NCBI GenBank assembly: GCA_022824265.1
Contig: JAJEAG010000008.1
Coordinates: 1 to 43,576 of the forward strand
Origin: Candidatus Poribacteria bacterium
Lineage (GTDB): Bacteria; Poribacteria; WGA-4E; WGA-3G
Length of the DNA: 43,576 bases
Reading direction: 5' to 3'
Part shown: positions 1 to 43,576 of the stretch, one piece after another
How the letters are laid out: the number at the start of each line of letters is the position of its first letter
Position numbering within the stretch: the first letter of the stretch is position 1
The notes under the pieces: generated by a model
The model's database searches: none
Told to the model about the DNA's origin: nothing
The model's input: the letters and a program-made list of their open reading frames with translations, nothing else
Made by a program: the position numbers and the translations under genes

Positions 1-140
1 ATGACCGAGATATAAACGCTGCTATAAATATTCATAAGGTTGGGGCATCAACCTTTTCAGGAGAAGACGTAACACCTGCTACGGCAGGCTGTCTTTGATG
101 ATAGAAGAATCCCATGCCTTTAGGCTTGGGAGTATGTCAA
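1..140 (+). mobile_element. Right end of an IS200/IS605-family element (TnpB 3' end plus omega-RNA end)
   Basis: The left edge of the window holds the C-terminus of a TnpB protein (stop at 96-98). It is followed by a short non-coding tail with an imperfect hairpin at 111-132 (TCCCATGCC, loop, GGCTTGGGA) and the end sequence AGTATGTCAA. IS200/IS605 elements typically end in a subterminal hairpin followed by TCAA or a similar tetranucleotide at the right cleavage site; here TCAA is 137-140. The same tail is normally the 3' part of the omega (re)RNA scaffold, whose guide comes from the flanking DNA, here from base 141 onward. The rest of the element lies outside the window, so I cannot say whether TnpB is intact or whether TnpA is present. 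Confidence 0.8.
3..98 (+). CDS. tnpB: TnpB (IS200/IS605 RNA-guided nuclease), C-terminal 31 residues only
   Basis: Reading from base 3 gives DRDINAAINIHKVG followed by a Gly/Thr-rich tail ending in ATAGCL and TGA. The D-x-D-x-N-A-A-x-N-I string is the third RuvC motif (catalytic Asp) found at the end of TnpB, right after the zinc-ribbon. TnpB is an RNA-guided DNA endonuclease that uses the omega-RNA made from the 3' end of its own element. Only this terminal piece is visible; the zinc ribbon and the first two RuvC motifs would lie to the left of the window. It is transcribed toward the VWA gene, which lies convergently and overlaps the element end by a few bases. Confidence 0.8.
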   Translation, partial: DRDINAAINIHKVGASTFSGEDVTPATAGCL

Positions 141-2461
141 ACTAATCCCGCACGTTTTCGTAGGAACCATTCAAGACCGAGAAGCAAGAGGATTATTCCA
201 AAAATCAAGGGCAAATCCCAGATGTCAACATCAGTTATTTCTGAGGTTGCACTCTCAACCAACGAAATCTGATTGACCAATTGGCTTGCCTCATCAATGG
301 GATAATATTTGCCACCACTCATAGTCGCAAGGTTTGTGAGTAGTGGTACATTGAGTGCTGCATCGCTAAACTCAGCATAAGAAGGTTTTACCTCAAAAAG
401 TGCCTGCTGTTTGCCGAGGTTTTCACCCGCAAGCGTTCCTGTTGCAGTGACGGTATATTCGCCATATTGATTTGGAACAAATCGTGCTGTGTATAAACCA
501 TCTTTACCTAACACTTGTTCAAGCTGTAGTTCCTTTCGTGTGCCTTTCTCGTCAACAATGACAGCACGGACCTTCGCCTCATTTGTCAATGCAAAGGTTT
601 CATCCGTTGCAGTTACTTCAATTATGACGGGTTCCTTCAATGTATATGCGGTTTTCGCGATGTCAAGTTTGAGAGCAGATTTGTGGGCAGTTGTTAACCA
701 TTTTGCTGTTTGCCTCCAGAATCGGTGATGGCTGTCATCTTTACTCTCTTGGGACATTTGCCACCGAAATGTATTGTGCGGTGTGAACACCATGACACGA
801 CCTGCATTGTAATTGTGGGTTGCCATGAGAATACGATTGCCAAATTCATTTCGGTCACTTGGATGTTCAGCAAGCACTGTTGCACCTGCTTTTGCGCGTT
901 TGACTTTACTGTAACGGAAAAGCTCAGGCATCTGATCCCAACGTTTTTGATTATCAGTGGGATCATCTGTTAATTCCATCAACTGTTCCGTTTTGCCCTC
1001 TGTTGTCAGTTTTAATTTGAACCCTTTCGGATGCGGAATTTGAGCAGGTGACAAGTGTGAGGGGATAGCTTTGGGGAGCTCCCCTAACTCCAATTCAACC
1101 GGAAGTAATTCCGCTATTGGTGTGTTGAGATATGAACCTGTTACGGCTGGATTCCCTAACGACCTCAAACCACCTAACATTAAAAACCCACCACCACGTG
1201 TGCGGACAAATTCAACCGTATTCTCAAGTTGTGTGCGTGTGAATTCGGAAGCAGCTATGTTGCCAAAAATGATCGCATCAAATCTGAAGAGATCTTCTTT
1301 TGTATCTGGATATAAATTGAAGTGTTGGGTTGAACTATCTTGTGTGCCACCAAAACTACGATCACTGGTTGTAAATCGTACAGTCAATACAATATTCGGG
1401 TCATCTTCTAAAGCGCGCCTAATGAATTTAAATCCCCAAAACGGATTAGAAACGAATAAGACCTTTACACGTTTGGTCGGGGCTACTTTCAGAATGAACG
1501 TTTTGGTATTGTTTTGTGGGATCGCTTCGTCTGCTTCAGGCAGAATTTGCACCTCATATTTTTGCGTGCCTGGGTGGCGAGGTGTAAATTTGAAGGGAAC
1601 GCGAACTGTGTCGTTTTTTACGGACATCGGTACCGATTCAAGAATACGTCCGTTCTCAATTAGTTGGATTGTTGCCTTTTTCGGTGCATTTCCAGTACGT
1701 CTGACGGTAGCGGTTATCTCAACAGGAAAATCTTCTTCTGCGTTACGAGGTGCATCTACTTTTACCAATTCAAGGTCAGGGACACCATCTTCAGATCCAA
1801 TGCCAACTGTATGAATAGGCACTTTCCTTTCGCGGATTTGCATCACAAGTTTTTGTATATCTGTCCCGCTCCTATCTACGCCATCGGTAAAAAGGACAAC
1901 ACCGGAAAGCGGAATACCTTGTAAATCATCAAGTGCTTCAGTTATCGCATTTGGAATATTTGTATTTTCTCCTTCTGCGTTTGCTAAAACTGCATTTGGT
2001 ATCCGTTGCGCATCCGTATCAAACCCGAATAACCTAACCTTAAATTTGTTCGCATCCAATTCCTTTAGTAGTCCGTTGCTATCTTCAGGATTATCACCGA
2101 ATAGCAGTTGGTTGGCTCTATTCAATCTGGATTCACCTTCGTCAGAATCGGTTATCTGCATGCTCTTGGAACGATCAACCATTACTAAAAGGTAGGAGTC
2201 ATCAGGGTTGTTTTGATAAATAGTGAGGAATGGTTTGAGCAAGCAAAAGGCGAGGAAACATAGTACAATAGTACGCAACACAATGAGAAATCCACGGAAT
2301 ACTCGTCCAGACCGTCCTCTTGCACTCCGATATGCCCAAATAGTTGCTGCAACAAGCGCGACCATTAGGACAAAGATAAGAAGTCCCGGTATTGGAATAC
2401 CAAACGAGAAATCCCCTTCCCGAAAGACATCAATCGGGTACTTCATGAGTTGTTCAAACAT
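137..2461 (-). CDS. Membrane-anchored VWA-domain protein with glutamine-amidotransferase-like domain (774 aa)
   Basis: Two hydrophobic segments near residues 26-46 and 57-77 are followed by a von Willebrand A domain with a metal-site motif DRSKS (Asp96, Ser98, Ser100) and a later TDGVDRSG. Next come an Ig-like/CARDB-type stretch (about 230-325), a ThuA/class I GATase-like region (about 365-460, with the glycine-rich string FVRTRGGGFLMLGG), a beta-rich segment and a final transmembrane helix (about 748-766) ending in RKRAGLV. This is the large BatA-like/VWA architecture common in Planctomycetes-type and related genomes, often near MoxR, DUF58 and DUF4159 genes; a DUF4159 gene is 20 kb away. 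The protein probably sits in the cytoplasmic membrane with its domains outside. GAGG lies about 10 bases before the ATG. Its TGA stop (137-139) lies inside the end of the neighbouring IS element, so the natural C-terminus may have been a little longer. Confidence 0.85.
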   Translation of the reverse strand: MFEQLMKYPIDVFREGDFSFGIPIPGLLIFVLMVALVAATIWAYRSARGRSGRVFRGFLIVLRTIVLCFLAFCLLKPFLTIYQNNPDDSYLLVMVDRSKSMQITDSDEGESRLNRANQLLFGDNPEDSNGLLKELDANKFKVRLFGFDTDAQRIPNAVLANAEGENTNIPNAITEALDDLQGIPLSGVVLFTDGVDRSGTDIQKLVMQIRERKVPIHTVGIGSEDGVPDLELVKVDAPRNAEEDFPVEITATVRRTGNAPKKATIQLIENGRILESVPMSVKNDTVRVPFKFTPRHPGTQKYEVQILPEADEAIPQNNTKTFILKVAPTKRVKVLFVSNPFWGFKFIRRALEDDPNIVLTVRFTTSDRSFGGTQDSSTQHFNLYPDTKEDLFRFDAIIFGNIAASEFTRTQLENTVEFVRTRGGGFLMLGGLRSLGNPAVTGSYLNTPIAELLPVELELGELPKAIPSHLSPAQIPHPKGFKLKLTTEGKTEQLMELTDDPTDNQKRWDQMPELFRYSKVKRAKAGATVLAEHPSDRNEFGNRILMATHNYNAGRVMVFTPHNTFRWQMSQESKDDSHHRFWRQTAKWLTTAHKSALKLDIAKTAYTLKEPVIIEVTATDETFALTNEAKVRAVIVDEKGTRKELQLEQVLGKDGLYTARFVPNQYGEYTVTATGTLAGENLGKQQALFEVKPSYAEFSDAALNVPLLTNLATMSGGKYYPIDEASQLVNQISLVESATSEITDVDIWDLPLIFGIILLLLGLEWFLRKRAGLV

Positions 2462-2932
2462 TATTTATGTAACCTCTACCAACAGAATGATCCTGAAAAA
2501 AGAAGGTATTTTGCATTGTGACGATTATATGTTGTTATTTGTTCATACTATTATACATTTAAGTGTTGTAGTTGTTCAACCTATTTTGCAGGATTACTTA
2601 GTTTTCAGTTTTTCTCCTTTATTCTTCACATCTCAATAATGCAATATAGGTTGGGTCTGTCTTTTGAACTATGTCAGATTCCTCATACATATTGTAGGGG
2701 CGGGGTTTCCCCGCCCGTATGAACACCTATATTGACACTATGTACATCGTAGGAGAAAGGTTCACCCGTTTATGTTATTGGCATTTGTCGCCTCTTACAT
2801 TCTTCACCTAATAGCGAATTCCAGACTCTCAGAATTAGACTGTACCAATTAGAAATGGTCTAATCCTGTAAATCCTGGTTCAGACAAAGATGGATATAGG
2901 AATCTCACCCGACAATCTAATCACGGATCGGT
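2462..2932. repeat. Gene-free stretch made of dispersed repeat modules
   Basis: No gene is visible here. Bases about 2597-2780 are similar throughout to about 30431-30607 (shared TAGTTTTC, AATGCAAT, CTATGTCAGAT, then the GTAGGGGCGGGG/CCCCGCCCGTAT palindrome, then GGAGAAA-GTTCAC). The palindromic module is at 2692-2720. The string TCGCCTCTTACATTC (about 2789) recurs near 9737 and 10973 in weaker form. A 25-base module beginning TAATCCTGTAAATCCTGG at 2861-2885 recurs at 33401-33427. Both copies of the longer unit lie just upstream of a minus-strand gene start. Confidence 0.65.
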
Positions 2933-3916
2933 TTAGTCAAGCACACGAATTCGCTGTCCAGTATGTGCAGATTCATGCAATGCATCAATGACACGCATAT
3001 TCCCAAGCGTATCTGATATTGGGAGTAAGAGTGAGAATCCATCTTCTACTGCTTTACAGAGATTTAATAGTTCAGCAGCATAAGGATTCACTCCATTAAC
3101 ACTGAATGTTTCCCCATTGACAGTGAAACTGGATTCTCCTTCTTTGTTTCCCCATGCCGACTGGACAAAGATAGTGCCTTTGGTGCCAGTAACTTCATAG
3201 TTTTCTCGCCAAGTCCATCCGAAACTGCAATCGAATTGACCTGTGACACCATCACCAAAGTCCATTGTTCCGATGAGAGTTTCCCACACATTGTTAATCG
3301 GTTCAAACTTCCCTGTTGCCCAAGCATACTGCGGTTCTCGTCCAATGAGGTGACGGATGATGTTGATGCAGTAGCACCCTAAATCCATTACCGCACCACC
3401 GCCGAGGTCCCCTCGTAACCGCCAATTTGTTCTGTCGGTGAGTCCCGTTGAAAAAGTGGAACGAGCATATCGCACCTCTCCAATTGCACCCTCCTCAACT
3501 TTTTGCTTTACCGCCAACGTCAGCGGATGATGTCGATACATAAACGCTTCCATCAAAAGGATGTTTGCATTTTCTGTAACTTGAATCATCTGTTCAAGTT
3601 GCGATGTATTGACAGCGATAGGCTTTTCAACGAGGATTCCCTTGACACCACACCGCACTGCCTCCAGCACATTTATGAGATGACTTGAGGGCCACGTGGC
3701 AACAACAAGAATGTCAGGGTTCTGTTTTTCCAACATCTGCCGAAGATCGTTGTAGGTGTTCTCAACTTCAAACTCAGTAGCAAAGCGGGAGAGCGACTCA
3801 AATTTCTCATCACATGCCCCCACAATCTCAATTTCAGGAACGTTACGCCAAGCGTTGCTGTGTGCGTACGAAATACCACCACAACCAACGATTGCCACGC
3901 GATATTTTGTTGCCAT
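2933..3916 (-). CDS. Gfo/Idh/MocA family NAD(P)-dependent oxidoreductase
   Basis: This is a cytoplasmic sugar/inositol-type dehydrogenase of about 327 residues. It starts with a Rossmann strand and glycine motif (VAIVGCGGIS), has the family EKP motif (ILVEKPIAV, with the catalytic-type lysine) and a C-terminal substrate domain with GGGAVMDLGCYCIN, the D-x-G-x-Y form of the active-site motif. I place the start at the ATG at 3916, which follows AAGGTG by 9 bases, rather than at the in-frame GTG three codons upstream. It is the last gene of a three-gene run of the same superfamily, 12 bases after the previous stop, so it is very likely co-transcribed. The substrate cannot be read from sequence. 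Confidence 0.9.
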   Translation of the reverse strand: MATKYRVAIVGCGGISYAHSNAWRNVPEIEIVGACDEKFESLSRFATEFEVENTYNDLRQMLEKQNPDILVVATWPSSHLINVLEAVRCGVKGILVEKPIAVNTSQLEQMIQVTENANILLMEAFMYRHHPLTLAVKQKVEEGAIGEVRYARSTFSTGLTDRTNWRLRGDLGGGAVMDLGCYCINIIRHLIGREPQYAWATGKFEPINNVWETLIGTMDFGDGVTGQFDCSFGWTWRENYEVTGTKGTIFVQSAWGNKEGESSFTVNGETFSVNGVNPYAAELLNLCKAVEDGFSLLLPISDTLGNMRVIDALHESAHTGQRIRVLD

Positions 3917-3928
3917 AGTTCTCACACC

Positions 3929-4900
3929 TTATAGTGAAGATACCTCTACAGGTCTATTCTCCTGTGCAGAAAGATTCGCTGCAAGCGATATTTCAAGCGT
4001 TTTGACTGCATCGGTATATGGACTCAAAACCTGAGATGCATCACCACTACGAACAGCATTCACAAAAACTTCATCAATTGTGGGACCAGGTTCAGTTTTT
4101 TCTACCCATTCACCATCTTCTTTATAATGGACTCTTGCAGGATTCCAATTCAGCAGGTCACCTTCATATAGGATGTCTAAAACATTAGCATTGTCCCAAC
4201 CACCGCCATAAGCCCATGCTGTTGTCATAGAACCGACGGCACCGCTACTAAATTGTAGTGACACAATATAGCTATCTGGACAGTCAATCTGTTTCAGGAC
4301 GCGATTTGCTTGGTTCGAATAAACCGAATCCACATCTCCAAGTAAGTTCCGCATCATATCAAAAGTGTGTGTGGCTTGCTCAACTAATTGACCACCAGAC
4401 TTATCCATTTGACGCAACCAACCATCCGGGTTACCTTGTCCAGTGCCGCACCAGTACTTGCCAACAACCATATTAATCGTTTTTCCTGCAAGGATTTCTT
4501 GGGTTATTTTTGTTGAACCAAGATAACGCAGTTGATAACCGACACAGGTTATCAATCCAGCTTTTGTAACTGCAGCTTCAACCTCACGTGCAATGTCCAT
4601 GTTGATCGCTACCGGTTTCTCAACAAAGAACGGTAAACCGCGTTCAATCACATCTAACTCAGGTTGTCCATGCACAAAGACGGGAAGACTCAGATAGATT
4701 GCATCTAAATCATCTCGTTCCAACATTGCACGATGTTCTGTATACGGATCCGCATTATGTTTTTCCGCTGCGTTCTGTGCCTTTTGTGGAACAATATCAC
4801 AAATCGCAACGACGTTTGCACCTTCCATTTCTGACAAACGATTCATGTGTCCATTCGCATTGCCACCAGAACCAATAAAACCAATTTTAATTTCTTTCAT
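3929..4900 (-). CDS. Gfo/Idh/MocA family oxidoreductase (323 aa)
   Basis: The N-terminal Rossmann motif IGFIGSGGNANGH is followed by the EKP motif (FFVEKPVAI) and then GGQLVEQATHTFDMMRNLLG, the E-Q-x-T-H-x-x-D pattern seen in the inositol-dehydrogenase-like branch where the His and Asp line the active site. AAAGGA precedes the ATG by a few bases. It differs clearly from both neighbours, so the cluster is not a recent duplication. Middle gene of the likely operon 6186 to 2933. The family oxidises or epimerises sugars and polyols using NAD(P); the actual substrate is unknown. Confidence 0.9.
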   Translation of the reverse strand: MKEIKIGFIGSGGNANGHMNRLSEMEGANVVAICDIVPQKAQNAAEKHNADPYTEHRAMLERDDLDAIYLSLPVFVHGQPELDVIERGLPFFVEKPVAINMDIAREVEAAVTKAGLITCVGYQLRYLGSTKITQEILAGKTINMVVGKYWCGTGQGNPDGWLRQMDKSGGQLVEQATHTFDMMRNLLGDVDSVYSNQANRVLKQIDCPDSYIVSLQFSSGAVGSMTTAWAYGGGWDNANVLDILYEGDLLNWNPARVHYKEDGEWVEKTEPGPTIDEVFVNAVRSGDASQVLSPYTDAVKTLEISLAANLSAQENRPVEVSSL

Positions 4901-4971
4901 ATTTTTCCTTTCTGTTAATAGAAATCTATAGCTGCTTATTATCCTAATTCTTGGATAATAAGCAGATTTAA

Positions 4972-6186
4972 CTAACGCGCCTTAAAATTAACTTGTAACG
5001 CCTTTTCAATATCGTCACGCGGATGAATTCCATACTGTTCCTCAAAATTACGGTCAAATGCAGCTTCTTCGTCTGGATCAGATTTTAGTGGGAGTTGAAT
5101 TGGTTGACGCTTCATCTGGACAGAACGACGTGCTGCGATAACCATCTCCTGATCAGCCCTACCCATTTCTCCTGTCCAGATAGGTTGTGTATCTTCTCTC
5201 ACCGCACGTCCAATTCCATCAAGCATTGTCGCAAGTGAAATACCTCCCTCTGAGATTTTGTCATGTCGGTAGGGGTTTAGCCATTCAACTGTCCCTCCAA
5301 GAGATTTTGGTAGTTCAACAAAGATACGCTGTAGAACCTTATCCTCACCATATTCTCTCTGAAATTCGTAAGTTTGTGCTCTACCTGCATGTTGGTTAAT
5401 ATCTTCATCTGTACAGACGTTGACAGTCTCACCACCAGATGCACCTTGATTGCCGTTTGTGATAATCGTACCGCGTTCACCACACGTCTCAAAACCGACC
5501 AGTTTGTTCCGCCCAAGACATCCGTTCTTATTACCAACCATCGCAATACCGAGTCCGCCGTTATCAAAATCAACAGCGTAAAATTCCAAACCTTCTCGGT
5601 TGAAATCGCGCTTTGCCCTGTCAACATAAGGAGAAACAGGCATTGAATGCCCAATGCTACTGACTGATGTAGGCGCAGCATTCATCCGACACCGTATCGC
5701 GGCAAGTCCGTGATAACCAGTCGTGGAAAATAGCCTGTAGCACTTATGCACCTTACCGATAACATCTTCCTTGATAAGTTTGCAAACAAACTGTTCAACA
5801 GGAACAAAGGGAAAGTTCTCGGATGTTTGGAGTTTTACCCCATTTTCAGTAGCATCCGCTATCATCATATCCATCAAACCGAGTGTAGGTGCAAGAGGGG
5901 TTTCTACATTATGTGAGATACCACACCGAGACAGATAACACGAGACGATATGATGTAGTGGTGCAGGCACGACAACATCACAAACATCGGGTGACATTTC
6001 CTGAACGAGTTTTCGGACATCGGTATATGCTTTAACACCGAGTCTCGCAGCACCCGCTTCTGCTGATTCCTGGTGTGCATCACATACCGCGACGACTTCG
6101 TAGGTATCCTTTAGGGCAGCAGCTGTTGACAAATGTGCTGAACCCCGTCGACCATGACCGATTAATGCGTATTTTAGTCGTGACAT
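4972..6186 (-). CDS. Gfo/Idh/MocA-like oxidoreductase lacking the EKP lysine (404 aa)
   Basis: The N-terminus carries a dinucleotide-fold motif (YALIGHGRRGSAH) and the acidic end of strand 2 (VAVCDAH). At the place of the family EKP motif the sequence reads HNVETPLAPT, so the lysine that contacts cofactor and substrate is a threonine. The C-terminal domain is longer than in its neighbours, with motifs GHSMPVSPYVDRAKRDF and WTGEMGRADQEMV. GGAG precedes the ATG by about 9 bases. First gene of a three-gene run (71 bases to the next). Either it uses a different catalytic arrangement or it has a non-catalytic or altered role; the fold assignment is solid, the activity is not. Confidence 0.85.
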   Translation of the reverse strand: MSRLKYALIGHGRRGSAHLSTAAALKDTYEVVAVCDAHQESAEAGAARLGVKAYTDVRKLVQEMSPDVCDVVVPAPLHHIVSCYLSRCGISHNVETPLAPTLGLMDMMIADATENGVKLQTSENFPFVPVEQFVCKLIKEDVIGKVHKCYRLFSTTGYHGLAAIRCRMNAAPTSVSSIGHSMPVSPYVDRAKRDFNREGLEFYAVDFDNGGLGIAMVGNKNGCLGRNKLVGFETCGERGTIITNGNQGASGGETVNVCTDEDINQHAGRAQTYEFQREYGEDKVLQRIFVELPKSLGGTVEWLNPYRHDKISEGGISLATMLDGIGRAVREDTQPIWTGEMGRADQEMVIAARRSVQMKRQPIQLPLKSDPDEEAAFDRNFEEQYGIHPRDDIEKALQVNFKAR

Positions 6187-6225
6187 TTTTCAGTTACTCC
6201 GTTCAATATTCTCTTTTGATGTTCT

Positions 6226-6253
6226 GTAGGAGCGATCTCCGAATCGCGACTAC
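6226..6253. repeat. Small palindromic repeat between two minus-strand genes
   Basis: GTAG-GA-GCGAT, a short loop, ATCGC-GA-CTAC can fold into a hairpin with one internal mismatch. Related GTAGG-TCGGAGCGA strings occur near 8371, 9797, 10902 and 33206. It lies between the end of the WD40 gene and the start of the dehydrogenase run. There is no T-run, so it is probably a REP-like repeat rather than a good intrinsic terminator. Confidence 0.5.
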
Positions 6254-6289
6254 CACATGAAACTTAACAGAACCATAGGTTAAATACAT

Positions 6290-8167
6290 TTAATTGTCAA
6301 AATCAAGATCCCACAACAGCACGGTGCCATCCGCACTCGCACTCGCTAATGTCTTACCATCAGGACTAAACGCTAAACTATAGACTGTATACCTATGTCC
6401 ATGCAATGTTTTTATATGTGTACCTGTATCCACATTCCATAGCCAAATGGTATTACCAAAAAGCATGCCACATGCTAACGTCTTACCATCAGGACTAAAC
6501 GCAACACTCTCCGCGCCATCCGGATGCCCTTTCAACACACGAATAGTTTCACCGGATTTTGAATTCCACAGGCGCACGGTTTTATCCTCACTCCCACTCG
6601 CGATCATCTTTCCATCAGGACTATAAGCCACAACTTTCACGTAATGCGTATGTCCTTCCAACGTCAGAAGTAAAGTGCCGGTCTGTACATCCCATATACG
6701 TACTTTTTTATCCTCACTTCCACTTGCAAACATAGTTCCATCTGGACTGAACACTACACTATGGACAGCATCCTTATTCACAGAAATCGTGTTGAGATTC
6801 TCTCCTGTCGGCACTTTCCACAAATTGATGTTACCATATTGATTTCCACACGCTAATATTTTCCCATTAGGACTGAGCGCAACATTATGTATCCAATCAC
6901 TTTCTCTAACCAGAGTTGGTTGTGTAGCGTTTGTTGGTATATCCCACAAACATACGGTATCATCATTACTCCCACTTGCCAATGTCTTTCCATCTGTGCT
7001 GAACACGACACTTACAACACTGAACCTATGCGCTTTTATCTCCCTAATCAGTTCAAATGTCTGTGTATCCCACAACTGGATAATAGGATCGTTTTTCCCA
7101 ACTGCCAACATTTTGCCATCCGGACTAAATGCTACGCTATATACCTCCTGCGTGTGATTACCAAACATCCGTATCTGTTTTCCGGTTTGCACATCCCATA
7201 AACGGAAGGAGCCATCCCGACTTGAACTCCAAAATGTCTTACCATCAGCATTAAACACAACATTATATCCCCATGAACGGTGTCCTTCTAAGTCTTGAAG
7301 TTGCGTTCCTGTTGCCACATGCCACATTCGGATTGTTCCATCGCCGTTACAACTTACCAATAACTGTCCATCCGGACTGAATGTAACGCTTAATGCAGTA
7401 GACTTAAATCCTCCCATCTGATGGAGTTCAATACCTGACTGTACATCCCATAGTCGTACGGTTTTGTCGTCACCAGCACTTGCCAGTTTTTTCCCATCGG
7501 CGGAGAACGCAACATCTATAACATATCGTGTATGTCCGGTAAACGTCTGGATCGATTCGCTGGTCTGCACATCCCATATACGTAAGGTCGTATCATCACT
7601 TGAGCTTGCCAGCGTATTACCATCTGGACTGAATTCCACACTTGTAACATCATTCGTATGTCCTGTTAACGTCTGAAGGTGTACACCTGTTTCCACATCC
7701 CACAAACGGATGGTCGTGTCCTCACTCCCACTTGCCAATGTCTTTCCATCAGGATTGAATGCAACACCTCCTGTATTCCCTTCATGTCCTGCCATTGTGT
7801 GAAGTAGTGAGCCGGTCTGAACATCCCACAGACGCACGGATTTATCATTGCTTCCGCTTGCTATCATTGAACTGTCGGGACTGAAAGCCACACAACTAAC
7901 CGAATCGGTATGTTCTGCAAGCATGTGGAGTGCCTTTTCTGTGTTTACGTCGTAGATCCAAATCCCAGTATTACACGCTACAGCTAATAGATTACCATCA
8001 TCGGAAAGTGCGATATTGCCCGTTATCCCACCTTTCCCGATCCGTACTTTTGTGCCTTCAGGTAAGTGCTGTAGATGCCAATCAGTCGCATCTTGTGCAA
8101 TGATGTTTAGAGAAGCGGTGTGTATTGTTAACCAAAATGCTAACGTCAGCAGAAGTGTTTTTTGCAT
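6290..8167 (-). CDS. Exported WD40-repeat protein, 14 repeats (625 aa)
   Basis: A signal-peptide-like N-terminus (MQKTLLLTLAFWL, Ala-rich to about residue 24, IIAQDA) is followed by 14 WD40 repeats filling the whole protein. Each shows the FSPDGK-LASGS core and most a D-x-x-(V/I)-R-L-W-D ending. Fourteen repeats fit two seven-bladed beta-propellers. No enzymatic domain is visible, so a binding or scaffold role outside the cytoplasm is the reasonable inference. The bases before the ATG (AACAACAACCT) contain no Shine-Dalgarno sequence, unlike most genes here. Repeats 1, 10 and 13 are the most divergent. It lies upstream of the dehydrogenase genes on the same strand but with a 100-base gap and a palindrome between. 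Confidence 0.9.
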   Translation of the reverse strand: MQKTLLLTLAFWLTIHTASLNIIAQDATDWHLQHLPEGTKVRIGKGGITGNIALSDDGNLLAVACNTGIWIYDVNTEKALHMLAEHTDSVSCVAFSPDSSMIASGSNDKSVRLWDVQTGSLLHTMAGHEGNTGGVAFNPDGKTLASGSEDTTIRLWDVETGVHLQTLTGHTNDVTSVEFSPDGNTLASSSDDTTLRIWDVQTSESIQTFTGHTRYVIDVAFSADGKKLASAGDDKTVRLWDVQSGIELHQMGGFKSTALSVTFSPDGQLLVSCNGDGTIRMWHVATGTQLQDLEGHRSWGYNVVFNADGKTFWSSSRDGSFRLWDVQTGKQIRMFGNHTQEVYSVAFSPDGKMLAVGKNDPIIQLWDTQTFELIREIKAHRFSVVSVVFSTDGKTLASGSNDDTVCLWDIPTNATQPTLVRESDWIHNVALSPNGKILACGNQYGNINLWKVPTGENLNTISVNKDAVHSVVFSPDGTMFASGSEDKKVRIWDVQTGTLLLTLEGHTHYVKVVAYSPDGKMIASGSEDKTVRLWNSKSGETIRVLKGHPDGAESVAFSPDGKTLACGMLFGNTIWLWNVDTGTHIKTLHGHRYTVYSLAFSPDGKTLASASADGTVLLWDLDFDN

Positions 8168-8211
8168 AGGTTGTTGTTATTTGCTATTTATGGTGCGATT
8201 TCCCAACTGTA

Positions 8212-8514
8212 CCATAAACGTCAATTTAAGGAGGAAACGCGTTCGTAGTTGCGCAATTCATTGCCAAATCAACGGTATGAATGCCATTGGCATTCCCGTA
8301 TGGCATTTGTCGCCTCGGACATTATCGTAGGGGCGAGGTTTCCTCGCCCGTATGCTTCACATACAGTCCTGTAGGTCGGAACAAGCACAAAGAGACATTG
8401 ATATACCAAAATCCTTCAGTGTCTTCCGCGTCTTCAGTGCTTTCAGTGATTCAGACAATTAACATTATCACACACTTTCACACAAAGGCATAATCCTTAA
8501 ATTGACGCTTATGG
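8212..8514. mobile_element. MITE-like element A with 20-bp terminal inverted repeats
   Basis: Left end CCATAAACGTCAATTTAAGG (8212-8231) and right end CCTTAAATTGACGCTTATGG (8495-8514) are inverted copies with one mismatch, bounding 303 bases without a gene. Inside, after the left end, come a GCGCAATTCATTGC string, a GGGGCGAGG/CCTCGCCC palindrome (8326-8353), CACATACAGTCC and GTAGGTCGGA, in the same order as in element B (9685-9931). A module at about 8410-8460 (repeated CTTCAG/TTTCAGTG, ending GATTCAGAC) recurs at about 30660-30707. No transposase is present and I see no clear target-site duplication. Confidence 0.65.
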
Positions 8515-8528
8515 CGGTAGATCGTACC

Positions 8529-9476
8529 TCAGTTGACGCAATTGTAGCCAACCGACTCAAGTTCACCCCGAATTTTGTCAATCTCAGCAGAAGACAATTG
8601 ACGTAACGGTCGCCGCATCGTCATTGATGGAAATTTACCCATCAACCATCTGGCACACTTCATCCTTTGGTGTGCATCGCTACTCGGTTCACCGAAGTTG
8701 TAGACAATCCGCGCCAACGTATCCACCTGATTACGCGCTTTACGCGCACCAATCAGATCATTATTGAGTGCTGCGTGGACTACTGCCACCATCAATTCAG
8801 GAACAAATCCTGCAAATCCGATGAGTGCACCATCACTACCTTCCAAGAGCGAAGCAAGTAGATATTCATCATGACAGGTTAAAATTGGCACATCGGGAGC
8901 AGCTTCTTTCAGTTGTTCGTAATCCCATCGCCAACGCGCCATGTCTCTGGTACCCATTTTTATACAGACAACTTGTGGGATTTTTACCATCTCCAACATC
9001 TCTTCAAGCGTATATCCAGCCTTCGTCCAAGCGGGATATTGATGCACAATGATAGGTATATCCGCACCTTCAGCGACATCTTGAAAATAACCAACGGCAG
9101 TTTCAGGAGTCCTTCCAAAACGTAACCAGTGATGTGCAGGCATCAACAGGATCGCATCTGCGCCTGCTTCCTTCGCAGCAAGTGCATCGTCAATTGCAGG
9201 CAAACTCCCTTCTGCGCTAACACCTGAAACGACTTTAACCTTATCACCAACTGCATCCGCAGTGATTTGAGTAACGCGTTGCCGTTCATGGAGACGGAGT
9301 GCCATAATTTCACCAGTGTGTCCATTACACACAACGCCTTTTATACCGTCAACACTGGCAAGTTCCTGCATATATTCACGCAAACCTTCTTCATCAATTG
9401 ATTCATCTGGGTGGAAAGGGCATAGTGTTGCAGGAAATACACCTGCCCACGGATGGTGTTGCCAATTAAGATTCAT
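8529..9476 (-). CDS. Dihydrodipicolinate synthase / N-acetylneuraminate lyase family aldolase
   Basis: This is a 315-residue TIM-barrel class I aldolase. The Schiff-base lysine is Lys173 in VVCIKMGTRD, the partner tyrosine is Tyr147 in IIVHQYPAW, and the substrate carboxylate-binding loop is CNGHTGE (50-56; family form G-x-T/S-G-E). The family uses pyruvate-type chemistry on diverse 2-keto acids. The departure from the usual G-S-T-G-E loop and the unlinked position argue against a housekeeping dapA, so I leave the symbol blank. GAGAGG lies about 12 bases before the ATG, a long spacing. Flanked on both sides by MITE-like elements A and B. Confidence 0.88.
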   Translation of the reverse strand: MNLNWQHHPWAGVFPATLCPFHPDESIDEEGLREYMQELASVDGIKGVVCNGHTGEIMALRLHERQRVTQITADAVGDKVKVVSGVSAEGSLPAIDDALAAKEAGADAILLMPAHHWLRFGRTPETAVGYFQDVAEGADIPIIVHQYPAWTKAGYTLEEMLEMVKIPQVVCIKMGTRDMARWRWDYEQLKEAAPDVPILTCHDEYLLASLLEGSDGALIGFAGFVPELMVAVVHAALNNDLIGARKARNQVDTLARIVYNFGEPSSDAHQRMKCARWLMGKFPSMTMRRPLRQLSSAEIDKIRGELESVGYNCVN

Positions 9477-9684
9477 GAGTTTATATACCTCTCTTCATTT
9501 ACAATCGAGTGAAAATGCATGATACATTAGATCCTCACCCGCAATAATATAGATAAACACGAAATAATGTGTAATATTGATAGTTTGGATTGTAAGTTAG
9601 GTTTCTTGTGACACCCTTTACTGCCAATTATAGGAAAATTTGTAATTACTTATACACTTTGGTAGATTCGGTATCCTAACCGAA

Positions 9685-9931
9685 CCATAAGCGTCAATTT
9701 TAGGAGGAGATGCGTTTGTAGTCGCGCAATTCATTGCGCCTCTTACATTCCGTATTGGCGAGGTCTCCTCGCCCGTATTCTCACATACAGTCCCGTAGGT
9801 CGGAGCGAGCAAAGCGACCTTCGACATGAACACTGAAGCCTCAGAGAGACGAAAGGTGTATAGCAAGCGTTAATTCCATTAATTACAAGCCCCAGAAGGG
9901 TGAAAGATGTGTTCCTAAATTGACCGATAGG
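9685..9931. mobile_element. MITE-like element B with terminal inverted repeats
   Basis: Left end CCATAAGCGTCAATTTTAGG (9685-9704) and right end CCTAAATTGACCGATAGG (9914-9931) are imperfect inverted copies. The interior matches element A in order: GCGCAATTCATTGC, the GGCGAGG/CCTCGCCC palindrome (9751-9778), CACATACAGTCC, GTAGGTCGGAGCGAGC. The right part adds GAAAGGTGTATAG and an AGCCCCAG module also found at 19433 and 36414. No believable protein is encoded. With the stretch 9477-9684, in which I see nothing else, this fills the gap between the aldolase and LamG genes. Confidence 0.6.
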
Positions 9932-9973
9932 TTTCCGTTGTTATACCAACCCAAATCATTTGTAAGGCTAACA

Positions 9974-10795
9974 TTACCTTCCCTTCAAATCACCCCATGT
10001 AGTCGCCAACTTCCCAGCAGCATTCACAGCAAAGACATCTTTGAAGTTACTCACATCCACAACCTCTTCCTCCGTCAATGCCCGATCATAGACCAACAAC
10101 TCATCCATCAAACCCTTATAAGCATTTTCACCAGTTCCACGACCACCGAATTCAAGAGGATTATCGTTCCAAATCATCACAGGACCGTGTGCAGGCACAG
10201 GTTTTTGACCCGCAAGTTCACCATCAAGGTAAATCCGAATCTCCTTACCGTCAAATGTCCCCACAACGTGATACCAGTTATTCTTCTTTAAACCCAAGTT
10301 AGGCAACGAAAGTGTCGTATCAACATCAGCACCATCAAATGGTCCCATACCATCTTGACCGGAATTGATATACCAATATAATCCCTGTCCGCTACCAAGT
10401 CCAAATTCCACATTATCATCACTCGCACCAGACTTATGAAAAAAGATATTCCCATAGACATGTCCATTCGCGAGCACTTCTTCCGAAATTTCAAAAGGAT
10501 ATATCCAAACAGCAACCGTCAAATGTTCTGTCCAAAGATCACTTTTCCCGCCAGGTTCAGGAATCTTAGCGGAACCAGCAAAGAATTCTATCGCACCACC
10601 CAACTTACCATCATCAACAAATTTAGCAGTCGCGTGCAGAGTCGCTTCAAACCCCTTTGGACCAATATCTTTCGCAACATCACCATCACCTTCATCAAAA
10701 GGCATATAAATGTGTAGACCATCCGTAAGTTTAGCCGTAGCAGTAAAAGACAAAATAAAAAAGGCAAAAATCACAAAAATACCAATATATTTCAT
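9974..10795 (-). CDS. Secreted LamG / concanavalin-like domain protein with C-terminal GKLATTW signature (273 aa)
   Basis: A signal peptide (hydrophobic run to about residue 21, ending TATA) leads into a single LamG-like beta-sandwich: IYMPFDEGDGD near the start, a central DGKEIRIYLDG hairpin, and GLMDELLVYDRALTEEEV at the end. This is the classic LamG_3 layout for binding carbohydrate or matrix ligands outside the cell. The last 13 residues, GKLATTWGDLKGR, follow a short linker and recur almost unchanged in two other secreted proteins in this window. AAGGAG precedes the ATG by 6 bases. It stands alone between repeats, reading away from the rRNA unit. Ligand unknown. Confidence 0.88.
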   Translation of the reverse strand: MKYIGIFVIFAFFILSFTATAKLTDGLHIYMPFDEGDGDVAKDIGPKGFEATLHATAKFVDDGKLGGAIEFFAGSAKIPEPGGKSDLWTEHLTVAVWIYPFEISEEVLANGHVYGNIFFHKSGASDDNVEFGLGSGQGLYWYINSGQDGMGPFDGADVDTTLSLPNLGLKKNNWYHVVGTFDGKEIRIYLDGELAGQKPVPAHGPVMIWNDNPLEFGGRGTGENAYKGLMDELLVYDRALTEEEVVDVSNFKDVFAVNAAGKLATTWGDLKGR

Positions 10796-10916
10796 TTTTT
10801 TCTCCTTGTTTTACATCGCAGTAGACACACAACCAGCATTATAATAATGATATAGAACACTATTTTACTGCCTAAGCGAATTTCAAGCAAGCAAAAACAG
10901 TGTAGATCGGAGCGAT

Positions 10917-11012
10917 CCATGGGTGTCAACTTAAGGAAGTAATGCGTTCGTAGTCACGCAATTCATCGTACCTCTTACATTCAACGGTAGGCAAGGTTTC
11001 CTAACCTCGCCA
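10917..11012. repeat. Truncated left half of the A/B MITE-like element
   Basis: CCATGGGTGTCAACTTAAGG (10917-10936) resembles the 20-bp end of elements A and B. It is followed in the same order by ATGCGTTCGTAGTCACGC, CAATTCAT, CCTCTTACATTC and a decayed GGCAAGG/CCTAACCTCGCC palindrome. No right end is found. Beyond it, up to about 11100, I see nothing. Confidence 0.55.
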
Positions 11013-11100
11013 TTCCAGAAGATTCAATCGCTTCAAAATATGCCATAATTAAGAAAATCTGCCGAAAATTCGTGAATAAAGTAAATATTTCAAACTTTAC

Positions 11101-11129
11101 TTGACAAACAATAATTGTAATGTTGTAAT
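11101..11129 (+). promoter_or_regulatory. Possible sigma-70-type promoter far upstream of the rRNA unit
   Basis: TTGACA at 11101-11106 and TGTAAT at 11124-11129 are separated by 17 bases. The -35 is perfect, the -10 is not. It could feed the small reading frame at 11297 or be an outer rRNA promoter. Confidence 0.35.
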
Positions 11130-11296
11130 TAGATTCACATAATAATTGTTATCCTGCATTTAACATCATGAGAAGTGGTAAATCAACCAAAAAGAAGAAA
11201 AAATAAAAAACGAAAAAACGCGTCACAATCCTTGTACCGCTTAGCATGAAAACGTCAGTGTGACGTGCAAAAAGTCACACGAATTAGAGGTATATC

Positions 11297-11404
11297 ATGG
11301 ACATAGAAAAAGCTGAAGCAATGCTTCTTCAATACGAAGAAAATGTTGGGACAAATAATGATATGAATAATGTAACAACCACACATTTTCACCTGTTTAT
11401 TTAA
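11297..11404 (+). CDS. Very short reading frame, 35 aa, doubtful
   Basis: An ATG 6 bases after TAGAGG opens a 35-residue frame beginning MDIEKAEAMLLQYEENVG and ending HFHLFI. The start and acidic helical character look gene-like, but the second half does not. It may be the 5' remnant of a longer gene, a leader, or chance. I recognise no family. It lies in the leader region between the outer promoter candidate and rRNA promoter P1. Confidence 0.25.
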   Translation: MDIEKAEAMLLQYEENVGTNNDMNNVTTTHFHLFI

Positions 11405-11443
11405 ACTTTCTTGTGTTTTTTAAGAAATTTATGTAAAATTTAT

Positions 11444-11472
11444 TTGACATACAACACGTAATATGATATACT
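11444..11472 (+). promoter_or_regulatory. rRNA promoter P1
   Basis: TTGACA (11444-11449), 17-base spacer, TATACT (11467-11472) with an extended -10 TGA immediately before it. It lies 54 bases upstream of a second, equally good promoter. Tandem promoters are usual for rRNA operons. Confidence 0.7.
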
Positions 11473-11525
11473 TTAAATCTGCTGAAGGGTTAAGTTTTGT
11501 TTAATCCCGTTCTTTGAAAATAAAT

Positions 11526-11554
11526 TTGACTTAGACCAGATTCTGTGATATAAT
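11526..11554 (+). promoter_or_regulatory. rRNA promoter P2
   Basis: TTGACT (11526-11531), exactly 17 bases, TATAAT (11549-11554), preceded by TGTGA so that an extended -10 is present. It lies 66 bases before the tRNA-Ala. A boxA-like GTTCTTTGAAAAT (from about 11509) precedes it, and another, GTTCTTTGACAA, occurs at 11736 between tRNA and 23S, as expected for antiterminated rRNA transcripts. The presence of two complete promoters here shows the operon starts with the tRNA, not with a 16S gene. Confidence 0.75.
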
Positions 11555-11620
11555 ACTATTTCCATTTGACAGAATTTGATGAATGTCAAATTTACGGGTA
11601 TCAAAAGATACCAGACGCAC

Positions 11621-11693
11621 GGGGGTGTAGCTCAGCTGGGAGAGCAACTGCTTTGCACGCAGTAGGTCAGCGGTTCAACTCCGCTCATCTCCA
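11621..11693 (+). tRNA. tRNA-Ala (anticodon UGC)
   Basis: A full cloverleaf can be drawn. The acceptor stem GGGGGTG pairs with CATCTCC (two G-U pairs), the D arm is GCTC...GAGC, the anticodon loop TTTGCAC carries TGC, and the T arm is AGCGG-TTCAACT-CCGCT. The T loop reads TTCAACT rather than the common TTCGAnT. The 3' CCA is not encoded. tRNA-Ala(UGC) is the usual spacer tRNA between 16S and 23S; here it leads the transcript, with no 16S and no tRNA-Ile before it. Confidence 0.95.
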
Positions 11694-11739
11694 TCGTCTA
11701 TCAGGAGTAATTGCACTTCTGCATAAATAGACGGCGTTC

Positions 11740-11756
11740 TTTGACAACTGAATAGA
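11740..11756 (+). other. 5' arm of the pre-23S processing stem (pairs with 14816-14832)
   Basis: The 17 bases TTTGACAACTGAATAGA here are perfectly complementary to 14816-14832 just past the 23S. Further partial pairing continues inward (CGGTAGAATAGAAAAATA against TATTTTTCTCTACCG). Such a stalk brings the 23S ends together and is the normal RNase III processing substrate. Confidence 0.75.
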
Positions 11757-11790
11757 GAGGGTAAATCGGTAGAATAGAAAAATATCACCT

Positions 11791-14790
<3,000 letters not shown>

Positions 14791-14847
14791 TATTTTTCTC
14801 TACCGTTCCTCAATATCTATTCAGTTGTCAAACATAATTATACACCT

Positions 14848-14965
<118 letters not shown>

Positions 14966-14974
14966 TTCCTATCC

Positions 14975-15005
14975 AAAGGGCAGGCAACATGTCTGCCCTT
15001 TTCTC
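14975..15005 (+). terminator. Intrinsic terminator of the rRNA operon
   Basis: AAAGGGCAG (14975-14983), a 9-base loop, CTGCCCTTT (14993-15001), followed by TTCTCTT. A perfect 9-bp stem 10 bases after the 5S. Confidence 0.85.
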
Positions 15006-15034
15006 TTGACGATCTATCTCTTTTGTGCTACTAT
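15006..15034 (+). promoter_or_regulatory. Probable promoter for the lipoprotein/CBM genes
   Basis: TTGACG (15006-15011), 17 bases, TACTAT (15029-15034), with TGC just before the -10 (extended -10). Directly after the rRNA terminator and 43 bases before the lipoprotein ATG. Confidence 0.5.
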
Positions 15035-15076
15035 TGATTATATTCAACACGCATCTATATCTCAAGAAATGCAACA

Positions 15077-15320
15077 ATGAACCCGAAATATAGCATTGTA
15101 AGTGTAATTATACTTGTACTGATGTTTGTTGTAATCGGTTGTTCAAGAACTACAAAACCATCTGTGGATCACGGTAGCAACCAGTACAGACTTTGATGGA
15201 TGGATAGCACGTTCCGAAGTCGGTAGTGATGAACATAGCAACGGTGGACATAGTGACAGTGAACACGACCAAGAAGGTGATAGCGAACATGATGGGGAAA
15301 ATGGAGATGAACACACGTAG
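15077..15320 (+). pseudogene. Small lipoprotein with His/Asp-rich tail, apparently frameshifted
   Basis: An ATG at 15077 opens a 39-residue frame with a lipoprotein signal (hydrophobic run, lipobox VVIGCS) that stops at 15194-15196. From about 15165 the +1 frame reads TSTDFDGWIARSEVGSDEHS and continues as a Gly/His/Asp/Glu-rich tail (HSDSEHDQEGDSEHDG...) to a TAG at 15318. Acid/histidine-rich tails of this type are typical of exported metal-binding proteins. The simplest reading is one gene with a one-base frameshift between about 15140 and 15195, either a real mutation or a sequencing/assembly error. The end of the His-rich frame overlaps the start of the next gene by 14 bases. Confidence 0.55.
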
Positions 15321-15951
15321 AGGCAATACCACAACTATTCACATATTTTTGCTGTTGTTGATACTCGGTTTTGCATCGTACGCTTTTTCAGAAAAACTAC
15401 CCGAAAACATCCTCCAAAACGGGGATTTTGAGGATCTACTTAATAAGTGGCACCACTGGACTCACGAGAGTGCCGATGCACTTTTCACAACCGAAGGCAA
15501 TAGAGCAGAACCTATTGTTGGGAAAAATGTAGCTTATATCAAAATCAATAAAGAAGGTAACGCATTAGGACACATACAACTCTATCAGCAACCATTCACC
15601 TTAGAGAAAGATACTACCTATACTTTCAGTTTGTGGGCAAAAAGCAAAAAACCGAGAAACGTTACAATGCGAATTATGCATCAAGGTGTCCCGTGGACGG
15701 TATATGCTCCAAAATCAATTAACCTTACTGAAGAATGGAAAGAGTTTTTCATCACCTTTGAAATGCCTGTGGATGATGTCAATTCGCGTGCAGGTATAAT
15801 CATGGGAACACAAAAGATTGATGTGTGGATTGACCATGTTCGTCTATATGAAGGTGAGTTTGTGCAAGATATCGAAGGTGCTGAACCGCATCCCGTTAAA
15901 CCTATCGGCAAATTAGCAACAACTTGGGCTGCCCTAAAAAACCAAGACTAA
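15307..15951 (+). CDS. Secreted carbohydrate-binding-module (CBM4/9-like) protein with C-terminal GKLATTW signature
   Basis: From the ATG at 15307 the protein is about 214 residues: MNTRRGN, a hydrophobic core and a cleavage-like FASYAFS. It then has one jelly-roll domain with the CBM_4_9 hallmarks ENILQNGDFED at the start, TYTFSLWAKSKKPRNV in the middle, and a closing IDVWIDHVRLYEGE. It probably binds a polysaccharide outside the cell. After a Pro-rich linker it ends GKLATTWAALKNQD, matching the LamG proteins at 9974 and 32185. In-frame ATGs at 15226, 15292 and 15301 exist; 15307 is chosen because it puts the basic residues directly before the hydrophobic core. The ribosome-binding signal is weak (GGGGA 8 bases upstream). 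Confidence 0.8.
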   Translation: MNTRRGNTTTIHIFLLLLILGFASYAFSEKLPENILQNGDFEDLLNKWHHWTHESADALFTTEGNRAEPIVGKNVAYIKINKEGNALGHIQLYQQPFTLEKDTTYTFSLWAKSKKPRNVTMRIMHQGVPWTVYAPKSINLTEEWKEFFITFEMPVDDVNSRAGIIMGTQKIDVWIDHVRLYEGEFVQDIEGAEPHPVKPIGKLATTWAALKNQD

Positions 15952-15986
15952 ACCACATACACGATGGTGTCAGGATTGACAGAGAG

Positions 15987-16526
15987 ATGTCTAAACTATA
16001 CAAACGTATCACACCAAAACTACAGCAGTTTATTGAAGACCAGAAAATCTTTTTCGTTGCGACAGCAACCGCCGACAGCAGAATCAATCTCTCTCCCAAG
16101 GGCATGGATTCTCTACGTGTTGTCAACAAGAACAGAGTTATTTGGTTAAATGTTACAGGGAGCGGTAATGAAACCGCTGCACATGTTCAAGAAAACCCTC
16201 GCATGACACTAATGTTCACCGCATTTGAAGATAACCCTATGATCCTTCGACTCTACGGAGAAGCAAAGGCTATCCACACCGAAGATACAGAATGGCAACT
16301 GTTATCACCACTATTTCCACCAATACCCGGAGCAAGACAAATCTTTGACCTGAAAGTCGATCTCGTTCAAACTTCATGCGGTATGGCAGTGCCTCTTTAC
16401 GACTATGTGGGTGAGAGGGAACATTTAAATACGTGGGCTGCAAAGAAAGGTAAAGAAGGCTTAAAGGAATATTGGGAAGAAAAGAACAACGTTAGTCTTG
16501 ATGGAAAACCCACCCATTTCGCATAA
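15987..16526 (+). CDS. Pyridoxamine 5'-phosphate oxidase-like FMN-binding protein (179 aa)
   Basis: A split-barrel flavin-binding fold: FIEDQKIFFVATATADSR at the start, INLSPKGMDSLRV, then VIWLNVTGSGNETAAHVQEN and a MTLMFTAFE strand, the standard PPOX layout. This subgroup (stand-alone, with the SPKG motif) is not the biosynthetic PdxH; members bind FMN or F420 and their substrates are mostly unknown. I start it at MSKLYKR (15987), after a purine-rich AGAGAG, because the upstream extension overlaps the previous gene and has no fold. 35 bases after the CBM gene, possibly co-transcribed. Confidence 0.85.
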   Translation: MSKLYKRITPKLQQFIEDQKIFFVATATADSRINLSPKGMDSLRVVNKNRVIWLNVTGSGNETAAHVQENPRMTLMFTAFEDNPMILRLYGEAKAIHTEDTEWQLLSPLFPPIPGARQIFDLKVDLVQTSCGMAVPLYDYVGEREHLNTWAAKKGKEGLKEYWEEKNNVSLDGKPTHFA

Positions 16527-16556
16527 CCTATCTACCATAAACCTATCCTATTCTTC

Positions 16557-16585
16557 TTGAAAAACCATCAGGTTGATTGTATAAT
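16557..16585 (+). promoter_or_regulatory. Promoter of the metalloprotease gene
   Basis: TTGAAA (16557-16562), 17 bases, TATAAT (16580-16585). A perfect -10 about 60 bases before the ATG at 16645. Confidence 0.6.
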
Positions 16586-16644
16586 AATTACACTCACATT
16601 TAACATCTATATCATAAGAATTTAAACACACCACAAACCTCAAA

Positions 16645-19248
16645 ATGAAATCATACCTTATCTACACCATTGTCCTCTTTATTGTCTTTTTACCTGTTAT
16701 ACAAGCACTTCCACCTGACCCTGAACTTCATAGGGCAATCGAAACCGCACGAAGTTTCACACGCCTTAAACCGAGATATACCCCTAACGAGATAGTGGAA
16801 TGTGCTACTGACAGCTTTGTCACAATAGCAAAGAATTGGCAGAACCTTCCTTCAACATATCGCAATGAACTGAAACCTATTTTCCTACGTCCCGGACTTC
16901 CCGGTAGTTTCTTCGGGGACATAGAATTATCAGAACAATTTGATACACCGCACTTCAGACTTCATTATACACGCATCGGACCGCATGCCCCACCGCTTGA
17001 GGATTTCCACCCACGTAACGGTGTCCCCGATTATGTTGATCTCTGTGCGGATGCTATGGAACGCTCATATCGCCTTCAAATTGATCTAATGAAATTCAAG
17101 AAACCGTATATAGATTTCTGGGCGGCACAAAACGGTGGCAATCATAAAATAGATGTTTACCTATTCACTTTTCCTGCCCTTGGTATCACAACAGCAGATT
17201 GGTTTGAAGGTCGCGTGCTGTCTACTTCCTTGACGGTAGCACCCTATTTCATGATCAATTCACGCATATACGATTATGTTGGAAAAGCAGAAGGTATCCG
17301 CTATCTTGAGACCACTTGTGCACACGAATTCCTGCACGGTATTCAGTTCGCATACAACGCCTATATGCCAACTTGGTTCATGGAAGCATCAGCAACGTGG
17401 ATAGAAGTAATGACCTACGATGGCGGCGTAATTGACGATGGAGACACACTTCCCGATCCAGACGAAATCAATGAAACTAATTCCTATAACTACTACATAC
17501 ACCAACTACGACGTTGGTTTATGATTCCAGATATATCTCTTGAAAGTCGCATTGGCGACCACGAATACGGTTCCGTAATATGGGCATTATATATGGCGGA
17601 AAGGTTTGGCTACGACATCATAAGGCAGTTCTTTAACAACGCTACTGATGGTAGTTACCGAGAGTTTGGCAACTTCTATGAAGTCTTTATTGATAACGGA
17701 ACAACCCTCGCTGAAGCATTCAAGACATTCACCGTATGGAATTATTTCACACATACTCGCGCCAATACTAGTACAGAAATTCAGGGATATCGAAATGCGG
17801 AACGGTTTCCACCTGTTTCAATTCATCCCAACGATTACCATTCTGCTTACCCTATCCGTACTGATTTCGACTCAGAATCTATGCCAGAGCACTTTGCCTC
17901 GCGCTATTTTGTCTTCCGTCCGTCTGGAATTATGCCAGAATTTGCTATCAAAATAGACGGTGCAGACCTCGCACAAATTGATATGAGTCAACTAACAAAT
18001 GCTGATCGGATAAGCATTGACAGAGAACTCAGAAGGCACACTAATACTGGCTTGCGCGGATGGGCTGCAAAATTCATTGTCAAGAAAAACAATGGCACGA
18101 CAGAGGTAAGAGAAGCATTCACTTATCAAAGGTCACAAGAAGCACAAATGACATTCACAGACTTTGGCGGAGAAATACGCGAGATAATCCTGATCCTCAT
18201 TAACATGCATCCCGATGTGGAACAGGTTATTATTCCCGGTGGCACTTTTGGTGGTTCTGTAAGTATCATGGCAGGTGCACCACCGACAGGTCAACTTTCA
18301 AATGCTCAAGTCTCACAAGGCACCAGAGGACCGATTATCAGATGGTCACTTGACGACCCGACTGGCATTCAGGAAGTTGTAATTGTAAGAAAACGTTATG
18401 AGTTGCTAAGTGAAACGGATATGCCACAACCCTTCCAAAATGCAGATGAAGTTCGCGCCGCTGTTGACAGTAATGGAGACGGTATCGCAGAAGACACTAT
18501 CAATATCGTTGGACGCGTGAGTGTTTCGCAAACCCAGTTTGAAGATACTTCGGTTTTTCAAGATATAGATGTTGCATTTACGGAACCGAATGATGTCCAT
18601 TACTATTACGCAGTTGTTCCAGTTGACGCTTTAGGTATTATGGGAAAACCAAATATTGTGCCAGAGAGCATCAAACCCAATGTTGGTATTACAAACGGTG
18701 CCCCCGCATTCTTTATTAACACGCAGCCACATCGTACTGGAGAGTGGCATGTTGAAGTCCAGAGTACACATCCACTGCAGAGTGCCCCACAACTAACAGT
18801 AGAAAGTCCAAACAGAGATAATTATACGATCTTTCTGACGCAAGAATCTGCAACAAAATGGAAAGGCACACTCCGCACAAACGGATTTCCACAGACAGGT
18901 ATCTATCTCTATAAGATTACTGGACAAACACCTTCTGGAATCATCGGAAATAAAATATGGCAAGGACGTATCTTCAACTATGTTGCAAATAACATCAATA
19001 AAACCGTTTTAGTATCTCCTAATCCCATTCGGGCAGGACAAGGCAACCAACATCTAACCTTCTACCCAAACGGCTTAACCGTTGAAATTTACGATGTTAC
19101 GGGAAATCGTATCAAAGTCATTGAAAATGCATCCAATTGGGATTGCACAAATCAAAATGGAGAAAAGGTCTGCACAGGACTATACTTTTTCCGTGCTACC
19201 GACGGTAACGGTTACCAAAGTACCGGCAAGTTTTCTGTGGTGAAATAA
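16645..19248 (+). CDS. Large secreted metalloprotease (MXAN_6640-like) with C-terminal sorting-type domain (867 aa)
   Basis: After a signal peptide (to about residue 22) the protein has a zinc-protease core with HEFLH at 227-231 and Glu247 in WFMEASATWIE as the likely third ligand, the gluzincin-type arrangement of the MXAN_6640 putative metalloprotease family. The central part (about 530-760) is beta-rich with fibronectin-like segments. The last 80 residues (VSPNPIRAG, VEIYDVTGNRI, GLYFFRATDGNG, GKFSVVK) match the FlgD-Ig/type-IX-secretion C-terminal fold, suggesting surface attachment or secretion through that type of domain. It has its own promoter. Its TAA now lies 241 bases before the next gene, but a flanking duplication shows the two were originally joined by TAATG. 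Confidence 0.85.
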   Translation: MKSYLIYTIVLFIVFLPVIQALPPDPELHRAIETARSFTRLKPRYTPNEIVECATDSFVTIAKNWQNLPSTYRNELKPIFLRPGLPGSFFGDIELSEQFDTPHFRLHYTRIGPHAPPLEDFHPRNGVPDYVDLCADAMERSYRLQIDLMKFKKPYIDFWAAQNGGNHKIDVYLFTFPALGITTADWFEGRVLSTSLTVAPYFMINSRIYDYVGKAEGIRYLETTCAHEFLHGIQFAYNAYMPTWFMEASATWIEVMTYDGGVIDDGDTLPDPDEINETNSYNYYIHQLRRWFMIPDISLESRIGDHEYGSVIWALYMAERFGYDIIRQFFNNATDGSYREFGNFYEVFIDNGTTLAEAFKTFTVWNYFTHTRANTSTEIQGYRNAERFPPVSIHPNDYHSAYPIRTDFDSESMPEHFASRYFVFRPSGIMPEFAIKIDGADLAQIDMSQLTNADRISIDRELRRHTNTGLRGWAAKFIVKKNNGTTEVREAFTYQRSQEAQMTFTDFGGEIREIILILINMHPDVEQVIIPGGTFGGSVSIMAGAPPTGQLSNAQVSQGTRGPIIRWSLDDPTGIQEVVIVRKRYELLSETDMPQPFQNADEVRAAVDSNGDGIAEDTINIVGRVSVSQTQFEDTSVFQDIDVAFTEPNDVHYYYAVVPVDALGIMGKPNIVPESIKPNVGITNGAPAFFINTQPHRTGEWHVEVQSTHPLQSAPQLTVESPNRDNYTIFLTQESATKWKGTLRTNGFPQTGIYLYKITGQTPSGIIGNKIWQGRIFNYVANNINKTVLVSPNPIRAGQGNQHLTFYPNGLTVEIYDVTGNRIKVIENASNWDCTNQNGEKVCTGLYFFRATDGNGYQSTGKFSVVK

Positions 19249-19497
19249 TGAAGCAACATAAGCGTCAATTTAGTGTCTATCATTAGTTTGTCTGATACAA
19301 CTTTCTGTCATCTTGAATTTGCTATTATACGACCAACGCTTTCTATACACTTATCTCCTCTACGAGGTATGGAAAATCGGAATTTAGCACCAGCGGTGCG
19401 GAAGGTGTATAGACCTGATATAATAATTACCCAAAGCCCCAGCGGGGCGAAAGGTGTATCCTTAAATTGACACTTATGGTGGTGAAATAATGAAGCA
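19238..19497. mobile_element. MITE-like element C (19256-19479) between 18-bp direct repeats
   Basis: The ends CATAAGCGTCAATTTAG (from 19257) and CCTTAAATTGACACTTATGG (19460-19479) match the inverted termini of elements A and B. The interior contains two palindromic modules, CACCAGCGGTGCG and CCCCAGCGGGGCG, each followed by GAAAGGTGTAT or GGAAGGTGTAT. Immediately outside, TGGTGAAATAATGAAGCA occurs at both 19238-19255 and 19480-19497. The left copy is the end of the protease gene, the right copy the start of the lipoprotein gene. This is the expected footprint of insertion with an unusually long target duplication. Confidence 0.7.
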
Positions 19498-20326
19498 CAA
19501 ACGGTTTTCGCTATCTCGTTCTCTCATGCTTGTATTAGTATTGCTCCTTATCGCCTGTAGTGATGAAGGACTTATTGATCCACATGGTGAAACAAATCTG
19601 ATACCTCCAGATACCTCAGGGACTCTACAGGCAATTGACTTTCCTACAGATACAGGATCGGCATGGACATATATCAACCTTGACACGGAGAAGGAACATA
19701 CGGTACGCATTGGTGGAACTCGTGACATAAGCGGAACAACGCATCGCCAAATGACTGTCAGCACTATCACCCCTGTTGAACCCGACGAACCTAATCTTAT
19801 AGCGGTTGACCATCTTGTAGCAAATGCCTACTATTTCCGTATAGACACCGACTTTTTTAGCGGATTCCCATTTCCAATTTTGGCAACCTACATCAACAAA
19901 ACACCACAAGCATTAGTAGAATCAGCGTTTGACATTTTCCTACCGATAAATAATCCGGTATTTCATCAGAAACACTTTCCACCGCGTCGTCTATGGGATT
20001 TTCCGTTGGAAGTTGGAAAAGAATGGGTTGTGTTTGAAAAAAATATAGGGATACCTGTTTCCGCGTCGCGCTTCGTTGCAGAGAAAAATGTCGTAGTTAC
20101 CGTTCCTGCAGGAACTTACAGTACCTATGTCGTTTACGAAGAGGTTGTATATGGAGACAGCGCAAACCCATCAATCCGTCTAATTAGTCCTCCTGCAATA
20201 TACTGGGTTGCGCCTTCAGTAGGGATTGTTCAGTATAGATATAGCCAATACCGTGCTACCGATACATTCAACACACAAACCTATGTGCTAAAAAGTGTTC
20301 ACCTTCCCGGACCACATACAGATTAG
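19490..20326 (+). CDS. Lipoprotein of unknown function (278 aa)
   Basis: Signal peptide with a clear lipobox (LLLIAC, Cys about residue 23) followed by an Asp/Gly/Pro-rich linker and a beta-rich body with W-x-Y and PAGTYSTYVVYEEV segments; the end is rich in aromatic strand-like stretches (YWVAPSVGIVQYRY). I do not recognise a named family; the PAGTYSTYVV-WVAPSVGIVQYRY pattern is reminiscent of periplasmic lipoproteins that follow metalloproteases. The start codon lies inside the right copy of the 18-bp duplication, so no Shine-Dalgarno remains closer than GGTGG (about 6 bases upstream). 15 bases ahead of the FAD gene, so probably co-transcribed. Confidence 0.8.
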   Translation: MKHKRFSLSRSLMLVLVLLLIACSDEGLIDPHGETNLIPPDTSGTLQAIDFPTDTGSAWTYINLDTEKEHTVRIGGTRDISGTTHRQMTVSTITPVEPDEPNLIAVDHLVANAYYFRIDTDFFSGFPFPILATYINKTPQALVESAFDIFLPINNPVFHQKHFPPRRLWDFPLEVGKEWVVFEKNIGIPVSASRFVAEKNVVVTVPAGTYSTYVVYEEVVYGDSANPSIRLISPPAIYWVAPSVGIVQYRYSQYRATDTFNTQTYVLKSVHLPGPHTD

Positions 20327-20341
20327 GTTTTCAGACTGGAT

Positions 20342-21586
20342 ATGAAAACACTTGCTCATCGTAACATCCCGATTACTATTATAGGTGGAGGCATTCACGG
20401 TATCTCTATTGCGCTCCGACTGTTGCGTGAGATGCCTTCAGCTGCACGACATATCGCAATCGTAGATCGGTATCCAGAACCACTCACACAATGGAGACAG
20501 AAGACTGAACGTCAAGGAATGACATTTCTACGATCACCAGCGGTGCATCATATTACCCCGGATCCTTTAGGTATCGTTGAGTATGCAGAACATCACAACC
20601 GACAGCATGAATTAGCACCACCATATTCACAACCATCTACCAAACTCTTTTGGGATTATTGCAACGATGCACTTACTGAACTAACACAATATCCCATCTA
20701 TTATCAATTTGAAGTGGCTAAATTGCGATGGGATAAGGGAGCAGATAAACACCCTTTCCGTCTGATTTCGACCAATAACGTGGGTTTTCGTAGCAGCTGT
20801 GTTATTCTTGCAATTGGGTCTGATGATTGTGCATACATACCATCTGAGTTCACTTCTTGGCAACATCAATATCCCGATAGGATCATCCATTCATCCAAAT
20901 TTTTGGTTGATAGTCAGCAGTTGTCAGAAGATACCGGCAAAATCGTGATCGTCGGTGGTGGGTTGACAGCAGGAACACTTGCAAAAAGTCTATGCGAAAA
21001 AGGACACCAAGTAGTACTAATCACACGCAAGCAATTGAAAACAGAACAGTTCGATTTTCCCCCTATCTGGTTGGGACCGAAAGCACTTACCGAATTTGCA
21101 AACGAGGACGATTTTCAACAGCGTTACAAAGTAATACAGGAGAATAGAGGGGAAGGCAGCATTACTCCTGAAGTAATGGAAGCACTCCAGAACACCCCAC
21201 ACCTTGATATCTATCCTGCCACATATATATTGTCTATTACTTCCGCAAAACATCACTTACAAATTAATACGTCCCACGGTATGATTGCAGATGTGTCTCG
21301 TGTTATCCTTGCAACAGGCTATAGATTTAACCTACGACGATACGGTTTTATGACGGAGTTAATTAAACAGTATCCAATTCCACTTGTCTGTGGCTTTCCA
21401 AAACTTGATGACAACTTACAATTCTACCCAATAGAGAATCTATTTGGCTCAGGTACTGCTGCACAACTTCAAATTGGTCCTGCTTCAGGGAACATAGCGG
21501 GTGCCAATCTTGCTTATGAACGTATCCGAGAGAAAATGTTCGCACATTTGCCACAGACACCCATGCATATAAAAAGGAGCGGTTAG
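20342..21586 (+). CDS. FAD/NAD(P)-binding oxidoreductase, flavin-monooxygenase-like (414 aa)
   Basis: Two dinucleotide-binding motifs are present: ITIIGGGIHGISIAL at the N-terminus (FAD) and IVIVGGGLTAGTLAKSL at about residue 202 (NADPH). An ATGYRF motif near residue 325 is typical of flavin-dependent monooxygenases and the ornithine/lysine N-hydroxylase branch. The early QGMTFLRSPAVHHI segment also fits that branch. The final residues GSG-like KRSG are encoded by one arm of a palindrome that doubles as the terminator of the convergent gene. Substrate not predictable; the neighbouring lipoprotein does not help. The protein appears cytoplasmic. Confidence 0.82.
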   Translation: MKTLAHRNIPITIIGGGIHGISIALRLLREMPSAARHIAIVDRYPEPLTQWRQKTERQGMTFLRSPAVHHITPDPLGIVEYAEHHNRQHELAPPYSQPSTKLFWDYCNDALTELTQYPIYYQFEVAKLRWDKGADKHPFRLISTNNVGFRSSCVILAIGSDDCAYIPSEFTSWQHQYPDRIIHSSKFLVDSQQLSEDTGKIVIVGGGLTAGTLAKSLCEKGHQVVLITRKQLKTEQFDFPPIWLGPKALTEFANEDDFQQRYKVIQENRGEGSITPEVMEALQNTPHLDIYPATYILSITSAKHHLQINTSHGMIADVSRVILATGYRFNLRRYGFMTELIKQYPIPLVCGFPKLDDNLQFYPIENLFGSGTAAQLQIGPASGNIAGANLAYERIREKMFAHLPQTPMHIKRSG

Positions 21587-21597
21587 AAAACCGCTCC
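21571..21597 (-). terminator. Intrinsic terminator for the DUF4159 gene, overlapping the FAD gene 3' end
   Basis: On the minus strand GGAGCGGTT, loop TTCT, AACCGCTCC is a perfect 9-bp stem followed by TTTTTATATG. It lies 26 bases past the minus-strand stop at 21623. The plus-strand gene's TAG stop (21584-21586) is inside it. Confidence 0.75.
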
Positions 21598-21622
21598 TAC
21601 CATGGTTGTGTTCTACCTTAGT

Positions 21623-22501
21623 TTATAGAGTAAGGGCATACGCTACGATATTCATTCCTTGTTCAAATGCCCATCTCCGCTGTTCCTCGCCACCCGGTTC
21701 ACAGATTCTTCCTTCCCATGCACAATTGAGATCGCTCGGACAGAAGTAGACCATTATTTTCTCCCCATCCATAATAGCCTGATCATATTTATACCCAGGC
21801 ACAAGTTTATCCCCACCAAGATATTCATCGTGATTATAGAGTGTACGATAAACCGTATGGGAAATATCAAGTGGTTCAAATTTTTTGTCTGGATAAATCC
21901 TTCGCATCATTGCTTTTATTTGGGGCCAAAACCGCTCGTATCGTATGTCGCAATCCTCAACTAAAAGGAACCCACCTCGTTCAAAGTATTCTCTCAACTT
22001 GCGTATATGTACATCTGTCAAACGCATTCCGCCACGAGTTCTGCCATGTCCTGTCATGTAGAGAAACGGATACGAAAACAACCAATCATCTTCAATATCA
22101 ACGTATTGTGGATATCTTCTGAGGTTAACGTCAATTGAGGAATTCGCTGCAAGAACCTGCGAGAACTTTAAGTCCGACTGCCACCGATAATAGTTGGCAA
22201 TATTTGTCCACCAATCACCACCAGGATATTTTAACCTAACGAAAGTGAACTTTTCACCAGTCGGATCCATACCCGGATGATTGTGTTCAATGATATCCAT
22301 GTTACCGTAACGTGAAGAATAGTGTATATCACGTTTAGGGTCGTAAGGGATATATTCACTAAACTGAGACTGTGCCTCAACTGAATGGAGCAATCCACCT
22401 GCGGTAACTGCGGAGGTGGCAAGTCCAACTGAACTCTTAAGGAAGGTGCGACGTGAAAAACGACGTTTGGGTTTGTCTGTTTGGTTTATGTTGATTGACA
22501 T
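21623..22501 (-). CDS. Tat-exported DUF4159 protein (292 aa)
   Basis: The N-terminus has a twin-arginine signal (SRRTFLKSSVG, then an Ala/Gly-rich hydrophobic run and SVEAQS), so it is exported folded. The body is a DUF4159 domain: FTFVRLKYPGGDWWTN, a middle YPFLYMTGHG, and then LREYFERGGFLLVEDC, a glutamine-amidotransferase-like Rossmann segment. The function of DUF4159 is not established; members frequently sit with MoxR, DUF58 and VWA genes. I choose the second ATG (22501), 8 bases after a perfect AAGGAGG, rather than the ATG two codons upstream, which is only 2 bases away. Last gene of the envelope cluster, 72 bases after the previous one. Confidence 0.88.
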   Translation of the reverse strand: MSININQTDKPKRRFSRRTFLKSSVGLATSAVTAGGLLHSVEAQSQFSEYIPYDPKRDIHYSSRYGNMDIIEHNHPGMDPTGEKFTFVRLKYPGGDWWTNIANYYRWQSDLKFSQVLAANSSIDVNLRRYPQYVDIEDDWLFSYPFLYMTGHGRTRGGMRLTDVHIRKLREYFERGGFLLVEDCDIRYERFWPQIKAMMRRIYPDKKFEPLDISHTVYRTLYNHDEYLGGDKLVPGYKYDQAIMDGEKIMVYFCPSDLNCAWEGRICEPGGEEQRRWAFEQGMNIVAYALTL

Positions 22502-22573
22502 GTCCATATCCTCCTTAGGTCTGAATATTAGATTGAGTTTCTATTATCTGTAAAGTTAAGGTTGTTCTATGTT

Positions 22574-24181
22574 CTAATAAGGTTTTCCCAATAGTTCAAA
22601 CGTAACGCTCTGTGCAGCACCACCTTGCATTTTCGTTGAGGAGCGGGTGCTTGCAATTGCCCGAATTCGATGGCTCTTGATGCCGTGTTGTTTAAGAGCA
22701 TTCGCTGCTGCTTCAGCACGTTGTGTCGCGAGTACCTTGTTTGCCGCGGGGTCTCCCTCTTTTCGCGTGTGTCCAACAACCCTGAGATAATACTGAGGAA
22801 ACGACTTTAAGTTTGATGCAATATCAGCAAGGGCACGTTTGCTACCCGGCAGTATTCGTGCATTTCCCCTACCGAATTGGATCGGTTCTATTTTCATTGC
22901 TGCGACAGGGGCAAGTGTGTTCCAGTTATCGTCAGTCAGAGGATTCAGGGTAACATCTTCACGAACCTTTTCCTCTACCACAGGTGCTGTATCAACAAAG
23001 ATATCTTCTAACCCAGCAGAGTCACCTGGATTCAACATACCGGGATGAAATTTATCATGATGGAGTGAACGTAATATTCCTTCAAAGAATAGATTTCCAT
23101 AGTTCCCTGCCAACGGGTCTGCAGGTAGGGATTTCGTCTTAACGAGTACTTGCATAATCTTGCCAATCATCGTTTCAAGTTTCTCGGAGTCTTTTGCTTC
23201 CGCACCAGTAATCACCCCAAAGTGAGCGTAATTCTCAACGGTGTTTCGCCATTCAATACCTTTAACAAGTTGGTTAGCTTCATTTCGACTGAGTGAATCT
23301 CCGTATTGCTTTGCGTCTGCTTCAATTATGGAAAGCAAGCCGTCGGTCTGATTGGTGTAATCATAGTTCGCTCGGAGATAGGCTTGTACAACATGTGTAA
23401 CAAGCTCACGTTGCGAATCTAAAAATTCCCGCTGAACGACTAAGACATCAACGATATAGCCTTTGAGTTTTGAACTGTCTAACAATAGATGTACGCCATC
23501 AATTGCAAGGGCTTTCGTAACATAAGGTTCCCACAAAACATAGGCGGTAGGTTTATCAGGGTCAGCAGATTTGAGTTTTTTGTAGACATCCTCGGAACCA
23601 TTTGCGTCTGATGACCAATCAGAAGGTAGACTGGGCAAACTCATCGTGTTAATCATTATGCGTGCAAGCGTTTCACTCGGTGAATCCGGTGTAAGAACAA
23701 TCCGTGCATTTGGATTGCTCAAATTTGGGATATTTGGCACACCTCGCTTGTGTGCTACAATTGCATCTGCGCCTTTGGATTCATCAATAACGAGAACAAT
23801 TGACCCGGGATAATCACCGATAGTATTACCCGCCTTTAGGTAAGCATCAATGGTAAAGACAGCCATCTGCACCTTACCACTTTTTAGGTCGCGGGCTCTT
23901 CGAACATAATCCGCCTTATCGTCAACAAAGGTAAGCTTAATTGCTTGCCGGTCAAGTAAATTCTTCACAGCATCGGAACGAAGAATAGCATATCCAGGAA
24001 AGGAGTCGTGCGCGACTTTTATCTCGTGATCGTACCGCTGTGTACTTGTATTTTCAACGAGTTTATCACGTCTACCACCAATACGTGGTTCAACGACAAA
24101 CTTATAAACGAGTCCGATTATACCAATGATAATCATCCAACTCGCTACCATGAGTATTCTTCTTCTTGTATTAGCTTCCAT
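22574..24181 (-). CDS. Membrane-anchored periplasmic-binding/OmpA fusion protein, OmpA site altered
   Basis: MEANTRRR and a transmembrane helix (about 10-33) are followed by a type II periplasmic-binding-like domain with paired lobes (VAHDSFPGYAILRSDAV, later ARIVLTPDSPSETLARIM and AYVLWEPYVTKAL). The C-terminus (about residue 420 on) is an OmpA-like domain (IQFGRGNARILPGSKRAL, RVVGHTRKEGDPAANKVL, ATQRAEAAANALKQHG). The OmpA motif that normally reads GHTD, whose Asp binds diaminopimelate in peptidoglycan, is GHTR here, and the usual NRRVE end is absent, so ordinary peptidoglycan binding is doubtful. A GTG at 24211 would add 10 residues; the ATG at 24181 fits the basic-then-hydrophobic start better, but neither has a strong ribosome-binding site. 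Follows the VWA gene in the same direction. Confidence 0.83.
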   Translation of the reverse strand: MEANTRRRILMVASWMIIIGIIGLVYKFVVEPRIGGRRDKLVENTSTQRYDHEIKVAHDSFPGYAILRSDAVKNLLDRQAIKLTFVDDKADYVRRARDLKSGKVQMAVFTIDAYLKAGNTIGDYPGSIVLVIDESKGADAIVAHKRGVPNIPNLSNPNARIVLTPDSPSETLARIMINTMSLPSLPSDWSSDANGSEDVYKKLKSADPDKPTAYVLWEPYVTKALAIDGVHLLLDSSKLKGYIVDVLVVQREFLDSQRELVTHVVQAYLRANYDYTNQTDGLLSIIEADAKQYGDSLSRNEANQLVKGIEWRNTVENYAHFGVITGAEAKDSEKLETMIGKIMQVLVKTKSLPADPLAGNYGNLFFEGILRSLHHDKFHPGMLNPGDSAGLEDIFVDTAPVVEEKVREDVTLNPLTDDNWNTLAPVAAMKIEPIQFGRGNARILPGSKRALADIASNLKSFPQYYLRVVGHTRKEGDPAANKVLATQRAEAAANALKQHGIKSHRIRAIASTRSSTKMQGGAAQSVTFELLGKPY

Positions 24182-24262
24182 AACTTTTGTTCCAATCCTT
24201 ATTGGCTTCACATTGATAGAAATCTTATGATTGCAATGGCTTTATTTACTGAGAACTGAATG

Positions 24263-25195
24263 CTATCTTCCTCTTCGCCTAAACATAATATAACCTACAA
24301 TTACGATAACAAGACCGACAATAAGCCATACCATATTCCCACCGCCACTATCTTGAACAGGTTGCCGTATCGGTTGTTGCTGTTGCGGTTGTTGTGATGG
24401 TATTTGCCTTTGTTGTGGTGTAGTGTTTACCTGCGCCGTCGTACCAATTGCAGTGTTACTCGGTGGTTTTGTAATCCGTTGAATTAGGTCTACAGCAATC
24501 GCTTCGGTTAGCGGTGCAATATCTTCAAATGCATCTTCTCCATCTATGTCAGTTCCAGTACCACCAGTTTCTGCGAGGATTTGTGATACCGCTGCCACAA
24601 GTTCACCCGGATTGTCTGCCTTACGATAACTATCCGCATCTTTCGCCAAATTATGATCGGTTTTCATGTCAACACCGATGACATCCACACGTATTTGTCG
24701 GTTGAGGATTTCAGGGGTATACCGAGCGACTTTGGCTTTATCTGTTGCTTCTCCATCCGTAACAATCAATAATCGATAGTTTCCGTAGTTATATTGCTTT
24801 TCCCGCTGTTCCAGCAACCGATTTGCTCCGACACGCATATATCTTCCGAGCGGAGTTCCACCACCAGGTTGTGGTACATCAATTGCAGCCATCAACCTAT
24901 CTGTATCCTTCGGTCCCAATGGATATACCCATTCATCTGCAATGTTTTCACCACTGAATACCAGCAAACCGATATGGGTATCCTCTGGAACTTTTGTAAG
25001 GACTTCTCTTAAAGCCTCTTTAGCCGCATCCATCTTTGACTTTGTTTGGTCTGCTCGAAACTTGTCTCTCATCGATCCTGATGCGTCAAGAATAACGACA
25101 ATATTGTCTGTATGAAGTTCACTCTCTGCAAAACTTGTCTGGACTGAAGCAAATAATAGAATAAGGAAAAGACACGATGCAATTACATGTTTCAC
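24263..25195 (-). CDS. Exported, C-terminally anchored VWA-domain protein (310 aa)
   Basis: A signal peptide (to FAES, about residue 25) leads into a von Willebrand A domain with a full metal-ion-dependent adhesion site: DASGS (Asp37, Ser39, Ser41), the GGGTPLGRYM threonine loop and VTDGEATD. A Gln/Pro-rich linker (about 255-280) precedes a single transmembrane helix (MVWLIVGLVIVIVGYIMF) and a basic RRRGR tail, so the VWA domain sits on the periplasmic face of the inner membrane. The start is GTG with AGGAG 6 bases upstream. It lies 21 bases after the first binding-protein/OmpA gene and before the second, which suggests that the three act together. Confidence 0.88.
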   Translation of the reverse strand: MKHVIASCLFLILLFASVQTSFAESELHTDNIVVILDASGSMRDKFRADQTKSKMDAAKEALREVLTKVPEDTHIGLLVFSGENIADEWVYPLGPKDTDRLMAAIDVPQPGGGTPLGRYMRVGANRLLEQREKQYNYGNYRLLIVTDGEATDKAKVARYTPEILNRQIRVDVIGVDMKTDHNLAKDADSYRKADNPGELVAAVSQILAETGGTGTDIDGEDAFEDIAPLTEAIAVDLIQRITKPPSNTAIGTTAQVNTTPQQRQIPSQQPQQQQPIRQPVQDSGGGNMVWLIVGLVIVIVGYIMFRRRGR

Positions 25196-25216
25196 GAGAT
25201 ACTCCTATTTACCTGA

Positions 25217-27130
25217 CTAAAAGTCAAAATCGGAGGCAGCGACAGCTTCCGCTGATACCTTGATGAGAGCGAATTCAACACGTCGGTTTTCTGCAGCTTC
25301 TGCTGGACTTGTCGGTTTGGGTATTATAGGTTCCTTAATACCGACACCGACGGGTACAATCTGGTCTGTATCAATGCGTGCATTTTTACTCCGAGCATAG
25401 TCAATAATTGACTGTTTAACTGCTTCCCCGCGTTGTTCTGAGAGTTTGAGTGCAGCACGCATTACTTGATATGGGTTTTCAACCCCATTTCCATCTTCAA
25501 ACTTTCTTTGGTCAATGAGACGGATCAGTTCTGCGGTATTTTCAAGACTAAAGGGTTTGCCATTCAGAAAATATCTGTAATTTCCGCGTGTTCCTGTACG
25601 TTTCAAGAATCCTTTAGAGAGTCCAGTTCTTACTAAGATGCTTAACGTCCGTGATGGATCACTATGTCCTTTAATTGCTATAGCAGCATTTCCATATTTT
25701 GATGCGAGTTCTACAACCCTGTCAAATTCAGAACTATATTGTGTTGCACTAAATGTATCCTGATTTGCATCAAATTGGATAGTAAAGGAAATGAGTGTTT
25801 TCTCGTCTAGTACTGCATCTTCATTGAATGCTTCAATTTCTGCTCGGACAGTTTCCTTTTTGAAACGCGTCTGTTTGAGTTGGGTTGGGGCATCTACAGT
25901 GGTAGCGAGTATGTCCTTGAAGGCTTTTGAGTTGAAATTTAGGTCTGAGGGAAGTAGCGCGTATCGCTGACTTGCAAACCCCCAATTGACTGCCATATCC
26001 AACCCTGCTTTGTTAAAACCTTCAAAGCCAGTAATCGTATTACTTGGGTCATTGAAAAAGGCAACATTACCGGGTTGTCCAACAAAAGTGCAATCAGCGA
26101 TTAAACCGTGTGCATCCTCCTCAAGGGTTGGTAGGACATCTTTTCCGTAGATACTCTGAATCATTGTCAACAATGCGTTGTATTGTGCTGAACCGCTTCT
26201 TTCATAAACTTTTTTCAATGCAACCACTTCTTCAGCACCTTTCAGATATCCAGCAAAAAATCGCTCAATAAAAGGCTTGTACTTATCGTAAAAATCTTTA
26301 CGGCAGGCGTAGACATCTGCAATAGAACGTGAGAGTGTAGCAGTGCTAACGACGACATGTGCACCTTTCACGGTGCCTTCTGCCCCGGTGCCTGTATTGT
26401 CGGGACCCCCTGTCAATCCAATCATATCAGGTGTGATAACAAAACAGCCTGCAATGGTTGGATCATTACGGAACTTTTCGGCTGGTCCTTTTGCTCCTGT
26501 TAGTTCATCTACCCACACGATTTGCACGTTTGCTTTTGAGAGTCGGGCAGTTTTCAACATATCGTATAACATTCCGACATGAGGTCCGCCCTTCTGTATG
26601 GCGATCTTTTTCCCGCTGAGATCGGATATTTTTCGTATATTTGTGCGTCCGACAAAATGGTCCCCAGCAGACCACGTTAGTTGTCCAAAGACAACAGGTT
26701 TAGTGCGGGGATCTTTCCCGATAACTTCACTCGCCTGTGCAATCATCCTGAATGTACCGCGTAGTATAGGTGTTTTACCCGATAGATAGTCACGTACTTG
26801 CTGCTGAAAATTATCTCCTGCTACCAATTTGAGATTCAGTCCTTGTTTCTCCATGATTGTACCAGCCTTGGTTGTCAATCCACCGTTGGCATGGAACAAA
26901 GCAGATTCACCACCCCAAGTAATATATGGAACAACTAAAGGTGAGATTGATGTGACTTCATTAATGGCAACGGTACCGACTTCATCTGCAAAACGTTCTT
27001 GTGCATTCGCTGAAAACACAAGACATAAAAGTATTAAACAAAGTAGGTTGTATTTAAGCAAACGGTGAAGGACTTTATACAGGTTTCCTCTGGATATGTT
27101 ACAACAGCGCAAAATGGATTTACTTATCAT
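25217..27130 (-). CDS. Periplasmic-binding/OmpA fusion protein with intact OmpA site (637 aa)
   Basis: The signal sequence is long, with the hydrophobic core at about residues 27-42 and SANAQE after it. An ABC-type substrate-binding domain follows (GTVAINEV at the start, DLSGKKIAIQKGGPHVGML, then VYACRKDFYDKYKPFIERFF). The C-terminal OmpA-like domain (about 450-625) keeps Asp of GHSD, Arg of LSEQRGEAV and the closing NRRVEFALI, the residues that contact peptidoglycan. About 65 extra residues are inserted between GHSD and the LSEQR helix. AGAGGA precedes the ATG by 7 bases. First gene of the cluster with the VWA and second fusion genes; no ABC permease or ATPase is nearby, so transport is not implied. 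Confidence 0.88.
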   Translation of the reverse strand: MISKSILRCCNISRGNLYKVLHRLLKYNLLCLILLCLVFSANAQERFADEVGTVAINEVTSISPLVVPYITWGGESALFHANGGLTTKAGTIMEKQGLNLKLVAGDNFQQQVRDYLSGKTPILRGTFRMIAQASEVIGKDPRTKPVVFGQLTWSAGDHFVGRTNIRKISDLSGKKIAIQKGGPHVGMLYDMLKTARLSKANVQIVWVDELTGAKGPAEKFRNDPTIAGCFVITPDMIGLTGGPDNTGTGAEGTVKGAHVVVSTATLSRSIADVYACRKDFYDKYKPFIERFFAGYLKGAEEVVALKKVYERSGSAQYNALLTMIQSIYGKDVLPTLEEDAHGLIADCTFVGQPGNVAFFNDPSNTITGFEGFNKAGLDMAVNWGFASQRYALLPSDLNFNSKAFKDILATTVDAPTQLKQTRFKKETVRAEIEAFNEDAVLDEKTLISFTIQFDANQDTFSATQYSSEFDRVVELASKYGNAAIAIKGHSDPSRTLSILVRTGLSKGFLKRTGTRGNYRYFLNGKPFSLENTAELIRLIDQRKFEDGNGVENPYQVMRAALKLSEQRGEAVKQSIIDYARSKNARIDTDQIVPVGVGIKEPIIPKPTSPAEAAENRRVEFALIKVSAEAVAASDFDF

Positions 27131-27353
27131 GTCTTTTTCCTCTTGTTGAGATGACCTTTTTCTGATTTACTTGCTTCAATGGTATTTTACCATGTCTATT
27201 CAAAAATATCCACACAATTAATATCAGATGTTTATGTGCTTCAGACAGCACAGCATGACAGAAGCAAGAGTTCAAAGTGGATACGTATATGGTTTCCGTC
27301 AGTGCCTTGACAGTACGGACATTTCAATGTGATCAGGAAGCACACCTAACGAC

Positions 27354-28856
27354 TTATTTGGAATTATCTGTACTGCGAGGATATATTAAGATAGCATCAG
27401 AGATTGAACGTCCCTGATACTGCGGCATAGGTCGTATCCTACGGTTGCCGCGGGCAGTAATCGTTCTCTTCTCAGGATCTGCTTGTTTTGGCTTCTGAGT
27501 ATCTGGAGAAACAGATTTATCATCTTTTGTAGTGGATTTTACATCTTTGTCTGTTGGGGCAGCAGTTTTTTCATCTATCTTTAGTTTTTTATCAAGTTCG
27601 GTAGGTTTAGCATTCTTCTCAGGTTTCTTGTCTGGTTCGGTAGGTTTATCACTATCCTTAGATGAAGAACGAGGTTGGGGTTTCCGTTTAACACTTACAA
27701 CCTGATCGCGGATCACCATCATTGATGAACCCCCACCATCCAAATTAGCAGCGTCTGTTGCTCCCCACTCCTGAAACAGTTTGGCAAGTTTCGACAGGGT
27801 GACACCACGACGAACCCGAGGATCAGCACCGGTTATCGTAACAAAAAGCAGTGTGCCATCCTCTTTTTTACCAACTGCAGTACGAGGATGCCAAAAACTA
27901 TGAAATGAAGATTTGAACCCCTCCTGTTCAAAAGATTTTTTCGTAGACTCAACGCCATTCCTTAGTAACAAGGGACCACCACCAATAATATGTGTGATAC
28001 TTTCCCACAAATTGCTGTCTCCAACACGTTCAGGAACTATCTGCTCACGGATTTTGACAGAATCACCAATAGCGACATTTTTCAACAGCAATCCTCTTTT
28101 CCTTCCATGTGCTGACAAGATATACCCATCATCTGGAATACGTGTGCTTCCCTGACCATCGTGTATGTCAACTACTTTGTCGTTGCGTACAACAACTTCA
28201 ACACCATCGTGCATCGTCAAGGTCACCTTGTGAAATATCGGACGGTAAATCACCAATTCATTGTAAATACGTCCGCGATTTATACCGTCAATATTCAATG
28301 TTGTTCCATTTGGTAAAATGATGTCGTGTTCCAGTGAAATCCGATCAATATAAGTTTCTATTTTCTCGTTGACGGTTCTAAACCCAACAACCACTCTCCC
28401 TTGTTCAGGTTCACTCACCCATTCCCCATCCATTTTCAACGCACCGACAGATTCTCCGCGGTAAGTTCCTGACATTTCATAGAACCCACCATTTATTGCA
28501 ATTAGGGCTTTGTGTCGTTTCGCGATTGAGGGTAAATTCTCAGTGCCAATTGCAGCGTTAAGGGCACTAAACAGACGGATGTCAACCGCATCAGGCTTTA
28601 TGGAAAGGATGTTCGTCAATAAACCATCATCGTATATCTGTCTATGCACGATACCTGACATTACCTGTTTTGTTTCGTCAGTCTTTATAGGATCCGTATA
28701 GGATTTAAAGTAATTTGGTATCTTTTCAAAAGGCACTTCTCTACCAACCCAGATACCAACGCAGAAGATTATAACAAAACCTATTGTTGTGAATGTACGC
28801 GGGTAGCGTTTGATAAAATGGATAAATCTCTTTCCTAAATAGACAATATCAAACAT
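27354..28856 (-). CDS. Membrane-anchored phosphodiester glycosidase (NAGPA-domain) protein, 500 aa
   Basis: A transmembrane segment (about 20-38) is followed by a NAGPA/phosphodiester-glycosidase domain: LIAINGGFYEMSGT, IIGGGPLLLRNG, HPRTAVGK, ITGADPRVRRGVTL and the signature AANLDGGGSSMMVI. The family removes N-acetylglucosamine or similar sugars from phosphodiesters, and bacterial members are exported and linked to exopolysaccharide or wall polymers. From about residue 395 comes a 70-residue low-complexity Lys/Asp/Pro/Thr stretch with repeated KPTE-DKK units, then a short tail (RSISDAILIYPR) that normally belongs to the domain end; the low-complexity block therefore looks inserted. The ribosome-binding site is weak. 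Gap of 223 bases to the next gene, in which I see nothing. Confidence 0.85.
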   Translation of the reverse strand: MFDIVYLGKRFIHFIKRYPRTFTTIGFVIIFCVGIWVGREVPFEKIPNYFKSYTDPIKTDETKQVMSGIVHRQIYDDGLLTNILSIKPDAVDIRLFSALNAAIGTENLPSIAKRHKALIAINGGFYEMSGTYRGESVGALKMDGEWVSEPEQGRVVVGFRTVNEKIETYIDRISLEHDIILPNGTTLNIDGINRGRIYNELVIYRPIFHKVTLTMHDGVEVVVRNDKVVDIHDGQGSTRIPDDGYILSAHGRKRGLLLKNVAIGDSVKIREQIVPERVGDSNLWESITHIIGGGPLLLRNGVESTKKSFEQEGFKSSFHSFWHPRTAVGKKEDGTLLFVTITGADPRVRRGVTLSKLAKLFQEWGATDAANLDGGGSSMMVIRDQVVSVKRKPQPRSSSKDSDKPTEPDKKPEKNAKPTELDKKLKIDEKTAAPTDKDVKSTTKDDKSVSPDTQKPKQADPEKRTITARGNRRIRPMPQYQGRSISDAILIYPRSTDNSK

Positions 28857-28932
28857 ACTTCTGTCAAACGAGACATTTCTTAGTTCTATTGACTAAGTTC
28901 CATACCCGCTACATCATCTATATTTACTAAAA

Positions 28933-30348
28933 TCAAGGCACATCAAGACTTGTTGAAAGATTGTCTATCCTACTTTCCCATTCATCACAAGTCGCGTACG
29001 TGCGTCTAACTGAAGCACCGATATAATTCGTTGGTGCGCTAAGTGCCTCATGTTGCGGTTCTGTCAACTTATCCAAGAACGGTTTAAAGGTCTCATCCTC
29101 CCATAGTAGAGTTGTCAGACTTTTTCCAGTCTCATGAACTTGTGCTATCAACTTACGGGTATGGTCATACGCATCTGGGAACCCATAATACGCCATCAAC
29201 AGATAGATCGGTTCAGCGATAGTGTCCTCTGCGCTCATATCAAGATTGCGTTGCATATTTTCCACTTTGACATCCATCTCATCTAAGGCACGTCGCAACC
29301 GATAGATTGAATAATCAAACGCAGTAATCAATTCTGTCAAGAAACGACTCGATGCGGAATTGGTCAAATCACGTTGGTGTTCTAATATACTATCCATAAA
29401 GACGGTCTGCATACGTGGAACAAATGCTTTCCACAGACTCTTGATGTTCTCGAACGCCTCTGGATTGACTTTGTGCGGCATCGTAGAAGATCCAACCAAT
29501 TGTGGGTTGTATTTTCTACCAACTTCAGCGATTTCAGTTCGGTAGAGATGACGCATATCATCAGCAAAGTTAGCCAACACTGTATATGCAGCAGTAACTT
29601 GATACGCTAAATCTGAGATAAATTCTGGTTCCACACATTGCGTTGAGGTATGTGTATCCGATGGCTTTAGATCAAGCAATTCCAGAAAATCTCTTTCAAT
29701 TTGCTCTGGATTATCATGTATCAGTGAAAGTCCGTTAAACGCTCCCACTGCACCAGAGAATTGTCCGCGTAGATTTTGTCCCGCTTCGTATATCTTCTCA
29801 GTTCGTGTACCGAGTCGACTGATGTAGAGTGCCAACGCATACCCGAACGTTATCGGTTCTGCGTGTTGTCCGTGTGTCCTACCGATTTGCGGTGTTTCTG
29901 CATGCTCTCGTGCTATTGCTATCAGCTGCTTTTCAAGTGCAATTAGGTCTGGCACAATAACGTTTTCAATGAGTGCCTTGAACCGCATTGATGTCGCAGT
30001 ATCCAAAATATCAGCCGAGGTAGCGAACAGATGGACATAAGGTCGTGCTTCTGGACTAATTTTGCTGCGAATCACGTTGACAAGGGATCGAATGTTATGT
30101 CGGATACGTTTCTGTTCCTCATATACCTCTTCCGCAGTTACCTGATCCACTGCTTGTTCCACTTCATCTGCAAATTTTGCAGAACAGACTCCGTAGTTTG
30201 CAAGTGTGCGTGTCAACGCTGCCTCCACCTTTGCCTGATAGGTAACATATCCTGCCTCAGAAACATAAGGTAGGAGGCGTTTCATAAAAGTTTCATCGCC
30301 GCCATAATATCTAAAGTCTAATGGACTGACGGCTTCATATAGCTGCAT
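28933..30348 (-). CDS. purB: Adenylosuccinate lyase
   Basis: Fumarase/aspartase superfamily enzyme of purine synthesis that splits SAICAR and adenylosuccinate, releasing fumarate. The signature GSSTMPHKVNPEAFEN (catalytic-loop serine) and GRTHGQHAEPITFG (catalytic His region) are intact, as is the substrate-binding TSTQ region (HTSTQCVEPE). About 471 residues, normal length for the branch. I use the ATG at 30348, with GGAG 11 bases upstream, rather than the in-frame TTG three codons earlier that lies almost on the ribosome-binding site. Upstream (30349-30823) lies repeat material. Confidence 0.93.
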   Translation of the reverse strand: MQLYEAVSPLDFRYYGGDETFMKRLLPYVSEAGYVTYQAKVEAALTRTLANYGVCSAKFADEVEQAVDQVTAEEVYEEQKRIRHNIRSLVNVIRSKISPEARPYVHLFATSADILDTATSMRFKALIENVIVPDLIALEKQLIAIAREHAETPQIGRTHGQHAEPITFGYALALYISRLGTRTEKIYEAGQNLRGQFSGAVGAFNGLSLIHDNPEQIERDFLELLDLKPSDTHTSTQCVEPEFISDLAYQVTAAYTVLANFADDMRHLYRTEIAEVGRKYNPQLVGSSTMPHKVNPEAFENIKSLWKAFVPRMQTVFMDSILEHQRDLTNSASSRFLTELITAFDYSIYRLRRALDEMDVKVENMQRNLDMSAEDTIAEPIYLLMAYYGFPDAYDHTRKLIAQVHETGKSLTTLLWEDETFKPFLDKLTEPQHEALSAPTNYIGASVRRTYATCDEWESRIDNLSTSLDVP

Positions 30349-30430
30349 AGAACACAATTCTCCAATTTTTTTGGTTGAATTGTATATTAAATGAATGAGA
30401 ATGTAAAGGGTTTTTGTTGGCTTGGCAGGG

Positions 30431-30715
30431 AAATTTAGTTTTCGGTTTTTCTTTTATATTTTTCCATTTCAACTTAATGCAATTTAGGTCGCTTCTTGCT
30501 TTGCCCTATGTCAGATACCCATACACATCGTAGGGGCAGGGTCTCCCCGCCCGTATTTGCGATAATTGCACATTGAAGGAGAAAAGTTCACTAATTTTAT
30601 GTTATGACAGATTTGATGGAGAACCTCACTCCTACCGTTGAGATGTGTTGTGAGGTTAAAACCTTCTGTGTCTTCAGCGTTTTCTGTGCTTTCTGTGATT
30701 CAGACTGTTTGAAAG
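30431..30715. repeat. Dispersed repeat block upstream of purB
   Basis: Bases 30431-30607 parallel 2597-2780 along their length. They include the TAGTTTTC start, CTATGTCAGATAC, and the GGGGCAGGG/CCCCGCCCGTAT palindrome at 30529-30556. The following 30658-30715 (GTGTCTTCAGCG, GATTCAGACTGTTTG) repeats the module inside MITE-like element A at 8410-8465. No gene is visible from 30349 to 30823. Confidence 0.6.
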
Positions 30716-30823
30716 ATTACAATAATATTACTGCTTTTTATCGTACATACTTACTTTCAGTAAACTTAAAATACTGAATATTCTTAATACAAAATATCCT
30801 TGGTTTTGGAGGAACGATAACCT

Positions 30824-30852
30824 TTGATTTTCCAACAATTTTGTGATATACT
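30824..30852 (+). promoter_or_regulatory. Promoter of the zeta-toxin-like gene
   Basis: TTGATT (30824-30829), 17 bases, TATACT (30847-30852) with extended -10 TGA. The string AACAATTTTGTGATATACTT is nearly identical to that in the promoter at 31779-31807. Confidence 0.7.
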
Positions 30853-30922
30853 TTGAGACACATTTACCAAAGAAAATATAGACATTGTATAAAGAAAACA
30901 AAACCAGAAGAGAGGATGTTCT

Positions 30923-31516
30923 TTGTCAAAAAATGTAGTGATTATTGCCGGTCCAAACGGCTCTGGCAAAACAACATTTGCTTCTGAATATCTACACGCG
31001 TCTGAAGTTTCTGAATACATCAGTGCTGACGTAATCGCTGAACAACTCGTATCTACACCAGAAGAGTTTAGCAAAGTCCGAATCCAAGCAGGACGACAAT
31101 TTTTTGACAAAATCCACCGTCTCATTGATGCAGAAAAAGATTTTATCGTTGAGGTAACACTTGCGGGGAAAGGATTTCAGCGAATAACCTCAAAATTAAA
31201 AGATGCTGGATACACATTAACAATCATCTTCCTTTTCCTTAAATCAGCTGAAACGTGCATCGCTCGCGTCCGAAATCGGGTAAGGGCTGGCGGTCATCAT
31301 GTGCCAACAGAAGACATCGTGAGACGTTTCTATAGGAGTAAACATAATTTTTGGTACATATACAAAAATATGGTAGACCGTTGGGAATTAATCTATAATT
31401 CTGGTGAACGCCCTCAAGAAGTTGCTTTTGGTGAAGGCAATCAACTTACGGTTATAAATAATGATTTTTTTCAGATGTTTATCCAAAACATTAATACTGG
31501 AGGAGTGCACTTGTAA
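30923..31516 (+). CDS. Zeta-toxin-like P-loop kinase (197 aa)
   Basis: A Walker A motif GPNGSGKTT (residues 10-18) opens the protein, followed by the zeta-type catalytic Asp in ISADVIAE (Asp36), FIVEVTLAGKG, and an Arg-rich lid RVRNRVRAGGHHVPTEDIVRRF. True zeta toxins phosphorylate UDP-N-acetylglucosamine and poison cell-wall synthesis; stand-alone relatives may have other substrates. The start codon is TTG, 7 bases after AGAGAGG; no in-frame ATG fits the fold. Its stop overlaps the ATG of the next small gene by one base (TAATG), so the two are translationally coupled, a toxin-antitoxin-like layout, though no classical epsilon antitoxin is present. Confidence 0.85.
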   Translation: MSKNVVIIAGPNGSGKTTFASEYLHASEVSEYISADVIAEQLVSTPEEFSKVRIQAGRQFFDKIHRLIDAEKDFIVEVTLAGKGFQRITSKLKDAGYTLTIIFLFLKSAETCIARVRNRVRAGGHHVPTEDIVRRFYRSKHNFWYIYKNMVDRWELIYNSGERPQEVAFGEGNQLTVINNDFFQMFIQNINTGGVHL

Positions 31517-31728
31517 TGCGCCAAGACGAGTTAAACCTTAAAACCTACAAATGGGCACATGAAATGCTACAGATTGCAAATCGTGCTGCCAAAAAAGCAC
31601 AAGAAGAAAACCGTAAAAAAGGTATCCCTAATGTCTACGATATTAACGGACACCTTTACTATGAACTACCGAATGGAGAACTCACCAAAGAGGATCCGAT
31701 GCAGCATATAGGAAGCACAGATGTTTAG
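31516..31728 (+). CDS. Small conserved partner of the zeta-like kinase (70 aa), possible antitoxin
   Basis: A charged, helical protein: MRQDELNLKTYKWAHEMLQI, a Lys/Ala/Glu-rich helix, then a hairpin-like INGHLYYELPNGELTKEDP. It does not resemble the epsilon antitoxin. The coupling to the kinase gene (one-base overlap, GGAG 9 bases before ATG) makes a partner or neutraliser role plausible. I recall similar short proteins beside zeta-like genes elsewhere, but cannot check that here. Cytoplasmic, no membrane segment. Confidence 0.75.
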   Translation: MRQDELNLKTYKWAHEMLQIANRAAKKAQEENRKKGIPNVYDINGHLYYELPNGELTKEDPMQHIGSTDV

Positions 31729-31778
31729 ATTGAATTGATTAAGCAAACCTATTGAGATGCAGGAATGGAAGAGTCACT

Positions 31779-31807
31779 TTGATTATACAACAATTTTGTG
31801 ATATACT
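31779..31807 (+). promoter_or_regulatory. Promoter of the Phd-type antitoxin gene
   Basis: TTGATT (31779-31784), 17 bases, TATACT (31802-31807), extended -10 TGA; same core as the kinase promoter 950 bases upstream. Confidence 0.7.
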
Positions 31808-31855
31808 TTATGATACAATATGCACGCTGCATAAAAATGACTATAGGAGAGAGCA

Positions 31856-32152
31856 ATGAGAAAGGAAATTTCCGCTATTGAGTTACAACAGAAACTTAGT
31901 GAATTTCTTGACGCAGTCTACAAAAACGGGGAACGGTTGATAGTCAAACAAGAGGACAAACCACTTGCTGCTATAGTACCATTCCAAGCCTATGAACGGA
32001 TGTTAAAACAACAAGAGAATACATTTTCTGTGCTGGATAGTATATAGAAAAGAGTACCAAGAGTAGGTGAAGAAGAGGCGCAAACTGATATAGAACAAGC
32101 AATTACTGAGGTGCGTGCCAAAAGAAAATTAAAGAAAATCAAATCCTCTTGA
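31856..32152 (+). pseudogene. Phd/YefM-family antitoxin with an in-frame amber stop
   Basis: The frame from the ATG at 31856 (GGAGAG upstream) reads MRKEISAIELQQKLSEFLDAV ... PLAAIVPFQAYERMLKQQEN, a complete Phd/YefM DNA-binding half, and stops with TAG at 32045-32047 (codon 64). The same frame then continues for 34 codons (KRVPRVGEEEAQTDIEQAIT EVRAKRK in part) to TGA at 32150-32152, giving 98 codons in all, the normal size. The part after the stop is the C-terminal toxin-binding tail. The TAG most simply comes from a TGG tryptophan codon. No PIN or RelE toxin follows, so this is an orphan, broken antitoxin; the 63-residue front part could still bind DNA. Confidence 0.75.
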
Positions 32153-32184
32153 CGTGAGTATCGCCATTATTACAAATCAGCATA

Positions 32185-33033
32185 TTAGTATAAAGATTCT
32201 TTCACATTTCCCCAAGTCGTAGTAACTTTCCCTTCCGGCTCAACTTTGAGCGGATTCATCAAGATCGTTAAGTCTCCTTCACTTAAAGCCCTATTGTAGA
32301 TAACGATTTCATCAATTAACCCTTCGAACCAGTCAACATCTCTACCTCTACCAGTACCATCGTGGTATTTCGTATGCTGGCTAACGTGCGCGATACCTAT
32401 ATCCTGTCCGTGCGCTTGGAGATATGCCCCTTTCGTTTTATCAATAAGTCTTCCGTCCATCCACATCTCAAACTTATCAGATTGAACTTTATTCGTAGCT
32501 CTACGGATAACTAACGCAACATAATACCATCTTTTTGACTTTATGGTTGAAAAGATATAGGCTCCGTTCCAGTTGATACCTGGAACATTCCAAGCACCAA
32601 CATACACCCTATTTTTATGAACATATATGGCTAAACCCTTCGTAATACCACCTGCTTCAAAAATAACTTGTTTCGATGATTGACCAGCATTTTCACAGTA
32701 AAACAGCGCGCCAACGGTGCGGTTAGAAAATGTACCACCCGTGTTAATGCCGCGCGAATCCGGTATTTTAATACCTTGTCCGCCAACAAACTTCAACGCA
32801 TTCCCACTAATACCCTTAACCGATGTTGGCTTTCCGATAAATGTGCCATGTAATCTCCTGTTGGAACTATCCTTGGCAGTACCGTCGTTAAAATTCCAAT
32901 ATGCATCCGGTCTTGATGGAACAGCATGTACATCCAAAGTAATCAAAGTTAAGAACATAGACAAAACACCAATATAGCATAACGATAAAATGGAACACCA
33001 ACGAGTTTTATCCGTGAATAATCTATACAACAC
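32185..33033 (-). CDS. Secreted LamG-domain protein with C-terminal GKVTTTW signature (282 aa)
   Basis: A signal peptide of about 38 residues (cleavage near VHAVPS) precedes one LamG/concanavalin-like domain: AYWNFNDGTAKDSSNRRLHG, SGNALKFVGGQGIKIPDS, KFEMWMDGRLID, and FEGLIDEIVIYNRALSEGDL. It ends with a short linker and GKVTTTWGNVKESLY, the same signature as in the proteins at 9974 and 15307. The start is GTG with AGGAGG 8 bases upstream. It faces the broken antitoxin gene convergently. Likely extracellular ligand binding; ligand unknown. Confidence 0.87.
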   Translation of the reverse strand: MLYRLFTDKTRWCSILSLCYIGVLSMFLTLITLDVHAVPSRPDAYWNFNDGTAKDSSNRRLHGTFIGKPTSVKGISGNALKFVGGQGIKIPDSRGINTGGTFSNRTVGALFYCENAGQSSKQVIFEAGGITKGLAIYVHKNRVYVGAWNVPGINWNGAYIFSTIKSKRWYYVALVIRRATNKVQSDKFEMWMDGRLIDKTKGAYLQAHGQDIGIAHVSQHTKYHDGTGRGRDVDWFEGLIDEIVIYNRALSEGDLTILMNPLKVEPEGKVTTTWGNVKESLY

Positions 33034-33265
33034 AATTCTCTCCTCCTGTTAATCTCATCATCAAACTAATAAATCATAACAACCATTTAACATTTTTGCA
33101 ACCTAAAATAATGAATGACAGGATAATTTAGTTTTAAGAATCTATATTGATGATTGTTACAAAGAGTTCACATCGTATGTTGGGTCTCGTGTGCCAAGTC
33201 TGATTTAACACACGTAGGTCGGAGCGAACGTAGCAACCTCCCGACATAATTGTCTGAATCGTCTA

Positions 33266-33427
33266 CTGTCTGAACCAGGATGGACAAGATTATAGGATTT
33301 GTAGGATAAGAGGTTGATATTTCAATGTGCCCTTACAAAAGGTAGCCGTTTCTCTTTGAAACGGGATATATAGACTCCAACTCCTAATCCTGGAAATCTT
33401 GTAATCCTGTAAATCCTGGTTCAGACA
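33266..33427. repeat. Long imperfect inverted repeat built from the AATCCTGTAAATCCTGG module
   Basis: The left arm (GTCTGAACCAGGAT, ACAAGATTATAGGATTTG, AGGAT; about 33268-33306) is the reverse complement of the right arm (AATCTTGTAATCCTG, AAATCCTGGTTCAGAC; about 33395-33427). A GTAGGTCGGAGCGAAC module precedes it at 33206. Another single copy is at 2861-2885. No gene is visible in 33034-33480. Confidence 0.6.
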
Positions 33428-33682
33428 ATTTACACATCCCGTACCTTTGACAGCCGATAGCCGACAGCCAAAAAACTGAAACGGACATGAAACATATTGG
33501 ATATATATTGTTCCAAACCCCAGCACCCCTTCCATCCCCTCTTAACATCTGTTATAATACTATCACTATGAAAAACAAAAAACCCTTACAACCCATACCA
33601 TCAACAAAAACCGTCACCCGTTACCCAAAAAACATCCACCCAAAAACCGACCATAACCGAGCAAATAAAAAACGTACCAAAA

Positions 33683-33916
33683 ATGAAAATTGCAGAATTT
33701 TCAAAAACCTCTATAAACCCAGTTCCAGACTGGCATAACCTCAAATTACAAAACGTACCAAAAACCGAAAAACACCCGTTTTTGGTACGTTTTTAGAAGG
33801 AGCAAATAACCGATGTATTTACAAGAAAAGCACAAACAATTCTCCATCAGATAAATCGGCAATTGAATGACTCTGATTGGTATCAAGGTGATTTTGATTA
33901 TAGAATTAATATGTGA
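33683..33916 (+). pseudogene. Possible decayed small gene with internal stop and embedded palindrome
   Basis: One frame from ATG 33683 reads MKIAEFSKTSINPVPDWHNL ... to TAG at 33794-33796. It then continues uninterrupted as KEQITDVFTRKAQTILHQIN followed by RQLNDSDWYQGDFDYRINM to a TGA at 33914. The second half looks like real protein. A perfect 14-bp palindrome (AAACGTACCAAAAA ... TTTTTGGTACGTTT, 33751-33792) lies just before the internal stop, and a third copy of AACGTACCAAAA stands directly before the ATG (33671). I recognise no family. It may be a dead gene split by a small palindromic insertion, or only the palindrome (terminator-like) matters. Confidence 0.35.
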
Positions 33917-33922
33917 TATACT
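33894..33922 (+). promoter_or_regulatory. Promoter of the TonB-dependent receptor gene
   Basis: TTGATT (33894-33899), 17 bases, TATACT (33917-33922), preceded by TGTGA. Same layout as the promoters at 30824 and 31779. About 100 bases before the receptor ATG. Confidence 0.65.
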
Positions 33923-34022
33923 AAGAAAGAATTCACCTCAAATTCACGGAAGTGTATAATATATCAATATATTACTCGACATAATTAAGCAACACCTTAA
34001 TTTTTATGACAAAGGGGAAAAT

Positions 34023-36257
34023 ATGGACATAGGTAAACAGATATGTATTTTAGTTGTTGCAGTTTTACTCTCTATATCTTTTACAGTATTTGCAGAAGAA
34101 GAAACTGACGATGTATATATGTTAGAAGAGATAGTGGTCACTGCTCGTAAACGTGAGCAGCTATCTTTTGAAGTCCCATTCTCCGTTTCGACCATCAGCG
34201 GTGACAAATTCAATGCAATACGATCATCTGGCATGGATCTACGATTTCTCTCTAACCGCACTCCAAGTCTACAGATGGAATCATCATTTGGTCGAGTGTT
34301 TCCACGATTTTATATACGTGGACTTGGCAATACCGATTTTGATCTCAATGCTTCTCAACCCGTATCAGTTCTCTACGATGGGGTTGTGTTGGAAAATGCA
34401 AACTTAAAAGGATTTCCCGCTTTTGACCTACAACGGATAGAGGTACTGCGCGGACCTCAAGGCACACTATTTGGAAGGAATACACCTGCAGGTACCGTTA
34501 AGCTTGAATCAGCGCGTCCAACCCAGACATTAGATGGATATGGACGCATCAGTTATGGACGGTTCAATAGTGTCAATTTTGAAGGGGCAGTATCCGGACC
34601 GATTGTGCCATCTGTGCTCTCAGCAAGGTTTTCATTGCTTGCGCAACACCGAGGAGATTGGATAGACAACGAACATATTAATGAAGAGAATGTTCTCGGT
34701 GGACATCGTGACTTTGCGGCACGGTTGCAAGTACTGTGGACACCTATGCAGCAATTGAAGACGTGGGTAAAGGTCCATGCACGTGATCTTGATGGCACCG
34801 CGCGCATGTTTCGCGCAAACATATTAGTGCCAGACGAGGGGGATCTGGTGGAGGATTTCGCACGTGACAACGTATCACACGATGGGCAAAATGAGCAGAC
34901 GCTAAGGTCAGGTGGATTAACCACAGAAATAAATTACGATATAGGGAACTTCCAACTTATATCGTTAACTGGATTGGAAAGTCTTACAACATTTTCGCGA
35001 GGAGATATTGACGGTGGATACGGTGCTGCGTTCCTCCCTTCAAGTGGTCCTGGCGTGATTCCTTTTCCTTCTGAAACCGCTTCAGGTATCCCCTTGCTAA
35101 ATCAGTTTAGTCAAGAAATTCGATTGATGAGTACAGGAGAGAGTCGTCTCGCATATCAATTCGGGTTGTACTACTTTTATGAACTCGTGGAGATGGAGGA
35201 TTACAATTACGATACTTTGGCTGATGGAGTTCAAGATGGTTTGGCACTACAAGAACAGAAAGCAACAGCACAAGCAGCCTATGCATCAACAACTTATCAA
35301 TTGCTTGAAGATTTGGAGTTAGGTGCTGGTGTGCGGTTATCTCATGATACAAAAAACTATACTGCTTGGAGAGAGGAAGCACCCGCTGTTACAGAAGCAG
35401 GCACACTTGATCCTATCCATCAAAATCCAGAAGATACGGTGTGGAGTGGTGATTTGAGTCTGCGTTATCAGGTTGCACCCAGCATGCAGACATATCTGCG
35501 CGCAGCAAGAGGATTCCGCGCACCCAGTATTCAAGGGCGTTTACTGTTTGGCAACGATGTGACGGTCGCGGATACAGAAACGATACTATCTGTTGAAGTC
35601 GGCACAAAGTTACGTCTGTTGGAACAACGATTACATCTAAATCTGGCAGCATTCAACTACAATATGCAAGATCAACAACTTACAGCAGTGGGTGGAGAAA
35701 CCAATTTCAATCGGTTGGTAAATGCAGATAATACCGTAGGACGTGGTGTTGAAGCAGAACTGTTATTTGCTCCAGTCAACGCGCTGCAACTTTCAGCAGG
35801 GGTAAGTTACAACTATACAAACATTGATGATCCAAATTTGGCAGTAGCAGGTTGCGGCGCACCGTGTAAAGTGCTGAATCCTCCCGGTTCCGTTGAGGGT
35901 ACATTCTCCATAAACGGCAATAGACTCCCTCAGGCACCTACTTGGATCGCAGATGTAACATTGCGTTACATGCTTGAACTTTCCGGTGGTTTTCGAATTG
36001 TCGCATCTACGGATTGGGCATATCGCAGCCGAGTGCAGTTTTTCCTCTACGACTCAGCGGAATACAGCGATGATTGGCTCTTGGAGGGTGGTGTCCGACT
36101 TGCTTGCCAATTACCTGATGGAGACACAGAAATAGCACTTATAGGACGGAACATCCTTGATGATACCTCTCCAACAGGTGGAATTGATTTCAATAATCTA
36201 ACAGGTTTTGTCAATGAACCTCGCTTTTGGAGCTTAGAATTGTTACGTCGTTTTTGA
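34023..36257 (+). CDS. TonB-dependent outer-membrane receptor (744 aa)
   Basis: A signal peptide (to TVFAEE, about residue 24) is followed by a TonB-box-like EEIVVTARKR, a plug domain (VPFSVSTISGDKF, FYIRGLGNTDFDLN, VSVLYDGVVLE, IEVLRGPQGTLFGRNTPAGTV) and a 22-strand-type barrel ending in FWSLELLRRF with the terminal aromatic residue. The plug motif set RGPQGTLFGRNTPAG and the lack of a carboxypeptidase-like N-terminal domain place it with FecA/FyuA/IacR-type receptors rather than SusC. It takes up a chelate or other bulky nutrient using TonB energy. No SusD, permease or regulator adjoins it, so the substrate is open. AAAGGGG lies about 6 bases before the ATG. Confidence 0.93.
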   Translation: MDIGKQICILVVAVLLSISFTVFAEEETDDVYMLEEIVVTARKREQLSFEVPFSVSTISGDKFNAIRSSGMDLRFLSNRTPSLQMESSFGRVFPRFYIRGLGNTDFDLNASQPVSVLYDGVVLENANLKGFPAFDLQRIEVLRGPQGTLFGRNTPAGTVKLESARPTQTLDGYGRISYGRFNSVNFEGAVSGPIVPSVLSARFSLLAQHRGDWIDNEHINEENVLGGHRDFAARLQVLWTPMQQLKTWVKVHARDLDGTARMFRANILVPDEGDLVEDFARDNVSHDGQNEQTLRSGGLTTEINYDIGNFQLISLTGLESLTTFSRGDIDGGYGAAFLPSSGPGVIPFPSETASGIPLLNQFSQEIRLMSTGESRLAYQFGLYYFYELVEMEDYNYDTLADGVQDGLALQEQKATAQAAYASTTYQLLEDLELGAGVRLSHDTKNYTAWREEAPAVTEAGTLDPIHQNPEDTVWSGDLSLRYQVAPSMQTYLRAARGFRAPSIQGRLLFGNDVTVADTETILSVEVGTKLRLLEQRLHLNLAAFNYNMQDQQLTAVGGETNFNRLVNADNTVGRGVEAELLFAPVNALQLSAGVSYNYTNIDDPNLAVAGCGAPCKVLNPPGSVEGTFSINGNRLPQAPTWIADVTLRYMLELSGGFRIVASTDWAYRSRVQFFLYDSAEYSDDWLLEGGVRLACQLPDGDTEIALIGRNILDDTSPTGGIDFNNLTGFVNEPRFWSLELLRRF

Positions 36258-36584
36258 GAATATCAAAGCAACCAATGTAATACCATCTCTAAATAATACC
36301 ATTTCTAAGATATAATGTCTCTCTTTTGTAGCACAAACTTTTAGTTTGTGTCCTGAAGGATTACAACCATAATGACTGTAAATGAGACAATAATTTATAG
36401 AAATGGTATAAGCAGCCCCAGAGGGGCGACAGGTGTATCAGATGCAATAACGTTACGCACTAAAATGATGCCTATGGCGCGGTTTCCTAACCAATGCAAA
36501 ATGCCAAACGCCCATTCTGCCAAGTCAAATAATCTGAGTTCCCAAACTCACGTTACACTCAACTGCTAAACTTCTTAATGATAT
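36258..36584. repeat. Inverted-repeat block after the TonB receptor gene
   Basis: ATACCATTTCTA (36296-36307) and TAGAAATGGTAT (36398-36409) form a perfect 12-bp inverted repeat about 90 bases apart. Between them a small hairpin CACAAACT-TTT-AGTTTGTG (36332-36350) could help stop transcription although it lacks a T-run. An AGCCCCAGAGGGGCGACAGGTGTATC module follows in part at 36414. No gene seen. Confidence 0.5.
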
Positions 36585-38033
36585 TTACTTTTCAATTTCC
36601 GGGTCTAATTCCTTCGCTTTATCAAAGTCCACTTCTGCTGCTTCATGTTGTCCGAGTGCTTGTTTTGATAGTCCGCGGTCATGGTAGTATAATGCCTTCT
36701 TCGGTCTAAGTCGTATGGATTCATCAAAATCTTCAATTGCCGCATTGTGATCATTGAGACTTGCTTTTGCAGCCCCGCGTGTATGGTGGTAAGCAGCCTT
36801 ATATTTCGCATTCTTCGCTTTTAAATGCAGTGCCTCATCAGCGTCAGATATCGCTTCATGATAGAGTCTCTGTGCTTCTTTTTCGTTTTCCTGTTCAGTT
36901 TCAAGTTTTCCCAAGAAGTATTTCATCCATCCTCTTGTATTATAGAATTTTCCCCTCTTCGGTTCTTGATTGATAGCTTCTGTAAAGTTATCAATCCCTG
37001 CTCGGTATAAATTTCCAGCTTCCATTATATTCCCTTGTTCAACTCTTGCTTTGGCAAGACGGAACTTCACAACTCCTCGCAGTGCAAACCAACCACCTTT
37101 GCCTAATACATTCCTTATAAACTTGATGGATAAACGAAAAGAAAATATCTTGACAATTTCCCACTTCCAGGCAAGGAACACCCCAATACCAGTAAAATTA
37201 AATCGTTCTGGATTGAGTCGGAGGGCTGTAAGCAAATCTGTATATGCTTCATCATATCTCCCTACGAGAATCTTAGCTGCAGCTCGATTATTGTAGATGT
37301 TTTCTAAATATGGATTTAATTTGAGGGCAAAATCATAATGATCTATCGCCTCTTTATATTCACCTTGTTCTCGAGTTTCATCTCCTTTATATGCTTTGAT
37401 ATAGGCACGTATCCGTGAACGTCTTTGCCATACATCAAGAGGTTCCACTCCTCCTATCTTTTTAAGCAGAAGCTTGAGAACTTTTGAGGAAATGGTTCTG
37501 TTTTTATCCGTTGTGCTGTTATCAAAAGACATGCTTGCAGCCGTGGCAATGGCTATTACTTCACCTTTTGCGTTTAGCACGGGACCTCCGCTATTCCCTT
37601 CAGAAAGCTTAAAATTTAGCCACAAGTGTTTACCGCTATTTCGGATACTGTGTACACTGCCTTCCACGGTGCTTACTTTTTTCTCAGGATAACCTATAAC
37701 ACAGACATGTTCACCTTTCCGAACCTTTTTGCTGTCGCCAATTGGAAATGGTGTTCCTTCTTCAACAATCTTCAGGATAGCCAAGTCATTTATGTCATCA
37801 AAGGCTGTAATACCTTCAACGGTATAAACTGCTTCAGTATCAATGCTTTTGGGAGTGACCGTTGTTGCACCAGCGAGGACATGAACGTTTGTCACAATTT
37901 TGTCAGGTTCAATGAAAAATCCAGTACCAATCGCTGTTATATTTTCATTTTCATATTTCGATTCCATAAGAACCGTTGTGCCTATAATTTTATCCAAGTT
38001 TTGCTGGGATAGATTATCTCTTTCTTTTTCCAT
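36585..38033 (-). CDS. Trypsin-like (S1C) serine protease with TPR repeats, no signal peptide (482 aa)
   Basis: The N-terminal 190 residues are a chymotrypsin-fold protease with all three catalytic residues: His51 (IVTNVHVLAG), Asp83 (INDLAILK) and Ser148 (EGNSGGP). From about residue 205 to the end there are tetratricopeptide repeats (AIDHYDFALKLNPYLENIYN; later AAIEDFDESIRLRPKKALYY, AAEVDFDKAKELDPE), interrupted by a hydrophobic/basic patch at about 280-320 that may touch membrane. There is no PDZ domain and no signal peptide or N-terminal anchor, unlike DegP/HtrA, so it is probably cytoplasmic or membrane-associated from inside. 21 bases downstream of a paralogue in the same direction. The last two TPRs are almost identical in both proteins. 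Confidence 0.88.
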   Translation of the reverse strand: MEKERDNLSQQNLDKIIGTTVLMESKYENENITAIGTGFFIEPDKIVTNVHVLAGATTVTPKSIDTEAVYTVEGITAFDDINDLAILKIVEEGTPFPIGDSKKVRKGEHVCVIGYPEKKVSTVEGSVHSIRNSGKHLWLNFKLSEGNSGGPVLNAKGEVIAIATAASMSFDNSTTDKNRTISSKVLKLLLKKIGGVEPLDVWQRRSRIRAYIKAYKGDETREQGEYKEAIDHYDFALKLNPYLENIYNNRAAAKILVGRYDEAYTDLLTALRLNPERFNFTGIGVFLAWKWEIVKIFSFRLSIKFIRNVLGKGGWFALRGVVKFRLAKARVEQGNIMEAGNLYRAGIDNFTEAINQEPKRGKFYNTRGWMKYFLGKLETEQENEKEAQRLYHEAISDADEALHLKAKNAKYKAAYHHTRGAAKASLNDHNAAIEDFDESIRLRPKKALYYHDRGLSKQALGQHEAAEVDFDKAKELDPEIEK

Positions 38034-38054
38034 CAGTGTTTCATCTGCTTTTGT

Positions 38055-39593
38055 CTATTCGTGTGTAGACTTATTTTGAAATTTTGGGTCTAATTCCTTC
38101 GCTTTATCAAAGTCCACTTCTGCTGCCTTTTGCTGTCCGAGTGCTTGTTTTGATAGTCCACGGTCATGGTAATATAATGCTTTCTTCGGTCTCAGTTGTA
38201 TGCATTGACTAAAATCAGCAATCGCTCCGTCGTGATCACCGAGTCCAGCCTTGGCTGCACCACGAGTATGATAGTATGCAGCTTTAGATTTGGAATCCTT
38301 CGTCGCCAACTCAAGTGCTGATTCTGCGTCAGATATTGTTTCTTGATATAGTTCTTGTGCTTCAACTTGATTTCCGTGTTCAGTTTCAAATTTACCCAAC
38401 AGATACTTTGCCCATCCACGACTATTATAGGTTCCAGCTACTTTCGGTTTTAGAGTAATACCCTCTGTAAAGTCAGATATTGACTCTTGATATATCATTT
38501 TAACTTTAGTTTTGTCACCTTTTTTCGCTTCTGAATTTGCAATACCAATCTTTGCATGTCCCTTAGATCTATACCAGCCATATTTACCGAAAATTGTCCT
38601 TAGAAACAGGATAAGAAGATAACCACCCCGAATCCAAACACCTCTCCGCTTCCATGAAACATACTTCCGGAAATTGGACAAGCTGAATGAAACGGGATCA
38701 AGACGACGTAAAGTGATCAAGTCTACTAATCCTCTGCCGAATGCCCAAAGCTCCATCCTTGCATCTGCGCGCCCTACATACGCTTTTATCATTTCTGGGT
38801 TAAGTTCAATTGCAGAATCATAGTGCGCGATTGCCTTTCTGAATTCTCCCTGTTTTTGCAATTTATCACCTTCTTGGGTTTCGGTAAATGTGCGTATGTG
38901 TGGTAATTTCTGCCACTCCTTTAACGGTATTGATTCTCCAGTGTTTTTGATTAATTCCTTTAGGGTGTTTGAAGGGATCGAATAACTATATACTTCATCA
39001 CCGGAGGCATCTACTCCTATGGTCTCTCCATGATGATTGAAAATAGGACTCCCACTACTACCCCCAGTAGTGCCGATTTTCATGCGAATTCGCTGATCTC
39101 TTTTCCGGGTACCATCAACAGCTCCGTGTATTATTTCAGCATTTCCATTGGGATAACCAACAGCACATATAGAATTCTCATCCTTAATCTCAGCACTATC
39201 ACCAAGCGTAAGCGGAACTCCTTCACCAGTAACCGTTAACAGAATCAAGTCATTTTCAATGTCGTATGCATCAACACTTTCTATCTGAAATCCTTCTTGT
39301 TTTCCACCAAGTTTCGCGATAATGGAAGATCTCCCCTGTACAACGTGAAAATTAGTGACTATCAGGTGCTTATCAACGAAAAAACCACTTGCATAACTTA
39401 TACGCTCTTCAATAATTTGAGCAGATGAAACTTCATCAGTTACTTCCTGTTGATATTTTGTAGGGTTTTCCACCTCAAAAGATATAACATAATCATTATA
39501 CGATGTTGGTTTCCATAACTCTAAACGAACAACAGAATTGACTAAGGCATATTCAGCAATCTGTTGTAAAGTCAGATATTTATCTTGTTCCAT
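38055..39593 (-). CDS. Paralogous trypsin-like serine protease with TPR repeats (512 aa)
   Basis: Same architecture as the gene downstream: protease triad His83 (IVTNFHVVQG), Asp115 (IENDLILL), Ser180 (GSSGSP, where G-S-S-G-S-P replaces the usual G-N-S-G-G-P), then TPRs. A hydrophobic patch (about 315-345, GGYLLILFLRTIFGKYGW) lies within the TPR region. The extra N-terminal 60 residues (LTLQQIAEYALVNSVVRLEL) have no match I recognise. I start at the ATG at 39593, with AAGGA 8 bases upstream, not at the earlier Met that lacks one. A minus-strand TATAAT (39618-39623) lies just upstream. The two proteins diverge in the protease domain but keep near-identical C-terminal TPRs (ALYYHDRGLSKQALGQ), pointing to a shared partner or recent conversion. 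Confidence 0.87.
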   Translation of the reverse strand: MEQDKYLTLQQIAEYALVNSVVRLELWKPTSYNDYVISFEVENPTKYQQEVTDEVSSAQIIEERISYASGFFVDKHLIVTNFHVVQGRSSIIAKLGGKQEGFQIESVDAYDIENDLILLTVTGEGVPLTLGDSAEIKDENSICAVGYPNGNAEIIHGAVDGTRKRDQRIRMKIGTTGGSSGSPIFNHHGETIGVDASGDEVYSYSIPSNTLKELIKNTGESIPLKEWQKLPHIRTFTETQEGDKLQKQGEFRKAIAHYDSAIELNPEMIKAYVGRADARMELWAFGRGLVDLITLRRLDPVSFSLSNFRKYVSWKRRGVWIRGGYLLILFLRTIFGKYGWYRSKGHAKIGIANSEAKKGDKTKVKMIYQESISDFTEGITLKPKVAGTYNSRGWAKYLLGKFETEHGNQVEAQELYQETISDAESALELATKDSKSKAAYYHTRGAAKAGLGDHDGAIADFSQCIQLRPKKALYYHDRGLSKQALGQQKAAEVDFDKAKELDPKFQNKSTHE

Positions 39594-39655
39594 AACGTTG
39601 TCCTTTTTACTATGTCCATTATACACCAAATCACTCAAGGTTTATACAAAAAGAT

Positions 39656-39685
39656 TTGACATGATACCATCCCGTATAGTATCAT
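39656..39685 (+). promoter_or_regulatory. Candidate promoter for an orphan small RNA
   Basis: TTGACA (39656-39661) with TATCAT (39680-39685) at 18 bases. It is divergent from the protease gene and points at a gene-free stretch ending in a strong terminator. Confidence 0.45.
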
Positions 39686-39910
39686 ATAAGCGTAGAAACG
39701 CAATTTCAATTAGGATCATCAGATGTTTTTTCAACTGCTTACCACACAGACATTGCAGCCCAATACTACCCCACATCAAGACTCCCTTCGCGCCATACGA
39801 ATTATTATTGCTATTCGTCGTGCTGTGGTGGGCTAATCGCAAGCAGATAAGAAGTATTATTGTAACGCCCATCACTGAAACAGACATTTCGGTGGGGCGT
39901 TTTGTTTTTT
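39686..39910 (+). ncRNA. Candidate structured small RNA of about 215 nt
   Basis: Between a plausible promoter and a very strong terminator there is no believable protein, but several helices can be drawn. These are GCGT-AGAA-ACGC at the start (39690-39701), GCCCA with TGGGC (about 39758 and 39828) enclosing CCACA/TGTGG, and a hairpin CGAAT...ATTCG around 39798-39817. The octamer CAGACATT occurs twice, once in the middle (39747-39754) and once in the terminator loop (39881-39888). It does not match tmRNA, SRP RNA, RNase P RNA or a T-box as I know them; 6S RNA is not excluded. It may instead be a leader of ileS ending in an attenuator. Confidence 0.45.
39864..39910 (+). terminator. Strong intrinsic terminator upstream of ileS
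   Basis: AACGCCC-a-TCACTGAAA, loop CAGACA, TTTCGGTG-g-GGCGTT (39864-39901) is a near-perfect 16-bp stem followed by TTGTTTTTT. No plus-strand protein gene precedes it, so it must end either a small RNA or an ileS leader transcript. Confidence 0.8.
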
Positions 39911-39935
39911 AAGACCAAACGTATCTCATAAATCC

Positions 39936-40010
39936 TTGTAGGGGCGGGGTTTCCCTGCCCGATTAGAAGCACCTTTACTGTCTGCGGATGAGGCAACCTC
40001 GCCCCTACAA
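39936..40010. repeat. Inverted pair of GTAGGGGCG repeat modules just before ileS
   Basis: TTGTAGGGGCGGGGTT (from 39936) and AACCTCGCCCCTACAA (39995-40010) are inverted copies around a 43-base core, and the left copy contains the GGGG/CCCTGCCCG palindrome found at 2692, 8326, 9751 and 30529. It lies 72 bases before the ileS start. Confidence 0.6.
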
Positions 40011-40082
40011 TAAAGATAGGATTTTCTGCAAAAGATGCAAGTAAACGATTTATCAGATAGACTGCACATGAGGAAATATCGC

Positions 40083-43000
40083 ATGTTTGAAGAAGTATCA
40101 CCACAATTTACCTTTGCTGAAAAAGAGAAACAGACCCTTGAATACTGGCGGAAGAACGACATCTTTCAGAAGAGTATGGACATGCACAAAGACGCGCCAC
40201 CCTTTGTTTTTCTCGAAGGTCCTCCATTTGCAAATGCCCCTCCCGGTGTGCATCACGTCCTCGCACGCATCATGAAGGATGCCGTTTGCCGATATAAGAC
40301 GATGACAGGACATTATGTCCACAGAAAAGCAGGTTGGGATACACACGGACTCCCCGTCGAATATCAAGTTGAGAAGCAACTGAATATCACCAATAAAGCG
40401 GAATTAGAGGCTTACGGAGTTCAGAATTTCATTGAGAAGTGCAAAGAAAACGTCTTCCAATACGAACAGGATTGGCGGGAGATGACGGAACGGATCGGAT
40501 TTTGGGTTAACTTAGACGAGGCATACATCACGTTGTCAAACGATTACATTGAAAGCGTATGGTGGGTTCTTCGACAAGCATGGGATAAAAAACTACTATA
40601 TCAAGGACATAAGGTGCAACCTTACTGTTACCGATGTGGGACAACCTTAGCAAGCCATGAAGTAGCACTCGGTTACCAAGAGGTCGCAGACCCATCCATC
40701 TTTGTCCGCTTTCCATTAAAGAATAAGGAAAATACCTATCTACTTGTATGGACAACGACCCCGTGGACATTGCCATCCAACCTCGCAGTGGCAGTCGGTG
40801 AAGATTATGATTACGTCGCAGTTGAAGATAATGGACGAAAACTAATCCTTGCAAAGGAATGTATCTCAAGTTTATTTATTGATGCCCCACCAAAAATCAT
40901 TGAAAGCTACAAAGGCAATGACCTCCGCAATTGGGAATACGAACCACTGTTTGACAGTGGACAACATGATGAGAAGTCTCACTACATAGTCACCGCTGAT
41001 TTCGTAACGACCACAGAAGGCAGCGGATTAGTCCACATCGCTCCGGCATTCGGACAAGATGACTACGATATTGGACAGAAACACAATCTGCCGTTTGTGC
41101 AATTGGTTGGAGATGACGGTAAATTTGTCCCAGAAGTTAAAGATGAATGGATGGGTGATTATGTCAAAAATGCTGACCCAAAAATCATTGAAAACTTGGA
41201 CAGTCGCGGCTTGTTGTTCAACGCAACTGAGTATACACACCAATATCCGTTTTGTTGGCGATGCGATAATCCACTGCTCTATTATGCTCGCGAATCGTGG
41301 TTTATCCGCACAACAGCCATCCGGGATCAGATGCGGCAACACAATCAAGAAATCAACTGGTATCCCGAACATATCAAAGATGGTAGGTTCGGTAATTGGT
41401 TAGAGAATAACATTGATTGGGGATTGAGTCGTGAACGCTATTGGGGAACACCGCTCCCTGTATGGATATGTGATGATTGTGGACACCAACACTGTGTTGG
41501 TAGTATCGCAGAATTAAAAGATCTCGGCAATGATGTCCCAGACGATATTGAACTACATCGACCTTATGTTGATGATGTAGTGCTGACCTGTGAGAAATGC
41601 AGCGGCACAATGCATCGTGTACAAGATGTGATTGATTGCTGGTTCGACTCAGGGTGTGCACACACCGCACAATGGCACTATCCATTTGAAAACAAAGAAC
41701 TATTTGAACGTGCCTATCCGGTAGATTTCATCTCAGAGGCAATTGACCAAACACGTGGATGGTTCTATAGCCTATTAGCAACAGGCACACTCCTATACGA
41801 CAAACCTGCATACAAAAATTGTCTCTGCCTTGAACTGATCCTCGCTTCTGATGGATCAAAAATGAGTAAAAGTCGAGGCAATACAGTTGATCCCTGGACT
41901 ATATTGAACGAGCAGGGGGCAGATGCGGTACGTTGGTATCTATTCACAGCATCACCACCATGGACACAGCTTACTTTCCAGATTGAAGGCGTTGACGAAG
42001 CATTGAAAAAGTTTATGGGAACGCTTCAAAATGTTTATAGTTTTTTCGTGATGTATGCCAATTTGGAAAAAGTAGATGTCATGGGAGACGCGCCACCTAT
42101 TTCAGGACGTGCTACCATAGACAGATGGATTCTGTCACGCCTGCATACCTTAATAGACAAGGTGCGTGATGACATGGAGAATTACCACCTCACGAATGCC
42201 CCTCGTGCTATTGAGTCATTTGTAGACGACCTTAGTAACTGGTATGTACGCCGTTCTCGTGACCGATTCTGGGGTGCGGAGTCAGGACCCAATAAGCAAG
42301 CTGCTTACGCCACTTTGTATGAGGTGCTTGTTACCGTAGCAAAACTCGCTGCACCGTTCATTCCGTTCTTAGCGGATGAACTCTACCGAAACTTAGTCGG
42401 TTCGCTTGACTCCGATGCACCAATCAGCGTTCACCTTACGGAATACCCAGTCGCAGATTCAGAACTCATAGATTCAATATTAGAAAAGGATATGGAATTC
42501 ACACGCGAGGTAATCAGTATGGGACACGCGGCTCGAAATCGTTCTGGTATTAAGACGCGCCAACCCCTTGCTGAAATCACACTCGGTGGATTATCAGACG
42601 AAGAAAAGGAAACCATCAATCGCATGGCATCCTTTGTTCACGATGAATTGAATGTTAAGGATATCGTCTTTACTGAGGAATTGCATACTTATGCACAAGT
42701 CACCCTCAAACCAAATTTCAAGGTCCTGGGACCAAAATACGGCAAAGGTGTACAGGCAATTGCAAAAGCACTCACAACCGCAGACGCTATGCAATTGAAA
42801 GCGGAATTAGAAGCAAATGGAAGTCTGCAGATTGAGGCATCAGGGGAAACATATACACTTGAGACATCAGAAATAGACGTGCAAACACAGAATCGGGAAG
42901 GCTTTTTTGTTGAGGTGGACGCAAGGAAATTTGTAGCACTTTCAACGGAATTGACGCACGAGTTAGTGCTTGAAGGAATGGCACGTGAACTTGTCAACAA

Positions 43001-43226
43001 AATCCAGAACATGCGGAAGGATGCCGACTTCAACGTGTCTGATAGGATTAAGCTCAGTGTGAATACATCATCAGAACTTGTATCGGAAGCATTTGATACA
43101 CATCGGGATTATATCCTCACTGAAACCTTGACGACAGAAGTCGTTGAATCTCTTGGTGAAAATGCCTTCAGTCTTGAGCAGAAACTCAACGGTGAACCGG
43201 CGATGCTGAGTGTCGAGCAGGTATAG
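40083..43226 (+). CDS. ileS: Isoleucyl-tRNA synthetase, type 2 (IleRS2), with GVHH in place of HIGH
   Basis: Class I synthetase of about 1047 residues that attaches isoleucine to tRNA-Ile. It has the type 2 (eukaryote-like) features CRYKTMTGHYVHRKAGWDTHGLP in part, a CP1 editing domain (TTTPWTLPSN, GSGLVHIAPAFGQDDY), the WFDSGCAHTAQW and DQTRGWFYSLL motifs, KMSKSRGN with the usual lysines, and a long C-terminal anticodon/DUF5915-like region. At the HIGH position (PPFANAPPGVHHVLAR) residues 1 and 3 are swapped to give GVHH (residues 55-58; bases 40245-40256). This exchanged GXHH form is known from a subset of bacterial IleRS2 linked to very high mupirocin resistance. I start at ATG 40083, with AGGA 8 bases upstream; upstream in-frame ATGs at 40068 and 40035 lack this. 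Confidence 0.93.
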   Translation: MFEEVSPQFTFAEKEKQTLEYWRKNDIFQKSMDMHKDAPPFVFLEGPPFANAPPGVHHVLARIMKDAVCRYKTMTGHYVHRKAGWDTHGLPVEYQVEKQLNITNKAELEAYGVQNFIEKCKENVFQYEQDWREMTERIGFWVNLDEAYITLSNDYIESVWWVLRQAWDKKLLYQGHKVQPYCYRCGTTLASHEVALGYQEVADPSIFVRFPLKNKENTYLLVWTTTPWTLPSNLAVAVGEDYDYVAVEDNGRKLILAKECISSLFIDAPPKIIESYKGNDLRNWEYEPLFDSGQHDEKSHYIVTADFVTTTEGSGLVHIAPAFGQDDYDIGQKHNLPFVQLVGDDGKFVPEVKDEWMGDYVKNADPKIIENLDSRGLLFNATEYTHQYPFCWRCDNPLLYYARESWFIRTTAIRDQMRQHNQEINWYPEHIKDGRFGNWLENNIDWGLSRERYWGTPLPVWICDDCGHQHCVGSIAELKDLGNDVPDDIELHRPYVDDVVLTCEKCSGTMHRVQDVIDCWFDSGCAHTAQWHYPFENKELFERAYPVDFISEAIDQTRGWFYSLLATGTLLYDKPAYKNCLCLELILASDGSKMSKSRGNTVDPWTILNEQGADAVRWYLFTASPPWTQLTFQIEGVDEALKKFMGTLQNVYSFFVMYANLEKVDVMGDAPPISGRATIDRWILSRLHTLIDKVRDDMENYHLTNAPRAIESFVDDLSNWYVRRSRDRFWGAESGPNKQAAYATLYEVLVTVAKLAAPFIPFLADELYRNLVGSLDSDAPISVHLTEYPVADSELIDSILEKDMEFTREVISMGHAARNRSGIKTRQPLAEITLGGLSDEEKETINRMASFVHDELNVKDIVFTEELHTYAQVTLKPNFKVLGPKYGKGVQAIAKALTTADAMQLKAELEANGSLQIEASGETYTLETSEIDVQTQNREGFFVEVDARKFVALSTELTHELVLEGMARELVNKIQNMRKDADFNVSDRIKLSVNTSSELVSEAFDTHRDYILTETLTTEVVESLGENAFSLEQKLNGEPAMLSVEQV

Positions 43227-43248
43227 AATCATAATTGACATACTCACC

Positions 43249-43576
43249 GTGCTAAAGCACTGGTGATTCTTTCGAACCACACTGGTAATCGTGGGATCAA
43301 CGACCTTTGCTTTCGAAGAAAGTCTGACAAAGCCTACTCCAACAGTTGATGCCCCAACTGCACCTCCAAAGGAGGTCTTAAGAACAATTAGTACACGTGA
43401 TTTAGACAAGATGAGCTATTATGCTGCTTTCCCTGAACGTGCAATAGATGTTACAAAGAACTTTAGCAGTCTTGAATCGCAAGGCTTTTACGTGATTGTT
43501 TCACTGCTTAACTGTCTACCACAGCATCAATCACAACCGATGCCGATTGCTAAAGAGCAGTATATCAAAATGATGT
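43249..43576 (+). pseudogene. Partial gene for an exported protein with a broken or unclear start
   Basis: From 43267 to the end of the window one frame is open and reads FFRTTLVIVGSTTFAFEESL, which looks like a signal peptide, then a Pro/Thr-rich linker (TKPTPTVDAPTAPPKEV) and RTISTRDLDKMSYYAAFPER onward. There is no ATG before residue Met at 43411. Extending upstream in frame gives GTG CTA AAG CAC TGG TGA: start-like GTG at 43249, residues MLKHW, then a TGA stop at 43264-43266. The natural reading is a signal peptide MLKHWxFFRTTL... interrupted by a nonsense codon. The same bases (43244-43266) form a hairpin that could be the ileS terminator, so the GTG could be chance. The gene continues past the window. 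Confidence 0.5.

Follow-up and report, generated by a model that had tools for sequence, protein, structure and literature searches.

Introduction

MIC231 elements of the Bacillus cereus group are non-autonomous cassettes with IS231 ends, and the described insertion sequences (ISs) that enter REP/BIME palindromes belong to other IS families. The length of the target duplication (TSD) is a readout of strand-transfer geometry, and it is treated as near-constant within a transposase family, with that of IS4 being about one helix turn. The known IS4 subgroups have TSDs of 7–13 bp, roughly one helix turn (PMC2266710). Those of IS231, whose ends follow CAT-------AA--TAA---, are 10–12 bp long (Table 1 of PMC2266710), and IS1549 and IS1634 have direct repeats of 8–514 bp (PMC2266710). 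In the IS1202 family, with TGT...ACA ends and a TnsB-like transposase, TSDs of 16–28 bp have been reported (PMC10132070).

Here we analysed a 43,576-bp stretch of DNA (the window) from a sponge-associated bacterium, Candidatus Poribacteria, in which an overlapping gene pair has been split by a short element, with neither frame broken.

Results

The split gene pair and the element

The upstream gene (16645..19248, + strand) encodes an 867-aa protein that profile matches identified as an MXAN_6640-like putative metalloprotease with a T9SS type A sorting tail. Its match to NF045524 (E = 1.8e-37, 129.6 bits) was under the curated cut-off of 140, and that of the tail to TIGR04183 (E = 1.7e-8) was above cut-off. 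The downstream gene (19490..20326, + strand), which adjoins the protease gene across the genus, encodes a 278-aa putative lipoprotein for which no match was found among the family models searched.

The 18-bp sequence TGGTGAAATAATGAAGCA was found at 19238–19255 and at 19480–19497, with no third occurrence in the window. Inclusion of the preceding G (19237, 19479) extends the exact repeat to 19 bp. When the element ends are read as CATA...TATG, the duplication becomes 20 bp with one mismatch (GTGGTGAAATAATGAAGCAA, 19237–19256; GTGGTGAAATAATGAAGCAC, 19479–19498), that is, GTGGTGAAATAATGAAGCA followed by A in the left copy and by C in the right copy. Judged by the window copy itself, duplications of 18, 19 and 20 bp are indistinguishable. 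The left copy contains the TAA stop codon (19246–19248) of the 867-aa ORF, and the right copy the ATG start codon (19490–19492) of the 278-aa ORF. Because a duplication of this length spans the entire junction, both frames remained intact, and the preliminary description was right to call both complete. Deletion of the element and one copy in silico gave the junction ...GTGGTGAAATAATGAAGCACAAACGG. A 12-codon mini-ORF (19248..19286, + strand), read from the sequence as a product of the insertion, starts in the left copy and stops within the element.

The region between the 18-bp copies holds a 220-bp ATA...TAT segment whose ends are inverted (ATAAGCGTCAATTTA at 19258–19272, + strand; ATAAGTGTCAATTTA at 19463–19477, − strand), and the terminal inverted repeats (TIRs) can be written as (C)CATAAGYGTCAATTTA. 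The MITE body (+ strand), delimited by this TIR pair and by its genome-wide family, is ∼222 bp, at 19257..19478 if the ends are CATA...TATG or 19256–19479 if they are MC/GG. TIR pairing and comparison of the subtermini assigned an 'AGTG' type subterminus to the left TIR (CATAAGCGTCAATTTA, 19257..19272, + strand) and an 'AAGG' type to the right TIR (CATAAGTGTCAATTTA, 19463..19478, − strand). ORFs of at least 80 aa were absent from the interior. Short palindromic modules, GCACCAGCGGTGC and GCCCCAGCGGGGC followed by GAAAGGTGT, were observed in the interior (19256–19479); these are also found at other places in the genome, in either orientation. A structured RNA was considered and rejected: there was no Rfam match at E ≤ 1, and the strong fold (z −3.8) is expected from a TIR element with inner palindromes.

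The window contains another member of this TIR family at 8213..8513 (+ strand), near a DHDPS-family gene and with no target duplication left. Elsewhere in the window (6299–7893), a twelve-fold 126-bp tandem repeat lies within a 625-aa ORF, whose product is a putative WD40-type propeller protein, judged by the repeat period.

Empty sites in related genomes

The lipoprotein gene was sought by protein search in 17 other genomes of the genus and was present in 16; G002, the remaining one, had nothing closer than a remote paralogue. The 16 relatives with the gene pair all lack the element: the end of the protease gene adjoins the lipoprotein gene, the junction occurs once, and none shows the two copies that would have refuted the preliminary description. 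The preliminary description had proposed a MITE-like element inserted between the two genes with duplication of their junction, and its coordinates and rejoined junction proved correct. It had also placed a one-base TAATG stop/start overlap at the junction before insertion. Such an overlap (TRATG: TAATG or TGATG) was found in 13 of the 16 element-free relatives, as GAAATAATG or as GAAATGATG and close variants, and was missing from three (G003, G005 and G013). The reading of a translationally coupled pair, which we infer from the codon overlap, therefore holds.

The 22-bp repeat of a second copy of the element (L067) is GGTTATCCATTCAAATTAAACC and no REP sequence; G011 carries the element at this locus. 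The corresponding empty site was found in G014 as a single copy (GGATTACCCATTCAAATTAAACC), with the alignment continuous across both flanks.

In many relatives (L122–L124, L126, L128, L129, L131, L136 and L137), the start of the lipoprotein gene runs into CAATCAGC / TTATCAGT repeats just after TAATG or TGATG, apparently a repetitive N-terminal extension of the lipoprotein.

The element family and the length of its duplication

The element DNA gave 63 BLAST matches in its own genome. The TIR motif ATARGYGTCAATTTA, with at most one mismatch, was found 133 times there, compared with 2 times for the reversed control. Because of this excess, and because the junction is single-copy in 16/16 relatives, the repeat is not due to chance.

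In all, 57 convergent TIR pairs were collected; they came from the own genome, from G017 (a complete genome) and from transposase-bearing loci. Direct flank repeats abutting the ATARG ends were found in 29 pairs, with lengths measured from ATARG of 22 bp (19 cases), 21 bp (6), 23 bp (2) and 19 bp (2); the other 28 pairs, roughly half, had no direct repeat. When each left flank was scored against the right flanks of all other pairs, the 99% score was 14.5, and 26 of the 57 true pairs reached or exceeded it. It had been suggested that flanks of other copies be compared for duplications of the same length. The same unusual size was recovered (22 bp from ATARG, or 20 bp if the ends are CATA), but about half of the copies were without repeats or in rearranged surroundings.

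The spacing of back-to-back elements, which share a single target copy, provided a measure independent of repeat detection and agreed with the repeat lengths. Their TIRs were 22 bp apart in G017 (611269/611292, 92185/92208, 974157/974180 and 3037776/3037799), in the own genome (C46 1897/1920) and at L163; one case was 21 bp. Mismatches between target copies crowded at the outermost positions (6/19 at position 1; 2–3 at positions 2, 21 and 22; 0–2 inside); the outermost C and G are therefore probably part of the element. If the ends are thus CATA...TATG, the IS231-type form, the modal TSD would be 20 bp; its length shifts by 2–4 bp with the placement of the element end.

Dyad symmetry of the targets

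In 10 dissimilar 22-bp targets, positions 1–4 pair with positions 22–19 in 9, 7, 9 and 8 cases, respectively. On average 5.7 of 11 positions were paired, compared with 2.8 after shuffling and a maximum of 4.2 in 2000 shuffles. A REP-like hairpin, GGT(T/G/A)CGGTT-TCCT-AACCG(A/C/T)ACC, accounts for many of the targets. The window target, TGTGGTGAAATAATGAAGCACA, has little beyond the outer dyad TGTG/CACA.

At some loci the flank copies were inverted instead of direct (19/19 positions at L203, 18/18 at L212, 22/24 at both L159 and L161, and 20/22 at L076), and at L191 only the loop GA/TC was turned. Inverted target copies recur in three phyla, and a simple model gives no account of them; they may reflect turning of a hairpin loop in gap repair, or later template switching. 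Between the target hairpin and the TIR, a 27–29-bp palindrome, AATGCAGAATGCCAAACGCGCATTCTGCC, was observed to the left of the TIR at L072 and L078 and to the right at L066, L099 and L113. It looks as if it were a second, tiny nested element.

An autonomous IS with the same ends

In the complete genome G017 (L141, 793–2251), a TIR pair identical to the TIRs of the family surrounds 1459 bp (∼1.46 kb) with a 439-aa ORF, and the 22-bp repeat GGTGCGGTTAGAAAGCTACACC is present on both sides. The 439-aa protein matched the IS4-family model NF033592 (2e-62, 211 bits, cut-off 115), and its only Pfam match was DDE_Tnp_1, with no rve or TnsB-type match. D119, D191 and E324 are invariant in A1 and A2, and their spacings of 72 and 133 fit the IS4 pattern D(60–110)D(100–150)E in a single ORF. 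As to the Y-(2)-R-(3)-E-(6)-K signature of IS4, R320, E324 and K331 are invariant, and position 317 is not Y. A PDB sequence search with the transposase gave no match; the best PDB fold match of its AlphaFold model (pLDDT 89, pTM 0.89) was Tn5 transposase (E = 2.5e-9). Another TIR pair 1.6 kb apart (L142) was rejected as a second autonomous IS, with broken transposase-like ORFs, no intact ORF and no matching repeat.

Matches to the transposase were found in 10 of 18 genomes of the genus, several of them intact or nearly so. None was found in the own MAG at E ≤ 1e-3, and the trans-acting enzyme of the window copy was therefore deduced from relatives. Of 47 MITEs, 39 resemble the L141 IS in having an AG-type subterminus at one end and an AA-type subterminus at the other; the match between MITEs and IS is limited to the TIRs and subtermini, and the interiors differ. 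Judged by the shared ends and the shared duplication size, the L141 enzyme or a close relative presumably moved the window copy. The element is short, non-coding, TIR-bounded and multicopy, with a TSD for which an empty site exists and with ends common to an autonomous element.

Duplication lengths across the transposase family

A transposase scan of named genomes returned mainly Candidatus Poribacteria, then Methylobacter luteus, and Bacteroidota and others at 21–32% identity. By the CATA rule, the TSDs of six Poribacteria ISs are 17–20 bp. The M. luteus IS sits in a 20-bp REP palindrome; many other REP copies in that genome have this palindrome only once, and the TSD of the IS was therefore read as 20 bp. 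The short-TSD side of the comparison consists of four Bacteroidota-type elements (L193, L205, L207 and L199) with CATAG-type ends and TSDs of 9, 9, 9 and 11 bp. Their targets are also hairpins or dyads, e.g. GGTTC-GTGAGACAC-GAACC at L193. In the tree, the long-TSD Poribacteria and Methylobacter elements form one clade (99/97) and the short-TSD elements its sister clade (98/86).

Discussion

Origin of the duplicated junction

The segment is very probably a non-autonomous MITE. A DDE transposase like those of the IS4 family would have acted in trans on its CATARGYGTCAATTTA ends and moved it by cut-and-paste. The element family, the autonomous IS with the same ends and duplication size, the empty sites and the dyad-symmetric targets were all observed; the geometry of strand transfer is deduced. 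The two 3' ends of the transposon would join the two target strands ∼20 bp apart, about two helix turns. Joining would be symmetric about the dyad axis of a GGT-n16-ACC site, for which the window has a weak dyad, TGTG...CACA, spanning the junction of the two genes. Gap repair would then leave a copy of the ∼20 bp at both ends of the element. With the junction GAAATAATGAAGCA falling within this duplicated stretch, each gene would have kept its own stop or start; the insertion would have cost the overlap and left the mini-ORF after the protease stop.

The long duplication had been taken to point to an uncommon transposition mechanism. This view has to be narrowed to the long stagger and the hairpin-like target, since the enzyme itself is likely to be an IS4-family (Tn5-fold) DDE transposase of ordinary appearance. 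With TSDs of ∼20 and 9–11 bp in the two clades, we read the chemistry and the kind of target as shared and the stagger as about one helix turn longer; our proposal is IS4-type cut-and-paste with a stagger lengthened to that extent. In its broader form, we lean somewhat towards the view that the Poribacteria/Methylobacter clade of IS4/Tn5-fold enzymes joins its ends ∼20 bp apart, centred on hairpin or dyad targets, while a sister clade with like ends and targets has a 9–11-bp stagger. In that case a shift of about one helical turn in the stagger would have taken place inside a single family, and repair of gaps that form hairpins would, as a side effect, often invert one of the two target copies. 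If true, two sister clades that have matching ends and dyad targets in common and differ in stagger (∼9–11 against ∼20 bp) would offer a natural experiment on what sets the spacing of the active sites of a DDE transpososome on target DNA. The duplication also offers a clean annotation criterion for a large, apparently undescribed family of Poribacteria MITEs.

Alternative explanations

A TSD of this length is known from ISTde1-like ISs, and an IS1202-family (TnsB-like) MITE would fit the 16–28 bp of that family (PMC10132070). The ends of that family are TGT...ACA (PMC10132070), against CATA...TATG here, and the partner IS encodes a DDE_Tnp_1/IS4-family protein with a Tn5 fold and without rve or TnsB-type matches; this origin is extremely improbable and was rejected on ends and transposase. 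A long, variable duplication of the IS1634/IS1549 kind is scarcely credible either. Both of those ISs are near IS4 and their direct repeats range widely (8–514 bp, PMC2266710), whereas the length here is narrow, 19–23 bp from ATARG and exactly 22 bp in 19/29, and the IS1634 model scored 40.9 against a cut-off of 100, compared with 211 against 115 for the IS4 model.

The flanking repeats might instead be REP-like hairpins that pre-existed or travelled with the element, so that the element merely lies between two of them. The 22-bp REP-like hairpin GGTNCGGTTTCCTAACCGNACC does occur ∼104 times in the own genome (e.g. G000:C8:24348-24369), with 0 control matches, and 9 of 30 palindromes inspected had a TIR exactly abutting. 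The other 21 were element-free, however, and the targets of the window, L067, L152 and L153 are not REP copies. Since the window and L067 sites are single-copy in element-free relatives and IS-free REP sites of Methylobacter hold a single palindrome, we regard this explanation, which the two empty sites contradict, as very improbable. A cruciform cut at the base of the hairpin, by which the TSD would have the length of the hairpin and not of a fixed, protein-set stagger, is matched by some observations: TSDs of 17–21 bp vary with dyad length (19-bp GGGTTTCGTTCCTCAACCC, 21-bp GGTGCGGTTGGAAACCGCACC and 22-bp GGTGCGGTTTCCTAACCGCACC), and flipped target copies occur. The window target TGTG...CACA and that of L153 could hardly extrude a cruciform, yet they show the same length, and the short-TSD relatives are cut inside the hairpin arms (as at L193), not at the base. 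We therefore consider a cruciform cut unlikely.

Comparison with known systems

The MITE is assigned to an IS4-like group of Poribacteria ISs that is apparently undescribed and has an unusual and narrow TSD of ∼20 bp at dyad targets. A literature search of freely accessible papers returned no Poribacteria MITEs and no IS4-family elements with a hairpin target and such a TSD length. With the ISs that insert into REP/BIME palindromes, the group shares the preference for repeated extragenic palindromes. The ISTde1/IS1202 group of the IS1202 family resembles it in its long TSD (16–28 bp) but differs in its TGT ends and TnsB-like transposase, and no target rule is reported for it (PMC10132070).

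The Bacteroidota IS4-family relatives have ends of the form CATAGCCGTCA- and close variants, transposases 21–27% identical to the query and hairpin targets such as GGTTCGTGAGACACGAACC; in contrast, their TSDs are 9–11 bp, about one helix turn shorter, and they form a separate clade. The IS4-family range of 7–13 bp is exceeded both in Poribacteria (17–20 bp) and in Methylobacter (20 bp), and a TSD of ∼20 bp is roughly double that range. The likeness to the IS231 subgroup lies in the ends, as those of Poribacteria (CATAAGCGTCAATTTAAG; CATAAGCGTCAATTTAAGG) fit CAT-------AA--TAA---, and in a single-ORF DDE transposase with cut-and-paste transposition. Compared with the MIC231 cassette, the body of the window MITE is too small to code. 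The TSD here is ∼20 bp instead of 10–12 bp, the Y of YREK is lacking, and the host belongs to Poribacteria and not to the Bacillus cereus group; because of the TSD and the Y residue, the elements described here were not placed in the IS231 subgroup.
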